The notes beneath the pieces are model-generated. The model did no database searches, was not told the DNA's origin, and saw only the letters and a list, made by a program, of their open reading frames with translations. From the NCBI RefSeq assembly GCF_031458235.1, contig NZ_JAVDYB010000001.1, positions 5,566,001-5,630,000 of the forward strand: a stretch of 64,000 nt of DNA, written 5' to 3'. Origin of the DNA: Catenuloplanes atrovinosus (lineage in GTDB: Bacteria; Actinomycetota; Actinomycetes; Mycobacteriales; Micromonosporaceae). Position 1 is the stretch's first letter. Each line of letters begins with the position of its first letter. Below are positions 1 to 64,000 of this stretch, piece by piece. The translations under genes were made by a program, and so were the position numbers.

Positions 1-1081
1 CCGCGCAGGACGCGATGCCGTCCGCCGCCTCCTTCACGTCCACCCCGGCCGCGGCCAGCGACGCGATCGCGAGCAGCGCGTTCGCCACGTTGTGCCGGCC
101 GGGCAGCGACACCCGCACGTCGACCGGGCCGCCCGGCCCGGCCGCGGTGAACGACTGCCGGTAGCCGTCCGCGCGCACGTCCTCGGCGCGCCAGGTGGCG
201 GCGGGATCGCCGGTCGCGGAGAACGTCACCGTGGCATCGTGACGCAGCGGCGCCAGCGCCGGGTCGTCGTGGTTGAGCACCTCGACCGCGCAGCGGCCGT
301 CGAACAGCCGCGCCTTGGCCGCGAAGTACTCCTCCGGCGTGGCGTGGAAGTCCAGGTGGTCGCGGCCGAAGTTGGTGAAGCCGCCGACCGCGAACCGCAC
401 GCCGCCGACCCGGCCCAGCGCCAGCGCGTGGCTGGACACCTCCATCACCACCGCGGTCACGCCGCGCTCGCGCGCCACGGCCAGCATCGCGTGCAGGTCG
501 GTCGCCTCCGGCGTGGTCCGCGCGCTCGGCAGGATCAGGTCGCCGAGCCGCGTCTCCACCGTGCCGAGCAGCGCGGTGGTGTGCCCGGCCGCGCGCAGCC
601 CGGCCTCGGCCAGGTACGCCGTGGAGGTCTTCCCGGCCGTGCCGGTGACGCCGATGACCAGCATCGCGGCGGACGGGTGACCGTAGACCGCGGAGGACAC
701 CGTGCCGAGCACGTCCCGCGGGTCCGGCACCACCAGCGCGGGCAGCCCGGCCGCGGCGACCGCCGCCACGCCGGCCGGGTCGGTCAGCGCGGCGAGCGCG
801 CCCGCGGCGGCCGCCCTCGCGGCGAACTCGGCGCCGTGCCGGGCCGCGCCGGGCAGCGCCGCGAAGAGATCGCCGGGGCGTAGCGCGGAGCTGTCGTGGG
901 TGATTCCGGTGACGATCGGGTCGGCCGTGGCACCGGACGTCCGCACCTCGGTCCGCAGCACCGCGGCCAGCGAGGACAGCGTCCGTCCGGTCGGCACGAC
1001 GGGCCGCGGCGGCGAGGTCGGCGGGGAGGTTTTGCCGGGCACGGCGTCAGACCCTACCCGGTCCGCGGGACCCGTCGACAT
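1..1081 (-). CDS. murE: UDP-N-acetylmuramoyl-tripeptide synthetase MurE (partial, C-terminus outside window)
   Basis: Cytoplasmic Mur ligase that adds the third stem-peptide residue (expected meso-diaminopimelate in this group) to UDP-MurNAc-L-Ala-D-Glu. About 360 residues are visible. The ATP-binding P-loop GTAGKTS falls near residues 147-153, followed by the MurE-type TTPEATDL stretch and an EVSSHAL motif. The C-terminal domain with the substrate-specifying DNPR-type motif lies beyond base 1, so DAP specificity cannot be checked here. The ATG at 1081 is in frame with the whole domain; a GTG 13 codons in is an alternative. It follows ftsI by about 90 bp on the same strand, the usual dcw order. 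Confidence 0.93.
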   Translation of the reverse strand, partial: MSTGPADRVGSDAVPGKTSPPTSPPRPVVPTGRTLSSLAAVLRTEVRTSGATADPIVTGITHDSSALRPGDLFAALPGAARHGAEFAARAAAAGALAALTDPAGVAAVAAAGLPALVVPDPRDVLGTVSSAVYGHPSAAMLVIGVTGTAGKTSTAYLAEAGLRAAGHTTALLGTVETRLGDLILPSARTTPEATDLHAMLAVARERGVTAVVMEVSSHALALGRVGGVRFAVGGFTNFGRDHLDFHATPEEYFAAKARLFDGRCAVEVLNHDDPALAPLRHDATVTFSATGDPAATWRAEDVRADGYRQSFTAAGPGGPVDVRVSLPGRHNVANALLAIASLAAAGVDVKEAADGIASCA

Positions 1082-1171
1082 CGGCCACAAGATTCACTAA
1101 TGCCATAACAGCGCGCACACCAGTCATAACTAGAGTGCGGCCATTCAGTGTCCGCACGGCGAAGGGTGGAG

Positions 1172-3406
1172 TTACGGGCGGACCGTGAACTCCGGCGGTT
1201 CCGTGGTGCTCGGCGGCACCTTGTAGTGCCGCAGCGCGAAGCTCATGATCTCCTTGAACGCCGGGCCCGCCACCGGCCCGCCGCCGCTCTTGGGCGTGTG
1301 CGCGAAGACCGCCACCACGAACCGCGGGTTCTCGGCCGGCGCCATGCCGATGAACGACGACACCTCGCCGGCCAGGTACGAGCCCTCCGCCAGGCGGCTC
1401 GACGTACCGGTCTTGCCGGCCACCCGGTAGCCGTTCACCCGCGCGTCCCGCCCGCTGCCGTCCGGCACCTCCATCACGGACTCCAGCAGCGTGCGCAGTT
1501 CCCCGGCGGTGTCCGCGCTGAGCACCCGGTGCGACGCCACGTCCGTGTTCGCCGTGACCGTGCCGTCCGGCGCGACCGTGTCCTTGATCAGGTGCGGCTG
1601 CACGTAGACGCCGTCGTTGGCGATCGCGCCGTACGCGGCCGCCATCTGGAGCAGCGTGGCGTCGACGCTGTGCCCGATCGGGACCGAGCCGTACGTCGAC
1701 CCGCTCCACTCCCCGACCTCCAGCACCCGGCCGGCGGCCTCGCCGTCCACGCCCTCGTTCACCGACTGCCCGAGCCCGAACCGCTTCTGGTACTCGACCA
1801 CCTTCTCCGGCCCGAGCTGGTCGGCGACCTGGATCGCGGCCACGTTCGACGAGTACGCCATCGCGCCGGCCATGGTGATCCGGGTGCCCTCGTCGAACGG
1901 GTGGGTGTCCCGGAACGTGACGCCGCCCTTGCGCACCGACGGCCCCACCTCGAGCACCGTCTCCGGCGTGATCACGCCCTCCTCAAGCGCGGCGCCGTAG
2001 ATCAGCGCCTTGTGCACGGAACCGGGGTCGACCACCACCGCGGACGCCACGTCCTGCCGGTCCTCCGGGTCCGCCCGGTCGAACTCCACCGGGTCGTACG
2101 TGGGGAAGCTGGCCTGCGCACGCACCTCGCCGGTCCGGGCGTCCAGCACCACGGCCGCGCCGATGCTGACGCCGGCCTCGACCATCAGCTCGCCGATGAT
2201 GCGCTGCGTCTCGTACTGCATGTCCCGGTCGATGGTCAGGGTCAGCGAGCTGCCGTCCTTGGCCGGGGTCTGCTGCGAGTACCCGCCGGGGATCTCCTTG
2301 GCCAGGTCGGTGCCGTCGACGTACTTGCCGACCTCGAACCGGCGCTCGCCGTTGACGCCGCGCAGCAGCTGGTCGTACCGGGCCTCGATGCCCTCCAGGC
2401 CGTACATCTCGGCGCCGGTGAAGCCGATCAGGTTCGCGGCCAGGTCGCGGCCGGGCCACTCGCGCTTCTCGTCCCGGCCGATCACGATCTCCGGCAGCTC
2501 CAGCGCCTCGATCTTCTTCGCGTCGCTGGTGCTCACCGCGCGCGCCAGCCACTCGAAGTTGGACGGCCCACCGCCCGGCCGGGTGCGCTTGCGCATGCGC
2601 TCCAGCAGCTCGGACTTGGACAGGCCGAGGATCGGGGCGAGCAGCGACGCGGTCCGGTTCGCGTCCTTCACGACCTCCGGGTCGACCGCGATGTACCGCG
2701 CCTCCACGCTGTGCGCCAGCACCGCGCCGTTCACGTCGTAGATCGCGCCGCGCGCCGCCGGCAGCGTGACCACCTTCAGCCGGTCCTGGAGACCCTGCTT
2801 GGCCCACTCCGGCGTGTCGCCGAACTGGAGCACCACCAGCCGCACGCCGACCGTGGCCAGCATGACCAGGGCCAGCAGCGACGCCACCCGCAACCGGCGG
2901 CCCGGGTCGCCCAGCTTCGGCGGGCGGCGCGGGTGCCGCGGCTTGCGGACCGGCGCCGGCCGGTTCCCCGGCGGCGAGGCCGCCTTCCGGCGCGGGGCCG
3001 GGACCGCGTCCCGGTCCCGCTCGCGGGCGGCGGTGCCGCGCCGGCGCGGCTCCCGCGCCGCGGTCCCGCGGCGTTCGCCCTGGCGGCCGCCGTCGAGCAC
3101 GCGCAGCGCGGGCCGGTCACCGCGCGCGGTGGCGGGCGTGGACCCCGATCCGCCGGTACGCCGTGCGCGCGGCTCCTCGACCGGCCGCGGCGGGCGCGGC
3201 ACGCCCTCGCGCACCGTGCGCCCACGCGGCGTGTACGCCCTGGCCTCGAACATCTTGCCGTGCGAACGCGACGAGGGGGACGACGGCTGCCCGTCGTCCC
3301 CCGTGTCACGCGCCTGACGCCGGTCCCGCGCGCCGCCGCGGCCGGAGTCGCGGTCGTCCCGCGCACCCCGGCCGCGGCGGGCGGGAGGCTGTTCCCGGTG
3401 CGGCAC
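1172..3406 (-). CDS. ftsI: Peptidoglycan D,D-transpeptidase FtsI (class B PBP)
   Basis: Septal transpeptidase that cross-links peptidoglycan at the division site; 744 aa. After an Arg/Pro/Gly-rich disordered cytoplasmic N-terminus (residues 1-170) there is one membrane segment (about 174-194), then the PBP dimer domain and the penicillin-binding domain. The active-site motifs are all present: SVHK at 463-466, SSN at 519-521 and KTG at 665-667. The GTG start at 3406 sits 4 bp after the stop of the ftsL-like gene, so the two are almost certainly co-translated. The long charged N-tail is larger than in textbook FtsI; long tails of this kind occur in actinomycetes. Confidence 0.95.
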   Translation of the reverse strand: MPHREQPPARRGRGARDDRDSGRGGARDRRQARDTGDDGQPSSPSSRSHGKMFEARAYTPRGRTVREGVPRPPRPVEEPRARRTGGSGSTPATARGDRPALRVLDGGRQGERRGTAAREPRRRGTAARERDRDAVPAPRRKAASPPGNRPAPVRKPRHPRRPPKLGDPGRRLRVASLLALVMLATVGVRLVVLQFGDTPEWAKQGLQDRLKVVTLPAARGAIYDVNGAVLAHSVEARYIAVDPEVVKDANRTASLLAPILGLSKSELLERMRKRTRPGGGPSNFEWLARAVSTSDAKKIEALELPEIVIGRDEKREWPGRDLAANLIGFTGAEMYGLEGIEARYDQLLRGVNGERRFEVGKYVDGTDLAKEIPGGYSQQTPAKDGSSLTLTIDRDMQYETQRIIGELMVEAGVSIGAAVVLDARTGEVRAQASFPTYDPVEFDRADPEDRQDVASAVVVDPGSVHKALIYGAALEEGVITPETVLEVGPSVRKGGVTFRDTHPFDEGTRITMAGAMAYSSNVAAIQVADQLGPEKVVEYQKRFGLGQSVNEGVDGEAAGRVLEVGEWSGSTYGSVPIGHSVDATLLQMAAAYGAIANDGVYVQPHLIKDTVAPDGTVTANTDVASHRVLSADTAGELRTLLESVMEVPDGSGRDARVNGYRVAGKTGTSSRLAEGSYLAGEVSSFIGMAPAENPRFVVAVFAHTPKSGGGPVAGPAFKEIMSFALRHYKVPPSTTEPPEFTVRP

Positions 3407-3410
3407 CGAT

Positions 3411-4490
3411 TTACCGTCCGCTCTCCTGGCTGGTGATCGCCGGCTCGCCGCCGGCCGGCATCGGCACGCCGATCACCTTGCCGTCCGGGAGCCGGATGAA
3501 GGCCGGTTCCTCCGCCTTGACCAGCCCCAGCTTCTTCGCGTGGGCGATCAGGTAGTTCGGGGACTCGTACTCCTCGATCTGCTTCTCCAGCTCCTGCTGC
3601 TGCACGTCCAGCGCGGCCTGCTGCTTCTGCAGCTCGTCCAGCCGGAACGCGTTCTGGTTGGTCTGCGTGTTGATCAGGAGGATGCCCACCACGCCGGCCA
3701 CCACGGTGACCAGGATGCCGGCGATGAACGGCGCGCGCGGCACCGCCACCGGTCGCGGCGGCGTGACCCGCAGCCGGGGCGCGGGCGGCTCCTCGTGCAC
3801 CGGCTCGGCCGGCTCCACCAGGACGTGGATCTCCTCCGGCTCCAGGGCGGCGCTGCCCTCGGTGCCGTACCGGCGGCCCCGCGCCGCCGACAGGTCGACC
3901 GGCTCGGCCGCGGTCGCCCGCGGCTCGCGCCGCGCGTCCCGGTCGGCCCGGTCCGGCGTGCGGGAGCCACCCGCACCCCGGACCGACGCCCGGTCGGCCC
4001 GCTCGATCCGCTCCGCGCGAAGGTCCCGGCCGGCCCGCTCGTCCCGCTGCCGGGCACGGTCGTCCCGGCGGCCGGCGCGGTCGTCCCGCTCCGCCCGCGC
4101 GGGCCGGGCCGGTCGCTCGTCGCGGGCCCGGCGCGCCGGGCGGTCCGGCGTGGACGCCCCGGCGGAGTCCGGCGTGGTTTCGGCCGCCCGCCGGCGGCGC
4201 TCGATGCGCTCCAGCGAGCTCAGTCGCTCGACACGCTGCGGACCCTCCTGGTCCGCAGCGCCCAGGTCCGTGGTGGACGGTGCCGCGGCCCCCCGGCCAC
4301 GTGCCCCGTTGAGGCGCTCCGCGCGTCGCCCGGCCCCGATGCCGCGCACGATCGCCTCCTGGCCGCCGGATCGCGGCGAGCCCTCGGCCGGTGCCCACTG
4401 CGCCGCGGTCCGGCCCCCCGACCGCGGTGCGCGCTGCACCGTCTCGCGCCCGGCGCCGATGTCGCCCCGGTCGCGCTTGTTGACGTTCAT
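3411..4490 (-). CDS. FtsL-like septum-formation protein with a very long disordered N-terminus
   Basis: Probable FtsL/DivIC-type divisome protein (359 aa) identified by position between rsmH and ftsI and by architecture. A single membrane helix (about residues 255-275) is followed by a short coiled coil (QKQQAALDVQQQELEKQIEE) and the SPNYLIAHAKKLGLV segment typical of actinobacterial FtsL. The first 254 residues are low complexity, rich in Arg, Asp, Ala and Glu with RAER/RDER-like repeats, and presumably form an intrinsically disordered cytoplasmic tail. Classical FtsL is only about 100-130 aa, so most of this protein is extension. No enzymatic motif is present. Confidence 0.85.
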   Translation of the reverse strand: MNVNKRDRGDIGAGRETVQRAPRSGGRTAAQWAPAEGSPRSGGQEAIVRGIGAGRRAERLNGARGRGAAAPSTTDLGAADQEGPQRVERLSSLERIERRRRAAETTPDSAGASTPDRPARRARDERPARPARAERDDRAGRRDDRARQRDERAGRDLRAERIERADRASVRGAGGSRTPDRADRDARREPRATAAEPVDLSAARGRRYGTEGSAALEPEEIHVLVEPAEPVHEEPPAPRLRVTPPRPVAVPRAPFIAGILVTVVAGVVGILLINTQTNQNAFRLDELQKQQAALDVQQQELEKQIEEYESPNYLIAHAKKLGLVKAEEPAFIRLPDGKVIGVPMPAGGEPAITSQESGR

Positions 4491-4571
4491 GTCCCTCCCC
4501 CTCGGTCTTCTCGTCCCGTCGTTCCCCTGGACTCGGCGAGGGCCCTGCCCGTCCCCGCCGACCCCGCCGTC

Positions 4572-5678
4572 CTATGCGGACGACTCCGGCGCCCCCGCGC
4601 CGGGCCGGCGAGGCCTCCTGGACCGTTCGCGGACGGTCCCGGTGTCCCCACCGGCGATGCGTTCCACGGCGCGCAGCCGCACCGAGGCGGCCCGCGGGTT
4701 CTCCGCGACCTCCTCCTCGGTGGCCTGCTCCGCGCCACGGGTGAGTAGTCGCAGCGTGGGCCCGGTGCCGGGCAGCTCGACCGGGAGGTCGATCGGTCCG
4801 GTGCTCCGGGCTCGCGCCGCGAACGCCTGCTTGACGATGCGGTCCTCGAGCGACTGGTAGGACATGACGACTATTCGCCCGCCCGGTGCCAGCGCGTCGA
4901 GGGCCGCCGGTAGCGCCGCTTCGAGGGCGGCGAGTTCGCCATTTACCTCGATCCGCAACGCTTGAAACGTTCTTTTGGCCGGGTTTCCACCGGTACGTCT
5001 GGCTGGTGCTGGAATGGAGTCCCGGACCAGCTCGGCGAGCCGGGCCGTGGACGTGATCCGGGAGCGCCCCCGCTCCCGCACGATCGCGGCGGCGATGCGG
5101 GTGGCGAACTTCTCCTCGCCGTACACCCGCAGCACCCGGGCCAGCGCGCCCGCCTCGTATTCGTTGACCACGTCCGCCGCGGTGACGCCGCGGCCCTGGT
5201 CCATCCGCATGTCCAGCGGAGCGTCCTGGGCGTAGGCGAACCCGCGATCGGGCGCGTCGAGCTGTAACGAGGAGACGCCGAGATCGAACAGAGCGCCGTC
5301 GATCCGTTCGTAGCCGAGCCGGTCCAGCACGCCGGGCAGCTCGTCGGAGACCGCGTGCACGAGGTGGACCCGGTCGGCGAACCGGGCCAGCCGGTGGCGC
5401 GAATGCTCGAGCGCCTCCGTGTCCCGGTCCAGGCCGATCAGCGTCAGCCGGGAGTTCGCGGTCAGGATCGCCTCGGCGTGCCCGCCGAGACCCAGGGTCG
5501 TGTCCACATAGACCGGCGCGTCGCCGGCCAGCGCGGGGGCGAGCAGCGCCAGGCACCGCTCCAGCAGCACGGGCACGTGCGTGCCGCGCGCCTGCCACTC
5601 CCGGCCCTCGGCCACGAGCTCCGGCTCGGGCACCCCCATGTCGACCCCCATCACCTGGTGACGATTCGATTCACGCAA
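4572..5678 (-). CDS. rsmH: 16S rRNA (cytosine(1402)-N(4))-methyltransferase RsmH (MraW)
   Basis: SAM-dependent methyltransferase acting on C1402 of 16S rRNA. The N-terminal [13 protein letters not shown] signature and the SAM-binding [11 protein letters not shown] motif are clear, as is the later [19 protein letters not shown] segment. The longest form is 368 aa from the ATG at 5678; ATGs at 5651 and 5639 (355 aa) are equally possible, since conserved sequence only begins about 20 residues after the last one. It lies between mraZ and the ftsL-like gene. The 142 bp separating it from mraZ contain a short inverted repeat (CCTGAC at 5751-5756, GTCAGG at 5771-5776) of unknown meaning. Confidence 0.94.
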
Positions 5679-5820
5679 TGCCCGCCAGCAGTGCGACGAA
5701 GACCGTACCGCCAGATCCCCATCCGCCCTCCTGGCGTCACCACCGTCGCGCCTGACACCGGGGAAGGGGCGTCAGGAGCGCCGAGCGGCTGGAGATCTCG
5801 CAGTACGGGTTTCCCGTCGA

Positions 5821-6252
5821 CTACAGCCCGCCGGGCAGCACCCCCTCCCCGATGTCCGCGAAGTCGTCCTCGCTCTCCGCCAGGTACGACTCCCAGGCCG
5901 CCTTGTCCCAGATCTCCACCCGGGTGCTGGCACCGATCACGACCAGCTCACGGTCGAGCCCCGCATACTCCCGCAGGTGGGCCGGGATGGTCACCCGGCC
6001 CTGCTTGTCCGGAACCTCGTCGTGCGCGCTGGCGAAGAAGACCCGGCTGTAGGCCCGCGCCGCCTTGTGCGTCATCGGTGCGGCCCGCAGCTCCCCCGAG
6101 ATCCGCTGGAACTCGGGCATCGGGAAGACGTAGAGGCAGCGCTCCTGCCCTTTCGTGATCACGACACCTCCCGCCAGCTCGTCCCGGAACTTGGCCGGGA
6201 GGATCAGCCGGCCCTTGTCGTCCAGGCGCGGGGTGTGCGTGCCGAGAAACAC
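5821..6252 (-). CDS. mraZ: Transcriptional regulator MraZ
   Basis: First gene of the dcw cluster; 143 aa, the normal length. It has two SpoVT/AbrB-like repeats, each with a DxxGR-type signature: [16 protein letters not shown] near the N-terminus and [15 protein letters not shown] in the second half. MraZ forms ring-like oligomers that bind tandem short repeats upstream of its own operon (known from E. coli and mollicutes). The expected repeats are visible about 90 bp upstream at 6342-6367, so autoregulation is likely. Start ATG at 6252. Confidence 0.96.
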
Positions 6253-6341
6253 TCGCGGCTCACCCCCTCGCCCTTGCCGGCGGCATTCGCGGTGCCGCTG
6301 ATCACTCGGGCCGGCGGGCTCTCCACGACCCCGCCATGTGG

Positions 6342-6367
6342 CCCCACTTTACTCCACTTCCCTCCAC
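6342..6367 (-). promoter_or_regulatory. Putative MraZ operator: three 10-bp-phased GTGGRG boxes
   Basis: Read on the minus strand, GTGGAG (6367-6362), GTGGAG (6357-6352) and GTGGGG (6347-6342) recur exactly every 10 bp, about 90 bp upstream of the mraZ start. MraZ proteins are known to bind such tandem G-rich repeats (TGGGN5TGGGN5TGGG in E. coli). The middle and last boxes are preceded by GAA and AAA, which resembles the AAAGTGG boxes described in mollicutes. Confidence 0.75.
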
Positions 6368-6566
6368 CCGCAACCGGAATCAGCGCGTCGTCAAGGGGTG
6401 TGGGCGTGCAAAAGAGCACGTCACGCAGGGTTGCGCTCGGTGGAGGGGTTCCATCCCGTACGCCCGTCCGGTTTCCGACATCCGTACGGATCGACGTTCT
6501 CGCCGCACCTTTTATACGGATTTTTCGGGTGGTTTTTCCGCGGTGTGCAGGGCTGGGGATTATTCC

Positions 6567-6582
6567 GTGGAGGGAAGTGGAG
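6567..6582 (+). promoter_or_regulatory. Second, inverted MraZ-like box pair
   Basis: GTGGAG at 6567-6572 and 6577-6582 on the plus strand are spaced 10 bp apart. The 16-bp stretch is identical to the minus-strand copy at 6352-6367, so the two form a long-range inverted repeat about 200 bp apart. A lone GTGGAG also occurs at 6440-6445 on the plus strand. No plus-strand gene starts immediately downstream, so the role is unclear; looping or an unrecognised promoter are possibilities. Confidence 0.5.
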
Positions 6583-6698
6583 GGATCGCGCGGCCACGTG
6601 GCGTGGCCGGATGATCTCCGTGGGTGGCGCCGAACGGTCGCTGCGGAATCGCTGTGAGAATGCGGAAAGGCCCGCCGGACGCGGCGGGCCCTTCCCGG

Positions 6699-7193
6699 TC
6701 AGACGATCCGGCGCACCACGTACGAGCGGGACCAGATCCGGTGCTTGCCGACCCGCACGCCGGGGCGCGGGGCGTCATACATGTAGTCCCCGCCCGCGTA
6801 GATCGCGGCGTGGTAGCCGTGCGCGCCCTTGCGGAAGATGAGCAGGTCACCGGGGCGCGCCTGGGACTTCGGGACCGCCACGCCGTACCGCTGCTGGCGG
6901 TTGGCGCTGTGCGGCAGCGCCCGGCCGGCCGCCTTGCGGTAGACGTACATGGTGAACCCGGAGCAGTCGAATCCGCTCGGGTTCGCGCCGCCGTACCGGT
7001 ACCGCTTCCCGGTGAGGCTCTTGGCGAGCGCGACGACCGCGGCCGCCTTGGCGGCCGGTGCCGCGCTCGCGGGCGCGACGGCGGTGAGCTGGCCGGCCGC
7101 GACACAGAGTCCGACCAGCGCGGCGAGCAGGGTGGAGCGCCGGGCCGGATTCCGACGAAGACGCGGAGACCGGACCGGGGAGTGCGCTGTCAC
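6699..7193 (-). CDS. Secreted NlpC/P60 (C40) peptidoglycan endopeptidase
   Basis: Predicted exported cell-wall hydrolase that cleaves within peptidoglycan stem peptides; 164 aa. An Arg-rich N-terminus and hydrophobic segment ending in ASAAPA form a signal peptide of about 45 residues. The NlpC/P60 domain follows: YRYGGANPSGFDCSGF carries the catalytic Cys, HGYHAAIY the catalytic His, and GDLLIF is also conserved. No additional binding domain is present, so it is a minimal enzyme. The GTG start at 7193 lies just downstream of a c-di-AMP riboswitch aptamer, which fits known actinobacterial practice of placing hydrolases under this switch. Confidence 0.92.
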   Translation of the reverse strand: MTAHSPVRSPRLRRNPARRSTLLAALVGLCVAAGQLTAVAPASAAPAAKAAAVVALAKSLTGKRYRYGGANPSGFDCSGFTMYVYRKAAGRALPHSANRQQRYGVAVPKSQARPGDLLIFRKGAHGYHAAIYAGGDYMYDAPRPGVRVGKHRIWSRSYVVRRIV

Positions 7194-7204
7194 GAAAGGA
7201 GTCC

Positions 7205-7365
7205 TTCCGGCGCGCCTGCGGGGTTAGCTGTCGGGTTCGGGCGCCGAAGATGCCCGGCCCGGCCGCGAGAGGTCACGGCCGGGCTTCACCCCCAGGCTCG
7301 TAGGACGAGCCGTCATGAATCGGGTGGTTCCCCCGTCCCTGCCCTTCGGTGCCATGTGTGCTGCG
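7205..7365 (-). ncRNA. c-di-AMP riboswitch (ydaO-yuaA type)
   Basis: On the minus strand the leader contains the conserved ydaO blocks in order: GACGGGGGAACC, then GGGGTGAAGCCCGG, then the 3' block CCGAACCCGACAGCTAACC followed by CCGCAGGC (about 7240-7214). Variable hairpins lie between them. This is the known order of the c-di-AMP aptamer, which in actinobacteria often controls NlpC/P60 and resuscitation-factor genes. Only about 20 nt separate the aptamer from the GTG at 7193. A GGAAGGA/TCCTTTC near-complement spans the ribosome binding site, which suggests translational control. The boundaries are approximate. Confidence 0.85.
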
Positions 7366-7722
7366 AGGTGACGTCGCGTCGCCGGGAACGGGCAGGGTTC
7401 GGCGTGTCCCGCGGTCGGCGCGGCCGGCGGGCGGATCGCACACCGGCCCATCGTTTGTAGCGGACGCCGGGAGCAGGTCCTCGTGGTCAAATGATCACGC
7501 TCCGAGGTTGGCATGCCCGGCCCGCCGCCCCGACGTGTCGGGTGCCCGATATTCCGCCACCGTTCGGGCGCGCACCACTACCCTCCGTATATCGAGGCCG
7601 GTGAAGCTTCCCACACAAATCGAGGTCACACCGCTGCGGTACGTGGTTATCGCCCGGAGACGAACGACCCGGCCGGGAAGCGGTGCCGGTCCGGTAACCT
7701 CGCTCGGGTGACGCAAGGCAAC

Positions 7723-8943
7723 ATGCCCCTCCGCGCCAAGGTCGCGACCCAGGTCTCCCGCACCGCCGCCGCGCTCTCCCGCGCGGCGGGGCGGGGCGAC
7801 GGTTCCGTGATCGGTGGCTGGATCGGTCTCAAGATCGATCCCGACCTGCTCGAGCACCTCGCCGCCGGCCGCGCCATCGCGCTGGTCTCCGGCACCAACG
7901 GCAAGACCACGACCACCCGGCTCACCGCGGCCGCACTGGGCGTGCTCGGGCCGGTGGCGACCAACTCCTTCGGTGCCAACATGCCCACCGGGCACACCTC
8001 CGCGCTGGCCAAGGCCGGCGCCACGCCGTACGCGGTGCTGGAGGTGGACGAGCACTACCTCCCGCAGGTGATCGAGGAGACCCGGCCCCGCGTGGTCGCG
8101 CTGCTCAACCTCTCCCGCGACCAGCTCGACCGGGCGAAGGAGGTGGCGATGATGGCTCAGCTCTGGCGCACCACCCTGGCCAAGCACCCGGAGGTCGCGC
8201 TCGTCGCCAACGCCGACGACCCGATGATCGTCTGGGCCGCCGGCAACTCACCCACGGTGAGCTGGTTCAGCGCCGGCCAGCGCTGGCAGGACGACTCCTG
8301 GGTCTGCCCGGAGTGCGGCTCCACCATCGAGCGCCAGGACGGCCAGTGGTGGTGCACCGGCTGCCCGCTGCGCCGCCCCGCGCCGCAGTGGGTGGTCGAG
8401 GACGACGGCGTGCTCGACCCGTCCGGCGCCTGGCACCTGATCCGGCTCCAGCTGCCCGGCCGGGTCAACCTCGGCAACGCGGCCACCGCGCTCGCGGTCG
8501 CGGCCGCGTTCGGCATCCGGCCGCTGCAGGCCGTGCCCACGCTCTCCTCGGTCGCGTCGGTGGCCGGCCGCTACGCGCAGGTCGACCGGGACGGGCGCAA
8601 CATCCGGCTGCTGCTGGCGAAGAACCCGGCGAGCTGGCTCGAGGCGTTCGACATGGCGGACAACGCGCCGACACTGCTGTCCATCAACGCGCGCGACCCC
8701 GACGGGCTGGACACGTCCTGGCTGTTCGACGTCGACTTCGCGCCGCTGCGCGGGCGCCAGGTGCTGATCACCGGCGACCGGGCGTTCGACCTCGCGGTCC
8801 GGCTGGACGTGAACGACGTGCCCTTCCGGCACGTCCGTTCGTTCGGCGAGGCGATCGCCAGCGTGCCGCCGGGGCGCCTGGAGGTCATCGCCAACTACAC
8901 CGCCTTCCAAGACATCCGAGCGGAGCTGGACCGTGTCAATTAA
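7723..8943 (+). CDS. murT: Lipid II isoglutaminyl synthase, catalytic subunit MurT
   Basis: Mur-ligase-like subunit (406 aa) that, with GatD, amidates the D-glutamate of lipid II to D-isoglutamine. It has the [12 protein letters not shown]-loop, then a four-cysteine zinc ribbon inserted in the middle domain (VCPECG...[10 protein letters not shown]), and a C-terminal DUF1727 region with [16 protein letters not shown]. The ATG at 7723 is preceded by AAGG; a GTG at 7708 is an alternative that adds five residues. The stop overlaps the gatD start by 11 bp, so the two subunits are translationally coupled. Confidence 0.93.
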
Positions 8944-10042
8944 CCCGGAGTGGAGCGCGCCCGGCCAGGGCGGGCAGAGCTGGGGCGATCAGCCGGCCTA
9001 CGGCCAGCAGCCACCGGTCCAGGGACAACCGCAGCCGGGGTACGGGCAGCAGCCACCGGCGTACGGCCAGCCACCGGTCCACGGCCAGCCGCCGGCTTAC
9101 GGACAACCGCCGGTTTACGGACAGCCGCCTCAGCAGCAGCCGGTCTACGGACAGCCGCCGCAGCAGGCACCGGTCTACGGGCAACCGCCCCAGCAGGCAC
9201 CGGTCTACGGACAGCCGCCGGTCTACGGCCAGCCGCCGGTTCACGGACAGCCGCCGGTTTACGGACAGCCGCCCGCGCAGGGGCAGCAGCAGCCCGGTGG
9301 GCAGCCGGCGCCGCAGGGCGCGGGCGGGGACAGCGTGGTCCGGGTGGTGTGGGTCTACCCCGACCTGCTCTCCACCTACGGCGACCGCGGCAACATGCTG
9401 ATCCTGGCCAAGCGGGCGCAGCAGCGCGGCATCCCGGTGGAGACCATCGAGGTCCGCTCCGACCAGCCACTGCCCACGCACGCGGACGTGTATCTGATCG
9501 GCGGCGGCGAGGACGGCCCGCAGGCGCTCGCGGCGCAGCGGCTGAACGCGGACGGCGGCCTGCACCGCGCCGTCAACCAGGGCGCCGCCGTCTTCGCGGT
9601 CTGCGCCGGCTACCAGTTGCTCGGCACGTCGTTCTTCGCCAAGGGCGCCAAGTGCCAGGGCCTGGAGCTGATCGACATCTACTCCGACCGGGGCGAGACC
9701 CGCGCGGTCGGCGAGCTGGCCGGCGACGTCGACCCGCGCCTCGGCCTGCCGCGGCTGACCGGCTTCGAGAACCACGGCGGGCGCACCCACCTCGGCCCGA
9801 CCGTCTCGCCGCTGGCCCGGGTCAGCGTCGGCATCGGCAACGACGGCCAAACCGAGGGCGCGTGGCGCGGCAAGATCCTCGGGACGTACTCGCACGGACC
9901 CGCGCTGGCCCGCAACCCCGCCATCGCGGACCTGCTGCTGCGCTGGGCGACCGGCTACGACACGCTCCCGCCGGTCGACGACACGTGGCACGATCACCTG
10001 CGGAACGAGCGGCTCACCGCCGCCCGGCCGAACCCGGCGTGA
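8933..10042 (+). CDS. gatD: Lipid II isoglutaminyl synthase, glutaminase subunit GatD, with a Pro/Gln/Tyr-rich extension
   Basis: Class I (CobB/CobQ-like) glutamine amidotransferase that supplies ammonia to MurT; 369 aa. The catalytic domain starts near residue 134 ([20 protein letters not shown]). The nucleophile is Cys224 ([10 protein letters not shown]) and the histidine is His321 (TYSHGP). GatD is normally about 240 aa; the extra 130 residues are imperfect repeats of [10 protein letters not shown]. The GTG at 8933 overlaps the end of murT, which supports a real extended start, although an internal GTG near the domain border cannot be excluded. Confidence 0.9.
8998..9294 (+). repeat. Imperfect in-frame repeats coding for [10 protein letters not shown]-type units
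   Basis: About 300 bp of short tandem units of the form (c/t)acgg(c/a)cagccgccggt encode alternating [18 protein letters not shown] and [10 protein letters not shown]. The period varies between 18, 24 and 30 bp, so the array is imperfect. It stays in frame with gatD throughout, which argues that it is translated. Confidence 0.85.
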
Positions 10043-10043
10043 G

Positions 10044-10096
10044 CCGTCGTCCGCCGGCCGCGGTTCCGCTCAGGTTCCCCGGCCGGCGGACGATGG
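10044..10096 (+). terminator. Strong hairpin after gatD
   Basis: Arms at 10044-10060 and 10080-10096 are complementary over 17 bp with one G-T pair, around a 19-nt loop. There is no clear U-run, so termination efficiency is uncertain. Confidence 0.55.
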
Positions 10097-10163
10097 GGTC
10101 ACTCACCGGCCGCACCGGACCCGACGCCCCACCCAGCCCCCGGATCCACCGATCGGAGACTGT

Positions 10164-10910
10164 ATGACGGACGCCGCCCTCCGCTCCCGGACCACCGTGG
10201 CCTCCGGCCTGATGGTCCCGCTCCAGCCGGCTTCCCCGGGCGCGTGCGTTCCGGTGGTTCCCCGGCGCAGCCGGAGGGCGCGGGTCCTGCGGGTCGCCGG
10301 GCTGGTGGCGGTCGTCGCGGCGCTCGGCACCGCGGCCGCCACGCTGCCGCTGCACGAGATCCAGGGGGCCGCGCGGTCGCTGGGCTGGGCCGCCGCGTTC
10401 GCCATGGCCGGCGTGGGCGCGCTGCTGCTCGCGGTGCTGGTCCCGCGTACCGCCATCTCGCTCGCCTGCGGCGCGCTCCTCGGCCCGGCGCTCGGCTTCG
10501 CGGCGGCGATCAGCGCCGCGATGTTGGCCGCCACCGCCACCTACTTCGCGGGCCGCTGGGCCGGGCACGGCCTGCTCGCCTCGCGCGTCGGCGGCCGGTT
10601 GCACCGCCTCGACGGCTGGCTCAGCCGCCGCGGTTTCTCGGCCGTGCTGCTGGTCCGGCTGCTTCCGCTGGCGCCGTTCGGCCTGATGGGTTACGCGTAC
10701 GGCACCACCTCGGTCCGCCGCCGCCACTACCTGCTCGGCACGCTGGTCGCCGCGATCCCGTCGTCGTTCAGCTACGCCGTCCTCGGTGCCGCCGTGATGA
10801 CGCCCGGCGACCTGAACCCGATCACCTTCGTGCCGGCGGTCTGCGGCGTGCTGCTCACCTCGGCCATCGTCTACCGCTGGCGCCGCACCGCCCGCCGCAC
10901 CCCGGCCTGA
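10164..10910 (+). CDS. VTT-domain (TVP38/TMEM64, DedA-like) membrane protein
   Basis: Integral membrane protein of 248 aa with about six hydrophobic segments. The central region (LVPRTAISLACGALLGPALGF, then FAGRWAGHGLL and LLVRLLPLAPFGLMGYAYG) matches the VTT/SNARE-associated family. Related DedA proteins are implicated in lipid carrier recycling and membrane homeostasis, but the substrate of this branch is not known. The N-terminal 35 residues are non-conserved and Pro/Arg rich. It follows gatD by 120 bp containing a hairpin, so it is probably a separate transcript. Confidence 0.85.
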   Translation: MTDAALRSRTTVASGLMVPLQPASPGACVPVVPRRSRRARVLRVAGLVAVVAALGTAAATLPLHEIQGAARSLGWAAAFAMAGVGALLLAVLVPRTAISLACGALLGPALGFAAAISAAMLAATATYFAGRWAGHGLLASRVGGRLHRLDGWLSRRGFSAVLLVRLLPLAPFGLMGYAYGTTSVRRRHYLLGTLVAAIPSSFSYAVLGAAVMTPGDLNPITFVPAVCGVLLTSAIVYRWRRTARRTPA

Positions 10911-10935
10911 GCCCGGCGGGCGATGCCCGCACCGG

Positions 10936-11328
10936 TCAGGCGCGCAGCTGCCGCCGGAGCGCCTCGGCGTCGTGCAGGTTCGTCATGTGCGTGAACCGAC
11001 CGTCCCGGACGCGGTAGACCGCGTACTCCACGGTCTCGAACGAGGCGCCGGTGGGTGCCACGCCCAGCCACTCCTTCACCGGCGTGCCGGTGTTGATCAG
11101 CCGGGCGGCCAGGCGGTCGCCGTCGACCACGAGTTCCTGAAGACTCCAGTGGAGATCCGGCACCGCCTCGGTCTCGCCGGTCAGCGCGGCCGCCACCTGG
11201 TCCCTGGTGTACCGGTCGCCGTAGTGGGTCACCTCGTCGCCGACGAACTCGTCCAGGCGGTCGAACTCGCGGGCGTTGAGCAGGTCGAGGTAGCGCTGGT
11301 AGAACTCGCGCAGGTCGTTGTCGGACAT
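10936..11328 (-). CDS. SnoaL-like/NTF2-fold protein
   Basis: A 130-aa single-domain protein of the SnoaL-like ester cyclase/NTF2-like superfamily. [24 protein letters not shown] is the typical first helix pair, with the cone-shaped fold suggested by the [24 protein letters not shown] strand region. Members include polyketide cyclases, isomerases and many uncharacterised small-molecule binders, so no substrate can be given. It is divergent from the AraC-type regulator at 11405, with 76 bp between starts, which suggests it is that regulator's target. Confidence 0.8.
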
Positions 11329-11404
11329 GGTTTCTTCCTCTGCCGGTCGTGTCGTGCCGTTCTCGACGTCCAGCCTGCGCCCGCGGATCGCTACGATCCA
11401 TAAC

Positions 11405-12382
11405 GTGACGTCCGAGGTTTCTTACGCATCGTCCAGCGGTCGCCGCGCGCCGCTCTGCCCCGGTGACCCGATCGCCGGGGCCGTCAGCCTGCTCCGCCCG
11501 CACATCACGATCGACCCCGGCCTGCATGCGGCGGAGCCATGGGCGGTGCGCTTCGACGGGTTCCCGCACGTGCGGATCGGCACCGTCGTGCGCGGCGAGT
11601 GCCGACTGCTGCTCGACGGGCACGAGCCGGTGCGGCTGAGCGAGGGCGACATCTACCTGCTGGTCGACCCGCCGTCGCACCTGCTGGCCGGCACCCTTCC
11701 CGCGGAGCCGCGGGCCGCGGAGCCGCTGTGGAAGGCCGCGGAGAACGGCGTGGTGCGCATCGGGCCCGCGGCCGAGGAGGCCGCCTACGTGTGCTCCGGG
11801 TCGCTGCGATTCGACGAGAGCAACGCCTCGATGCTGATCGACGTCCTGCCCCGAGTCGTCCACGTCAAGGCCACCGACCCGCGCAACCGGCTGCTCGGGT
11901 ACGTGACCGAACTGCTCGGCACGGAGGTGGCGGGCGACGCGGTGGGCCGCCCGCTGATGCTGGACCACCTCGCGCAGATCCTGTTCGTCCAGGTGCTGCG
12001 CGCCTACGGCGAGCGGGCCGACCGGCCCGCCGGCTGGCTGGGCGCGCTGGACGACGACGGCATCGGTGCCGCGCTGCGCGCCATGCACGCCGACACGGCC
12101 CGCCGATGGACGCTGCACGATCTGGCCGGCATCGCCACGATGTCCCGCTCCGCGTTCGCCGCGGCCTTCCGGGAGCGGGTCGGCATGCCGCCGCTGGAGT
12201 ACCTGATCCAGTGGCGGATGGGCCTGGCCCGGGACGCGCTCCGCCGCGACACCCGGTCGATCTCCGAGCTGGCCTTCGCCACCGGATACGAGTCCGAGAG
12301 CGCGTTCAGCACCGCGTTCCGCCGGGTGACCGGCTCCTCGCCCCGGCAGTTCCGCGACGCCTCGCGCTGCACTCCGCGCTAG
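11405..12382 (+). CDS. AraC family transcriptional regulator with N-terminal cupin domain
   Basis: DNA-binding regulator of 325 aa. An N-terminal cupin-like sensor domain ([32 protein letters not shown]) is followed by two C-terminal AraC helix-turn-helix motifs ([21 protein letters not shown] and [21 protein letters not shown], ending [12 protein letters not shown]). The GTG at 11405 was chosen because upstream in-frame starts would lie inside the divergent SnoaL-like gene. Head-to-head arrangement with that gene suggests local control. The inducer is unknown. Confidence 0.87.
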
Positions 12383-12399
12383 GCGCGCGGCGGCACATC

Positions 12400-12444
12400 C
12401 ACAAGAACAATTGCACAAGAAGTCTTGCGCAACTCTTCTTGTGC
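12400..12444 (+). promoter_or_regulatory. Composite palindromic operator before the ArsR-type gene
   Basis: GCACAAGAAG (12413-12422) and CTTCTTGTGC (12435-12444) are perfect 10-bp inverted arms. A second, overlapping inverted pair is TTGCACAAGA (12411-12420) with TCTTGCGCAA (12423-12432), 9 of 10 matching. A further CACAAGAA half-site occurs at 12400-12407. The cluster ends 16 bp before the ATG at 12461, a typical position for autorepression by an ArsR-type protein. Confidence 0.7.
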
Positions 12445-12460
12445 GTGTCAGGGTGGTCGC

Positions 12461-13042
12461 ATGACGATCGATGGCGTACGCAAGGTCGACGATGCGCGGG
12501 TGCTCGCCGCGCTCTCCCATCCGCTCCGCCGCCGGCTGATGGACGTGCTGAAGGTGGACGGCCCGGCCACGGCCAGCGCGCTCGCCGCCGCCACCGGGCA
12601 GGCGGTCGGCAACGTCAGCCACCACCTCAAGGTGTTGCGCGAGTGCAACGTCATCGAGGAGGTGCCGGAGCTGGCCCGCGACCGGCGGGAGCGCTGGTGG
12701 CGGCTGGTCAGCCGGGGCCTGCGGTGGAGCACGTCGGACTTCCGGGACGACCCGGCGACGGAGGCGGTCGCGGAGGCGGCCCAGTCGATGAACCTGGACT
12801 ACCACGTCTCGCGGGTCCGGGCCTGGTACGCGGCCGGCGAGGAGGAGCGCGCGCACTGGCGCGACACCGCGTTCAGCGGCGACCAGTGGCTGCGCCTGAC
12901 CCCCGCCGAGCTGGCCGAGCTGGAGGCGGAGATGCTGGGCGTGATCGAGCGCTGGCGGTCCCGGGAGGTCCCGGACGACGGCGCCGAGCGACGCCCGGTC
13001 TACGTGTTCGCGTACGGCGTGCCCGGGACGCCGGGCCAGTGA
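12461..13042 (+). CDS. ArsR-like winged-helix transcriptional regulator
   Basis: A 193-aa regulator with an N-terminal ArsR/HTH_20 winged helix (LAALSHPLRRRLMDVLKVDGPATASALAAATGQAVGNVSHHLKVL at residues about 15-60) and a longer C-terminal part without metal-binding cysteines. A metal sensor role is therefore unlikely. The ATG at 12461 follows the palindromic operator at 12400-12444. Its TGA overlaps the GTG of the MFS gene by 4 bp, so the regulator and exporter form one operon, most likely autorepressed and relieved by a drug-like ligand (inference). Confidence 0.87.
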   Translation: MTIDGVRKVDDARVLAALSHPLRRRLMDVLKVDGPATASALAAATGQAVGNVSHHLKVLRECNVIEEVPELARDRRERWWRLVSRGLRWSTSDFRDDPATEAVAEAAQSMNLDYHVSRVRAWYAAGEEERAHWRDTAFSGDQWLRLTPAELAELEAEMLGVIERWRSREVPDDGAERRPVYVFAYGVPGTPGQ

Positions 13043-14325
13043 CCCGCGACTTCCGGCTGTACTGGATCGGCCAGACGACCAGCCGCTTCGGCAGCTCGGT
13101 CACCACGGTGGCGCTGCCGCTGGTCGCGATCACGGTGCTCGAGGCGAGCACGTTCCAGGTGGCGGTGCTGGCGGCCACGGTGTGGCTGCCCTGGCTGCTG
13201 GCCGGGCTGCCGGCCGGCGTGCTGGTGGACCGCTCCGGGTCCCGGCGGCGCATCATGATCGCCTGCGATCTGGTGGCGGCCGCGCTGTTCGTCAGCGTGC
13301 CGGTGGCGGCCTGGCTGGGCGCGCTGACCATCGCGCACCTGCTGGTCGTGGCGCTGCTGACCGGCCTGGTGTCGGTGTTCTTCGAGACCGCCGGACAGGT
13401 CTACCTGGCCGAGCTGCTGCCCGCGGAGCGACTCACCGCCGGCAACGCCCGCCTGGTCGGCGCGGACTCGGCGGCGAAGGTGGCCGGTCCCGGCATCGGC
13501 GGCCTGACCGCCCAGGCGTTCGGCGCGGTGACCGGCCTGCTGGTGGACGCCGTGACGTTCGTGGTCTCGGCCGCGTGCATGCTGGCGGTCCGGCACCGGG
13601 AGGCGCCCGCCGGCCGCGCGGCGCCGGACCCCGGCGCGGTCGTGGAAGGGCTGCGATTCGTGCTCCGGGACCCGCTGCTGCGCGTGATGACCGGGTACGG
13701 CGCCGCCGCGAACCTGGCGCTGAACGGCTACAGCGCGATCCAGATGCTGTTCCTGGTGCGGGAGAACGGCGCGAATCCCGGCCTGGCCGGCGTGCTGATC
13801 GCGCTGATCTCCGCGGGCGGCGTCGCCGGTGCCGCGGTGGCCGGGCCGCTCGCCCGGCGGTTCGGCACCGCGCGCACGATGCTCGGCCTGCACCTGGTGA
13901 CCGCGCCGTTCGCGCTGCTGGTGCCGCTGGCCCGGCCGGGCGCCGGGCTGGTCCTGATCGTGGTGGGCGGCGTGGTGATGACCGCCGGGATCGTGGCGGG
14001 CAACGTGATCAAGGGGGCGTTCCGGCAGGCCTACGTGCCGCGGCACCTGCTCGGCCGGGTGACCACCAGCATGCAGTTGCTGAACTACGGCGCGATCCCG
14101 GCCGGTGCGCTGCTCGGCGGCGCGCTGGGCACCGCGCTGGGCCTGCGCCCCACCATGTGGATCATGGCGGCGGCCGTCACGGCCGCGAGCGGGCTGCTGT
14201 TCATCGGGCCGCTCAAGCACCTGCGCGACCTGCCGGCCGAGCCGGCCACGCCACGCGCGAGCGAGGGGGTGCTCGCGCCGGACGAGCCGGCGCGAGCACC
14301 ACAGGGCGTCACAGCACGACGCTGA
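13039..14325 (+). CDS. MFS exporter (MFS_3/enterobactin-exporter-like)
   Basis: Proton-driven major facilitator transporter, 428 aa, with about 12 predicted membrane segments. The opening [28 protein letters not shown] and the loop motif [15 protein letters not shown] are typical of the MFS_3 efflux subgroup. GTG start at 13039 overlaps the upstream regulator's stop (GTGA). The last 17 bp overlap the end of leuS on the other strand, with no room for a terminator between these convergent genes. Substrate unknown. Confidence 0.88.
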
Positions 14326-17158
14326 CCATGCGGCCCTTCACCACGATCACCTTGCGCGGCTCCCGGCCGCCCAGGTGGTCGCCGGCCGCGGCCAGCGCGG
14401 CCGACCGTACCGTGGCCTCGTCCGCGTCCGCGGCGACCTCGACCTTGCCGCGGACCTTGCCGTTGATCTGGATCGGGTACGTGACGGTGTCCGCGGCCAG
14501 CAGCGCCGGGTCCGCGACCGGGAAGTCCGCATAGGCCAGCGAGTCGCCGTGGCCCAGCCGGCCCCACAGCTCCTCCGCCAGGTGCGGCGCGAACGGCGAC
14601 ATCATCAGCACCAGCGGCTCGATCGCCTCACGCGGCGCGGCCGGCAGCCCGGTCAGCCCGTTGGTCAGCTCGATCAGCTTGGCGATGGCGGTGTTGAAGC
14701 GCAGTTCCTCCATGTCGCCGCGGACGCCGTCGATCACCTTGTGCAGCAGCCGCCGGGTCTTCTCGTCGGCCGGGTCGTCGGTGACCCGGACCGCGCCGGT
14801 CTGCTCGTCCACCACCAGGCGCCAGGCGCGCTGCAGGAACCGCTGCGAGCCGATCACCGCGCGCGTCTCCCAGGGGCGGGAGACGTCCAGCGGGCCCATC
14901 GCCATCTCGTACACGCGGAACGTGTCGGCGCCGTAGGTCTCGCACATCTCGTCCGGCGTGACCACGTTCTTCAGCGACTTGCCCATCTTGCCGTACTCGC
15001 GGGTGACCTTCTCACCGTTGTAGTACCAGGCGCCGTCCCGCTCCACGACCTCCTCCGCGGGCACCGCGATGCCGCGGGCGTCGCGGTACGCGTACGCCTG
15101 GATGTAGCCCTGGTTGAACAGCTTCCGGAACGGCTCGCGCGAGGAGACGTGGCCCAGGTCGAACAGCACCTTGTGCCAGAAGCGCGCGTACAGCAGGTGC
15201 AGCACCGCGTGCTCGACGCCGCCGACGTACAGGTCGACTCCCCCTGGATCATCCGCGTCCTGGTCTCCGCCTTTCCGAGGACCCATCCAGTACGCCTCGT
15301 TGGCCGGGTCGACCAGCGCCTTGTCGTTCTTCGGGTCCAGGTAGCGCAGCTCGTACCAGCAGGAACCGGCCCACTGCGGCATGGTGTTGGTCTCGCGCGT
15401 GTAGCGCTTGGGACCGTCGCCCAGGTCCAGCTCGACCTCGACCCACTCCTTGGCGCGGGACAGCGGCGTCTCCGGCTCGGAGTCCGCGTCGTCGGGGTCG
15501 AACGTGCGCGGCGAGAAGTCGTCCACCTCCGGCAGCGCGACCGGCAGCATCGACTCGGGCAGCGCCACCGGCAGCCCGGTCTCGTCGTAGACGATCGGGA
15601 ACGGCTCGCCCCAGTACCGCTGGCGGCTGAACAGCCAGTCGCGCAGCCGGTACGTGGTGGCGCCGGCGCCGTGGCCCCGCGCCTCCAGCCAGGCGATCAT
15701 GCGAGCCTTCGCGTCCGCGACGCCCAGGCCGTTCAGGTCCAGATCGCCGTCGGTACGCGCGGAGTTGATCGCCGGGCCGTCGCCGGTGAACGCCTTGCCG
15801 TCGAAGTCCGACGGTGGCGCAACGGTCCGGATGATCGGCAGGTCGAAGGCCTCCGCGAACTCCCAGTCGCGGGTGTCCTGCGCCGGCACCGCCATGATCG
15901 CGCCGGTGCCGTACCCGGCCAGCACGTAGTCCGCGATGAAGACCGGCACGCGCGCGCCGTTGACCGGGTTGACCGCGTACGAGCCGGTGAAGACGCCGGT
16001 CTTCTCCTTCGCGTCCGCCTGCCGCTCCTCGTCGGTCTTGGCCGCCGCCTTGGCCCGGTAGTCCGCCACCGCCTCGGCCGGCGTGGCGTGCCCGCCGGTC
16101 CACGCGTCCCGGGTGCCGTCCGGCCAGGAGGCCGCGGTCAGCGACGACACCAGCTCGTGCTCCGGCGCCAGCACCATGTAGGTCGCGCCGAACAGCGTGT
16201 CCGGCCGGGTGGTGAAGACCTTGATCACGGCGCCGGACTCGGTGGCGAAGTCGACGTGCGCGCCGGTGGAGCGGCCGATCCAGTTGCGCTGCATCAGCTT
16301 GACCGGCTCCGGCCAGTCCAGCGCGTCCAGGTCCTCGATCAGCCGGTCGCCGTACGCGGTGATCCGCATCATCCACTGCTTCAGGCTGCGCTTGAAGACC
16401 GGGAAGTTGCCGCGCTCGCTGCGCCCGTCCGGCGTGACCTCCTCGTTGGCCAGCACGGTGCCCAGGCCGGGACACCAGTTGACCGGGGCCTCCGACACGT
16501 ACGCCAGGCGGTGATCGTCAATGATCTTCCGCTTCTCGACCGGGCTCAGCGAGGACCAGTCCACCCCGCGGGCACCGGTCTCGAACTCGGCGATCAGCTC
16601 GGAGATCGGCCGCGCCTTCCGCTGCGCGGGGTCGTACCACGAGTTGAAGACCTGCAGGAAGATCCACTGGGTCCAGCGGTAGTAGTCCACGTCGGTGGTG
16701 GCGATCGTGCGGCGGTTGTCGTAGGCCAGGCCCAGCCGGCGCAGCTGCGCGCGGTACCGCTCGACGTTCGCCTCGGTGGTGACCCGCGGGTGCGTGCCGG
16801 TCTGCACCGCGTACTGCTCCGCGGGCAGGCCGAACGCGTCGAAGCCCATCGGGTGCAGCACGTTGAAGCCGGTCATCCGCTTGTAGCGGGTGTAGCAGTC
16901 GGTGCCGATATAGCCCAGCGGATGGCCGACGTGCAGGCCGGCGCCGGACGGGTACGGGAACATGTCCTGCACGTGCAGCTTCGGCGCCCCGGCGCGCGGG
17001 TGCGAGACGTCGGCCAGTTCGCCCACCGGGTTCGGCGCGTCGAACGTGCCGCGCGATTCCCAGAAGTCCTGCCACCGCAGCTCGATCTCGCCGGCCATCG
17101 CGGCCGTGTACCGGAACGGGGGGGTATCCGCCGCCGTGGTCTCGGCTGGCTCACTCAT
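14309..17158 (-). CDS. leuS: Leucine--tRNA ligase
   Basis: Class I aminoacyl-tRNA synthetase charging tRNA-Leu; 949 aa, the usual bacterial size. The HIGH signature appears as HVGH at residues 76-79 ([16 protein letters not shown]) and the KMSKS loop as KMGKSLKN in the last third. The large CP1 editing insertion and C-terminal anticodon domain are present. The ATG at 17158 is used; Met21 ([14 protein letters not shown]) is where conservation begins. A leader with rare leucine codons, a hairpin and a U-tract terminator lies upstream (17211-17328), suggesting attenuation control. Its 3' end overlaps the convergent MFS gene by 17 bp. Confidence 0.96.
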
Positions 17159-17210
17159 CGTCAGTCACCTCAGAAGTCACGAATGTCGGGAGTCATCTTC
17201 CTCGGGGCAT

Positions 17211-17235
17211 AAAAAAGCCCCTCACGCAGGAGGGG
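17211..17235 (-). terminator. Intrinsic terminator/attenuator in the leuS leader
   Basis: On the minus strand CCCCTC (17235-17230), a 6-nt loop and GAGGGG (17223-17218) are followed by C and six T residues (17216-17211). It sits about 50 bp upstream of the leuS start with no gene ending before it on this strand, so it must act on the leuS leader itself. Confidence 0.75.
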
Positions 17236-17237
17236 TG

Positions 17238-17272
17238 GCCGTGCGATCCGGAAGTGATCGGATCAGCACGGC
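17238..17272 (-). promoter_or_regulatory. Leader hairpin between the leuS leader ORF and the attenuator
   Basis: GCCGTGC (17272-17266) pairs with GCACGGC (17244-17238), and GATCCG (17264-17259) with CGGATC (17250-17245), around an 8-nt loop with one bulged base. The 5' arm overlaps the last codons and stop of the putative leader peptide, as expected for a ribosome-sensing pause hairpin. Confidence 0.6.
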
Positions 17273-17328
17273 TGACTAAGAAGCTGCGTCGGCATCCGCC
17301 GAGGATGGGGCAGGAAGGTCCCGGTCAT
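17263..17328 (-). CDS. Putative leuS leader peptide with tandem rare CTT leucine codons
   Basis: A 21-codon ORF (MTGTFLPHPRRMPTQLLSQPC) opens at the ATG at 17328; an internal ATG at 17295 would give 10 codons. It contains two consecutive CTT leucine codons (17283-17278), a codon almost absent from this GC-rich genome, five codons before the TGA at 17265-17263. Immediately downstream come the hairpin 17238-17272 and the terminator 17211-17235. Leader peptides rich in the cognate amino acid are the classic sensor in ribosome-mediated attenuation. No good Shine-Dalgarno was seen, so translation is inferred. Confidence 0.5.
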   Translation of the reverse strand: MTGTFLPHPRRMPTQLLSQPC

Positions 17329-17468
17329 AACCGGCAGTATAGCGCCGCGCCCGCCGATAGCACGCTGTAGTTACGGTGTCGGCTGGGAGTCCGATAACGG
17401 GGAGGTCTCGGCGATCGGCATCGACCGGGCTAGCCTGTGTGAAGCGGGCGGACCATGTCCTCGCTCCC

Positions 17469-17498
17469 GCGAACCGAAATTCGTTCGCGCCTGCGAAC
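17469..17498 (+). promoter_or_regulatory. Alternating GCGAAC/GTTCGC repeats upstream of moxR
   Basis: GCGAAC (17469-17474), GTTCGC (17483-17488) and GCGAAC (17493-17498) form two overlapping inverted repeats 63 bp upstream of the moxR start. The regulator is unknown. The spacings (8 and 4 nt) do not match a GAAC-N4-GTTC SOS box. Confidence 0.4.
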
Positions 17499-17560
17499 CA
17501 GATTGCGGGTCCGGTGACTCTTAGGGGTCGTACGGGGCCCGTCGTTGAGGAGGATTGCCC

Positions 17561-18616
<1,056 letters not shown>

Positions 18617-18619
18617 CTT

Positions 18620-19915
18620 ATGCGCGAAGCCCTGCGCGGACTGACCACGCGCGGCCGCTCCTTCCTGGCGGCCGGGCTCGCCGCGGCGCTCTCCGCCGTG
18701 GTGCTGGGCGAGCGGGACCTGCTCCGGGTCGCGATCCTGCTGGTGGCCCTGCCGCTGATCGCGGCGATCTACGTGGGACGCAACCGGTACCGGCTGGCCT
18801 GCACCCGCTCGCTCGATCCGCAGCGCACCCCGGTCGGCGGCAACGCCCGCGTGGTGCTGCGCCTGCAGAACATGTCCCGGCTGCCCACCGGCACCCTGCT
18901 GCTGGAGGACCGGCTGCCGTACGCGCTGGGCAGCCGTCCCCGCGTGGTGCTGGAGCGGCTCGCGGCCGGCCAGGCCAGCTCGGTCGGCTACACCGTGCGC
19001 GCGGACCTGCGCGGCCGCTACCAGGTGGGCCCGCTGATCGTCCGGCTCACCGACCCGTTCGGCCTGTGCGAGCTGATCCGCGCGTTCCCTAGCACCGACC
19101 GACTCACCGTGATCCCGCAGGTCACGCCGCTGCCGTCGGTGCGCCTGACCGGGGAGTACGCGGGCACCGGCGAGAGCCGCGCCCGCTCCGTGGCCGTGCA
19201 CGGCGAGGATGACGCGGCCACCCGGGAGTACCGCCACGGTGACGACCTGCGCCGGGTGCACTGGCGCTCCACCGCGCGCAAGGGCGAGCTGATGGTCCGC
19301 CGCGAGGAGCAGCCGTGGGACAGCCGGGCCACGGTCGTGCTGGACACGCGCGCGAGCGCGTACCGTGGTGAGGGCCCGACCGCCAGCTTCGAGTTCGCGG
19401 TCTCCGCGGCCGCCAGCATCGCGCTGCACCTGCGCCAGGCGGGTTACAAGTTGCGGCTGGTGACCGGCGCGGGCGCGGACATCGACGCGTCCGAGGCGTC
19501 CGGCGAGGGTGTGCTGCTGGACCACCTGGCCGAGGTGAAGCCGCAGACCGGCGACGTCGCCTCGCTGATCGAGAACGTGCGCGGCCGCTCCGACGGCGGC
19601 CTGATCATCGCGCTGCTCGGCTCGCTGACCGCCGGTGAGGCGGAGGTTCTGGCCCGGCTGCGCGGCAGCAACGCCACCTGCATCGGCTTCCTGGTGGACA
19701 GCTCCACCTGGGTGAACCTGCCGCCGGAGGCGCGGGCCGAGGCGGACGCGGCGCAGAACGCGGCCGCGCTGAGCCTGACCCGCAGCGGCTGGCGCGTGGT
19801 GGGCGTGAACCATGGCGCGAAGCTCGCCGGGCTGTGGCCGCAGATCGGCCGCGGCACGCAGGGCTTCGCCTACCGGGCCACGATGGCCGAGACGGTGGCG
19901 GGAGGACGCAGATGA
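18620..19915 (+). CDS. DUF58 domain-containing membrane protein
   Basis: A 431-aa protein with two hydrophobic segments near the N-terminus (residues about 12-55), then a region containing the DUF58 core DLRRVHWRSTARKGELMVRREEQ. The remaining C-terminal half looks like a VWA-type fold (VVLDTRAS). DUF58 proteins are standard partners of MoxR ATPases, with unknown biochemistry. The ATG starts 3 bp after the moxR stop, and its TGA overlaps the next ATG, so all three genes are coupled. Confidence 0.9.
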   Translation: MREALRGLTTRGRSFLAAGLAAALSAVVLGERDLLRVAILLVALPLIAAIYVGRNRYRLACTRSLDPQRTPVGGNARVVLRLQNMSRLPTGTLLLEDRLPYALGSRPRVVLERLAAGQASSVGYTVRADLRGRYQVGPLIVRLTDPFGLCELIRAFPSTDRLTVIPQVTPLPSVRLTGEYAGTGESRARSVAVHGEDDAATREYRHGDDLRRVHWRSTARKGELMVRREEQPWDSRATVVLDTRASAYRGEGPTASFEFAVSAAASIALHLRQAGYKLRLVTGAGADIDASEASGEGVLLDHLAEVKPQTGDVASLIENVRGRSDGGLIIALLGSLTAGEAEVLARLRGSNATCIGFLVDSSTWVNLPPEARAEADAAQNAAALSLTRSGWRVVGVNHGAKLAGLWPQIGRGTQGFAYRATMAETVAGGRR

Positions 19916-22383
19916 GCGGCAGGCGACGGCTCGGACTGGTGGCCGCGGCGGCGACGCTGATGGCCGCCGCGCCGCTGTCCACGATCTACGACCGGTGGAC
20001 CTGGCTGATCCAGTGCGTGATCGCGGTCGGCATGGTGTGCGGCGCGGCGACGCTGTCCCGCTCGCTGCGCGCGCCGGTGTGGGTGCAGGGCCTGGCCATG
20101 GTGGCCGGCCTGCTGCTGATCACCACGTGGCTGTTCCGCAGCGGGGACGAGTTCCTCGGGCTGCTGCCCTCGCCGGCGACGTTCACGCACTTCGGCGCGC
20201 TGGCCACCCAGGCGGTGGAGGACATGCGCGGGTACGGCATCCCGGTGCCGGACCGGGACGGCCTGCTCTTCCTCACCGTGGTCGGCGTCGGCGGCGTCGC
20301 GATCCTGGTCGACCTGCTCACCGTCGGCGTGCGCCGGCCCGCGCTGGCCGGCCTGCCGATGCTCGCCATCTACTCGGTGCCGGTGGCGATCTACCCGGAG
20401 AGCGTGCCCACGCTGCCGTTCGTGATCGGTGCGGTCGGCTACCTGTGGCTGCTGGTCGCGGACAACGTCGAGCGGGTGCGCCGGTTCGGCCGCCGGTTCA
20501 CCGGCGACGGCCGGGACGTGGACGTCTGGGCGCCGTCCCCGCTGGCCGCGGCCGGTCGCCGGCTCGCGGTGGTGGGCGTGGTCGCGGCCGTGGCGGTGCC
20601 GCTGGCGGTGCCCACGTTCAGCAGCGGGCTGCTGACCAGGCTGACCCAGACCACCGGCGCCGGTGAGGGCGCCGGCACCGGCCGCGGCGGCAGCGCCGGC
20701 AAGATCGACCTGTTCGCGGCGCTCAAGGGGCAACTGCAGAACACCGAGACGATCGAGTACCTGACCGTCACCACGAACAATCCGGCCCCGTACTACCTGC
20801 GGTTCGGCGTGGCCGACAACCTGACGCCGGAGGGCTTCCGCAACCAGGCGCCGAACGGCGACCCGGCCAACCGGCGGATCTCGCCGCCGATGGTGGCCAG
20901 GTCCGGGCTGGAGCAGCGGGAGTACTCCGCGAGCATCACGGTCAGCGAGCGCTTCGAGATGCCGATGCTGCCGGTCTACGCGAACCTGACGAACGCGGGC
21001 GACCTCGACTCCGGCTGGTTCTACGACGACTCGTTGCAGATCGTCTACTCGAACCGGCGGACCGCGAAGAGCGCGGAGTACTCGTTCACCTACGTCGCGC
21101 CGGAGTACACCGCGGAGGCGCTGCGCGGAGCCCGCGACCTGGACCCGGACAGCGTGATCAGGCAGCAGTACACGCAGAAGCCGCAGCTCACCGCGGAGCA
21201 GCAGGCCGAGGTGAAGAACATCGTCGAGGGCGAGATCAAGGGCGCCACCACGCAGTACGACAAGGTGCGGGCGCTGTACGACTACTTCTCCCGGGAGAAT
21301 GGCTTCTCCTACAGCCTGAGCACCGAGACCGGCTCGACCGGCTCCGACCTGCTGGACTTCCTCGACCGCCGGACCGGGTACTGCCAGCAGTACGCGACCG
21401 CGCTGGCCTGGCTGCTCCGCGACGCGGGCATCCCGGCCCGGGTGGCGTTCGGATTCACCCGCGGCACGCCGTCGGGCGACCCGAACACGTACACGCTGAC
21501 GAACCAGAACGCGCACGCCTGGACCGAGGTCTACTTCGAGGGCTTCGGCTGGGTGCCGTTCGACGCCACGCCGGCGCAGGCCGTGCCCGGTGCCGCGCGC
21601 GGCGACTGGGCGCCGGACGTGGACGCCACCCAGGCGCCCACCGCGTCCGCGGGACCGACCACGAGCACGTCGCCCGGGGCCGCGTCGAGCGCGGCGCCGG
21701 GCGAGCGCCCGGACCGGGACACCGACGAGGACACCGCGGACGCCGCCGGCGTGATCACGCCGCAGGGCCCGCGCTGGCCGTGGTACCTGGCCGCGGGCAC
21801 GATCGTGCTGCTGGCCCTGCTCGCGGTGCCCGCGCTGCTCCGCTCCTCGGCCCGGCGCCGCCGGTCCGCCCCGGCGTCCGTCGCCACGGTCACGGCCGCC
21901 GGCCCGGAGGAGCCCGGCCGGATGTCGCTCCTGGGCCCCTCGCCGGAGCTGGAACGGTCCCGGCGGGACGCGCACGCGGCCTGGGCCGAGATGCTGGACA
22001 CGATGATCGACTACCGGGTCGAGGTGAACCCGGCCGAGACGCCGCGCAACACGGTGGACCGGCTGACCCGGCAGGAGTCGCTGACGCCGGAGGCCGCGTC
22101 CGCCGCCGCGCTGCTGGGCAGCGCCGAGGAGCATGCCCGGTACGCCCGCACGCCGCTGACCGGCACCGACCTGGGCGGCGCGCTGGCCCGGCTGCGGCAG
22201 GGGCTGTCCGTGCACACCACCCGCCGGGTGCGGATGCAGGCGGTGCTGATGCCGCCGTCCGTGCTGCGCCGCTGGAAGACCGGGATCGGTGACCGGTACG
22301 CGGCCGTGGTCGGCATGTTCGGCCGCTGGCGCGACGCGACGCTGCGGCTCAGCCCACGGCGGCTGCTCGCCCGCTCCCGCTGA
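19912..22383 (+). CDS. Transglutaminase-like (DUF3488) membrane protein
   Basis: An 823-aa protein with about six N-terminal membrane segments, then an extracytoplasmic transglutaminase-like domain with the Cys-His-Asp triad visible as RTGYCQQYA, NAHAWTEVYF and PFDATP. A low-complexity Thr/Ala/Pro-rich linker follows, then a further membrane helix (YLAAGTIVLLALLAVPALL) and a cytoplasmic DUF4129-like tail. The activity is probably proteolytic or cross-linking at the cell surface (inference from family). The ATG at 19912 overlaps the DUF58 stop (ATGA). A strong terminator follows at 22395-22428. Confidence 0.9.
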   Translation: MSGRRRLGLVAAAATLMAAAPLSTIYDRWTWLIQCVIAVGMVCGAATLSRSLRAPVWVQGLAMVAGLLLITTWLFRSGDEFLGLLPSPATFTHFGALATQAVEDMRGYGIPVPDRDGLLFLTVVGVGGVAILVDLLTVGVRRPALAGLPMLAIYSVPVAIYPESVPTLPFVIGAVGYLWLLVADNVERVRRFGRRFTGDGRDVDVWAPSPLAAAGRRLAVVGVVAAVAVPLAVPTFSSGLLTRLTQTTGAGEGAGTGRGGSAGKIDLFAALKGQLQNTETIEYLTVTTNNPAPYYLRFGVADNLTPEGFRNQAPNGDPANRRISPPMVARSGLEQREYSASITVSERFEMPMLPVYANLTNAGDLDSGWFYDDSLQIVYSNRRTAKSAEYSFTYVAPEYTAEALRGARDLDPDSVIRQQYTQKPQLTAEQQAEVKNIVEGEIKGATTQYDKVRALYDYFSRENGFSYSLSTETGSTGSDLLDFLDRRTGYCQQYATALAWLLRDAGIPARVAFGFTRGTPSGDPNTYTLTNQNAHAWTEVYFEGFGWVPFDATPAQAVPGAARGDWAPDVDATQAPTASAGPTTSTSPGAASSAAPGERPDRDTDEDTADAAGVITPQGPRWPWYLAAGTIVLLALLAVPALLRSSARRRRSAPASVATVTAAGPEEPGRMSLLGPSPELERSRRDAHAAWAEMLDTMIDYRVEVNPAETPRNTVDRLTRQESLTPEAASAAALLGSAEEHARYARTPLTGTDLGGALARLRQGLSVHTTRRVRMQAVLMPPSVLRRWKTGIGDRYAAVVGMFGRWRDATLRLSPRRLLARSR

Positions 22384-22394
22384 GCACACACGCC

Positions 22395-22428
22395 GAGGGG
22401 CCCCGGGTCGCACCGACCCGGGGCCCTC
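22395..22428 (+). terminator. Intrinsic terminator of the moxR operon
   Basis: Arms 22395-22410 and 22414-22428 pair over about 15 bp, rich in G and C, with a 3-nt loop and GTTTCGT after it. Confidence 0.75.
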
Positions 22429-22798
22429 GTTTCGTCGTATCCGGAACTTCAGGTCCCGGTCAGATGCGGTACGCCCGACTCCGCCACGATGATCCCGCGG
22501 CCCTCGCCGCCGACAACTCCACAACGACGTCCCACCCCACTCCCCCGCTCGCGTCGGATCGGCGCGAGAGGTCCGCGTCGGATCGCCGGCCGGGGTGGCG
22601 CGAGGGTCCGGCCGAGGTTGACGCGGGAGATCGGGTGCGGGTGCAGCTCGATGTGCGTGAGACGGCCGCCCGGTGCCGGACGGCCGATTCACGTGCGATC
22701 AACAGGACCTGCCGAGCTGGATCGCCGCGGTGCCCTGGACAGGCGTCCGGGCCGGTTCGCACCGGCCCGGTCTCGTCGCCTGTGGGTGCCGGCGCCGG
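22429..22798. other. 370-bp gene-free interval
   Basis: No open frame here has family similarity or a convincing start on either strand. The only structure noticed is a direct repeat of CGCGTCGGATCG at 22550-22561 and 22574-22585. Confidence 0.6.
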
Positions 22799-23182
22799 TC
22801 AGCGATGTCCCTCGGGACGCTGACGCCAGCGCTCCTCGAGCCGGTCGATGAACGACAGGCGGCGTTGCCTGGTGCGGCGGCTGGCGGTGCCGCCGACGAC
22901 GTGCAGGTCCGGCGATTGGGACTTACGGTACGACGTCATCGCGAACGCCGCCGCACCGAGCATGACCACAAACCCGGCCACGCCGAGCAGCGGAGTCCTG
23001 ATCACCGCACCATAGACAAGCAAAGCGAGCCCGGCAATGATCGCGACAGCGGCGACGATCAGACGACGTCGCGCCTGAAAGCGCGGATCGCTGGCGCGCA
23101 CCGCCGAGGCGAATTTCGGGTCCTCGGCCAGCGACCGCTCGATCTGATCGAACAGCCGCTGCTCGTGCTCCGAGAGCGGCAC
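22799..23182 (-). CDS. DUF3040 domain-containing membrane protein
   Basis: Small actinobacterial membrane protein, 127 aa. The conserved N-terminus PLSEHEQRLFDQIERSLAEDPKFA is the DUF3040 hallmark, and two membrane helices follow (LIVAAVAIIAGLALLVYGAV and LLGVAGFVVMLGAAAFAM). The basic C-terminus ends in RLSFIDRLEERWRQR. Function is unknown; it commonly sits between dinB and the dcw cluster in actinomycetes, which fits here in spite of the extra genes between it and mraZ. The GTG at 23182 has a GGGGAGGAG ribosome site. Confidence 0.88.
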   Translation of the reverse strand: MPLSEHEQRLFDQIERSLAEDPKFASAVRASDPRFQARRRLIVAAVAIIAGLALLVYGAVIRTPLLGVAGFVVMLGAAAFAMTSYRKSQSPDLHVVGGTASRRTRQRRLSFIDRLEERWRQRPEGHR

Positions 23183-23299
23183 GGCACTCCTCCCCGGTCA
23201 GCTGTGCCGGCCCGGGGTGGGCCGACAGACCGTGGCAGCCGATGAGGCTGCTTACCCGCCAGTCTACGAGGGGTGCCGCGATGCGGAAAGCGGGACGAC

Positions 23300-24559
23300 T
23301 CACGGTCGGGAGGGATTTTCGGGCCGTCGCTGGTCGGCGCCGCCGAGGAGACTCGCCGGGCGGATCACCGCGCCGCCGAACCGGGCCGCCGCGGCATCGA
23401 TGGCGGTCTCCGCCTCGCGCCAGCCGTGCGCGGGCGCGCCCAGTTCCGGTTGCCGGGCCGCGGAGGCGCCGTCCACCAGGCCCTCGACCCGCACGCCGAC
23501 CAGCCGGAGCGGGCCGGGATGCGGCATAGCAGCGTAAAGCGCCCACGCGGTATCGAAGATCTCCCGGGCCACGTCGGTCGGTGACGCCAGCGTGCGGGAC
23601 CGGTTGAGCGTCTGAAAGTCGGCCCGGCGGATCTTGATGGAGACCGTCCGGCCGGCGTGCCCGGCCGCGCGCAGCCGCGTGGCGACCCTGCCGGCGAGCG
23701 CCAGCATCGTCTTCCTGATCTCGCCCCGGTCGGTTAGATCAGTGTCGAACGTCACCTCCGCGCCGATCGACTTGTCGACGTGCTCCGGCTGGACCGCGCG
23801 CGGATCGCGGCCCCACGCCAACTCGTGCAGGTGCGCCGCCGCGGCCTCGCCGACCGCGGAGCGCAGCAGCGAGATCGGTGCCTGCGCGAGGTCGCCGACC
23901 GTGCGCAGGCCGAGCCGTTGCAGCGTCTCCGCGGACCGCTCCCCCACGCCCCAGAGCGCGGCGACCGGCAGCGGGTGGAGGAACTCCAGCACCAGGCCGG
24001 ACGGGATGACCATCAGGCCGTCCGGCTTGCCGCGGGTGGAGCCCAGCTTGGCCAGGAATTTGGTGGGCGCGACGCCGACCGTGCAGGTCAGGCCCAGCTC
24101 ACCGGCGACCCGGGCGCGGATCTTGGCGGCGATCTCGGCCGGGCGGCCGAGCAGCCGCCGGGCGCCGCCCACGTCGAGGAACGCCTCGTCCAGTGACAGC
24201 GGCTCGACCAGCGGCGTGGTGTCCCGCAGGATTCGCATGACCGCGCGGGAGGCGGCCGTGTAGGCCTCGAAGTCGGGCGAGAGGAACACCGCGTGCGGGC
24301 AGAGGGCGCGGGCCCGGGTCATCGGCATCGCGCTGCGCACGCCGAACTCGCGGGCCTCGTAGCTCGCGGAGCTGACCACGCCGCGGTTGCCGAGCCCGCC
24401 GACGATCACCGGCTTGCCGCGCAGCGCGGGACGCCGGTGGATCTCGACGGACGGATAGAACGCGTCCATGTCGACGTGCAGGATCGGGCAGCCGGTGTCG
24501 TCCGCGTCCGCCCCGAAACGCGGGTCCCGCTCGCGGCCCACCGACTGACTTCGCCCCAT
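23300..24559 (-). CDS. dinB: DNA polymerase IV (Y family)
   Basis: Translesion polymerase, about 419 aa. The palm begins ILHVDMDAFYPSVE with the first catalytic Asp pair. EPLSLDEAFLDVGG supplies the SLDEA motif, VGVAPTKFLAKLGSTRGKPDG the finger/palm junction and VGVRVEGL the little finger. The start is taken at the ATG at 24559 (MGRSQSVGRERDPRFGADADD); a longer frame from 24589 would run to within 10 bp of the first TetR-type palindrome. It is divergent from the TetR gene. No SOS box was found in the shared promoter region. Confidence 0.93.
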   Translation of the reverse strand: MGRSQSVGRERDPRFGADADDTGCPILHVDMDAFYPSVEIHRRPALRGKPVIVGGLGNRGVVSSASYEAREFGVRSAMPMTRARALCPHAVFLSPDFEAYTAASRAVMRILRDTTPLVEPLSLDEAFLDVGGARRLLGRPAEIAAKIRARVAGELGLTCTVGVAPTKFLAKLGSTRGKPDGLMVIPSGLVLEFLHPLPVAALWGVGERSAETLQRLGLRTVGDLAQAPISLLRSAVGEAAAAHLHELAWGRDPRAVQPEHVDKSIGAEVTFDTDLTDRGEIRKTMLALAGRVATRLRAAGHAGRTVSIKIRRADFQTLNRSRTLASPTDVAREIFDTAWALYAAMPHPGPLRLVGVRVEGLVDGASAARQPELGAPAHGWREAETAIDAAAARFGGAVIRPASLLGGADQRRPENPSRP

Positions 24560-24598
24560 GGGCGACACGCTAGCCGTACCCCCTGACATTCGTTGGAA

Positions 24599-24646
24599 CG
24601 GAGCATGTGCTCCGGTTCACCGCGAAAATGCGGAGCACTTGCTCCG
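24599..24646 (+). promoter_or_regulatory. Two TetR-type palindromes in the dinB-tetR intergenic region
   Basis: CGGAGCATGTGCTCCG (24599-24614) is a perfect 16-bp palindrome. CGGAGCACTTGCTCCG (24631-24646) repeats it with a changed centre. They share the pattern CGGAGCA-N2-TGCTCCG and are 32 bp apart, about three helical turns. They lie 22-69 bp upstream of the tetR start, so they are the probable operators of that regulator. Confidence 0.78.
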
Positions 24647-24667
24647 GTAAGCGGATAGCGTGTCGGC

Positions 24668-25336
24668 GTGACCGTCCCGACCACCGCCACCGCACGGCCG
24701 CAGCGCCGGGACGCCGCGCGGAACCGCGAGCAGATCCTGGCCGCGGCCACCGCGGCGTTCGCCGAGCGCGGCGCCAACGTCGACGTGCGGGAGATCGCCC
24801 GCGCCGCCGGCGTCGGCATGGGCACGCTCTACCGGCACTTCGCCACGAAGGACCACCTGCTCGGCGCCGTGATCAAGCGCGACTTCGACGCCTGGATGGA
24901 CGAGGCGCTGCGGGCCGCCGAGCGAAGCGACCCGTGGGCCGGCCTGGAGGCGTTCCTGGAGGACGCGCTGGCCCGGCAGAACGCGGACCGCGCGCTGATG
25001 GACGGCGTCTTCCGGGTGCTGGCCACCACGTCGCTGCTGGACGACTGCCGGTCCCGGATGAGCGAGGTGATCAACCTGCTGCTCGACCGCGCGCACGCGG
25101 CCGGGGTGCTCCGCCCGGACGTCGGCGAGGCGGACATCGCGCTCACGCTGATGTCCATCGGCAAGATCATCGAACTCACCGAGGCCGGCCGGCCCGGCCT
25201 GTGGCGACGCCAGCTCCGGATCACGCTGGACGGCCTGCGCGCGGACGGTCACACCCCGATCTCCGAACCTCCGATCACCATCGCCGACCTCGACGCCGCG
25301 GTCTGCCACTCGATCCCGCCCCTGGAGAACCCATGA
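24668..25336 (+). CDS. TetR/AcrR family transcriptional regulator
   Basis: A 222-aa repressor. The N-terminal helix-turn-helix reads REQILAAATAAFAERGANVDVREIARAAGVGMGTLYRHFATKDHLL, with a C-terminal ligand-binding domain of the SbtR-like type. Two CGGAGCA-N2-TGCTCCG palindromes directly upstream are the likely autoregulatory operators. Its TGA overlaps the ATG of the downstream MFS exporter, so regulator and pump form one unit. The ligand is presumably an antimicrobial or toxic compound exported by the pump (inference). Confidence 0.91.
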   Translation: MTVPTTATARPQRRDAARNREQILAAATAAFAERGANVDVREIARAAGVGMGTLYRHFATKDHLLGAVIKRDFDAWMDEALRAAERSDPWAGLEAFLEDALARQNADRALMDGVFRVLATTSLLDDCRSRMSEVINLLLDRAHAAGVLRPDVGEADIALTLMSIGKIIELTEAGRPGLWRRQLRITLDGLRADGHTPISEPPITIADLDAAVCHSIPPLENP

Positions 25337-26940
25337 CCACCGCCCCACCCGCGCCGGACGCCACCGCCGGCGGCGCGGTCGCCCCACGCATGACGAAGCG
25401 CCAGATCAACGAGGCGCTCACCGGCCTGATGATGGGCATCTTCGTCTCCATCCTCGCCTCCACGGTGGTGGCCAACGCGCTGCCGCGGGTCATCTCCGAC
25501 CTGGGTGGCAGCCAGTCCGTCTACACCTGGGTGGTCACCGCCGAGTTGCTGGCGATGACCGCGACCGTCCCGCTCTGGGGCAAGCTCGCCGACCTGTACA
25601 ACCAGAAGCTCCTGATCCAGCTGTCGCTCAGCCTGTTCGTGGTCGGTTCGCTGCTGGCCGGGTTCGCGCCGAACAGCGAGGTGCTGATCGCCAGCCGCGT
25701 GGTGCAGGGCATCGGCGCCGGCGGCCTCACCGCGCTGGTCCAGGTGGTGATGGCCGCGATCATCCCGCCGCGCGAGCTGGGCCGGTACTCCGGCATCTTC
25801 GGCGCGGTGTTCGCGACCGGCACCGTGGCCGGCCCGCTGATCGGCGGCGTGCTGGTCGACACGGACTGGCTCGGCTGGCGCTGGACGTTCTTCTTCGGCG
25901 TGCCGTTCGCCCTGCTGGCGATCGTCCTGCTGCAGAAGACGCTGTCGCTGCCCACGGTCGGCCGCCGGGTCAAGGTGGACTACCTCGGCGCGTTCCTGAT
26001 CATGGCGGGCGTCTCCACGCTGCTGATCTGGGTCACGCTGGCCGGCAACACCTTCGCCTGGGCGTCCTGGTGGACCGCGGGCCTGGTCACCGGCGGGCTG
26101 GTGCTGATCGCGCTGGCGCTGGTGGTCGAGTCCCGGGTCGAGGAGCCGATCATTCCGCTGGACATCTTCCGGTCCCGCACGGTCAGCCTGAGCACGCTCG
26201 CCAGCCTGCTGGTCGGCGTCGCGATGTTCGGCAGCACGGTCTTCCTGTCGCAGTACTTCCAGCTCTCGCTGGGCAAGTCGCCGACCGAGGCCGGGCTGCT
26301 CAGCCTTCCGATGATCTTCGGGCTGATGGTCTCGTCCACGATCGCGGGCGCGCTGATCACCAAGACCGGGAAGTGGAAGGTGTACCTGGTCGCCGGCGCG
26401 GCCATCATGATCGCCGGCCTGGGGCTGCTCAGCACGATCGGCGCGGGCACCAGCCTGTGGGTGCTCGGCGCGGAGATGGCCGTGCTCGGCGTCGGCGTCG
26501 GCCTGCTCATGCAGAACCTGGTGCTGGCCGCGCAGAACGACGTGCCCGCGCACGAGCTCGGCGCCGCCACGTCCGTGCTGTCGTTCTTCCGTAGCCTCGG
26601 CGGCTCGGTCGGCGTCAGCGTGCTCGGCGCGATCCTGGCCAACCGGGTCGCCGGGAACATCGAGGATCAGCTCGGCCCGGCCGCGGCGGCCGCGCCGGGC
26701 GGTGCCGGGCACGGCGCGGTACCGGACCTGTCCACGCTGCCGCCGGAACTGCTCGCGGTCATCCAGAACGCGTACGGCGCGGCCACCGGCGACCTGTTCC
26801 TGGTGGCGATCCCGTTCGCGGTGCTGACGCTGATCGCGGTGCTGTTCATCAAGGAGACGCCGCTCAAGACCACGAGCGGCCTGGACCGCCTGGCCGAGGA
26901 GGGCCACCAGGCCCCGGCCTCGCCGGCCGTACCGCACTGA
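25333..26940 (+). CDS. MDR family MFS transporter (DHA2, 14 TM)
   Basis: Proton-coupled drug exporter of 535 aa with 14 predicted membrane helices. Diagnostic parts are ILASTVVANALPRVISDLGG (motif D1-like), PLWGKLADLYNQK (motif A) and IASRVVQGIGAGGLTALVQVVMAAIIPPRELGRYSGIFGAVFATGTVAGPLIGG (motifs B and C). It belongs to the EmrB/QacA subfamily. The ATG overlaps the tetR stop by 4 bp. The gene ends in a hairpin shared with the convergent phosphodiesterase gene. Confidence 0.92.
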   Translation: MTTAPPAPDATAGGAVAPRMTKRQINEALTGLMMGIFVSILASTVVANALPRVISDLGGSQSVYTWVVTAELLAMTATVPLWGKLADLYNQKLLIQLSLSLFVVGSLLAGFAPNSEVLIASRVVQGIGAGGLTALVQVVMAAIIPPRELGRYSGIFGAVFATGTVAGPLIGGVLVDTDWLGWRWTFFFGVPFALLAIVLLQKTLSLPTVGRRVKVDYLGAFLIMAGVSTLLIWVTLAGNTFAWASWWTAGLVTGGLVLIALALVVESRVEEPIIPLDIFRSRTVSLSTLASLLVGVAMFGSTVFLSQYFQLSLGKSPTEAGLLSLPMIFGLMVSSTIAGALITKTGKWKVYLVAGAAIMIAGLGLLSTIGAGTSLWVLGAEMAVLGVGVGLLMQNLVLAAQNDVPAHELGAATSVLSFFRSLGGSVGVSVLGAILANRVAGNIEDQLGPAAAAAPGGAGHGAVPDLSTLPPELLAVIQNAYGAATGDLFLVAIPFAVLTLIAVLFIKETPLKTTSGLDRLAEEGHQAPASPAVPH

Positions 26941-26943
26941 CCG

Positions 26944-26981
26944 GCGGTAGGGGCCGGCCGACGCCGCCCGGCCCCTACCGC
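26944..26981. terminator. Bidirectional terminator between convergent genes
   Basis: Arms 26944-26957 and 26968-26981 form a 14-bp perfect stem with a 10-nt loop. The stem contains the stop codon of the minus-strand gene. Confidence 0.7.
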
Positions 26982-28141
26982 TTCGTGATCACGAAGAGGG
27001 GTACGGACATCTCCACGGCCGTGTTCGACCCGTGGAACGCGATCAGCTCGGAGACCGCGCGCGGCTCGTGCGCGGTCGCCAGCACCACGGCCCGGTCCCG
27101 CATGGTCACCACCACGTCGCCGATCCGCGCCAGGTGCCGCTCCGGCACCGGGCCGAACCAGCCGGCCGCCACCGCCTCGGCGCGCGTGACCACCTCCGCG
27201 TCCGCGCCCAGCACGGCGCGCCAGGCCGCGACCACGTCGTCCGCCGCGCCCGGCTCCACGTGCAGGTAGCGGACCCGGGGCTCGCCGGCCACGTACCGCA
27301 CGCCGGCCGACAGCCGCGGGTCGGCGTCCAGGTCGTACCGCCGGTCCGGTGGCACGTCGAACTGGCCGTGGTCCGCGGTCACCAGCAGCGCCGCGTCCGC
27401 CGGCAGGCCGTCCGCGAGGCGGGTCACCAGCGCGTCCACGTCCGCGGCCGCGGCCGCCCACTCCGGCGAGGTCAGGCCGGACTCGTGGCCCGCCTTGTCC
27501 AGGTCGCGGAAGTAGCCGGAGACCAGCACCGGCGGGTCACCGCCGGACAGCGCGCCCAGGATCTCGGTGACCAGCTCGTCCACGTCCGAGGCGCCGCGGA
27601 ACGCGCCGCCCCGGTTCGCGGCCGTGGTCAGGCCGCTCCCCCGGAACTCCGGCCTGGTCACCGACGTGGCCCGCACCCCGGCCGCGACCGCGCGCTCCAG
27701 CCCGGTCGGCAGCGGCTGGAACGTCGCCGGGTCCGGCTCGTCGCTCCAGCGCAGCAGCGGCAGCACCCGGTCGGTGCCGGGCAGGTGCAGCGAGATGCCG
27801 AGGACGCCGTGCTCACCGGGCGGCGCGCCGGTGCCCAGCGTGACCAGGCTGACCGGCGTGGTCGACGGGAAGCCCGAGGTCAGCGGCGTGTGGTGGCCGA
27901 GCCGGCCGGCGCTCAGGTCGGCGACCGTGCCGCCGATCGCGGACGCGGCCGGCAACTGGTACGTGCCCAGCCCGTCCACCAGGAGCACGGCCACCCGCCG
28001 CACGCCCGGCAGCCGGTCGCGCAGCGCGAGCGGGTCCGGCGAGCCGGGCACGCCCAGCACCGCGAGCGCGGACGGCATCACGTCGGCGAGGCTGGCCCGG
28101 CCGTACGCCGGCCGCACCACCTCGAACGGGCCGGCCGTCAC
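26975..28141 (-). CDS. Nucleotide pyrophosphatase/phosphodiesterase (alkaline phosphatase superfamily)
   Basis: Metal-dependent phosphodiesterase of 388 aa. Two-metal-site features are visible: VLLVDGLGTYQL (first Asp), TSGFPSTTPVSL (threonine nucleophile region), YFRDLDKAGHESG and TADHGQFD. No signal peptide was recognised, so it is probably cytoplasmic. The GTG at 28141 overlaps the methyltransferase stop (GTGA), so a longer in-frame extension into that gene was rejected. The physiological substrate is not evident; a nucleotide or a phosphodiester lipid head group is possible. Confidence 0.85.
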   Translation of the reverse strand: MTAGPFEVVRPAYGRASLADVMPSALAVLGVPGSPDPLALRDRLPGVRRVAVLLVDGLGTYQLPAASAIGGTVADLSAGRLGHHTPLTSGFPSTTPVSLVTLGTGAPPGEHGVLGISLHLPGTDRVLPLLRWSDEPDPATFQPLPTGLERAVAAGVRATSVTRPEFRGSGLTTAANRGGAFRGASDVDELVTEILGALSGGDPPVLVSGYFRDLDKAGHESGLTSPEWAAAAADVDALVTRLADGLPADAALLVTADHGQFDVPPDRRYDLDADPRLSAGVRYVAGEPRVRYLHVEPGAADDVVAAWRAVLGADAEVVTRAEAVAAGWFGPVPERHLARIGDVVVTMRDRAVVLATAHEPRAVSELIAFHGSNTAVEMSVPLFVITKR

Positions 28142-28845
28142 TTGCGCGCGAACAGGTGCAGTTGGGCGGCGAGGTCCCGGTACGGCGCGTGCGCCGCCGC
28201 GGCCAGCTCCAGGTCCAGCAGCGCCTGCGGGTCCGCCTCCGCCACCGCGGCCGGGAGCAGGTCGGCGAAGACCCGTACCCCGTGGATCTGCTCGACCGTC
28301 AGCCCGGCGGCCTCCAGCAGCGCGGTCGCGCTCGCCGCGTCGTAGCGGCGGCGCAGCGTGTCCCGCGGCCCCGCGCACCCCGCCGGATCCGACAGCACCC
28401 GGGCCGCCGCGTCCAGGTGGCCGTTGACCGCGCGGCCCAGCACCGCCGCCGCCCGGCCCGCGACCAGCAGGCTCACCGCGCCGCCCGGCCGCAGCGCGGC
28501 GGCGACCGCGGCCACCACGTCCGCCGGATGGTCCACGACCTCCAGCACCGCGTGGCAGAGCACCAGGTCGGCGGCCTCGTCACCGATCAGCCCGGCCAGC
28601 GCGTCGCCGTCGCCCTGGACCGCCCGCACCCGGTCGGCCACGCCCGCGTCGGTGGCCCGGCGGACCAGCGTGGCCAGCGCGTCCGGGCTGGCGTCCACCA
28701 CCGTGACGCGGTGGCCCAATTCGGCCAGCGGCACGGCGAACCCGCCGGTGCCACCGCCCACGTCGAGCACGGTCAGCTCACGGCCGCCGGCCCGGCGCAG
28801 CTCACGGCGCAGCGCCTCCCAGACGGCGGCGGTGCGAGGTGTCAT
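28138..28845 (-). CDS. Class I SAM-dependent methyltransferase
   Basis: About 235 aa. LTVLDVGGGTGGFAVPLAELGHRVTVVDAS is motif I with the acidic end of strand 2, followed by ADLVLCHAVLEVVDHPADVVAAVAAALRPGGAVSLLV (motifs II-III). The C-terminal part (LFADLLPAAV-like, ending LHLFARK) resembles tRNA or small-molecule methyltransferases of actinomycetes; the substrate is unknown. The ATG at 28845 has GGGA 7 bp upstream; an in-frame start at 28917 would run into the divergent VOC promoter. It overlaps the phosphodiesterase gene by 4 bp. Confidence 0.85.
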   Translation of the reverse strand: MTPRTAAVWEALRRELRRAGGRELTVLDVGGGTGGFAVPLAELGHRVTVVDASPDALATLVRRATDAGVADRVRAVQGDGDALAGLIGDEAADLVLCHAVLEVVDHPADVVAAVAAALRPGGAVSLLVAGRAAAVLGRAVNGHLDAAARVLSDPAGCAGPRDTLRRRYDAASATALLEAAGLTVEQIHGVRVFADLLPAAVAEADPQALLDLELAAAAHAPYRDLAAQLHLFARK

Positions 28846-28955
28846 CGGCGGTCCCAGGGTCGGTGTGCGCTCCACCTCACCGAGACTAGGGCATGGTGCC
28901 CCCGGCCCGGCCGTCACTCGCGGCCCGGCCGCCGCGCGTGCATAGGGTGACGGTC

Positions 28956-29357
28956 ATGACCGATCGACAGTCCGTACGCCAGCTGCGCCTCGTCGTCACC
29001 GCCACCGACTACCAGGAGGCGGTCCGCTTCTACCGGGACGTGCTCGGCCTGCCCGAACAGGCCGCGTTCTCCTCCGAGGACGGCCACGTGACCATCCTGG
29101 ACGCGGGCCGCGCCACGCTGGAGATCACCGATCCGCGGCACGCCGCGTACATCGACGAGGTGGAGGTGGGGCGGCGCGTCGCCGGTCACATCCGGGTCGC
29201 GTTCGAGGTGGACGACTCGGCCGCCGCGACCGCCACGCTGGCCGCGGCCGGCGCCGAGGTGATCGCGCCACCCACGGTCACGCCGTGGAACTCGCTCAAC
29301 GCCCGGCTCGACGGCCCGGCGAACCTCCAGCTCACCCTCTTCGAGGAGCTGTCCTGA
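28956..29357 (+). CDS. VOC (glyoxalase/bleomycin resistance) family protein
   Basis: A 133-aa vicinal-oxygen-chelate fold protein. LRLVVTATDYQEAVRFYRDVLGLPEQAAF is the first beta-alpha-beta unit and HIRVAFEVDDSAAATATLAAAGAEVIAPP the second, with the C-terminal LQLTLFEEL strand carrying a possible metal-ligand Glu. Members are dioxygenases, isomerases or drug-binding proteins; this one cannot be assigned. The ATG at 28956 was chosen over an upstream in-frame start inside the divergent promoter. Confidence 0.83.
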   Translation: MTDRQSVRQLRLVVTATDYQEAVRFYRDVLGLPEQAAFSSEDGHVTILDAGRATLEITDPRHAAYIDEVEVGRRVAGHIRVAFEVDDSAAATATLAAAGAEVIAPPTVTPWNSLNARLDGPANLQLTLFEELS

Positions 29358-29420
29358 CGGCCGCGGCCGGGACCCTGACTAGGCTGGCCCGGTGCCGCTG
29401 AACAACCGCCCGGAGCTGCC

Positions 29421-31142
29421 GTGACGTCCCCCGCCGGCCCGGTCGGCGCGGCGCTGCGCGACTCCGCCCGCATCCGGCCCGCGGACGCCGCGTGGGCGTT
29501 CGCGCTGCGCGCCGGGCTCGCGGTCGCCGTACCGATGGTGCTGCTGGTCGCGGCCGGCGAGCCGGCCTGGGCGGCCACGGCCGCGTTCGGCTCGTTCACC
29601 GCGCTCTACGCCCGCGACGAGCTCTACCGGCCGCGTGCCCGCCAGCTCGCGCTGGTCGCGCTGGGCCTGGTCGCCGCCGTCGCCGCCGGGACGCTGGCCG
29701 CGGTGCTCGGCGGCGCCGCGCCGATCCTGGTGGTGGCGCTGACCGGCGGCGTCGCCACCTGGCTCTGCACCGCCTGCCGGGTCGGCCCGCCGGCCGGCCT
29801 GATGTTCGCGTTCGCCGCGGCCGTCGCCAGCGCGCTCCCGGCCACGGCCGGCGCGGTGGGCCGCAACGCCGCACTCGCGGCCGGCGCCGCGGCCTGGGCC
29901 TGGCTGGTCGCGATGGCCGGCGCGGCCGTCGACCGGGACGCGCCGCGCCGCCTGGCCGTGGCCCGCGCGCTGCGCGCGGTCGCGGCGCTGGAGGACGTCC
30001 CGCCCGGTACGCCCGGCCTGACGGCGCGGCACCGCGCGGCCGTGGCGGTGGAGCGTGCCTGGCGTGCGCTGCCGGCCCGGCCGCCGGCCGGGCCGCGCGG
30101 TGCGCTGATCGCGGACCTGGAGGCGCTGGCCGCGCACGCGGAGCTGGCGTTCGCCTCGGTGCACCTTCGGGGTGAGGCGGCGCGGCGCGCGCCCGCCTGG
30201 GCCCCGGGCGGCACCGGCGAGCGGGACGGTGCGCCGCCGGTGGACTGGGCCGGGCTGCGCGCGCTGGCCGCGCAGGTGGGCAGGTCCGGGCCGATTCCGC
30301 GGATCGGCCGCAGCCGTGCCGAGATCGCGGAGGTGGCCGGCCGGCACCTGGCCGCCGAGCTGGGCCGGCGGCCGGCGTTCCTGCGACCCGATCCGGCCGG
30401 CGGCCGGCGGGTGTGGCTGGGCGGCCCGGCGATCCCGGTGGCGGCCCGCGTGGTGCTGGGCGCGCTGCTCGCCGGCGCCGCCGCCACGCTGATGGTCCGC
30501 GACGCCGGGCTCGGGCACGGCTACTGGGCCGCGGTCTCCGCCGTCGCGGTGCTCCAGACGCCGAACCTGCTCGGCTCCGTGCACCGCACCGTGCAGCGCG
30601 CGGTCGGCACGCTGCTCGGCGTGGCGCTGGCCGCGGTCGCGCTCCTGCTGCTGCCCGGCCCGTGGGCGATCGTGGCCGCGATCGTGCTGCTCCAGGTCGT
30701 GGCCGAGCTGCTGGTGGTCCGCAACTACGGGCTGGCGATGATGGCGGTCACGCCGCTGGCGATCCTGGTCGGCGAGCTGGCCCACCCCGCACCCGGCGCC
30801 GAGCTGATCCGTGACCGGCTGGTCCAGACCGTGCTGGGCTGCGCGGTCGGGCTGCTCTGCGCCGTGCTGATCCGCAACCGCGCGGCCGTGCGCCACCTGG
30901 AGCGGGTCACCGCCGCCTGCCGCGCGGCGGTGACCGAGCTGCGCGACCGCCTGGCCGACCCGGGTGCCGACCCGCTGCCGGCCGCGCGCCGGGTGGCCAC
31001 GCTGCTCACCGCGGTACGGGAGGCGCACGACGTGGTCTCCGGCGAGCCGGGCCGCACGCCGACGGACGCGGAGATGGTGCTGCGCACCGAGCAGCGCGCC
31101 CGGCACGCGCTCACCGCCGCGGCGGCCCGGCTCCGGCCCTGA
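29421..31142 (+). CDS. FUSC family (aromatic acid exporter-like) membrane protein
   Basis: A 573-aa membrane protein with two sets of about six helices separated by a cytoplasmic domain, the FUSC/YccS layout. The first block runs from residue about 28 (RAGLAVAVPMVLLVAAGEPAWAATAAFGS). The second contains GYWAAVSAVAVLQTPNLLGSVHRTVQRAVGTLLG, the conserved FUSC motif. Relatives export aromatic acids such as fusaric acid or p-hydroxybenzoate, but no substrate is shown here. The GTG at 29421 begins 63 bp after the VOC gene, so co-transcription is possible. Confidence 0.85.
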   Translation: MTSPAGPVGAALRDSARIRPADAAWAFALRAGLAVAVPMVLLVAAGEPAWAATAAFGSFTALYARDELYRPRARQLALVALGLVAAVAAGTLAAVLGGAAPILVVALTGGVATWLCTACRVGPPAGLMFAFAAAVASALPATAGAVGRNAALAAGAAAWAWLVAMAGAAVDRDAPRRLAVARALRAVAALEDVPPGTPGLTARHRAAVAVERAWRALPARPPAGPRGALIADLEALAAHAELAFASVHLRGEAARRAPAWAPGGTGERDGAPPVDWAGLRALAAQVGRSGPIPRIGRSRAEIAEVAGRHLAAELGRRPAFLRPDPAGGRRVWLGGPAIPVAARVVLGALLAGAAATLMVRDAGLGHGYWAAVSAVAVLQTPNLLGSVHRTVQRAVGTLLGVALAAVALLLLPGPWAIVAAIVLLQVVAELLVVRNYGLAMMAVTPLAILVGELAHPAPGAELIRDRLVQTVLGCAVGLLCAVLIRNRAAVRHLERVTAACRAAVTELRDRLADPGADPLPAARRVATLLTAVREAHDVVSGEPGRTPTDAEMVLRTEQRARHALTAAAARLRP

Positions 31143-31214
31143 CGCCGGACCGGCCGGTGGCGGAGACCGGCGGCCGGGCGTGCCGATCGAGGCCGGTCGC
31201 TGCGGACGCCGCGC

Positions 31215-31280
31215 TCAGCGGGCGGCCGGCAGCCGGACGGTCACGGTGAGCCCGCCGCCCGGCCGGGCCACCGCCGACGG
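31215..31280 (-). pseudogene. 3' remnant of a sensor histidine kinase gene
   Basis: The minus-strand frame ending at the TGA 31217-31215 reads SAVARPGGGLTVTVRLPAAR, the typical last strand of an HATPase domain in actinobacterial histidine kinases. Nothing upstream continues the domain: the frame runs into the permease remnant on the other strand at about 31275-31285. It therefore looks like the surviving 3' end after a deletion. Confidence 0.6.
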
Positions 31281-31381
31281 CCGGCCTGGCGGTCACCGTG
31301 GTGATCGGCGGCGTGGCCGGGCTCTACCCCGCGGTGCGCGCGGCCCGGCTGCCACCGACCGAGGCACTCGCCGCGCCGTGA
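31279..31381 (+). pseudogene. 3' remnant of a MacB/FtsX-like ABC transporter permease gene
   Basis: The plus-strand frame ending at the TGA 31379-31381 reads GLAVTVVIGGVAGLYPAVRA followed by ARLPPTEALAAP. That is the standard last membrane helix and tail of MacB-type permeases. The remaining 350 or more residues are absent, and there is no start. It directly abuts the histidine kinase remnant at 31215-31280. Confidence 0.7.
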
Positions 31382-31479
31382 GGCCGTGACCCGAGGGGCG
31401 CTCCGGGACCCACGCGGGCCGCAAGCGGCGAAGGGCCTCGGCCGGCTGATGCGCGGCTTCGACGAGCGATGGAGGTCAG

Positions 31480-31509
31480 GGCGGTGGTGGGAGGGCGCCC
31501 ACCACCGCC
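31480..31509 (-). terminator. Hairpin after the subtilase gene
   Basis: GGCGGTGGTGGG (31480-31491) pairs perfectly with CCCACCACCGCC (31498-31509) across a 6-nt loop, 8 bp beyond the subtilase stop. There is no U-run. Confidence 0.65.
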
Positions 31510-31516
31510 TGAGCAC

Positions 31517-34500
31517 TCAGCGGATCTCGTACGCGCGGATCATGGTCTGGGTGACCGTGTTCCCCGCCCGGTCCGTCGCGGTCGCCCGCAGCGAGACGAA
31601 GCCGGCCGCGTCCGGGTGCCGCAGCTGGGCGGCGCCGCCCCTGACCGGCACCCGCTGCCAGGTCTTGCCGTCGTCGAACGACGCCTCCACGGTCAGCGAC
31701 CGGTTCGGCTCCGCGGCCGAACCCTCCTGCCGGTCGACCCGCAGCGGCACGGAGAACGTCCGGCCCTTCGGCGCCACGCTCTCGTCGTCGACCTGCGGCG
31801 TGAACACCACCGCGGACATCGGCAGCGGCACGGGCTTGCCCGGCTCGGTGTGCGCGGACCGGAACGTCCAGGTCGCGGCGAGCGAGGTGGACAGCCGGTT
31901 CGGCTCGCCGAGCGTGCTGGTGATCTCCAGCCGGTAGTCCGCGGCCTCCGGCGGCACCATGAACGCGCCGCCGGTGCTCTGCTCCTCGCCGACCAGCTCG
32001 CCGTTGCGGTAGAGCGTGGTCACGGACGCGGTCCGCGCGGCGGAGTAGCCCTGCCGGCCCGCGCCGTCGCCGTACAGCGGCGGCGCGGCCAGGATCAGGT
32101 CACCGTCGCGGTCGGCCTGCGCGTTCCCCATGTCCGGGAACGACGGCCCGAACACCGCCTTGTTGAACTGCTCGGTGACGGTACGGCCCGGCCGGTAGGC
32201 GACCGGCGGCCCGTACTGGAGGTAGTACGGGCTCGGGAGGCCCTCCTCGTCGATGACTCCCTCCTGGAAGTACGACCCCCACTTCACGCCGTGGTCCGCG
32301 TTGTAGTACTCGGTCCGGGTGAACGGCAGCGTCCGGTACTCCTGCGGCGCCATGAAGCCGCCGGAGACCGCGTCGTGCCGCGGCGACGCGCCCTTGATGC
32401 CCAGGTCCGCGCCGGCGCCCTGCCGGGCGTGCCGCGCGGTGACCGTGGCCAGTTCCTGCGGCCGGACCGCGTGCGAGTAGCCGGTGATCATCGTGTCCTC
32501 GATGAGGTACTGGACGTTGTAGCTGAACGGGCTGTCCGTGAACGTGCCGTCCGCGTGCCGTTTCGCGAAGGCGCCGTGTACGGTCGCGTGGAAGCCGTCG
32601 TACCTGGTGCCGGGCGCGAGGCTCATGCTGAACAGACGCCCGAACTGGCCCGCGTCCACGGAGTTGCCGTACCCCTCCGGCCACTCCGCTCCGACCTCGG
32701 CCAGCACGGCCTCGGCCTGCGCGTTCGGCACGGTCAGCGACACCGGCCGGCCGGCGCGTGCGTCGATCGTCAGCTCCGCGGTCTCGTGCACGTCGAGCAG
32801 CGGGTGCGCGCCGAACGTGACGCCGTCGGCGCCCTCGACGGTCGCGGTGAGCGCGTAGCGGCCCTTCGGCAGGCGCACCGGCGCGGTCACCGGCAGGAAG
32901 ACGTACTGCACGGTCCGCCGGTCCAGGTCGGCGAGCGTGAGGTAGCCGCTGCCGGCCGCCTGGCCCGCCCGGTCCAGCACCCGCGGCGTCACGTCGTAGC
33001 TCTCCACCTCGCGGTCCACGCCGAACGGCGTGCGCACCACCAGGTCACCGGCGGTGGCCGTGACGTGCCCGCCGTGGAACCCGTCCGCCATCTCCACGGA
33101 CGTGTCCGCCGTGACGGTCACCGAGGCGGTGCCGCCGGCCGGCACGGTCACCGACGGCGCGGAGAACGTGATCAGCCCGGCCGGCACGCCCTCCGACACC
33201 GCGAGGCCGAACGTGACGTCCGCCGTGCCGGTGTTGCGGTACGTGAGCGTCTGCGTCCGCGGCTCGTCGTCCTGGTGCGGCCACAACTGGATGCCGAAGC
33301 TCAGCGCGGCCGGGGACGCCGCCACCGGCTGGGTGACCGCGCGGGCCACGTCGACCCGGCCGCCGCCCTGCGCGCTGACCGGGATCTCCGGGTTCGGCTT
33401 CGCGGAGCCGACCAGCGTGGACTTCAGCAGGTCCGCGGTCCAGTCCGGGTGCTGCTGGGCGAGGATCGCGGCCGCGCCGGCCACGTGTGGCGCGGCCATG
33501 GACGTGCCGGAGTCGGCGACCTGGCCGCCGGTCCCGGTCTCGGCCGCGACGATGTCCACGCCCGGCGCGGTGATCTCCGGCTTGAGCGCGGAGTCGCCGC
33601 GGCGCGGCCCGCGGCTGGAGAAGACGGCGAGGTCCTCGTTGCGGTCGACCGCGCCGACGGTCAGCGCCGCGTCCGCGCTGCCCGGGCTCTCCACGGTGCC
33701 GTTCCCGAGGTCACCCGTGTTGCCGGCCGCGATCACGAAGAGCGTGCCGTACTCCTCGGTGAGCGTCTGCACGGCCTCCTCGAGCGGGTCGGTGCCCGGC
33801 ATGTCGGGGCCGCCGAGGCTCATGTTGATCACATCGGCGCCCTGCTCGGCCGCCCACTGCATGCCGGCCAGGATGCCGGAGTCGGTGCAGCCGTACAGGC
33901 CGCAGACCTTGCCGTCGAGCAGCGACGCGCCCGGGGCCACGCCGCGCCGGCCGGCGATCGTGGACGCCACGTGCGTGCCGTGGCCGACCTGGTCGCCCTC
34001 GTCCTCGCCGTCGACGAAGCTGCGTCCGCCGGTCACCCGGCCGGCCAGGTCCGGGTGGTCGCGGTCGATGCCGCTGTCGAGCACCGCGACGGTGGCGCCG
34101 GTGCCGTCGAATCCGGCCTGCCACGCGGCCGGCGCGCCGATCTGCGGCACGCTGTGCTCCAGCGTGGGCTTGCGGATGCCGTCCAGCCAGACCGTGGGGG
34201 CGCCGGCCCGGCGCGCGGCCGGCTCGCCGCCGGTCAGCGACTTCCACGTCTCGCCGCCGCGGTCGGCGCGGATCGCGGACATCCCGCCGGGCAGGGCCCG
34301 GGCGGCGCGCGCGTTCCCGACGGCGCCGCGCACGATCAGCGGCAGGTCCGCGCGCCGGTCGTCGTAGCCGAACTCGATCAGCGTGGTCACGTCGAACAGT
34401 CGCGGGTCGACCCGGCCGGAGCCGAGCAGCGGCGCCGCGTCGGACGGGATGACGGAGACGCGCCCGTCGTGCCGGGTGGTGGTGAACCGGATGTGCTCGC

Positions 34501-34690
34501 GGCCGGGGCCGCGCCGCACCTCCAGCCGGGTGCCCGGGTGGACCGTGACGCGGTCGCCGGTGATCAGCGTGACCGAGCGTGCGTTGTCGGGTGAGGTGGC
34601 GGGCGCGGCCGTCGCGGTGCCGGGGAGCATGGCGACGACCGCGGTGGATACGGTCAGCGCGGCGATACTTCGCCGGGTTTGTTGTCTCAC
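31517..34690 (-). CDS. Secreted S8 family serine peptidase (subtilisin-like)
   Basis: Exported protease of about 1,057 aa. A basic N-terminus and hydrophobic segment ending in TATAAPAT form the signal peptide. The subtilase triad is visible: VAVLDSGID (Asp), GHGTHVASTIAG (His) and GTSMAAPHVAGAAAIL (Ser), with VIAAGNTG giving the oxyanion Asn. About 600 residues of Ig-like/fibronectin-like beta domains follow. The GTG at 34690 gives a standard signal peptide; the ATG at 34726 is a longer option but overlaps an AT-rich palindrome (34725-34736) that looks like promoter DNA. It follows dnaE2 by about 60 bp on the same strand. Confidence 0.92.
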   Translation of the reverse strand: MRQQTRRSIAALTVSTAVVAMLPGTATAAPATSPDNARSVTLITGDRVTVHPGTRLEVRRGPGREHIRFTTTRHDGRVSVIPSDAAPLLGSGRVDPRLFDVTTLIEFGYDDRRADLPLIVRGAVGNARAARALPGGMSAIRADRGGETWKSLTGGEPAARRAGAPTVWLDGIRKPTLEHSVPQIGAPAAWQAGFDGTGATVAVLDSGIDRDHPDLAGRVTGGRSFVDGEDEGDQVGHGTHVASTIAGRRGVAPGASLLDGKVCGLYGCTDSGILAGMQWAAEQGADVINMSLGGPDMPGTDPLEEAVQTLTEEYGTLFVIAAGNTGDLGNGTVESPGSADAALTVGAVDRNEDLAVFSSRGPRRGDSALKPEITAPGVDIVAAETGTGGQVADSGTSMAAPHVAGAAAILAQQHPDWTADLLKSTLVGSAKPNPEIPVSAQGGGRVDVARAVTQPVAASPAALSFGIQLWPHQDDEPRTQTLTYRNTGTADVTFGLAVSEGVPAGLITFSAPSVTVPAGGTASVTVTADTSVEMADGFHGGHVTATAGDLVVRTPFGVDREVESYDVTPRVLDRAGQAAGSGYLTLADLDRRTVQYVFLPVTAPVRLPKGRYALTATVEGADGVTFGAHPLLDVHETAELTIDARAGRPVSLTVPNAQAEAVLAEVGAEWPEGYGNSVDAGQFGRLFSMSLAPGTRYDGFHATVHGAFAKRHADGTFTDSPFSYNVQYLIEDTMITGYSHAVRPQELATVTARHARQGAGADLGIKGASPRHDAVSGGFMAPQEYRTLPFTRTEYYNADHGVKWGSYFQEGVIDEEGLPSPYYLQYGPPVAYRPGRTVTEQFNKAVFGPSFPDMGNAQADRDGDLILAAPPLYGDGAGRQGYSAARTASVTTLYRNGELVGEEQSTGGAFMVPPEAADYRLEITSTLGEPNRLSTSLAATWTFRSAHTEPGKPVPLPMSAVVFTPQVDDESVAPKGRTFSVPLRVDRQEGSAAEPNRSLTVEASFDDGKTWQRVPVRGGAAQLRHPDAAGFVSLRATATDRAGNTVTQTMIRAYEIR

Positions 34691-34751
34691 GCCCGATAGA
34701 CGCCCGGTCCCGCTCAGCGGTGACATATCTGGATATAGAAATCCGGCTGTC

Positions 34752-37700
34752 CTATCTGAAGTCCCGGGAGGGCGGCGAGACCGGCGCTTCCATCGCCTCC
34801 AGTCGATCCGCGACCAGGTTGATGACGCCCTCGCTCGTCTCCAGTATCCCGCGCACGAGCAGCGCCGAGCTGGTCCGCGCGGCCCGCCGGTACCGCGCCC
34901 ACAGGCCCGGTGAGCAGGTGACGTTGAGCATGCCGGTCTCGTCCTCCAGGTTGATGAAGGTGACGCCGCCCGCGGTCGCCGGCCGCTGCCGGTGCGTGAC
35001 GATGCCGCCGGCCAGCACGCGCGTGCCCGCCTCGACCCGCTTGAGCCGCGCGATCGGCACCGCGCCGGCCTCGGTCAACCGGTCGCGGATGAATCGCACC
35101 GGGTGGTTCTCCGGGGAGAGGCCGGTGGCCCAGACGTCCGCGTAGAGCCGGTCGATCGCCTCCATGCCGGGCAGCGGCGGGGCCTCGGGCGCGCCCATCG
35201 GCAGCCGGTCCGGGCGGTCCTGCACGGCGGCGCCGGCGGCCCAGAGCGCGGCGCGGCGGTCCTCGTACCCGAGCCCGGCGAACGCGTCCGCCGTGGCCAG
35301 CGCCTCCAGGTGACCGGCGGACAGCCCCACCCGGCGCGACAGGTCGGAGATGTCCTTGTACGGGCCGTTCTCCCGGCGCTCGGCCTCGATCCGCTCCGCG
35401 ACCGTGGCGCCCAGCGACCGGACGCTGGACAGCCCCATCCGGACCACCGGGCCACCCAGCCCCCAGGTGTGCGGCGGCGCACCCGCGCCACCCCCGCCCC
35501 AGACCGTGCGCGGCGTGGACTCCAGCGTGGCCATCGCGCCGCTTTCGTTGATGTCCGGCCGGCGCACCTCCACGCCGTGCCGCCGCGCGTCGTCGACCAG
35601 CGACTGCGGCGAGTAGAAGCCCATCGGCTGCGCGTTCAGCAGCGCGGCGCAGAACGCGGCCGGGTGGTACCGCTTCAGCCACGCGCTCGCGTACACCAGG
35701 TAGGCGAAGCTCATCGCGTGGCTCTCCGGGAAGCCGAAGCTGGCGAACGCGGACAGCTTCACGTAGAGGTCGTCGGCCAGCTCGCCGCTGATCCCGCGCT
35801 CGGCCATCCCCGCGTACAGCCGGGACTTCAGCCGTTCCATCCGCTCGGCCGAGCGCTTCGAGCCCATCGCGCGCCGCAGCTGGTCGGCCTCGCCCGCGTC
35901 GAACCCGGCCACGTCGATCGCCAGCTGCATCAGCTGCTCCTGGAACAGCGGCACGCCCAGCGTCTTCTCCAGCGCGTTCCGCATCAGCCGGTGCGGAAAC
36001 GTGATCTCCTCCTTGCCGTTCTTGCGCCGGATGTACGGGTGCACCGAGCCGCCCTGGATCGGACCGGGGCGGATCAGCGCCACCTCGATCACCAGGTCGT
36101 AGAACTCGCGCGGCTTGAGCCTCGGCAGCGTGGCCATCTGCGCGCGGCTCTCCACCTGGAAGACGCCGATCGAGTCCGCGCGGCACAGCATGTCGTAGAC
36201 CTCGGGATCGTCCAGCGCCATCGTGCTCAAATCAAGATCAAGTTCAATCAGGTCGTACGCGTAGTGCAGCGCGGACAGCATGCCGAGCCCGAGCAGGTCG
36301 AACTTGACCAGGCCCACGCTCGCGCAGTCGTCCTTGTCCCACTGCAGCACGCTGCGGCCGGCCATCCGCCCCCACTCGACCGGGCACACCTCGATCACCG
36401 GGCGGTCGCAGATGACCATGCCGCCGGAGTGGATGCCGAGGTGCCGGGGGAACGTCTGCAGCGCGTTCGCGTACTCGACCACGTGCTCCGGGATCTCCTC
36501 CACGTCCACCGCCGCGACCGAGCCCCAGCGGTCGATCTGCCGGCTCCACGCGTCCTGCTGGCCGGGCGAGAACCCGAACGCCTTCGCCACGTCCCGCACC
36601 GCGGACCGCGGCCGGTACGAGATCACGTTCGCCACCTGGGCCGCGTGCTCCCGTCCGTACCGCTGGTAGACGTACTGGATGACCTCCTCGCGCCGGTCCG
36701 ACTCGATGTCCACGTCGATGTCCGGCGGGCCGTCCCGCTCCGGCGCCAGGAACCGCTCGAACAGCAGTCGCCAGCGCACCGCGTCCACGTTGGTCACCCA
36801 GAGCGCGTAGCAGACCGCGGAGTTCGCCGCCGAGCCCCGCCCCTGGCAGTAGATGTCGTTCCGCCGGCAGAAGTCCACGATGTCGTGCACGATCAGGAAG
36901 TACCCGGGAAAGTCGAGCCGCTCGATCATGTCCAGCTCGCGGTGCAGTTGCACGTAGGCGTCCGACGCGGCCTCCGGCGGGCCGTACCGGCGCAGCGCCC
37001 CGCGCCAGGTCAGCTCGCGCAGCCAGCTCATCTCCGTGTGCCCGTCCGGCACCGGGAAGTCCGGCAGCTCCGGCGCCACCAGGTTCAGGTCGAACGCGAG
37101 GTCCGCCGCGAACTCCACGGTCCGCGCGACCGCGCCCGGGAAGTGCCGGAACCGCGCGGCCATCTCCGCGCCGCTGCGCAGGTGCGCGGTCGCGGCCGCC
37201 GGCAGCCAGCCGTCCATCTCGTCCAGGCTGCGCCGGGCCCGCACCGCCGCCAGCGCGGTCGCCAGCCGCCGCCGCCCCGGCACCGCGTAGTGCACGTTGT
37301 TCGTCGCCACGGTGGGCAGGCCCCGCTCCGCCGCCAGCCGCGCCAGCGCCTCGTTGCGCACGCCGTCGAACGGGTCGCCGTGGTCGATTAGCTCCACCGC
37401 CACGTTGTCCGCGCCGAAGTTGCTCACCAGCCGGTCCAGCTCCCACCGCGCCGCGCCCTCGCCGTCGTACAACAGCGCGGACGGCACCGTCCCCTTCCGG
37501 CACCCGGTCAGCACCAGCACGTTCCCGGCCAGCTCCGCCGCCACCCGCTCCAGCGACCCGTAGTCCGGCCGCCCCTTCTCCCCGCCGCGCAGATGCGCCC
37601 GGCTGATCGAGGCCGCGAGCCGTGCGTACCCCTCCGGCCCGTGCGCCAGCACCAGCAGGTGCTCGCCGGCCGGGTCCGCCTCCCCGTTCTGCGGGCCCGG

Positions 37701-38084
37701 CAGGTCCAGCGACAGCTCCGCACCGAAGATCGTGGGCAGCGCCAGCTCCTTCGCCGCCTCCGCGAACCGCACCACGCCGTAGAACCCGTCGTGGTCGGTC
37801 ACGGCCAGCCCGTGCAGCCCCAGCCGCACCGCCTCCTCCGCCAGTTCCTCCGGGTGACTCGCCCCGTCCAGGAAGCTGAAGTTGGTGTGGCAGTGCAGCT
37901 CCGCGTACGCGACCTCGCCCGCGCCGCGCGCGATCCGCTCCGGCGCCTCGTACCCCCGCCGCTTCCGCGTCCACGCCGGCGAGTCACCGCCGTCCGGCTC
38001 CACCGCGAGCGGGTCCACCACGTACCCGCCGGACAGCTTCCGCTCCAGCTCCGACCACGGTACGTCCGGATTGTTGAACCCCAT
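34752..38084 (-). CDS. dnaE2: Error-prone DNA polymerase DnaE2
   Basis: Inducible C-family polymerase of the mutasome, 1,110 aa. An N-terminal PHP domain ([22 protein letters not shown]) is followed by the palm with the catalytic acidic motif [25 protein letters not shown], then fingers ([20 protein letters not shown]), HhH and OB domains. It ends RDFR, lacking the C-terminal clamp and tau-binding extension of replicative DnaE1. DnaE2 works with ImuA' and ImuB in damage-induced mutagenesis (known in mycobacteria). Here it lies 101 bp downstream of imuB on the same strand. Confidence 0.95.
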   Translation of the reverse strand: [1110 protein letters not shown]

Positions 38085-38185
38085 CCCGCCCGTCCTTCCG
38101 CTCGATGAGCCATTTTCGACCTGGCTTGTGTGGCCGGGCGGCAGGGCGACGCTGGACGGTTCGGGTGCGCCAGGTTGAGAAAAGC

Positions 38186-40009
38186 TCAGTCATAGAGCGC
38201 CTCCACGAACCAGCGACCGCCGGCCAGGGAGAGCAGCAGCGCGGTGCCGCCGTGCAGCGCCACCTGGAAACGCACCCGGCGGTGCGCCTCGGCCGGGGCC
38301 CACCAGCGTTCGTCCACCGGCCACGGGCCGGCCCAGCCGATGACGTCCACCGGGTCGCCGCCCTCGGTGAGCAGCCGGGCCGGGGGGCCGCTGAGTTCCA
38401 GCCGGCCGCTGACCCGTACCTCCTCGCCGGCCGGGTCGAGCACCCGGGCCCGGCCGGGCGTCACCGGGACCAGCGCCGGGGCCGGGGCCGGCAGGCTACC
38501 CGGCCAGCTCGGCCGCGCCCGGCCGCGCTCGGCCCGCCTCGGCCGGGCGGGGACGGCGACGTTCACCACCGCCCACGCCTCCGGGGCGTCGCCGCGACGC
38601 AACGGCACCACCTCCGCCAGCCCGGGCCCCACCTCCACGGAAGCCGGCGGGGCGGGGGCCGGCGGCTCGGGGGCGGCGAGGAGCGCGGCCGGGACGGGCT
38701 GCGGCGGGGGCTTGCGGGCACGGCGGCGGGCCGGGGCGGGCGCGAGGTCCGGCCCGAGCGGGCCGGAACGCGCGGGAACGCGTTCGTCGCCCCAGGGGAC
38801 CAGCGTGACGGCGTCGGACGGGGAGCGGCCGCCGGCGAGCACCGGCGTGACCACGGAGTCCGGCCCGAGGAGGCCCTGCACCCGGCTGAGCGCGCGGTGG
38901 GCGCGGCGGCGTTCCTCGCCGGTCTCGCCCCAGAGGCCGGGCTGCAGTCCGGCGTGGGCGAGCACGCCGTGCGGGGTGAGCGTGAGGCGGATGATCCCGG
39001 AGGTGGGGCGCGCCGGCGCGGGCGGCAGGCCGGCCGCGGAACGGCGGCTGGTCCCGGTCAGCCAGCCGTCGAGCTGCCACCGGACGCGTTCCGCGATGGC
39101 GGCCGTGGTGAGCAGGCCGTCGTGGCGCCAGACGCGGTGCAGTTCCTCGCCGCGCTCGGTGACCGCGGTGATGCCGAGCCGGGTGCAGGCCAGGCCGTGC
39201 GCCGCGAGCCGGTCGTGCAGGCGCTCGGCCAGCGCGCGGGCGGCGAACGCGGCGACGTCCACCCGCTCCAGCGGCTCCTCGTGGGTGTCCGTCACCTCCA
39301 GGTCGGGCGGCGGCTGCCGGACCGCGAGCGGGCGGTGGTCACGGCCGGCCGCGAGGCGGTGCGCCAGCGACGCGTCGAAGCCGAACCGGGCCAGCACGTC
39401 GGAGGCGGGCAGCGCGGCGAACGCGCCGAGCGTACGGATGCCGAGCCGGCGCAGCATGTCGGTGAGCTGCGGCCGGTCGAGCGTCTCCACGCCGAGACCG
39501 GCCAGGAACTCCGGGGTGCCGCCGGGCGGGACGATGACGCCGCGCCGCGCCGCGAGACCGGCCGCGAACGTGCCGTCGGCGATGCCCGCCTGCGCCTCCA
39601 CGTCGCAGGACGCGGCGACGTGCTCGACGATGAGCTCGGCGGCCCGCTCCTCACCGCCGAAGTAGCGGGCCGGCCCGCGGGCGGCGAGCGCGGCGGCGCC
39701 GGGGCGCAGCACCTCCACACCGGCCGCCTTCTCCTCGATCGCCGCGACGACCGGCTCGAACGCGCGCGCGTCCCGCGCCGTGTCCCACTCCACCACGGTC
39801 AGGCCGGGGCAGCGGCTCTCCGCCTCACGTTTGCGCAGCCCGCGGCGTACGCCCTCGGCGCGCGCGGCCTCGCTGCACGCGACCACCCGGTTGGCGTGCA
39901 GCACCGCCACCCGGCCGCCCGCGGGCACGCCCTCCGCGATCTCGGCCGCCACCACCGGCCAGTCCGGGCACCACACCAGCAGCGTCCGCAGCGCGTCCCC
40001 GTCGCTCAT
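38186..40009 (-). CDS. imuB: ImuB, catalytically inactive Y-family polymerase homologue
   Basis: Mutasome adaptor that links DnaE2 to the beta clamp; 607 aa. It has the Y-family fold (TLLVWCPDWPVVAAEIAEGVPAGGRVAVL through FARFGFDASLAHRLAAG), but the usual DMDAFYASVE and SLDEA catalytic acids are missing, as expected for ImuB. The C-terminal half is Pro/Arg/Ala rich and ends in a conserved domain (GRLELSGPPARLL...RRVRFQVALHGGTALLLSLAGGRWFVEALYD). The ATG at 40009 (MSDGDALRTLLVWCPDWP) was chosen over a long upstream extension that overlaps imuA'. Confidence 0.9.
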   Translation of the reverse strand: MSDGDALRTLLVWCPDWPVVAAEIAEGVPAGGRVAVLHANRVVACSEAARAEGVRRGLRKREAESRCPGLTVVEWDTARDARAFEPVVAAIEEKAAGVEVLRPGAAALAARGPARYFGGEERAAELIVEHVAASCDVEAQAGIADGTFAAGLAARRGVIVPPGGTPEFLAGLGVETLDRPQLTDMLRRLGIRTLGAFAALPASDVLARFGFDASLAHRLAAGRDHRPLAVRQPPPDLEVTDTHEEPLERVDVAAFAARALAERLHDRLAAHGLACTRLGITAVTERGEELHRVWRHDGLLTTAAIAERVRWQLDGWLTGTSRRSAAGLPPAPARPTSGIIRLTLTPHGVLAHAGLQPGLWGETGEERRRAHRALSRVQGLLGPDSVVTPVLAGGRSPSDAVTLVPWGDERVPARSGPLGPDLAPAPARRRARKPPPQPVPAALLAAPEPPAPAPPASVEVGPGLAEVVPLRRGDAPEAWAVVNVAVPARPRRAERGRARPSWPGSLPAPAPALVPVTPGRARVLDPAGEEVRVSGRLELSGPPARLLTEGGDPVDVIGWAGPWPVDERWWAPAEAHRRVRFQVALHGGTALLLSLAGGRWFVEALYD

Positions 40010-40022
40010 CTCACCGGCGCGA

Positions 40023-40775
40023 TCATGGCGTGACCAGCGCGAGCGGGCCGCGCGGGCCGGTGGCGGGCGGGTCGGCGTCCGCGAGCGCGATCGTGGCGGC
40101 GCCCGGGGTGCCGGCGACGACCGCGGTGAAGCGGTCGGAGGCGGACGGGAGCCAGACGCGGATCTCGCGCGGGCGGGCGGCGGCGCCGCGGCCGGTGGCG
40201 GAGATGGTGAGCCGGCGGCGGGTGAGGCGGCCGTGCCCGGCGCCCAGGCCGTCCCAGGCACCCCCGGTGACCTGCAACGTGACGTCCGCGCCGGTCCAGG
40301 CGCCGTAGGTGACGAGCACGCTGCCGCGCTGCCGGGCCCGGGCCGCGAGCCGGTCGGTGACCACGGTGGAGACGCCGTCCGGCGCGGCGGCGACCACCAC
40401 GTCGACGCCGTCGATCAGCGCGGCGACCACGGTCGGCCACTCCGGCCCCGGGTACGGCACCAGCGCCAGCCGTTCCAGCACGATCCCGGCCTCCGCGGCC
40501 GCGAGCACGCCCAGCGCCGGCACGCCGACCACCGCGCACCAGGACCCGGCCCGGCTCGCCTCGGCGAGCAGCGCCAGCATCAGCGAGGTGCCGCCGCTCG
40601 CGGGCCGGGCCGTGTCCACCGCGACCGTGCTGCCCCGCCGCAGCCCGCGATTCGGCAGCAATCCACTCAATTCGGGCGCCACCGGCAACAGGCGGTGCGC
40701 GCCGGACTCGTCCATCTCGCTGGCCGGCCGCACCAGCTGTGCCAGGGCAGACCCGAGCACCATCCGGCCCGCCAT
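40023..40775 (-). CDS. ImuA' (RecA/SulA-like mutasome protein)
   Basis: About 250 aa. The sequence has a RecA-like core, LPNRGLRRGSTVAVDTARPASGGTSLMLALLAEASRAGSW, but the P-loop lysine is not obvious, which agrees with ImuA' being a degenerate RecA relative. Position immediately upstream of imuB (13 bp gap) and dnaE2 is the main evidence. The ATG at 40775 has GAGG 6 bp upstream; the ATG at 40793 is also possible. ImuA' stabilises the ImuB-DnaE2 complex in mycobacteria; the same role here is inference. Confidence 0.82.
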   Translation of the reverse strand: MAGRMVLGSALAQLVRPASEMDESGAHRLLPVAPELSGLLPNRGLRRGSTVAVDTARPASGGTSLMLALLAEASRAGSWCAVVGVPALGVLAAAEAGIVLERLALVPYPGPEWPTVVAALIDGVDVVVAAAPDGVSTVVTDRLAARARQRGSVLVTYGAWTGADVTLQVTGGAWDGLGAGHGRLTRRRLTISATGRGAAARPREIRVWLPSASDRFTAVVAGTPGAATIALADADPPATGPRGPLALVTP

Positions 40776-40904
40776 GTCACCCTCAGCTGTCATTTCGTGT
40801 CGTTCCCGGGCCGCACCCCGCCGGCGGCCCGCCATGTCACCCCGTCCGCCCCGCCGGGACCGCCTCCGCCGCACGGGAGCCACCCGCGCGGAGCCGGCCT
40901 CGCG

Positions 40905-41357
40905 TCAGGCGGCGGCCAAACCGTCGAGGGAGGGCTGATGCGCGACGCCGAGCGCCGTCTCGATCACGGCCACAAACTGCTCGGCCGCGCGCAGGAGGTC
41001 ATCGGCCTCGCGGGCCGTGACCACCCGGGGGATGCCGGCCTCCGCGGCCGCGCGCTTGGACGCGCCGAGCGCGAAGTAGGTCGCCCACTCGCCGAGCTCC
41101 GGTGCGACCAACACCAGCAGCTCCCACACGCTGGTCACCCGGTTACGCCGGGACGGTGCGGGGCGGGCGCGGGCCGCGAGCATGGCCGCGGCGGCGCGCA
41201 AAGCGGCGAGGTGGGCGGCCGCGTAGCGAAGGCCGTCGGGACGGGTCTGCGCCGCTTCCTCCAGCCCTCGGCGCGCTATCGCCAGCAGTTGGGCGGGAGT
41301 GCGGTGCGGCAGCATGTGTGCCGGGACGGTGGGGACCTGGTCCGCGTTGCTCGCCAT
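40905..41357 (-). CDS. SAV_6107-type HEPN domain protein
   Basis: A 150-aa all-helical protein of the actinobacterial SAV_6107 HEPN family, recognisable from TPAQLLAIARRGLEEAAQTRPDGLRYAAAHLAALRAAAAMLAAR and the later LGASKRAAAEAGIPRVVTAREADDLLRAAEQFVAVIE. HEPN domains include RNases and nucleotide-binding partners; no catalytic RxxxxH motif is apparent here. It is the first gene before imuA'-imuB-dnaE2 on the same strand. The ATG at 41357 has a GGAGG ribosome site 9 bp upstream. It is followed by imuA' after about 130 bp. Confidence 0.82.
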   Translation of the reverse strand: MASNADQVPTVPAHMLPHRTPAQLLAIARRGLEEAAQTRPDGLRYAAAHLAALRAAAAMLAARARPAPSRRNRVTSVWELLVLVAPELGEWATYFALGASKRAAAEAGIPRVVTAREADDLLRAAEQFVAVIETALGVAHQPSLDGLAAA

Positions 41358-41710
41358 GAGTCTGACCTCCGGATGGTTGTCGACGCGACCTGCTCGCCTG
41401 TCTCACTGCCCGGCCGATGCGCCGGCCGGACGCGCTGCTTCCCCACACCGCATCCGGCCGGCACCCGCGTCGGCTGGTCCGCCGCCCGCCACCCGGGGGT
41501 CGAGGGTGTCGGACGGCGGCCCTGCCTGTGCTGCGAACCCGGCTCGCGACTGCCGGGACCGCCGCGGTCTCCGCGGGACCGCGATCGGGATCGGCGCCGC
41601 GAATCGCCTCACCCGATCAAGTTAGAACGCTTGTTCTAACTCCTTGAGACAGTACACCCCGGGTACGACAAAAACGCAACGGTGCGGCGGCGCGGCGTCC
41701 CGGCCCGTGA
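41358..41710. other. 353-bp interval with an SOS-like palindrome but no gene
   Basis: Short frames exist on both strands but none has family similarity. The notable structure is the 22-bp palindrome at 41620-41641. Transcribed leftward from there, the HEPN gene would carry a leader of roughly 260 nt. Confidence 0.6.
41620..41641 (-). promoter_or_regulatory. SOS-box-like palindrome (GAAC-N4-GTTC core)
   Basis: AGTTAGAAC and GTTCTAACT are perfect 9-bp arms around GCTT. The core GAAC-N4-GTTC equals the LexA box core of Gram-positive bacteria and actinomycetes (CGAAC-N4-GTTCG), though the flanks are AG/CT instead of TCG/CGA. It lies upstream of the HEPN-imuA'-imuB-dnaE2 block, the set expected to be LexA controlled. 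Confidence 0.6.
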
Positions 41711-42052
41711 TCAGGCGTCCGGCGCGGACCGGCGCTCGCGGCGCCCGCGGGCCAGCTCGGTGCCGAGCGCGTCCAGCCGCTGCGTCCAGAAGCGGCGGAA
41801 ATGCTCCAGCCACGCGTCCACCTCGCGCAGCGGCGCCGGCTCCACCGCGTACAGCCGGCGGGTCCCCTCCGCGCGCACCCGGGCGAAGCCGTGCTCGCGC
41901 AGCACCTTCAGGTGCTGGGAGACCGCCGGCTGGCTGATGCCGAACTCGGCCTGCACCACCGCGCCGACCTCGCCGGCCGACCGCTCGCCGTCCGCGAGCA
42001 GTTCCAGAATCCGGCGGCGGACCGGGTCGCCCAGGATGTCGAACGCGTGCAC
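41711..42052 (-). CDS. ArsR/SmtB family winged-helix regulator
   Basis: A 113-aa regulator: [68 protein letters not shown] is the full winged helix with recognition helix [11 protein letters not shown]. The tail [26 protein letters not shown] matches the SRPBCC-partnered ArsR subgroup. There are no metal-ligand cysteines. It is not adjacent to a typical target gene on its own strand. Two palindromes, AAGACGTTCTT (42068-42078) and CTTATATAAG (42076-42085), lie just upstream and may be its promoter and operator. Confidence 0.88.
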
Positions 42053-42067
42053 GCACCGAAAGTTAGC

Positions 42068-42085
42068 AAGACGTTCTTATATAAG
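42068..42085 (-). promoter_or_regulatory. Overlapping palindromes upstream of the arsR-type gene
   Basis: AAGACGTTCTT (42068-42078) is a palindrome around a central base pair. CTTATATAAG (42076-42085) is a perfect 10-bp palindrome and resembles an AT-rich -10 region. They sit 16-33 bp before the ATG at 42052, suitable for promoter plus autoregulatory operator. Confidence 0.5.
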
Positions 42086-42205
42086 TCCAGGTTGAAACTC
42101 ACCCGCCGTCACCGAAGGACGTGCCCGGGAGAACTAGGCTGTGGGGTCCAGGCACCGCGCGGCCCGCCCGCGCGGACACTGACGCACCGTGGGAGACGAG
42201 TCATC

Positions 42206-42940
42206 GTGATCTTGGGTATCGACATCGGCGGTTCCGGCATCAAGGGCGCGCCGGTCGACATCGCGGCCGGCGCGCTGCTGGCGGACCGTTTCCGGGTGGA
42301 GACGCCGCAGCCCGCCGACGTCGAGCGGGTGGCCAAGGCGGTCGGCGAGGTGGCCGCGCGGTTCGGCGACACCGACCGGGTCGGCGTGACGTTCCCCGGC
42401 GTGGTGGTCCGCGGCGTCACCAAGACCGCGGCGAACGTGGACAAGTCCTGGATCGACGCGGACGCTGCCGGGCTGTTCACCGAGGCGGTCGGCCGCCCGG
42501 TCACGGTGCTCAACGACGCGGACGCGGCCGGCGTGGCCGAGATGCGCTTCGGCGCCGGCCGCGGCGTGACCGGGACCGTGCTGATGCTGACGTTCGGCAC
42601 CGGCATCGGCACCGCGCTGTTCGTCGACGGCACGCTGGTGCCCAACACCGAGCTCGGCCACCTGGAGCTGGACGGCGTGGACGCGGAGACGCGCGCCGCC
42701 GACCGCGCCCGCGAGGCCGAGAACCTCTCCTGGCCGGACTGGGCCGCCCGGGTGCAGCGCTACCTGCGGCACATCGACATGCTGCTGCAACCCGGCCTGA
42801 TCATCATCGGCGGCGGCGTGAGCAAGAAGGCGGAGAAGTTCCTGCCGCTGATCGAGCTGCGCACCCCGGTCGTCCCGGCCCAGCTGCTCAACAACGCGGG
42901 CATCATCGGCGCCGCCGCGCTGGCCGCCGAGTCCGTCTGA
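42206..42940 (+). CDS. ppgK: Polyphosphate glucokinase (ROK family)
   Basis: Phosphorylates glucose using polyphosphate (and often ATP); 244 aa. The opening [17 protein letters not shown] is the PpgK-type phosphate-binding motif. [24 protein letters not shown] (catalytic Asp) and [15 protein letters not shown] follow, and [21 protein letters not shown] is specific to the polyphosphate glucokinases of actinomycetes. The GTG at 42206 follows GGGAGA. It lies 13 bp upstream of the alcohol dehydrogenase gene and may be co-transcribed with it. Confidence 0.92.
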
Positions 42941-42953
42941 CGGCCCGCGCGCC

Positions 42954-44063
42954 ATGCGGGCCGTCGTCTTCGACGCGTTCGGTGCCCCGCCGGAGGTGCG
43001 CGAGGTCGCCGACCCCGCGGTCCCGGCCGGCGGCGCCCTGATCCGGGTCGAGGCCACCGGGCTGTGCCGCAGCGACTGGCACGGCTGGCGCGGGCACGAT
43101 CCGGGCATCCGGCTGCCGCACGTCCCCGGCCACGAGTTCGCCGGCGTGATCGAGCGGGTCGGCACCGGCGTGACCGGCTGGGCGCCCGGCGACCGGGTGA
43201 CCGTCCCGTTCGTCTGCGCGTGCGGCCGGTGCGCCGCCTGCCTCGCCGGCGACCAGCAGGTCTGCGAGCGCCAGACGCAGCCCGGCTTCACCCACTGGGG
43301 CTCGTTCGCGGAACTGGTCGCGATCGAAAACGCCGAGGTCAACCTGATCCGGCTGCCGGACACGCTGTCGTCCCCCGCCGCCGCCTCGCTGGGCTGCCGG
43401 TTCGCCACCGCGTTCCGCGCCGTGGTGACGCAGGGCCGGGTCGCGGCCGGCGAGTGGGTCGCGGTACACGGCTGCGGTGGCGTCGGCCTCTCCGCCGTCA
43501 TGATCGCGCACGCCGCCGGCGCCCGCGTGGTCGCCGTGGACACCTCGGCCGGGGCCCGCGACCTGGCCCGCCGCCACGGCGCCGACGTCGTGCTGGACGC
43601 GTCCTCACTGCCCGGCACGGACGCCGTCGCCGCCGCCATCCGCGACCTGACCGCCGGCGGCGCGCACGTGTCGATCGACGCCGTGGGCAGCGCCGACACC
43701 TGCACCGGCTCCATCCGCAGCCTGCGCCGCCGCGGCCGGCACGTGCAGGTCGGCCTGCTACCCGCCGCGACCGGCGCCCCCGCCGTACCGATGGACCTGG
43801 TGATCGCCCTCGAACTGGAACTCCGCGGCAGCCACGGCATGGCCGCCCACGCCTATCCCGCGCTCCTCGGCCTGGTCACCTCCGGCGCGCTGCGCCCGGA
43901 CCTCCTGGTCGCGGACACCCTCGACCTGCCCACGGCCGCGACCGCCCTCACCACACTGGACCGCCCCACGGTCCCCGGCATCCGGCTGGCCGACCCCCGC
44001 CCCGCCCCCGCCCCCGCCCCCGCCCCCGCGCCCGCGCCCGCCCCCCACCCGCCGTCGATCTAG
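42954..44063 (+). CDS. Zinc-dependent alcohol dehydrogenase (MDR superfamily) with a Pro-Ala tail
   Basis: A 369-aa medium-chain dehydrogenase. GLCRSDWHGW and GHEFAGVIERVG hold the catalytic-zinc Cys and His-Glu. CACGRCAACLAGDQQVC holds the four structural-zinc cysteines. VHGCGGVGLSAVMIAHAAGARVVAVD is the NAD(P)-binding fold. The alcohol or aldehyde substrate is not identifiable. The C-terminus ends in an unusual run of seven Pro-Ala dipeptides encoded by a simple CCCGCC-type repeat, outside the enzyme fold. Confidence 0.9.
   Translation: MRAVVFDAFGAPPEVREVADPAVPAGGALIRVEATGLCRSDWHGWRGHDPGIRLPHVPGHEFAGVIERVGTGVTGWAPGDRVTVPFVCACGRCAACLAGDQQVCERQTQPGFTHWGSFAELVAIENAEVNLIRLPDTLSSPAAASLGCRFATAFRAVVTQGRVAAGEWVAVHGCGGVGLSAVMIAHAAGARVVAVDTSAGARDLARRHGADVVLDASSLPGTDAVAAAIRDLTAGGAHVSIDAVGSADTCTGSIRSLRRRGRHVQVGLLPAATGAPAVPMDLVIALELELRGSHGMAAHAYPALLGLVTSGALRPDLLVADTLDLPTAATALTTLDRPTVPGIRLADPRPAPAPAPAPAPAPAPHPPSI
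43996..44044 (+). repeat. Simple CCCGCC/GCCCGC repeat encoding Pro-Ala dipeptides
   Basis: About 48 bp of hexameric units coding (PA)n at the 3' end of the alcohol dehydrogenase gene. Such pure repeats are prone to slippage, so length may vary between strains. Confidence 0.85.
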
Positions 44064-44116
44064 GCGGAATTCGCGTGATCCGAGATCGAAGTGCGGGACT
44101 CTGCCCTAGATCGACG
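44053..44116 (+). repeat. 12-bp inverted repeat spanning the alcohol dehydrogenase stop
   Basis: CGTCGATCTAGG (44053-44064) and CCTAGATCGACG (44105-44116) are perfect inverted copies 40 bp apart; the first includes the stop codon TAG. It could be a long-loop hairpin or a two-site operator. There is no U-run. Confidence 0.6.
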
Positions 44117-44169
44117 CGGAGGGGAGGCGTGGAGGGGAGGCGTGGAGGGGAGGGGTGGAGGGGTGGGGG
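44116..44169 (+). repeat. Purine-rich GGAGGGGAGGCGT direct repeats
   Basis: GGAGGGGAGGCGT recurs with a 14-bp period and then degenerates into GGAGGGGAGGGGTGGAGGGGTGG. It lies between the inverted repeat and the protease start at 44232. The period differs from the 10-bp MraZ boxes, so it is listed as a simple repeat. Confidence 0.7.
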
Positions 44170-44231
44170 GCTCAGGGGAGTCACAGCGAGGGCTAAGCGG
44201 GGGCAGAGACTGCGGGCGCACCGTGAAGGGC

Positions 44232-45269
44232 ATGACCGACGCGATGCACCTCCCAGAGCAGCAGAACACCAGCCCCCAGCGGTACGCACCGAGGCCCGTC
44301 GCCACGCTGTCGCCGCTCGGCCTGCCCGCGGCGCCCCCGGCCCCGCCCGCGCTGCCCGCTCCCCCGGCGCCGCCGGTCTACCCGCCGCTGCCCGGTCAGC
44401 CATCCGGGAGTGGCGGGCAGCCGTTCGGGAGCAACGGGCGTCCGCGCCGCCGCCGCCGGGGGGCGCTGGCCGCCGCCGCGCTCGCGCTGGCCGTCGCGGC
44501 CGGCACCACCGGTGGCGTGATCGGCAACGCGCTCGGCGCGGACGGCGCGGCCAGGACCCCCACGACCGCGTCATCCGGCCTCGCCACCAGCACGAACGCG
44601 TCCACGATCACCACGCTCAGCGGCGTGGTGGAGGCGGTCGCGCCCAGCATCGTGACGATCAACATCCAGGGCGCCGCCGGCGCCGCGCTCGGCTCCGGCG
44701 TGATCCTCGACCCGGACGGCCTGGTGCTGACGAACAACCACGTGGTCGCGGACGGCGGCACGATCACCGTGGACCTGGCGGACGGGCGCACCGTGCCCGC
44801 CACGCTGGTCGGTACGGACGCCACCCACGACCTTGCGGTGATCCAGCTCCAGGGCGTCTCCGGGCTGACCGCGGCCACGCTCGGCGACAGCGACTCCCTG
44901 ACCGCGGGCCAGACCGTGCTCGCGTTCGGCAGCCCGCTCGGCCTGGAGGGCACGGTCACCTCCGGGATCGTCTCCGCGCTGCACCGCGAGACCACGGAGG
45001 ACACCGGCGAGCAGACGCCGCAGAGCCCGTTCGGCGGCGTGCGGAACCAGCAGCAGGGCGCCACGCTGACCGACCTGATCCAGACGGACGCGGCGATCAA
45101 CTCCGGCAACTCCGGCGGCGCGCTGGTCGACACGGCCGGCCGCGTGATCGGCATCAACGTGGCGATCGCCACCACCGGCGATTCCACCGGCAACATCGGC
45201 GTGGGCTTCGCCATCCCGATCAACACGGCGAAGACCGTGGTGCAGCAGATCACCGGCGGAGCGGTCTAG
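44232..45269 (+). CDS. Membrane-anchored trypsin-like serine protease (S1C/HtrA-like, no PDZ)
   Basis: A 345-aa HtrA-type protease. A Pro/Ala-rich cytoplasmic N-terminus is followed by one membrane helix (RGALAAAALALAVAAGTTGGVIGNAL, about residues 77-102). The catalytic domain shows LTNNHVVADGG (His), TDATHDLAVIQL (Asp) and INSGNSGGALVD (Ser). The protein stops right after GFAIPINTAKTVVQQI, so the PDZ domain usual in HtrA is missing. ATG at 44232 after AAGGGC; a longer frame from 44091 passes through the purine-rich repeats and was rejected. Confidence 0.88.
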   Translation: MTDAMHLPEQQNTSPQRYAPRPVATLSPLGLPAAPPAPPALPAPPAPPVYPPLPGQPSGSGGQPFGSNGRPRRRRRGALAAAALALAVAAGTTGGVIGNALGADGAARTPTTASSGLATSTNASTITTLSGVVEAVAPSIVTINIQGAAGAALGSGVILDPDGLVLTNNHVVADGGTITVDLADGRTVPATLVGTDATHDLAVIQLQGVSGLTAATLGDSDSLTAGQTVLAFGSPLGLEGTVTSGIVSALHRETTEDTGEQTPQSPFGGVRNQQQGATLTDLIQTDAAINSGNSGGALVDTAGRVIGINVAIATTGDSTGNIGVGFAIPINTAKTVVQQITGGAV

Positions 45270-45324
45270 CCGGTGCCCGCCTCCCCCTGTCGTACCGGTG
45301 CCCATGACGCATATGGTGTGCGGG

Positions 45325-46155
45325 ATGAGCACCAGCATCCCTCCGCGCCGCGCCTGGGTGGAAGAGATCATGGGCATGCCCGTGAGCGTCCACCTGCGCG
45401 GCCCGGGAGTGGACTCCGACGAGGTCGCCCAGCACGTGGCGGGCGTCTTCGTGGAGCTGCGGGCCGTGGACGCGATGTTCAATCCGGCGCACGCTGACAG
45501 CCAGATCGCCCGGCTCAACCGCGGCGAGATCGACTTTTCCGGCTGCCACCCCGCGATCCGGACCGTGCACGGCCTCTGCGAGGAGGCGCACACCCGGACC
45601 GACGGCTTCTTCAACCCCTGGCTGCCCGACCCGGAGGCCAAGGGCGGTTATCGGTACGACCCGTCCGGCCTGGTCAAGGGCTGGGCGGTGCAGCGGATCG
45701 CGGACCGTCTGGCCGACCTGGACGGTCACGACCTCTGCCTCAACGCGGGCGGCGACGTGGTGCTGACCACCGTGCCCGGCCACCCGGTCTGGCGGGTCGG
45801 CATCGAGGACCCGGCCGAGCCGAACCGGATGCTCCGCGTCTGCGCGATCGCCACCGGCGCGGTCGCCACCGCCGGGGCCGCGCACCGGGGCGGGCTGGTG
45901 GTCAATCCGTACACCGGGGCCGACGCCACCGAGCTGCGCTCCGTGACCGTCGCCGGCCCGTCGCTGCTCTGGGCGGACGTGTTCGCGATCGCGGCCGTGG
46001 CCCGCGGCGCGGAGGGCCTCGACTGGCTGATGGGCCTGGACGACTACGAGGCGCTGGTGGTGGACGCGGACGGCGACCTGTGCACCACCGGCGGCTGGGA
46101 CCGGCTGGTGCTCTCCACCAGCGACCCGAATCTCTACACCTCGCAGACTGCCTGA
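45325..46155 (+). CDS. ApbE-like FAD:protein FMN transferase
   Basis: Likely attaches FMN covalently to threonine of target flavoproteins; 276 aa. ApbE features are MGMPVSVHLRG at the start, AVDAMFNPAHADSQIARLNRG, GFFNPWLPDP, DPSGLVKGWAVQRIAD, LCLNAGGDVV and the metal-site region LLWADVFAIAAVARG. The classic TDALSTA-like motif reads WADVFAIAA. The ATG at 45325 was chosen; upstream ATGs at 45298 and 45313 are weaker. No signal peptide, so it should act in the cytoplasm. It ends 2 bp before the CrtA-like gene, linking it to the carotenoid cluster. Confidence 0.85.
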   Translation: MSTSIPPRRAWVEEIMGMPVSVHLRGPGVDSDEVAQHVAGVFVELRAVDAMFNPAHADSQIARLNRGEIDFSGCHPAIRTVHGLCEEAHTRTDGFFNPWLPDPEAKGGYRYDPSGLVKGWAVQRIADRLADLDGHDLCLNAGGDVVLTTVPGHPVWRVGIEDPAEPNRMLRVCAIATGAVATAGAAHRGGLVVNPYTGADATELRSVTVAGPSLLWADVFAIAAVARGAEGLDWLMGLDDYEALVVDADGDLCTTGGWDRLVLSTSDPNLYTSQTA

Positions 46156-46157
46156 CG

Positions 46158-46868
46158 GTGCTGACCACGCTGCACGTGTGGCGGGTGCCCCGGCGGGCGC
46201 TCGGCGGCGTACTGATGCGGATGGCCGTGGATCGCCGCCGGCTGCGCGCGCTGCCCGGCGTCCGCTTCGCGAAGCTGCTCGGCACCGGGACCGGCGCCAC
46301 CCTGGGCCCGGGTGACGTCGATCTCACCCGCTGGGCCGCGCTCACCGTCTGGGACGACCCGGCGGACGCGGCCCGGTTCGACGCGTCCGCGGTCGGCCGC
46401 GGGTGGGCGGGGCTGAGCGCGGCCTCGGCCCGGCTCGACCTGCGCACGCTGCACAGCCGGGGCACGTGGTCCGGTCGTACCCCCTTCGGCTCGGAAAATG
46501 GTCTTAAAACGGACGGGCCGGTGCTGGCGCTGACCCGGGCCCGGCTCGCACCCGCCCGCGCGCTCACGTTCTGGCGCGCGATCCCGCCGGTCACCGCCGC
46601 GCTGCACGAGGCGGACGGCGTGCTCAGCCGTTTCGGCATCGGCGAGGCACCGATCGGGTGGCAGGGCACCGTCAGCGTGTGGCGGAGCACGGCACATCTC
46701 GTGGAATTCGCGTACCGTCACCCGCAGCACCGCGCGGCGATCGCGCGCACCACCACCGCCCGGTGGTACGCGGAGGAGCTCTTCGCCCGCTTCGCGATCC
46801 TGGACCTGGCGGGCGACCCCGCGGTGCTGGGCTGGGCGGACGGCGAGAAGGGATGCGGGGGACGATGA
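46158..46868 (+). CDS. CrtA-like carotenoid monooxygenase (spheroidene monooxygenase-type)
   Basis: A 236-aa protein resembling spheroidene monooxygenases, which add keto groups to acyclic carotenoids. TLHVWRVPRRALGGVLMRMAVDRRRLRALPGVRFAKLLGTGTG is the family-like N-terminus, and TLTFWRAIPPVTAALHEADGVLSRFGIGEAPIGWQGTVSVWRS-type sequence the core. The GTG at 46158 follows the apbE-like stop by 2 bp, and its TGA overlaps the GNAT start. Assignment rests on family resemblance and on the adjacent CruF, glycosyltransferase and CrtI-like genes. Confidence 0.75.
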   Translation: MLTTLHVWRVPRRALGGVLMRMAVDRRRLRALPGVRFAKLLGTGTGATLGPGDVDLTRWAALTVWDDPADAARFDASAVGRGWAGLSAASARLDLRTLHSRGTWSGRTPFGSENGLKTDGPVLALTRARLAPARALTFWRAIPPVTAALHEADGVLSRFGIGEAPIGWQGTVSVWRSTAHLVEFAYRHPQHRAAIARTTTARWYAEELFARFAILDLAGDPAVLGWADGEKGCGGR

Positions 46869-47419
46869 GGCTCGTGCCGTGGACGCCGGACGACCTGCTC
46901 CGCCGGATCGACGACGTGATCACCGTGTACGGCGAGGCGATGGGCTACCGGGCGGAGCTGCTCGCGGCCCGGCGCGGCTACGTGGCGACGCACGCCCGCC
47001 GACCCGGCTTCCGCGCGGTGGCCACGCTGACCACGGACGGGCACGTCGCCGGCTTCGGCTACGGCTACACGTCCGCGACCGGCCAGTGGTGGCACGACCA
47101 GGTCCGCAACGCGCTCGCCGACCCCGACCGCAAGATCTGGCTGGACGACTGCTTCGAGGTGGTGGAGCTGCACGTCAGCCCGCCCGCGCAGGGTCACGGC
47201 ATCGGCGCCCGGCAGCTGCGCGCGCTGCTCACACTGGCCGAGGGCGCCACCACGCTGCTGTCCACGCCGGAGGCGCCGGAGCAGGAGTCGCGCGCCTGGC
47301 GGCTGTACCGCCGGTTCGGCTACGTCGACGTGCTGCGCGACTTCTACTTCCCGGGCGACGAGCGCGCGTTCGCGGTGCTCGGCCGCGAGCTGCCGCTGCC
47401 CGCCGACCGGCAGCCGTGA
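46865..47419 (+). CDS. GNAT family N-acetyltransferase
   Basis: A 184-aa acetyltransferase-fold protein. FEVVELHVSPPAQGHGIGARQLRALLTLAEGATTLLSTPE contains the acetyl-CoA-binding motif A (QGHGIGARQL), and WRLYRRFGYVDVLRDFYFPGDERAFAVLGREL the C-terminal motif B. The acceptor is unknown. It overlaps the CrtA-like stop by 4 bp (ATGA) and the CruF start by 4 bp (GTGA), so it is an integral part of the carotenoid operon even though GNAT enzymes have no textbook step there. Confidence 0.85.
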   Translation: MRLVPWTPDDLLRRIDDVITVYGEAMGYRAELLAARRGYVATHARRPGFRAVATLTTDGHVAGFGYGYTSATGQWWHDQVRNALADPDRKIWLDDCFEVVELHVSPPAQGHGIGARQLRALLTLAEGATTLLSTPEAPEQESRAWRLYRRFGYVDVLRDFYFPGDERAFAVLGRELPLPADRQP

Positions 47420-48192
47420 TACTCCGCTGGCTGCCCCTGAGCCTGCTCGTCCTGGCGCAGATCTGCTACCCGCTGACCGCCGGCGGCACCCGAACCGGGC
47501 TGACCGTCGCCACCGTGGTGCTCGGCTTCGCGATCTCGCTGGGGCACGCGGCCGTGACCCGGGGCGCGCGCACCGCGGCGCTGCTGGTGGTGATCGCCGC
47601 CGGCGGCGGGTTGCTGGTCGAGGCGACCGGCGTGCACACCGGGTTCCCGTTCGGCGGGTACGCGTACTCCGGCCAGCTCGGCGCGAAGGTGCTCGGCGTA
47701 CCCGTGATCATCCCGCTGGCCTGGGCCTGGATGGCGTGGCCGGCGTGGCTGGCGGCCGGGCGGGTGGTGTCCCGGCGGGTACCGCGGGTGCTGCTGGCCG
47801 GCGCCGGGCTGGCCACCTGGGACCTCTTCCTCGATCCGCAGATGGTGGCGGCCGGGCACTGGTCCTGGCACGACCCCGAGCCGGCGCTGCCCGGCGTGCC
47901 GGGGATCCCGCTGACCAACTACCTGGGCTGGCTGCTGGTGGCCGTCGCCATGGCCGCGCTGCTGTCGCTCGCCACCGACCGGGTGGTGACCCGGGCGGAC
48001 GAGCCGATGTACGCGCTCTACCTCTGGACGTACGGGTCGTCGATCCTGGCCCACGCGGTCTTCCTCGGCCTGCCCGCGTCCGCGGTGTGGGGCGGCCTGG
48101 GCATGGCGGTCCTGGCGGTCCCGCTGGCGGTCACGCTGCTGCGCGCCCGGCGATCCACCGGGGCCCCGGCCGGCGTGCCCGCCGCCCGCTGA
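47416..48192 (+). CDS. CruF-type carotenoid biosynthesis membrane protein (1',2'-hydratase family)
   Basis: A 258-aa integral membrane protein with about seven helices of the CruF/DUF422 family. GVHTGFPFGGYAYSGQLGAKVLGVPVIIPLAWAWMAWPAW and TWDLFLDPQMVAAGHWSWHDP are the family's conserved stretches. CruF hydrates the end of acyclic or monocyclic carotenoids to a tertiary alcohol (C-1' hydroxyl). The GTG at 47416 overlaps the GNAT stop. The glycosyltransferase gene follows by 8 bp and would act on a hydroxylated product. Confidence 0.87.
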   Translation: MILRWLPLSLLVLAQICYPLTAGGTRTGLTVATVVLGFAISLGHAAVTRGARTAALLVVIAAGGGLLVEATGVHTGFPFGGYAYSGQLGAKVLGVPVIIPLAWAWMAWPAWLAAGRVVSRRVPRVLLAGAGLATWDLFLDPQMVAAGHWSWHDPEPALPGVPGIPLTNYLGWLLVAVAMAALLSLATDRVVTRADEPMYALYLWTYGSSILAHAVFLGLPASAVWGGLGMAVLAVPLAVTLLRARRSTGAPAGVPAAR

Positions 48193-48200
48193 GCCGGCCG

Positions 48201-49328
48201 ATGCCCGACCCACTGCTCGCGTTCGCCGCCGCGCAGGCCGTCACGGCCGGCGCGCTCACGCTGCACACGCTGGTCAACGCGCGGCTGCTGCACCGCGCCG
48301 CGCCGGTGGAGACGTTCGGCGAGCCGGTCGCGGTGCTGCTCCCGCTGCGCGACGAGGCGGACCGGGTCGAGCCCTGCCTGCGCGCGCTGCTCACCCAGCG
48401 CGGCGTCGCCGAGATCGTCGTGCTCGACGACGGCTCCACCGACGGCACCGCCGACGTGGTCCGCGCGATCGCCGGCGACGACCCGCGCGTGCGGCTGCTC
48501 ACCGGAGCGTCCCCGCCGCCCGGCTGGCGCGGCAAGCCGCACGCCTGCCACCGCCTGGCCGCCGCCACGGACACGCCGGTCATCGTGTTCATCGACGCGG
48601 ACGTGGTGCTGACGCACCCGCACGCGATCACCGGCGTCGCCGCGCTGCTGCGCGCGCTCGGCACGGACCTGCTCAGCCCGTACCCCCGGCTGGACGCGGT
48701 GACCGCGGGCGAGCGCCTGGTCCAGCCGCTGCTGCAGTGGACCTGGCTGACGTTCCTGCCGCTGCGCGCGATGGAGCGCTCGCACCGCCCGTCGCTGGCC
48801 GCGGCCGGCGGTCAGCTCCTGGTCGCGGACGCCGCCGCCTACCACCGGGCCGGCGGCCACGCGGCCGTGCGCGCGGAGATCCTCGAGGACATCGCGCTGG
48901 CCCGCGCCGTCAAGCGCGCCGGCGGCCGGATCGCGGTGGCGGACGGCACGCCGATCGCCCGGTGCCGGATGTACACCGGCTGGCGTGAGCTGGCCGACGG
49001 GTACGGCAAGTCGCTCTGGTCCTCGCTCGGGCCGCTGCCCGCGGCCGTACCGGTGCTGGCGTTCCTGCTGTTCTGTTACACGCTGCCGCCGCTGACCGCG
49101 CTGCTCGCCGCGCTCACCGGACACGCCGCCGCGGCCGGGCTGGCGCTGCTCGGCACGCTGGCCGGCGTGCTCGGGCGGGTGCGGTCCGCGCGCGCGACCG
49201 GTGGCCGGGCCTGGCCGGACGCGCTCGCCCACCCGGTCTCGGTGGTGCTGCTGGCCTGGCTCACGCTCCGCTCCCACCACCTGCGCCGCCGGGGGCGGCT
49301 GAGCTGGCGCGGCCGTACCGTCGGCTGA
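48201..49328 (+). CDS. Family 2 glycosyltransferase (CruG-like, carotenoid glycosylation)
   Basis: A 375-aa membrane-associated GT2 enzyme. VAVLLPLRDEADRVEPCLRALL and IVVLDDGSTDGTADVVRAI form the nucleotide-sugar-binding fold, VIVFIDADVVL supplies the DxD motif, and EDIALARAVKRAGGRIAVADG the acceptor region. Two or three C-terminal membrane helices follow. Position right after cruF suggests the CruG role of glycosylating the hydroxylated carotenoid; the sugar is unknown. Confidence 0.85.
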   Translation: MPDPLLAFAAAQAVTAGALTLHTLVNARLLHRAAPVETFGEPVAVLLPLRDEADRVEPCLRALLTQRGVAEIVVLDDGSTDGTADVVRAIAGDDPRVRLLTGASPPPGWRGKPHACHRLAAATDTPVIVFIDADVVLTHPHAITGVAALLRALGTDLLSPYPRLDAVTAGERLVQPLLQWTWLTFLPLRAMERSHRPSLAAAGGQLLVADAAAYHRAGGHAAVRAEILEDIALARAVKRAGGRIAVADGTPIARCRMYTGWRELADGYGKSLWSSLGPLPAAVPVLAFLLFCYTLPPLTALLAALTGHAAAAGLALLGTLAGVLGRVRSARATGGRAWPDALAHPVSVVLLAWLTLRSHHLRRRGRLSWRGRTVG

Positions 49329-49353
49329 ACGCGCCGTGGCCGCCGTCCGGGCG

Positions 49354-50853
49354 ATGCCCTATAAAGAGCAGGTGACGGCGGTAGCGGTGATCGGAGCGGG
49401 GGTCGGCGGCTTGGCGGCCGCGGCCCGGCTGGCAGCGGCGGGCCACTCCGTCACCATCTATGAGCGGGCCGACACGGTCGGCGGGAAGCTGGCCCGGTAC
49501 GCGCGGGACGGTTTCACGTTCGACACCGGCCCGAGCCTGTTCACGCTGCCGCAGGTCTTCGCGGAGTTGTTCGCCGACCTCGGCACGTCACTGGAGCGGC
49601 ACCTCGATCTGGTGAAGCTGGACCCGATCGTGCGGCACCGCTTCCCGGACGGCTCCACGCTGGACTCCTGCGCCGATCCGGCCGCGTTCGCCACCCGGAT
49701 CGGCGTCGCGTTCGGCGCGCGGGCGGCCGAGGACTGGTCGCGGCTGTGGGCCCGCGCCGCACGCGTCTGGGAGGCCTCCTGGCGCGACGTGCTGCGCCGG
49801 CCGCTGGACGGCCCGGCCGACCTGGCCCGGCTCGCCTGGCACGTCCGCGACCTGGCCGCGATCGCGCCCGGCCGGACGCTGCGCGGCCTCGGTGAGGAGT
49901 ACCTGCACGACCCGCGGCTGCGCATGCTGCTCGACCGGTACGCCACCTACGCCGGCGCCGACCCGCGCCGGGCCCCGGCCGCGCTGGTCGCGGTCCCGTA
50001 CGCGGAGCTGGCCTTCGGCGGCTGGTACCTCCGCGGCGGCCTGGGCCGGCTGGCCGACGCGCTGCTCTCCCTCTGCCTGGACCTGGGCGTGGTGGTGGAG
50101 ACCGGCGCGACCGTGACCGGGATCGAGGCGACCGGCGGCCGGGTGCAGGCGATCCGGGTGCGCGGCGGGCGCGGCACCGGCCGGCGCGTGCCGGTGAGCA
50201 CCGTGGTGGCGAACGTGGACGCGCTCACGCTCTACCGGGACCTGCTGCCGTCGCCGCGCCGGCTGGCCGCGCTGTCCGACCGCAGCCTGGCCGGCTTCGT
50301 GCTGCTGATGGGCGTGCGCGGCCGGACCGGCCTGGCACACCACACCGTCTTCTTCCCGCGCGACTACGACGCGGAGTTCGACGCGGTCTTCGGCGACCCG
50401 GGCCGCGGCGTCCCGGCCCGCCCGCCCGCGGACCCGACCGTGTTCGTGACCGTCGCCGACGACCCGGCCGCCCGCCCGGACGGGCACGAGGCGTGGTTCG
50501 TGCTGGTCAACGCGCCCCGGCAGGGCACCGCGCTGGACGCGGTGGACTGGCTGCGGCCCGGCCTGGCGGACGCGTACGCGGACCGGGTCCTGGACCTGCT
50601 GGCCGCGCGCGGCGTGGACGTGCGCGACCGGCTGGTGTTCCGGGAGGTGCGCACGCCCGCGGACCTGGCCGCGTCCGCGCACGCGCCGGGCGGCGCGATC
50701 TACGGCACCGCGAACCACGCGCTGCTCCGCCCGGCGAACCGCGGCCCGGTCGACGGCCTGCACCTGGTCGGCGGCTCCACGCACCCGGGCGGCGGGCTGC
50801 CGATGGTCGTGCTGTCCGCGCGGATCGCGGCGGACCGGATCGGCCCGGCCTGA
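49354..50853 (+). CDS. CrtI-like phytoene/carotenoid desaturase (FAD-dependent)
   Basis: A flavoprotein of about 499 aa. VAVIGAGVGGLAAAARLAAAGHSVTIYERADTVGGKL is the dinucleotide-binding fold, and GLHLVGGSTHPGGGLPMVVLSARIAAD the C-terminal CrtI bacterial-type signature. The middle has FDTGPSLFTLPQVFAELFADLG. It could be phytoene desaturase CrtI or a CrtD-type 3,4-desaturase. The start is uncertain: ATG at 49354, GTG at 49336 or GTG at 49372 (directly before the FAD motif). It closes the carotenoid gene run on this strand. Confidence 0.87.
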   Translation: MPYKEQVTAVAVIGAGVGGLAAAARLAAAGHSVTIYERADTVGGKLARYARDGFTFDTGPSLFTLPQVFAELFADLGTSLERHLDLVKLDPIVRHRFPDGSTLDSCADPAAFATRIGVAFGARAAEDWSRLWARAARVWEASWRDVLRRPLDGPADLARLAWHVRDLAAIAPGRTLRGLGEEYLHDPRLRMLLDRYATYAGADPRRAPAALVAVPYAELAFGGWYLRGGLGRLADALLSLCLDLGVVVETGATVTGIEATGGRVQAIRVRGGRGTGRRVPVSTVVANVDALTLYRDLLPSPRRLAALSDRSLAGFVLLMGVRGRTGLAHHTVFFPRDYDAEFDAVFGDPGRGVPARPPADPTVFVTVADDPAARPDGHEAWFVLVNAPRQGTALDAVDWLRPGLADAYADRVLDLLAARGVDVRDRLVFREVRTPADLAASAHAPGGAIYGTANHALLRPANRGPVDGLHLVGGSTHPGGGLPMVVLSARIAADRIGPA

Positions 50854-50866
50854 CGCGCCCGGCCGG

Positions 50867-51838
50867 TCATCGGCCCGACAGCGACAGCGCGTACTCCGGG
50901 AACCAGGCGCCGGCCGGCGGGTCGCCGCGGTCGCACTCGCCGTCGGACTCGCCCGGCCGCTTGACCCAGAGCAGCGCGTCCAGCCGCGGCACGCCGGTGT
51001 CCGTGGTCGGGCTCGCGCCGATCGCGCGGCCGGGCGGGTTGCACCAGCGGGCCACGCCCGTGGCGCGGTGCGGGCCGTTGCCGTTACGGCTGGTGTCGAT
51101 CACGAAGTGCGCGCCGCCGAGCGCCTCGGAGAGCCGGGTGCCGTACGCGACAGACGCCTCCGTGGTCTCGAAGTTGGACACGTTGAGCGCGAACCCGGCC
51201 GCGCGGTCGATCCCGGCGGCGCGCAGCGCGTCCGCGAGCCGGGCGTGGTCGGCGATCCAGCTCGCGTTGCCCGCGTCCAGGTAGACGTGCGCCCGCGGGT
51301 TCGCGGCGAACGCGCCGACCGCGGCGGCGAGCAGCGCGTACCGCTCCGCGGGCGGGCCGGCGCAGCCGTCGACGGCCTGCGCGACCGCGTCGGGTTCCAG
51401 CACGATCAGCACCGGCTCGCCGGCGAGCGCGCCCGCGAGCGCACCGATCCAGGCCCGGTACTCGTCCGCGCCGGACGCGCCGCCCGCGGAGAACGACCCG
51501 CAGTCCCGGCCGGGGATGTGGTAGACCGCGATCACCGGCATGCGCCCGGCCGCGCGCGCGTCCGCGACCAGCGTCGCCGCGCGGGTGGCGGTGTCCGGCG
51601 CGGCGCCGGTGAACCAGACCGCGGTGGGCTGCTCGCCGATGTGCCGGATCGCGGCCGCGTCCTCGGCCCGGCCGCCGGCCGCGTACGCGTCGGCCTGCCG
51701 GGTGGCCACGTTCGGCGCGGAGACGAAGAACGAGACGCCGGCCAGCGGGTTCACCGGCGGCGCGGGGTCGTCGGCGGGCGTGCAGGCGGCCGGCCCGAGC
51801 AGGGCGGCGGCCAGCAGGCCGGCGGCGATCCGGCGCAT
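50867..51838 (-). CDS. Glycoside hydrolase family 6 (cellulase-type) protein, single domain
   Basis: A 323-aa predicted exported beta-1,4-glucanase. The N-terminus MRRIAAGLLAAALLGPAACTPADD is a signal sequence with a lipoprotein-like Cys, though the -3 residue is Pro. The GH6 domain contains VIAVYHIPGRDCGSFSAGGA, LIVLEPDAVAQ (catalytic acid region), GFALNVSNFET, HFVIDTSRNGNGP and LLWVKRPGESDGEC. No carbohydrate-binding module is attached. The ATG at 51838 follows GGAG by 8 bp. It is convergent with the CrtI-like gene and 23 bp after the CDP-alcohol transferase gene. Confidence 0.88.
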   Translation of the reverse strand: MRRIAAGLLAAALLGPAACTPADDPAPPVNPLAGVSFFVSAPNVATRQADAYAAGGRAEDAAAIRHIGEQPTAVWFTGAAPDTATRAATLVADARAAGRMPVIAVYHIPGRDCGSFSAGGASGADEYRAWIGALAGALAGEPVLIVLEPDAVAQAVDGCAGPPAERYALLAAAVGAFAANPRAHVYLDAGNASWIADHARLADALRAAGIDRAAGFALNVSNFETTEASVAYGTRLSEALGGAHFVIDTSRNGNGPHRATGVARWCNPPGRAIGASPTTDTGVPRLDALLWVKRPGESDGECDRGDPPAGAWFPEYALSLSGR

Positions 51839-51861
51839 CCGCGCGCTCCGTCCCATCCGGG

Positions 51862-52530
51862 TCAGACCAGTGCGCGGCGCACCACGGCCAGCAACTGGCA
51901 CAGGCCGTAGCCGGCGAAGAGCACCCAGACGATCACGGCGAGCGTGGCGGTGCCGGCCGCGAGCTCCGCGGTGATCAGGCCGCCGGCGCCGGTGAGCAGC
52001 AGGCCGACCAGCGCCACCGAGACGCGGCTGGGCCGCTCGCCGACCGTGACCGCGCCGATGTCGCGCATGCCGGCGACCGTGGCCCGGGCCCGCACGTACT
52101 CGTGCAGCCAGGAGAGCCCGCCCGCGACCACGACCAGCCAGCCGAACGCGCCGGCCGCCCAGAACGCGCCCAGCCAGCAGGCCTCGCCGAGCCGGTCGGC
52201 GACCGAGTCGTAGAGGTGGCCGATCCGGGAGGCGCGCCCGGACGTGACCGCGACCGCGCCGTCCACACTGTCCGCCACGCCGGCCAGCAGCACCAGCAGC
52301 GCGGCGGTCAGCGGCCCGGCGGCCCGGTCGGCGAGCACGGCCAGCGGCACGCAGGCGCAGATCAGCAGCCCGGCGACGGTGACGGCGGTGGGCGGCACAC
52401 CGAGCCGGCCGAGCGGGCGACCCAACACGTACGCCAGGCGCAGCCAGCCGCGCACCGGGAGGGAGGCACGCCGCGGGTCGAAGCCACCGTGCAGCCCCGC
52501 CCATGCCGTCGCGTACTCGTCCCAGGTCAT
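51862..52530 (-). CDS. CDP-alcohol phosphatidyltransferase family protein
   Basis: A 222-aa membrane enzyme that transfers a phosphatidyl group from a CDP-lipid to an alcohol. The metal-binding signature reads DSVDGAVAVTSGRASRIGHLYDSVADR, matching the DxxDG...R...G...D...D pattern with the spacing seen in actinobacterial members. About six helices follow or surround it. The acceptor (inositol, glycerol or another alcohol) cannot be told. The ATG at 52530 is preferred; a longer frame from 52608 would overlap the methylase gene end. Confidence 0.85.
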   Translation of the reverse strand: MTWDEYATAWAGLHGGFDPRRASLPVRGWLRLAYVLGRPLGRLGVPPTAVTVAGLLICACVPLAVLADRAAGPLTAALLVLLAGVADSVDGAVAVTSGRASRIGHLYDSVADRLGEACWLGAFWAAGAFGWLVVVAGGLSWLHEYVRARATVAGMRDIGAVTVGERPSRVSVALVGLLLTGAGGLITAELAAGTATLAVIVWVLFAGYGLCQLLAVVRRALV

Positions 52531-52579
52531 GCGCGCGTCACCCCTGCACTGTATCGGCTGGGCGGGCCGGTTCCGGCGC

Positions 52580-53524
52580 TCACGCCGGGTGAACCGGCGG
52601 TCGGCCACCCGACAGCCGGGCCAGCACCGTCGCGGTGCCGCCGAGCCGGTCGCGCAGCGCGGGCGAGAGGTAGAGCGACTCCACCGTGGGCAGCCGGCGG
52701 CCGTTCAGCGTGGCCTGCGCGGACGGCCCGGCCGGCACGGCCAGTGCCAGAAGATCCAGATCCGGGGGTACGGCCGGGCCGTACCGCTTCGGTCCGGTGC
52801 TGCCGTCGTAGGAGAGCAGGAACGACACGCCCGCGCCGACCGCCTCGCGGAGCGCCGCGTAGAACTCGTCCCGGTCCAGGCCGCGCATGTAACGGTGGTC
52901 CCGGCTGGCGGAGACGCCCTGGTAGGGCGGGTCCAGGTAGACCACGTCCGCGGGCCGGGCCCCGGTCAGCGGCGCCCGGTAGTCGCCGGCCGCGACGTCC
53001 GCGCCGGCCAGCGCGCGCGAGGTGGCCCGGATCCGCGCGCGCATCAGCGACGGCCGCGCGCCGAGCCGCCGCCGGTCCGCCGCCTGGTTGAACTCGCCCA
53101 GCCGGTTGTAGCGCACCGACGCCTTCACGCACCGGGCCAGCAGGTAGAGCAGCAGGTGCGGCGCGTGCCCGGCGTTGAAGTCGTCCCGGGCCCGGCGGTA
53201 GAACGCGGCCGGGTCCGGCCGCTGCGCCTCCCACAGCGCCGCGTAGTCGTCGGCGAGCGCGTCCGGCTCGTCCAGAATCCGCCGCCAGAGCGCGATCAGC
53301 GGCTCGTTGACGTCCCGCAGCCGAACCCGGCGCGGGATGCCGAGGTGGCAGGCGGCGATCGAGACGGCGGCGGACCCGGCGAACGGCTCGATCAGGTCCG
53401 CGGTCCCCTCCGGCAGCAACGGCACGATCGCGTGGGCCAGCACCCGCTTGCTCCCCTGGTACGGGATCGCGTGCGGCACACCACGCAGAGCAGCCATCCG
53501 AGGAGCAGCCGGTAACGGGATCAC
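52580..53524 (-). CDS. Dam-type DNA N6-adenine methyltransferase (D12 class), orphan
   Basis: A 314-aa DNA adenine methylase. The N-terminal PYQGSKRVLAHAIVPLL and DLIEPFAGSAAVSIA form the SAM-binding motif (FAGSAAV). DVVYLDPPYQGVS is the catalytic DPPY motif, and FLLSYDGS the following strand. The target-recognition region lies between them (residues about 95-205). The GTG at 53524 or ATG at 53497 may start it. No restriction endonuclease gene is next to it, so it may act in regulation or be a relic of a restriction system. Confidence 0.87.
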   Translation of the reverse strand: MIPLPAAPRMAALRGVPHAIPYQGSKRVLAHAIVPLLPEGTADLIEPFAGSAAVSIAACHLGIPRRVRLRDVNEPLIALWRRILDEPDALADDYAALWEAQRPDPAAFYRRARDDFNAGHAPHLLLYLLARCVKASVRYNRLGEFNQAADRRRLGARPSLMRARIRATSRALAGADVAAGDYRAPLTGARPADVVYLDPPYQGVSASRDHRYMRGLDRDEFYAALREAVGAGVSFLLSYDGSTGPKRYGPAVPPDLDLLALAVPAGPSAQATLNGRRLPTVESLYLSPALRDRLGGTATVLARLSGGRPPVHPA

Positions 53525-53592
53525 GGACGCAGTCTGCCCCACGCCGCCACCCCCGCAGAACCGTCGTACCCCCAGCGTATAAACCACGCACG

Positions 53593-53619
53593 GACGCACC
53601 CCACCACCACGTGCGTCCC
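53593..53619. promoter_or_regulatory. Inverted repeat in the methylase/XRE intergenic region
   Basis: GGACGCAC (53593-53600) and GTGCGTCC (53612-53619) are perfect 8-bp inverted arms separated by 11 bp, between the divergent methylase and XRE genes. A possible operator for the XRE regulator. Confidence 0.4.
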
Positions 53620-53730
53620 CGCAGCGGTCCCCGGCCCTCCGCGACGGGCCGGCCCGGTGCGGCCGAGCCCGGGCAGCCGCCCGGGTGGGGGTCGGCTCCA
53701 TCGGTTCTCGTCCGGCAAGGGAGTGTGCAC

Positions 53731-55098
53731 ATGTCCACGTTCCATCCCCCGCCCGCCGACCGCCCGTTGGGCGCGCTGCTCACCGCGCTGCGCCTCCGCC
53801 GCGGCTGGAGTCAGGAGCGGGTCGCGGAGCGGCTCTGCGCCGCGTCCGGCCTGCACACGGTCACCCGTCACGAGGTCAGTCGCTGGGAGCGCGAGGAGCG
53901 CGTCCCCGGCGGGTTCTGGCGCCGCTGGCTGGCCGCCGTGCTCGAGGCCGACCCGGCCGAGCTGACCCGCTCCGCCGCCGCGGCCCGGCACGCGCTGCCC
54001 GGCGAGCCCGGCCCGGCCGTCCCCGGCACGACCGGCGCCGGCGCGCGCCCCGCGCCCGGCGCGCCCGCGGAGACCGCCCGCCTGCGCCGGGCCGCGCACG
54101 CCTGGCTGGCCGCGCCGTCCGGTGCGGACCTGCCGGCCGCGCGCGCCGCGCCGCTGCTGGCCCGGCAACTGCTCCACCTGGCCGGCACGCTGCCGGCCGA
54201 TCCCGCCTGCGCCGGCCCCGCCTCGCTGCCCGGCCTGCGCCGGATGGACGACCTGGTCGGCGGCGCGGACCTGGCCGCGCCGCTGGCCCGCCGCCTGGCC
54301 GTCACGCACGCCGAGCCCGCGCGGGCCGTGCCGGCCGGGCTGACCGCGGTCGCCGAGGGCGCGCAGCTGCTCGGCTGGGTGGCCGCGGATGCGGGCCGGT
54401 GGCGCACGGCCGTCGCGGCGCACCGGGTGGCGCTCCAGGCCGCGCACGCGGCCGGCGCCCGGCCGCTCGCCGGTTACGTGCTGGCCTCCGCGAGCCACCT
54501 GCTCACCGAGGCCGGCGACCCGGCCACCGGCCTGCTGCTGGCCCGCACCGCGTGGTCCGGCGCGGCCGGCTGCGGCAGCGCCACCGGCCGCGCGCTGCTG
54601 CTCCACCGCACCGCGCTGGCCTGCGCGGTCTCCGGCCGCCGCCGCGAGGCCGACACCGCGCTCGGCGCCGCCCGGCGCGCCGCCGACCGCGCCGACCCGC
54701 ACCACGACCCCGCCTGGCTCTACTGGCTGACCCCGGAGGAGCTGGACGGCATGGCCGGTCGCTGCCTGGCCGCGCTGGGCCGCCCGATGCGGGCGGTGGC
54801 ACCGCTGCGCCGGGCCGCCCGGTCCGCGTCCGGCCCGCGCACCGCCGCGCTGCACCGCGCCTGGCTGGCCCGGGCGTTCGCGGACGGCGGCGACGTGGAG
54901 CGGGCCTGCGCGGCCGGCAGCGCCGCGCTGCACGACGCGATCCGGGCCGGCTCGGTCCGCGCCGCCACGCAGGTCCGCCGCCTGCAGACCCGGCTGCGCG
55001 CGCACGCGGACCACCCGGCGGCCCGGTGGCACCGCGAGGAGTTCGCGGCCGCCCGGCGTTACCTCGCGGACGCCCGGCTCGCCGCCCCGGTGGCGTGA
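53731..55098 (+). CDS. XRE-type helix-turn-helix regulator with TPR-like C-terminal region
   Basis: A 455-aa protein. The N-terminal HTH is LGALLTALRLRRGWSQERVAERLCAASGLHTVTRHEVSRWEREERVPGGFWRRWLAAVLEA (residues about 13-72). The Ala-rich remainder consists of helical repeats similar to TPR-like sensor domains in actinobacterial regulators. The ATG at 53731 follows AAGGGAG by 8 bp. It is divergent from the methylase gene. A signal or peptide ligand is possible but unknown. Confidence 0.82.
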   Translation: MSTFHPPPADRPLGALLTALRLRRGWSQERVAERLCAASGLHTVTRHEVSRWEREERVPGGFWRRWLAAVLEADPAELTRSAAAARHALPGEPGPAVPGTTGAGARPAPGAPAETARLRRAAHAWLAAPSGADLPAARAAPLLARQLLHLAGTLPADPACAGPASLPGLRRMDDLVGGADLAAPLARRLAVTHAEPARAVPAGLTAVAEGAQLLGWVAADAGRWRTAVAAHRVALQAAHAAGARPLAGYVLASASHLLTEAGDPATGLLLARTAWSGAAGCGSATGRALLLHRTALACAVSGRRREADTALGAARRAADRADPHHDPAWLYWLTPEELDGMAGRCLAALGRPMRAVAPLRRAARSASGPRTAALHRAWLARAFADGGDVERACAAGSAALHDAIRAGSVRAATQVRRLQTRLRAHADHPAARWHREEFAAARRYLADARLAAPVA

Positions 55099-55240
55099 CG
55101 CCACCGCGCCGTCACGGTGGGCGGTCCGCACCCGCTGCGGGCCGCCCACCGGCCCGGCCGGCGCCGGCGCGGCCGGCCGGGCCGCGGCGAGGCCCGGCCG
55201 CCGCCCGGCCGCACGCCGGCGCAGGCGCTAGTGTCTGCTG

Positions 55241-56317
55241 GTGACCAGCACCGTTCCCCCGGTCGACCGCCACGGACTGCGCGCCCGCGTCGACAAGGCT
55301 CTCGCCGGGTTCCTCGCGCACCAGCGCACCCGGATGCACGACATCGACGACGCGCTCCGTGACGTGACGGAGGCGCTGGAGGCGTTCGTGCTGCGCGGCG
55401 GCAAGCGGCTGCGCCCGGCGTTCGGCTACTGGGGTTACCGGGGCGCCGGCGGCCTCGACTCGGACGCGGTGGTCACCGGCCTGGCCGCGCTGGAGCTGGT
55501 GCAGGCCAGCGCGCTGATCCATGACGACCTGATCGACCGGTCGGACACCCGCCGCGGCGAGCCGTCCGTGCACCGCCGGTTCGCGGCCCGGCACCGCGCC
55601 GCCGGGTGGAACGGCGACCCGGACGACTTCGGCGCGTCCGCCGCGATCCTGCTCGGCGACCTCTGCCTGGCCTGGTCGGACGAGATGCTGCACGGCGCCG
55701 GCCTGGACCCGGAGGTGCTGACCCGGGCGCGCGGCGCGTTCGACGAGATGCGCACCGAGGTGATGGCCGGGCAGTACCTGGACGTGCTCGCGCAGAGCGA
55801 CGGCGACACGTCCGCCGAGCGGGCCGCGAAGATCGCCATCTACAAGTCCGCGAAATACACGGTCGAGCGACCGCTGCTGCTCGGCGCCGCGCTGGCCGGC
55901 GCGCCCGCGCCGGTGCTGGCCGCCTACTCCGGCTACGGCCTGCCGCTCGGCGAGGCGTTCCAGCTGCGCGACGACGTGCTCGGCGTGTTCGGCGACCCGG
56001 CGCAGACCGGCAAGCCGGCCGGCGACGACCTGCGCGAGGGCAAGCGCACGTTCCTGATCGTGGCCGCGCTGGCCGAGGCGGGCGCGGCGGACCGGGCGAC
56101 GCTGCTGGCCGCGCTCGGCGATCCGGCGCTGGACGCGGCCGGTGTGGACCGCCTGCGCGCGATCATCACCGGGACCGGCGCGCTGGTCCGGACCGAGGAG
56201 CGGATCACGATGCTGACCGGCACCGCGCTGGCGGCGCTGTCCGCCGTACCGCTGGAGCCGGAGGCCCACCAGGCGCTCGCCGACCTCGCGGAGGCGGCCA
56301 CCCGCCGCACCATCTGA
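55241..56317 (+). CDS. Polyprenyl synthetase (geranylgeranyl diphosphate synthase-like)
   Basis: Prenyl chain elongase, 358 aa. The first aspartate-rich motif is LIHDDLIDRSDTRRGEPSVH and the second is FQLRDDVLGVFGD; GGKRLRPAFGYWG is the substrate-diphosphate site. Bulky residues before the first DDxxD (LVQASALIHDD) are consistent with a C20 product, but chain length is inference. It could supply GGPP to the carotenoid pathway 5 kb upstream. In M. tuberculosis a GGPP synthase gene (idsA2) also lies close to Rv2175c and pknL, the same neighbourhood as here. GTG start at 55241. Confidence 0.92.
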   Translation: MTSTVPPVDRHGLRARVDKALAGFLAHQRTRMHDIDDALRDVTEALEAFVLRGGKRLRPAFGYWGYRGAGGLDSDAVVTGLAALELVQASALIHDDLIDRSDTRRGEPSVHRRFAARHRAAGWNGDPDDFGASAAILLGDLCLAWSDEMLHGAGLDPEVLTRARGAFDEMRTEVMAGQYLDVLAQSDGDTSAERAAKIAIYKSAKYTVERPLLLGAALAGAPAPVLAAYSGYGLPLGEAFQLRDDVLGVFGDPAQTGKPAGDDLREGKRTFLIVAALAEAGAADRATLLAALGDPALDAAGVDRLRAIITGTGALVRTEERITMLTGTALAALSAVPLEPEAHQALADLAEAATRRTI

Positions 56318-56333
56318 ATCGCTGTTTTGCCTG

Positions 56334-56371
56334 GTGAAGGCGTCGTTCCCGGTCCGGAACGACGCCTTCAC
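56334..56371. terminator. Bidirectional terminator
   Basis: GTGAAGGCGTCGTTCC (56334-56349) pairs perfectly with 56356-56371, a 16-bp stem with a 6-nt loop. It lies between the convergent prenyl synthase and Rv2175c-like genes. Confidence 0.8.
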
Positions 56372-56377
56372 CGATCT

Positions 56378-56746
56378 TTAGAAGCCGGCCGACTGGGCGC
56401 GCCGCTTGACCTCGGTCGCGCGTGGCCCGCCCAGCGCTACGGCGGGCGAACCGGGCAAAGTGGCATCTTCGGTGTAGAGCCACTCCAAAGCCTCTTGGTC
56501 GTTGTACCCAGCGTCGTGCAGCAACGTGAGGACGCCAGGGAGGTGCTTGAGCACGGTGCCATTCGCCACCAGCTCAGCGGGCACCCGCATGATGCCGTCA
56601 CGACGGACCGCCAGCAGCGCGCGATCACGGATCATCTGGTGCACCTTGCTGATGCCCAGACCCAGGCGCTCGGCGACGTCCGGAAGAGTCAGCCACTCGG
56701 CGGGACCCGGGGTTTCGCCGGCATTCACATCACGGGGTTCGGTCAC
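56378..56746 (-). CDS. Rv2175c-like DNA-binding protein
   Basis: A 122-aa protein with a winged helix-turn-helix (AEWLTLPDVAERLGLGISKVHQMIRDRALLAVRRDG, residues about 21-56) and the Rv2175c C-terminal domain (LKHLPGVLTLLHDAGYNDQEALEWLYTEDATLPGSP). In M. tuberculosis Rv2175c is a phosphorylation substrate of the kinase PknL encoded next to it. The kinase gene here starts about 1.1 kb away on the other strand. The N-terminal stretch VTEPRDVNAGETPGPAEW holds a Thr that could be a phosphosite (inference). The GTG at 56746 follows GAGGGTGGG. Confidence 0.88.
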   Translation of the reverse strand: MTEPRDVNAGETPGPAEWLTLPDVAERLGLGISKVHQMIRDRALLAVRRDGIMRVPAELVANGTVLKHLPGVLTLLHDAGYNDQEALEWLYTEDATLPGSPAVALGGPRATEVKRRAQSAGF

Positions 56747-56839
56747 CGACCCACCCTCGCATGCCGCGGTCGCGGCGGGCCAGCGGATCCCCCACCGGAT
56801 CGGCCGGCCGGCCCGCCCGGCGAAAGGAAGCAACGACAC

Positions 56840-57703
56840 GTGAGCATCTTGCGGATCGTCCGCGACGAGGCGGCGGGCGCCTGGCGATCGCTGCGGTACG
56901 ACCTCGCCCGCCGCGGCACGGAGGCGCCGCGGCCCCACGGCGGTTACGCCTACCCCGGATACGACCCGGACACCGAGAACCTCTCCGGGTACGCCCGCCC
57001 GCCCCGCCGCCTGCTGGCCGCCGGCGCGTTCGGCGTGCTGGCACTGGTCGGCGCCGCGGGCACCTACGTGACGGTGGCGAGCAGCCTCGACTCCGTGCTG
57101 AACACGGACGCTGCGGCACCCCGCGGCGCGCCCGAGATCCCCGGCGTCCCGGCCCCGTCGCCGTCGCCCGGTCCGGCGCTGCCACCGGCCGCGGCGGCGT
57201 CGGAGGCGGCGGCGCGCGCGTGGACCAGCGCGGCGAGCCGCCCGATGCCGCGCGGCGCCGCCACCACCGCGACGGCCACGGCCCGCGGCGTGGCGCCGGT
57301 CGCCTCAGGTCCGGGGCGGCGCACGGTCGAGGCCGCCCCGACGCCGGACGTACCGCCGCTGACCGGCACGCCGGGCTCCGCGCCGGCCGCCGGGTCGCCG
57401 GGCCCGGCCCACCCGGGCCTGCCGGTGCCCACGCCGACCTCGCCGGACTACCCGGGGCACTGGGACGGCGACGAGGACGAGCCGGATCAGATCCCGGACT
57501 GGCCCGACTGGCCCGAGCATCCGGATTTTCCCACCGCGCCCCCGGAGATTCCCGAGTCCATGACGCCCACCCCGGGCGTGGACGCCACCGGGCCGGCGAG
57601 CGCGGAGCCCACCGGGGACGCGCCGAACACGCCCGCGAGTTCTCACAATCCCGGGAATACCGGGAATCCGGGGACGAATGCCGTGGGCGACACCGGCTAC
57701 TAG
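56840..57703 (+). CDS. Hypothetical single-span membrane protein with a Pro/Thr-rich outer region
   Basis: A 287-aa protein of unknown function. A cytoplasmic N-terminus (SILRIVRDEAAGAWRSLRYDLARRG) leads to one membrane helix (LLAAGAFGVLALVGAAGTYVTVASSL, about residues 57-82), then a long low-complexity Pro/Ala/Thr/Ser region with an acidic Trp-Pro segment (DEPDQIPDWPDWPEHPDFPTAP). This is the pattern of a cell-envelope-spanning linker. The GTG at 56840 has AAGGAAG upstream. It is divergent from the Rv2175c-like gene and 120 bp before the kinase. Confidence 0.75.
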   Translation: MSILRIVRDEAAGAWRSLRYDLARRGTEAPRPHGGYAYPGYDPDTENLSGYARPPRRLLAAGAFGVLALVGAAGTYVTVASSLDSVLNTDAAAPRGAPEIPGVPAPSPSPGPALPPAAAASEAAARAWTSAASRPMPRGAATTATATARGVAPVASGPGRRTVEAAPTPDVPPLTGTPGSAPAAGSPGPAHPGLPVPTPTSPDYPGHWDGDEDEPDQIPDWPDWPEHPDFPTAPPEIPESMTPTPGVDATGPASAEPTGDAPNTPASSHNPGNTGNPGTNAVGDTGY

Positions 57704-57823
57704 GCGGCCAGCACCGGGCATAGCGTGATCGATCGGGCACTCTCCGCAGGGAGGGTGCCCGTGACGTATTCGCTATGGCATCCTGGTCTGCCGGTTATAC
57801 AACGACACTTAGACTTCAGGCCG

Positions 57824-59884
57824 ATGGATACTCAGGTCGCCGACGAACTTCTGGGCTCGCTTGTCGACGGGCGCTACCGCATTCGCGGTCGAGTCGCCCG
57901 TGGCGGCATGGCGACCGTGTACACCGCTACCGACGAGCGCCTCGAGCGCACGGTGGCTCTCAAGATCATCCATCCGTCGCAGAGCCGCGACCCGCGCTTC
58001 CTGGAGCGGTTCACCGACGAGGCGAAGACGATAGCGCGGCTGACCCACCCCAACGTGGTCGCCGTCTACGACCAGGGCGTCTACCGCGGCCTGCCGTACC
58101 TGGTGATGGAGTACGTGCGCGGCCGCACGCTGCGCGACATCCTGGCCCAGCGGCGCCGGCTGGACCCGGGCGAGGCGCTGACCATCCTGGACCAGATGCT
58201 CGCCGCGGTCGCCGCCGCACACCGCGCCGGACTGGTCCACCGCGACGTCAAGCCGGAGAACGTGCTGGTCGCAGAGCCGCCGAGCGGCGGGCTGATGGAC
58301 GCGGTGGTCAAGGTCGCCGACTTCGGCCTGGCCCGCGCGGTCGAGGCGAGCGCGGAGGACGAGTCCGGCGGCGGCCAGCTGATGGCCACCGTGGCGTACG
58401 TGGCACCCGAGCTGGTCTCCGAGGGCAAGGCGGACACCCGCACCGACGTCTACGCGTCCGGCATCGTGCTGTTCGAGATGCTCACCGGCCGCGTGCCGTA
58501 CGACGGCGACCAGCCCATCGAGATCGCCTGGGCGCACGTCGACAACGACGTCCCCGCGCCGTCCACGCTGGTCCCGGGCCTGCCGCCGTCGGTGGACGCG
58601 CTGGTCCGGTCCGCCACCCGGCGCGACCCGGCGGCCCGGCCCACGGACGCCGGCCGGCTGCTCACCGCCGTGCAGGCGGTCCGCGAGGAGCTGGGCAGCG
58701 CGCCCGCCGCCGTACCGCCGCGCCCCGGCGACGCCGCGACCGCGCAGCTGCGGCCGGTCTCCGAGCCGACCCAGGTGGTGGCGCGGGTCCAGCCGCCGGT
58801 GGTGGACGACCGCCCGCCGTGGTCGCGCCTGCCCGGCCAGCCGGAGCGCGCCCGCCCGCAGACGTACCCGGCCGGCGGCTACCAGCCACCCGCCGGCGGC
58901 ACCTACTCCTCCGGCGGCACGGCGTACGGCAGCACCGCTTCCGGCGGCACCGCGTACGCCTCCGGCGGCGGCGCGTACGGCACGCCCCGCCGCCCGGCCC
59001 CGGCGGAGAACCCGCGGCTGCGCGTGGCCCTGCTCGCGGGCGGCCTGGCCGTGCTGCTGGTGGTGCTGCTCGGCGGCTGGTGGCTCGGCTTCGGGCGGTA
59101 CACCACCGTGCCCACGCTGACCAACCTCTCCCAGGCGGACGCACAGAGCGCGATCACCCAGGCCGGCTTCGAGGTCCGGCTCGGCGACGGCCGGTACGAC
59201 GAGACCGTGCCCAAGGACTCCGTGGTCGCGCAGGACCCGCCCAGCGGCAGCCGGCTGACCAAGGGCTCCACGGTCACGCTGATCCTCTCGCTCGGCCCGG
59301 AGCGCATCGTGGTGCCGGACGTGGTGGGCAAGGACTTCGCCGTGGCCAAGCTGGATCTGGAGAACCTGGGTCTTACGGCCGAGCGCGGCCCGGACCGGTT
59401 CGACAACGCGATCCCCGAGGGCTTCGTGGTCGCGGTCGAGCCGGCGGTGAACGCGGAGGTCAAGCCCGGCGACCGGGTGACGGTGACGGTCAGCAAGGGC
59501 CGCGCGCCGATCACCGTGCCCAGCGTGATCGGCAAGAACGTCAACGAGGCGCGCGCCCAGCTGGCCGCGCTCGGGCTGAACGTGCTGGAGGAGCGCAAGG
59601 ACGACCCGAACCGGGCACGCGACGAGGTCATCTCGCAGGACCCGCCGGACGGTGCCGGTGCCGAGCCGGGCGCGGACATCCGGCTGACGGTGAGCAACGG
59701 CCCGCCGCAGGTCACGCTGCCCCGGGTGGTCGACCGCCCCTGCCAGGAGGCGAAGGCGCAGCTGGAGGGCATGGGCCTGCGGGTGCGGACCGACGTCAAC
59801 CCGAACGCGACCGTCCGCTTCCAGAACCCGGCGGAGAACACGCCGGTCGATCCGAACGCCGAGGTCGTGCTCACGTGCTTCTAG
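57824..59884 (+). CDS. pknL: Serine/threonine protein kinase at the pknL position, with four PASTA repeats
   Basis: A 686-aa transmembrane kinase. The kinase domain (residues about 17-290) has the glycine loop GRVARGGMATVY, Lys47, HRDVKPEN at 139-146 and DFG at 166-168. The activation loop is Ser/Glu/Gly rich (EASAEDESGGGQL). After a Pro/Gly/Tyr-rich juxtamembrane linker comes one helix (about 402-422), then four PASTA repeats (about 427-686) that in other kinases bind muropeptides or lipid II. M. tuberculosis PknL, in the same gene neighbourhood, lacks PASTA domains. The ATG at 57824 is chosen. The 3' end overlaps endonuclease IV by 10 bp. Confidence 0.9.
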   Translation: MDTQVADELLGSLVDGRYRIRGRVARGGMATVYTATDERLERTVALKIIHPSQSRDPRFLERFTDEAKTIARLTHPNVVAVYDQGVYRGLPYLVMEYVRGRTLRDILAQRRRLDPGEALTILDQMLAAVAAAHRAGLVHRDVKPENVLVAEPPSGGLMDAVVKVADFGLARAVEASAEDESGGGQLMATVAYVAPELVSEGKADTRTDVYASGIVLFEMLTGRVPYDGDQPIEIAWAHVDNDVPAPSTLVPGLPPSVDALVRSATRRDPAARPTDAGRLLTAVQAVREELGSAPAAVPPRPGDAATAQLRPVSEPTQVVARVQPPVVDDRPPWSRLPGQPERARPQTYPAGGYQPPAGGTYSSGGTAYGSTASGGTAYASGGGAYGTPRRPAPAENPRLRVALLAGGLAVLLVVLLGGWWLGFGRYTTVPTLTNLSQADAQSAITQAGFEVRLGDGRYDETVPKDSVVAQDPPSGSRLTKGSTVTLILSLGPERIVVPDVVGKDFAVAKLDLENLGLTAERGPDRFDNAIPEGFVVAVEPAVNAEVKPGDRVTVTVSKGRAPITVPSVIGKNVNEARAQLAALGLNVLEERKDDPNRARDEVISQDPPDGAGAEPGADIRLTVSNGPPQVTLPRVVDRPCQEAKAQLEGMGLRVRTDVNPNATVRFQNPAENTPVDPNAEVVLTCF

Positions 59885-60744
59885 CGAACTCCCGCCCGAT
59901 CGGCGCGCACTCCCCGACCGCCGGCGGGCTGGCCAAGGCCGCACTGCCGCACCTGGACGCGATCGGCGGCGAGGCCGTCCAGGTGTACGTGTCGAACTCG
60001 CGCGGCTGGGCGCTGCCGGCCGGAAACCCGGCGCAGGACGAGCTGTTCCGCGACGGCTGCGCCACCCGCGGCGTGCCCGTGTTCATCCACGCGGCGCTGC
60101 TGGTCAACCTGGGCTCGCCGACGGCCGCCACGGTGGAGAAGTCGGTCGCCACGCTGGAGCACGCGCTGGTGCGCGGCCGCGCGATCGGCGCCTCCGGCGT
60201 GGTGTTCCACGCCGGCAGCGCGGTCGACGCGGAGTACGCCGAGACCGCGCTGAAGCAGGTCCGCGAGTCGCTGCTGCCGCTGCTGGACGCGGCCGCGGCG
60301 GCCGGCGGGCCACGGCTGCTGGTCGAGCCGAGCGCGGGCGGCGGGCGGTCGCTCGCGGCGCGGGTGGAGGATCTGGGTCCGTACCTGGCCGCGGTCGATC
60401 ACCACCCGTGGCTGGGCGTCTGCTTCGACACCTGCCACGCATGGGCGGCCGGGCACGACGTGGCGGTGCCGGGCGGCATGACCGCCACGCTGGACACGCT
60501 GGTCCAGACCGTGGGGGTGGACCGGCTGCGGCTGGTCCACGCGAACGACTCCAAGGACCCGTGCGGCTCCACGCGCGACCGGCACGAGTCGATCGGCAAG
60601 GGCGCGATCGGCGAGGAGCCGTTCGCGGAGCTGCTGCGCCACCCGGCCACCGCGGGCGTCCCGGTGGTGGTGGAGACCGCCTCCGACGGTACGGCCGGGC
60701 ATGCCGCGGACGTGGCGACGCTCAAGCGGCTCCGCACTGTGTGA
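59875..60744 (+). CDS. nfo: Deoxyribonuclease IV (AP endonuclease)
   Basis: Base-excision repair endonuclease of about 289 aa with the TIM-barrel fold and zinc sites. PIGAHSPTAGGLAKAA opens the barrel; GVVFHAGSAVD (His), LVEPSAGGG (Glu), GVCFDTCHAWAAGHD (Asp-Cys-His), LRLVHANDSKDPCGSTRDRHESIGKGAIG and VPVVVETASDG supply the metal ligands. The GTG at 59875 overlaps the kinase stop by 10 bp, so it is translationally coupled to a signalling kinase, an odd pairing with no obvious functional link. Confidence 0.92.
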   Translation: MLLANSRPIGAHSPTAGGLAKAALPHLDAIGGEAVQVYVSNSRGWALPAGNPAQDELFRDGCATRGVPVFIHAALLVNLGSPTAATVEKSVATLEHALVRGRAIGASGVVFHAGSAVDAEYAETALKQVRESLLPLLDAAAAAGGPRLLVEPSAGGGRSLAARVEDLGPYLAAVDHHPWLGVCFDTCHAWAAGHDVAVPGGMTATLDTLVQTVGVDRLRLVHANDSKDPCGSTRDRHESIGKGAIGEEPFAELLRHPATAGVPVVVETASDGTAGHAADVATLKRLRTV

Positions 60745-60782
60745 TCTTCCTCGGTGTGACAGGTCTTGCCTGGCCAGGGTGT

Positions 60783-60810
60783 TTAGGGCACCCTAACCAA
60801 GGCAAGCCTT
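60783..60810 (+). promoter_or_regulatory. Iron-box-like (IdeR/DtxR) palindromes upstream of bfd
   Basis: TTAGGG-CA-CCCTAA (60783-60796) and AAGGC-AA-GCCTT (60799-60810) are two adjacent palindromes, the first close to the TTAGGTTAGSCTAACC-type DtxR/IdeR consensus. They lie 20-47 bp before the bfd start. Iron-dependent control is expected for this gene. Confidence 0.7.
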
Positions 60811-60829
60811 ACCAGACCGGAGGAGCGCA

Positions 60830-61021
60830 GTGTTCGCGTGCATCTGTAAGCGGGTCCGCGAATGCGAGGTCCGGTCGGTGATCCAGGGCGGTGCGCGGAC
60901 CAAACGGTCCGTGGCGGAGGCGTGTGGTGCCGGGACGAGCTGCGGCACGTGCGTCCGCCGGATCGGTGATCTGATCGACGAGGAGACCGGCGCGCAGGCG
61001 GCGCTCAGTCACACCACCTAA
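60830..61021 (+). CDS. bfd: Bacterioferritin-associated ferredoxin (Bfd-type, [2Fe-2S])
   Basis: A 63-aa ferredoxin that delivers electrons to release iron from bacterioferritin. Cluster ligands are Cys4, Cys6, Cys38 and Cys41 (CIC at the N-terminus and CGTC), exactly the Bfd positions. GTG at 60830 follows AGGAGCGC. An iron-box-like operator lies upstream and bfr follows by 78 bp, so the storage protein and its reductase partner are neighbours. Confidence 0.92.
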   Translation: MFACICKRVRECEVRSVIQGGARTKRSVAEACGAGTSCGTCVRRIGDLIDEETGAQAALSHTT

Positions 61022-61099
61022 ACATATCCTAAGAAAAACCGCTAATCGGGCATATTGCTACGCTCCCCTCCACGGCAACCACGTGGGGGGTACAGAGCC

Positions 61100-61582
61100 A
61101 TGCAAGGCGACGCACGCGTCATCGAGTTCCTGAACGAGCAGCTCACCGCGGAACTGACCGCGATCAATCAGTACTTCCTGCACGCCAAGATGCAGGACAA
61201 CTGGGGATACACCGTGCTGGCCAAGCACACCAGGCACGAGTCGATCGACGAGATGCGGCACGCGGAGGTCCTGACCGACCGCATCCTCTTCCTGGAGGGC
61301 CTGCCGAACTACCAGAAGCTGTTCGCGCTCCGGATCGGCGAGACGGTCAAGGAGCAGTTCGACTGCGACATGAAGATCGAGCGGGAGGCCGTCGACCGGC
61401 TGCGCGCCGGCATCGACCACATGCGGTCCGTCGGCGACGTCACGTCCGCCAAGATCTTCGAGGACATCCTCGCGGACGAGGAGCACCACATCGACTACCT
61501 CGAGACGCAGCTGCACCTGATCGAGAAGTTCGGCGAGGCGCTCTACCTGCAGAACGTCACGCAGCACCCCGAGGCCGGATAA
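61100..61582 (+). CDS. bfr: Bacterioferritin
   Basis: Heme-containing iron-storage 24-mer subunit; 160 aa. Ferroxidase ligands Glu18, Glu51 and His54 are present, plus the DEEHHID segment with the second Glu/His pair. Met52 (DEMRHAE) is the bacterioferritin heme ligand. The ATG at 61100 follows GGGGGG with spacing of about 9 bp. The 78-bp gap to bfd holds an AT-rich stretch (AACATATCCTAAG) that may be a second promoter. A strong terminator follows at 61599-61630. Confidence 0.96.
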   Translation: MQGDARVIEFLNEQLTAELTAINQYFLHAKMQDNWGYTVLAKHTRHESIDEMRHAEVLTDRILFLEGLPNYQKLFALRIGETVKEQFDCDMKIEREAVDRLRAGIDHMRSVGDVTSAKIFEDILADEEHHIDYLETQLHLIEKFGEALYLQNVTQHPEAG

Positions 61583-61598
61583 AGGCCATCAACGCGGT

Positions 61599-61630
61599 AC
61601 GGGCGGGACCTCCACCGAGGTCCCGCCCGT
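61599..61630. terminator. Bidirectional terminator after bfr
   Basis: ACGGGCGGGACCTC (61599-61612) pairs perfectly with 61617-61630 across a 4-nt CACC loop, between convergent bfr and the FKBP gene. Confidence 0.8.
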
Positions 61631-61633
61631 CTC

Positions 61634-62455
61634 TCACTGTCCCTGTGCGTTCAGCACGTCCACCACGAAGCGCAGGTCGCCGGTCGGCCGGCCGCTCCCG
61701 TCGTCCTTGTCGCCGTAGGCCAGGTCCGGCGGCAGGTCCAGGATGATCCGGCTGCCCACCGGCACGTTCAGCAGGCCCTTCTCCCAGCCGTCGATCAGCT
61801 GGCCCATGCCGATGGTGAACTCGATCGCCTGCTGCCGGCTCCACGACGAGTCGAACTCCTCGCCGGTGCCGTACAGCACGCCCACGTAGTTCGCCGTGAT
61901 CAGGTCGCCCGCCTTGGTGGCCGGGCCGGTCCCCTTGATCACATACGTAATCTTGGGCTTGCCCTTCTCGAGCGCGCCCTCACCCTTCTCCACCGTCGGC
62001 TTCGTGCTCAGCGCCGGGTCGGCACCGGCCGGGACCGGCGGGAACGGCACCGCGGGCGGCACCGACTGCTGCTCCTCGGCCGGCGCGGTCGGCGTGGCGG
62101 CGGGCTCGGCCGACGGGTCGGTCCGGCGGCTGTCCGCGAACCACACCGCGCCGACGATCACCGCGACCACCGCGAGACCGATCACGGCCAGACCGAACGC
62201 CTGCCGGCCGGCCTTGCGGGCGCGGGCACGCTGCGTCTCTATGCGCAGCAGCTCCCGCTTCTCCGCCTTGGTCAGCGGGCGGGCCTCCTCGGCCTTCTCC
62301 GTCTCCTCGGCGGTGTCGCCGGCCTCCTCGGCCGTGGCCTCGTCCGCGCCCCCGGCGGCGGCCTCGTCCTGGTCCTTGTCCGCCGCCTCGTCGATGACGT
62401 CCGCCTTCTTCGGCGCCGTCGTCTCGGACTTCTCCGTTCCGACCGGATCGCTCAT
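61634..62455 (-). CDS. Membrane-anchored FKBP-type peptidyl-prolyl isomerase
   Basis: A 273-aa protein folding helper. An acidic Glu/Ala-rich cytoplasmic tail (residues about 1-70) is followed by a basic segment and one membrane helix (QAFGLAVIGLAVVAVIVGAVWFA), then a linker. The extracytoplasmic FKBP domain shows AGDLITANYVGVLYGTGEEFDSSW, FTIGMGQLIDGWEKGLLNVPVGSRIILDLPPDLAYG and LRFVVDVLNAQ. Key FKBP aromatic and Asp positions (Tyr, Asp of FDSSW, Trp of IDGWE) are present. The ATG at 62455 is preferred over a long non-conserved extension to 62593. Confidence 0.9.
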   Translation of the reverse strand: MSDPVGTEKSETTAPKKADVIDEAADKDQDEAAAGGADEATAEEAGDTAEETEKAEEARPLTKAEKRELLRIETQRARARKAGRQAFGLAVIGLAVVAVIVGAVWFADSRRTDPSAEPAATPTAPAEEQQSVPPAVPFPPVPAGADPALSTKPTVEKGEGALEKGKPKITYVIKGTGPATKAGDLITANYVGVLYGTGEEFDSSWSRQQAIEFTIGMGQLIDGWEKGLLNVPVGSRIILDLPPDLAYGDKDDGSGRPTGDLRFVVDVLNAQGQ

Positions 62456-62591
62456 CTGTCTGTCGACTCCCGATGGACAAGGGCCCGGCTCAGGCCCGTA
62501 CGGCGAATAGCTTGAATTTCTCGGTACACCGTAATGCCTGAAGCTGGACGCGACCCACCCGGGAGCGAACGGATCGGTACCGTTGTCTGTC

Positions 62592-62669
62592 ATGAGCGAG
62601 CTCGCGAGCGAATCATGGGCTCAGCGCCGCCCACCACGGAACCGCAGCATGGAGGATTTTCCGGCATGA
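62592..62669 (+). CDS. Micro-ORF 1 of the 74-bp array
   Basis: A 25-aa ORF, MSELASESWAQRRPPRNRSM plus EDFPA, ending in TGA that overlaps the next ATG. It differs from the later copies at residue 9 (Trp instead of Ser). It is first in the array, about 135 bp from the divergent FKBP start. Its own Shine-Dalgarno is not obvious. Whether it is translated is unknown. Confidence 0.45.
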   Translation: MSELASESWAQRRPPRNRSMEDFPA

Positions 62670-62743
62670 GCGAGCTCGCGAGCGAATCATCGGCTCAGCG
62701 CCGCCCACCACGGAACCGCAGCATGGAGGATTTTCCGGCATGA
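62666..62743 (+). CDS. Micro-ORF 2 of the 74-bp array
   Basis: A 25-aa ORF, MSELASESSAQRRPPRNRSM plus EDFPA. Its ATG overlaps the stop of micro-ORF 1 (ATGA), with GGAGG 10 bp upstream. Confidence 0.45.
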   Translation: MSELASESSAQRRPPRNRSMEDFPA

Positions 62744-62817
62744 GCGAGCTCGCGAGCGAATCATCGGCTCAGCGCCGCCCACCACCGAACCGCAGCATGG
62801 AGGATTTTCCGGCATGA
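62740..62817 (+). CDS. Micro-ORF 3 of the 74-bp array
   Basis: A 25-aa ORF with Pro instead of Arg at residue 16 (RRPPPNRS), otherwise as micro-ORF 2. ATGA overlap at both ends. Confidence 0.45.
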   Translation: MSELASESSAQRRPPPNRSMEDFPA

Positions 62818-62891
62818 GCGAGCTCGCGAGCGAATCATCGGCTCAGCGCCGCCCACCACCGAACCGCAGCATGGAGGATTTCCCGGCATGA
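62814..62891 (+). CDS. Micro-ORF 4 of the 74-bp array
   Basis: Same peptide as micro-ORF 3; the only extra DNA difference is a synonymous TTT to TTC near the end. Its TGA overlaps the ATG of the downstream gene at 62888. Confidence 0.45.
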   Translation: MSELASESSAQRRPPPNRSMEDFPA

Positions 62892-63475
62892 GCGACCCGA
62901 CCATGGTTGGCTTCGGTGCGAAACAGGCCTGGCTGGCCGTGCGCGACGCCGATCCCGCCGAGATCATCAAGGCGATGGAACTGCGGGACCTCGGCCCGGT
63001 CCCCTGGCGCGAGGGCATCGACCTCGCCTACCTCACGGACGACCGGCTGGTCCTCACGCCACCGCTGCCCGGCGCGGACACCGCCGCCTGGACGCTGGTG
63101 ACCGGACGCTGGCTGCTCACCCCGGCCGCCCGCGCGGAGCTGGACGTGGCGGACCTGTCCGAGTCGCTCGGCACCGAGGTGCAGTCCTTCGCCACGCACC
63201 GGGTCGGCGAGCTGCACTCCTGGCGCCGCGCGGTGAAGGGCACGCTGGTTCGCGCGTTCGGCTACATCGGCGAGAGCGGCGACGTCACGGCCTGGCACGG
63301 CGCGCCGGACGAGGCCGAGCGCGAGGCCGGCCTCCCGGCCGAGCTGGACGACGACACCACCGTGCTGATCTCCGAGCGGGACGTGCTGCGCGTCGCCGCC
63401 GCGTGGAGCGTGGACCCGACCCGCCTCGACGGCCGCCGCGCGCCCGGGCCGCTGCGCGCCGCCGCGGCGCCGTGA
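62888..63475 (+). CDS. Hypothetical protein downstream of the 74-bp array
   Basis: A 195-aa cytoplasmic protein with no family I can name. It begins MSDPTMVGFGAKQAWLAVRD, has an aromatic-rich core (LGPVPWREGIDLAYLTDDRLVLTPPLPG, then WTLVTGRWLLTP) and a Trp/His segment (VGELHSWRRAVKGTLVRAFGYIGESGDVTAWHG). No signal peptide or membrane helix is present. The ATG at 62888 overlaps the last micro-ORF stop and has GGAGG 10 bp upstream; its first codons (ATGAGCGA) match the start of each repeat unit, so the array may have arisen by duplication of this gene's translation start. Confidence 0.75.
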   Translation: MSDPTMVGFGAKQAWLAVRDADPAEIIKAMELRDLGPVPWREGIDLAYLTDDRLVLTPPLPGADTAAWTLVTGRWLLTPAARAELDVADLSESLGTEVQSFATHRVGELHSWRRAVKGTLVRAFGYIGESGDVTAWHGAPDEAEREAGLPAELDDDTTVLISERDVLRVAAAWSVDPTRLDGRRAPGPLRAAAAP

Positions 63476-63479
63476 CCGC

Positions 63480-64000
<521 letters not shown>

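Follow-up and report, generated by a model that had tools for sequence, protein, structure and literature searches.

The window, a stretch of 64,000 nucleotides from Catenuloplanes atrovinosus, carries on its forward strand at 62592-62887 four consecutive 74-bp units, each of which, as read in the sequence, is a small ORF encoding 25 amino acids (aa) with its own GGAGG. Unit 1 (62592-62665; ORF 62592-62669, 25 aa, MSELASESWAQRRPPRNRSMEDFPA) is followed by unit 2 (62666-62739; ORF 62666-62743), unit 3 (62740-62813; ORF 62740-62817) and unit 4 (62814-62887; ORF 62814-62891), which likewise encode 25 aa each, and every unit opens with ATGAGCGAGCTCGCGAGCGAATCAT. The Shine-Dalgarno (SD) motif GGAGG lies at 62651-62655 in unit 1 and at 62725-62729, 62799-62803 and 62873-62877 in its counterparts, followed each time by 10 nt and then by the next ATG. 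Each TGA overlaps the following ATG, and the four ORFs thus form an unbroken ATGA chain, in which the stop of the fourth overlaps the ATG of a gene on the same strand (62888-63475). This gene encodes a conserved protein of 195 aa with no match in Pfam (E ≤ 0.001) or NCBIfam (E ≤ 0.1). Pairing with the anti-SD was calculated at -9.3 kcal/mol before units 2 to 4 and before the gene, and at -5.5 kcal/mol before unit 1.

TRF reported a repeat at 62591-62895 with a period of 74, 4.1 copies, 98% matches and a score of 582. The units differ at three positions, i.e., TGG/TCG (Trp/Ser) in unit 1, CGG/CCG (Arg/Pro) between units 1-2 and units 3-4, and a synonymous T/C difference in unit 4. An earlier note on this DNA had described both the chain of four 25-aa ORFs with ATGA overlaps and their own GGAGG, which is borne out by the sequence and by TRF, and these few differences, all three of which were found as claimed; the tandem 74-bp period also stands, although "perfect" was slightly too strong a word for repeats with three variable positions. 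Other tandem repeats in the window, at 8993-9273 (periods 18, 21 and 30) and 58893-58990 (period 51), have consensus units unlike the 74-bp element.

Upstream of the array, TACCGT (62578-62583, forward strand) lies 8 nt before the first ATG and is a probable -10 element of a leaderless promoter; a scan of 62400-63000 for sigma-70 promoters and terminators found nothing. The divergent neighbour on the reverse strand (61634-62453) encodes an FKBP-type peptidyl-prolyl isomerase; its start at 62453 was picked by eye, and a start at 62593 was judged an artefact. The element is absent from the focal site in 4/4 congeners, which include Catenuloplanes japonicus (G002), and four named Actinoplanes/Paractinoplanes records (L010-L013) have the gene without the element in front. 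In the congeners (n = 4), the gene begins with ATGAGCGACCAG, TACGGT or TACCGT is found 7 nt upstream of its ATG, and anti-SD pairing is weak (-3.6 to -5.5); in Actinoplanes (L010), TAGCGT is found 6 nt before the ATG. Both the spacing of this box and the weak anti-SD pairing are as expected of a leaderless gene, which the downstream gene apparently was originally. Judging by these comparisons, the focal element went in where an apparently leaderless gene had its start codon and, as TACCGT lies 8 nt before unit 1, unit 1 would have taken over the start, with the gene now reached via four ATGA steps.

Dispersal of the unit and empty sites in related genomes

In the host genome (8.9 Mb, one contig), BLAST with the array gave at least 46 matches (40 of 116 first-look candidates scored), and the head motif of the unit had 142 matches with up to 3 mismatches, 100 of them itemized, as compared to 0 for a control pattern, which indicates that the focal repeat is not due to chance. 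A sequence-only model of the unit (R1), built from 28 units, had at least 155 matches in a search that scored the best 150 of 26190 candidates, a census that may be incomplete. Sites were taken from 72 loci, i.e., the window (array region only) and 71 fetched loci (L020-L090), among which L061, L075 and L083 yielded no site; duplicates were pooled, and a single match was discarded if it had more than 11 mismatches in 38 bases. The resulting 71 sites hold at least 158 units (1 to 7 per site), with 32 single and 39 tandem sites. A search for the unit elsewhere in the genome, which the earlier note had proposed as a check, hence showed the 74-bp unit to be a repeat dispersed over the Catenuloplanes genome. 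Identity was 96% within arrays vs 76% between arrays, as fits the suggestion that units were copied recently or are homogenized.

Fewer head matches were found in the four congeners (17, 30, 24 and 14, vs 142 here), and 27 of 121 sampled Micromonosporaceae genomes, the host and the four congeners included, showed a match with up to 2 mismatches. One further genome (G095) had 23 head matches; among 17 heads read in 15 loci, 16 belonged to 77-bp units with DTGA at both ends, and the remaining one (L120, which ends in CTGA) was dropped from the set. Units of 77-80 bp between two ATGA, with heads such as MSERSER, occur in three others (G007, G046 and G005), and outside the family, though within the order, genome G333 (genus g44) carries a unit of 77 bp with a similar head that runs from GTGA to GTGA. 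A DTGA-to-DTGA ORF was present near the centre of 10 of 18 loci read, among which L165 repeats L158, and L170 and L171 lack a similar head and may be due to chance. A head variant presumed to be common in Micromonospora was rejected, as no more than 5 of 396 genomes sampled across the phylum carried it.

Seven sites (the focal site and six others) were compared with the four congeners; three were empty at DTGA in 4/4 congeners, including those at 8063742 and 1695805, and two were empty in 2/4. Of the latter, the site at 8066894 is empty in two congeners (ATGA and GTGA) and holds one unit of 59 or 62 bp, in phase by eye, in the other two, so that five units in the host (G000) stand against 1, 1, 0 and 0 in the congeners. 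The site at 8347351 is empty in two congeners; the third has an ORF unit of 65 bp whose head differs, and the state of the fourth is ambiguous. The congeners showed no clear copy of the unit at the sites at 8344019 and 1696738, where the junctions were too diverged to call. A flank query (L112) gave no match that spanned the flanks of its two sites (E ≤ 1e-30), and both sites were left unused. The 65-bp unit (L175 in G004, orthologue of G000:C1:8347351) runs from ATGA to ATGA at the same start/stop site and encodes the peptide MTERAGAGSDDGRRGSAAEETA (by eye); there may be further families of elements built in the same way.

Copy number also differed at sites that are orthologous by eye, with 2 units in G000 vs 3 in G001 (L054/L095) and 2 vs 1 at another pair (L039/L098). 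The comparison of unit copy number in related genomes that the earlier note had called for thus reveals differences between species, including 4 units vs 0 in 4/4 congeners at the focal site.

Overlaps, phase and ribosome-binding signals

At 50 of the 71 sites, the first ATG of the element overlaps the TGA of an upstream gene, defined as a co-oriented frame that spans 60 codons or more and is GC-rich at third positions. At the right end, a DTGA is reached exactly at +74 of the last unit in 56/71 sites, and for the remaining sites the nearest DTGA is elsewhere (11 sites) or was not found (4 sites). A TANNNT box at 5-9 nt was observed at 4 of the 21 sites without upstream overlap and at none of the 50 sites with one. 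Under a lenient rule, 69/71 sites lead, through ORFs that overlap or are fused, into an ORF of 60 codons or more, and the element has the same sense as the downstream ORF at 69/71 sites under this rule and at 55/68 under a strict one. The strict chain test, which was passed by 55/68 sites, takes the longest ORF as the gene and hence mislabels some sites; L022, L036 and L087 count as broken under it, yet lead to ORFs of 555, 262/343 and 364 aa, respectively.

As random loss of 1, 2 or 3 bases still passes the strict test in 40%, 76% and 80% of control trials, respectively, an intact chain is moderate evidence. In the first units, the reading frame is open at 66/67 sites, frame +2 at 46/67 and frame +1 at 0/67; one reverse-strand frame is open at 64/67 sites, and an open frame alone is therefore weak evidence. 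One of the wrong phases merely fuses adjacent units and is frequently open. Of the unit lengths that deviate from 74, 29 distinct ones were counted, and 4 of these belong to the class that breaks the chain, fewer than the expected 1/3 (one-sided P = 0.016). The earlier note had named as contrary evidence an interspersed non-coding repeat that frequently loses the ATGA phase; the repeat is indeed interspersed, but across sites the ATGA phase is mostly kept or swapped for in-frame fusion.

A seven-unit array (L042, G000:C1:2620108-2620625) is made of 73-bp units, several heads of which read ATGAGTGA, i.e., have a second TGA in the phase needed by a 73-bp period. At six loci of G000 (L029, L035, L044, L073, L079 and L080), units run in frame into the gene, and as these units lack a stop, the gene products may carry 25-100 N-terminal residues that stem from the repeat.

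Beside the 74-bp relay arrays, 15 loci have units spaced at 75 bp. As 75 is a multiple of three, such units are read as one ORF, and the ORFs of these arrays have 50, 75, 100, 125 or 150 codons or continue into the gene. In 12 of the 15 loci, inner units have no start codon; it is kept in L025, L037 and L057. Mean anti-SD pairing was -8.9 kcal/mol at junctions with a start (54 junctions, 27 loci) vs -3.1 kcal/mol at junctions without one (33 junctions, 12 loci), and this difference was significant when locus means were compared (P = 6 × 10-5; Mann-Whitney test, 27 vs 12 loci). SD words of 4 bases or more were found at 34/54 junctions with a start vs 7/33 without. In this comparison the right junction was taken for 64 sites only, and each array was a locus, so that L036 and L047, with two sites each, were lumped. 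On the other hand, no SD word was recognizable at 20 of the 54 start-bearing junctions, and 75-bp spacings make up 5 of all 54. Within the arrays whose inner junctions lack a start, pairing was weaker at inner than at last junctions in 7/11 cases, which was not significant (P = 0.10; Wilcoxon test). We read the difference between junctions as possible selection on reinitiation, under which the ribosome-binding site would be kept where a restart is needed and would decay where it is not. The termination-reinitiation ladder suggested in the earlier note is upheld in outline by the overlaps at 50/71 left and 56/71 right ends and by this pairing difference (-8.9 vs -3.1).

Comparison with MIRUs and rival explanations

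The earlier note knew of no named system like this one; a comparable named system is provided by mycobacterial interspersed repetitive units (MIRUs), reportedly described by Supply et al. 1997. The element presented here resembles MIRUs in being a short dispersed repeat at tens of loci, single or in tandem (71 sites here, 32 single and 39 tandem), in having a small internal ORF that overlaps the flanking frames by DTGA at both ends (50/71 left, 56/71 right), in inserting at start codons or stop/start sites that are empty in relatives, and in sharing the orientation of the downstream gene. It differs in its host, which is Catenuloplanes (Micromonosporaceae) and not a mycobacterium.

In the consulted parts of PMC12548453, a review from 2025, MIRUs are described as apparently mobile, inserting at start codons and carrying an internal ORF coupled at -4 nt, a design that likely allows insertion with minimal effect on the gene. 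According to the parts consulted of PMC2734929, MIRUs measure 40-100 bp and occupy 41 locations in a single strain of M. tuberculosis, often in tandem, with one tandem MIRU region almost absent from other species. Beyond what these portions of the two papers describe for MIRUs, our element is also inserted at starts that are apparently leaderless, and its 75-bp pass-through arrays have lost start codons and show weak SD pairing. Short upstream ORFs that pass ribosomes to the next gene, as portrayed in the same parts of PMC12548453, likewise rely on termination-reinitiation at a 4-nt start/stop overlap, but these are gene-specific leaders, whereas here a dispersed repeat multiplies in tandem. 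Model R1 found weak matches (E = 0.0017 and 0.0089) in 2 of 14 genomes of a genus of the same order (g43, guessed to be Mycobacterium), the family of which also includes G333. As the host differs and homology with MIRUs is at most hinted at by weak model matches, we class the element, compared by description and not by sequence, as MIRU-like by design and not as a MIRU. The open-licence literature searched, as far as its texts were covered, held no report of such repeats in Catenuloplanes or Micromonosporaceae; relative to that portion of the literature, the occurrence in Micromonosporaceae, the apparently leaderless insertion and the pass-through arrays with decayed start signals appear to be new.

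We propose, with a probability of roughly 85%, that the 74-bp unit represents a small interspersed element which is non-autonomous, operates in the manner of MIRUs and is inserted at DTGA gene starts. Such an element, presumably mobile by some means, would enter a DTGA (usually ATGA) gene start, mostly a stop/start overlap inside an operon and, in the focal case, the start codon of an apparently leaderless gene. It would bring along an ATGA start, a 25-aa ORF, an SD and an end by which ATGA is restored at the following start. Ribosomes would load at the original signal, i.e., at the stop of the upstream gene or, here, at the leaderless ATG, translate the unit, terminate at its TGA and reinitiate on the overlapping ATG. 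Insertion would be tolerated because the ORF of the unit hands ribosomes on to the host gene, and tandem duplication would then extend the array, each copy adding one more stop-and-restart step.

An unlikely alternative is a regulatory or phase-variable device in which expression of the downstream gene would depend on how many units precede it and would shift with slippage. The copy number differences between species (L054/L095, L039/L098 and 8066894) and the 96% identity within arrays would fit such a device, but the sites precede many different genes, 32 of 71 are single-copy, and length changes mostly leave translation in phase, so that a change in copy number should at most alter the level of expression and not switch the gene off. 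It is even less plausible that the unit spread because it encodes a useful multicopy microprotein (MSELASESSAQRR...), another proposal of the earlier note. Between arrays, pN/pS was 0.43 for the head (codons 2-14), where third positions are the most variable, and this suggests some constraint on the head of the peptide; pN/pS of 0.91 for the tail and 0.71 for the whole unit (50 arrays) suggests little on the tail and speaks against the microprotein. Also against a microprotein, one unit from each of 50 arrays gave 50 different peptides, many 75-bp arrays are one long ORF, units in G095 have different tails, and the peptide has no NCBIfam match. Plain tandem duplication of the gene start, without a mobile element, could draw on the resemblance between the first codons of the gene and the start of the unit (ATGAGCGAC vs ATGAGCGAG), but it is contradicted by the dispersal of the unit over 71 sites and by the empty focal site in 4/4 congeners, and we give it next to no credence.

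Two further candidates were rejected. For an RNA element no structure was supported, as Rfam gave no match at E ≤ 1 in 62400-63100, no pair was changed on both sides in a consensus folding of 28 units, a swap test of the tail arms revealed no covariation in 50 units (z = 0.4 and -0.3), and in the 77-bp class, for which 15 distinct units were used, the same kind of test yielded z = -1.6, a value as low or lower being reached in 289 of 5000 permutations. For a plasmid or phage origin, plasmid and phage records held no match at E ≤ 0.001.

A bolder extension of the MIRU-like reading, which we put forward tentatively and regard as rather doubtful, is a family of mobile coupling ORFs across several actinobacterial genera that here captures leaderless genes and turns them into slippage-variable, SD-assisted reinitiation ladders, i.e., an evolvable translational setting. 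If true, insertion at a leaderless start would convert direct initiation into an SD-assisted ladder and make each captured gene evolvable. The data point to a MIRU-like way of life in Micromonosporaceae, and the 74-bp vs 75-bp arrays represent a natural experiment, with pairing stronger before restart codons and weaker where ribosomes would read on. The ready-made series of 1 to 7 units would make the mechanism of reinitiation, and the cost of serial reinitiation, testable. For annotation, ORFs that begin with MSELASES and some N-terminal extensions should be suspected of being repeat-derived.

At one further locus (L096, G001:C1:5612560), a truncated unit is fused in frame to what, judging by a motif, looks like a galactokinase gene, and forms a repeat-derived N-terminus; at L088 (G000:C1:8330579), orthologous to L096 by eye, the full unit and its ATGA are kept.
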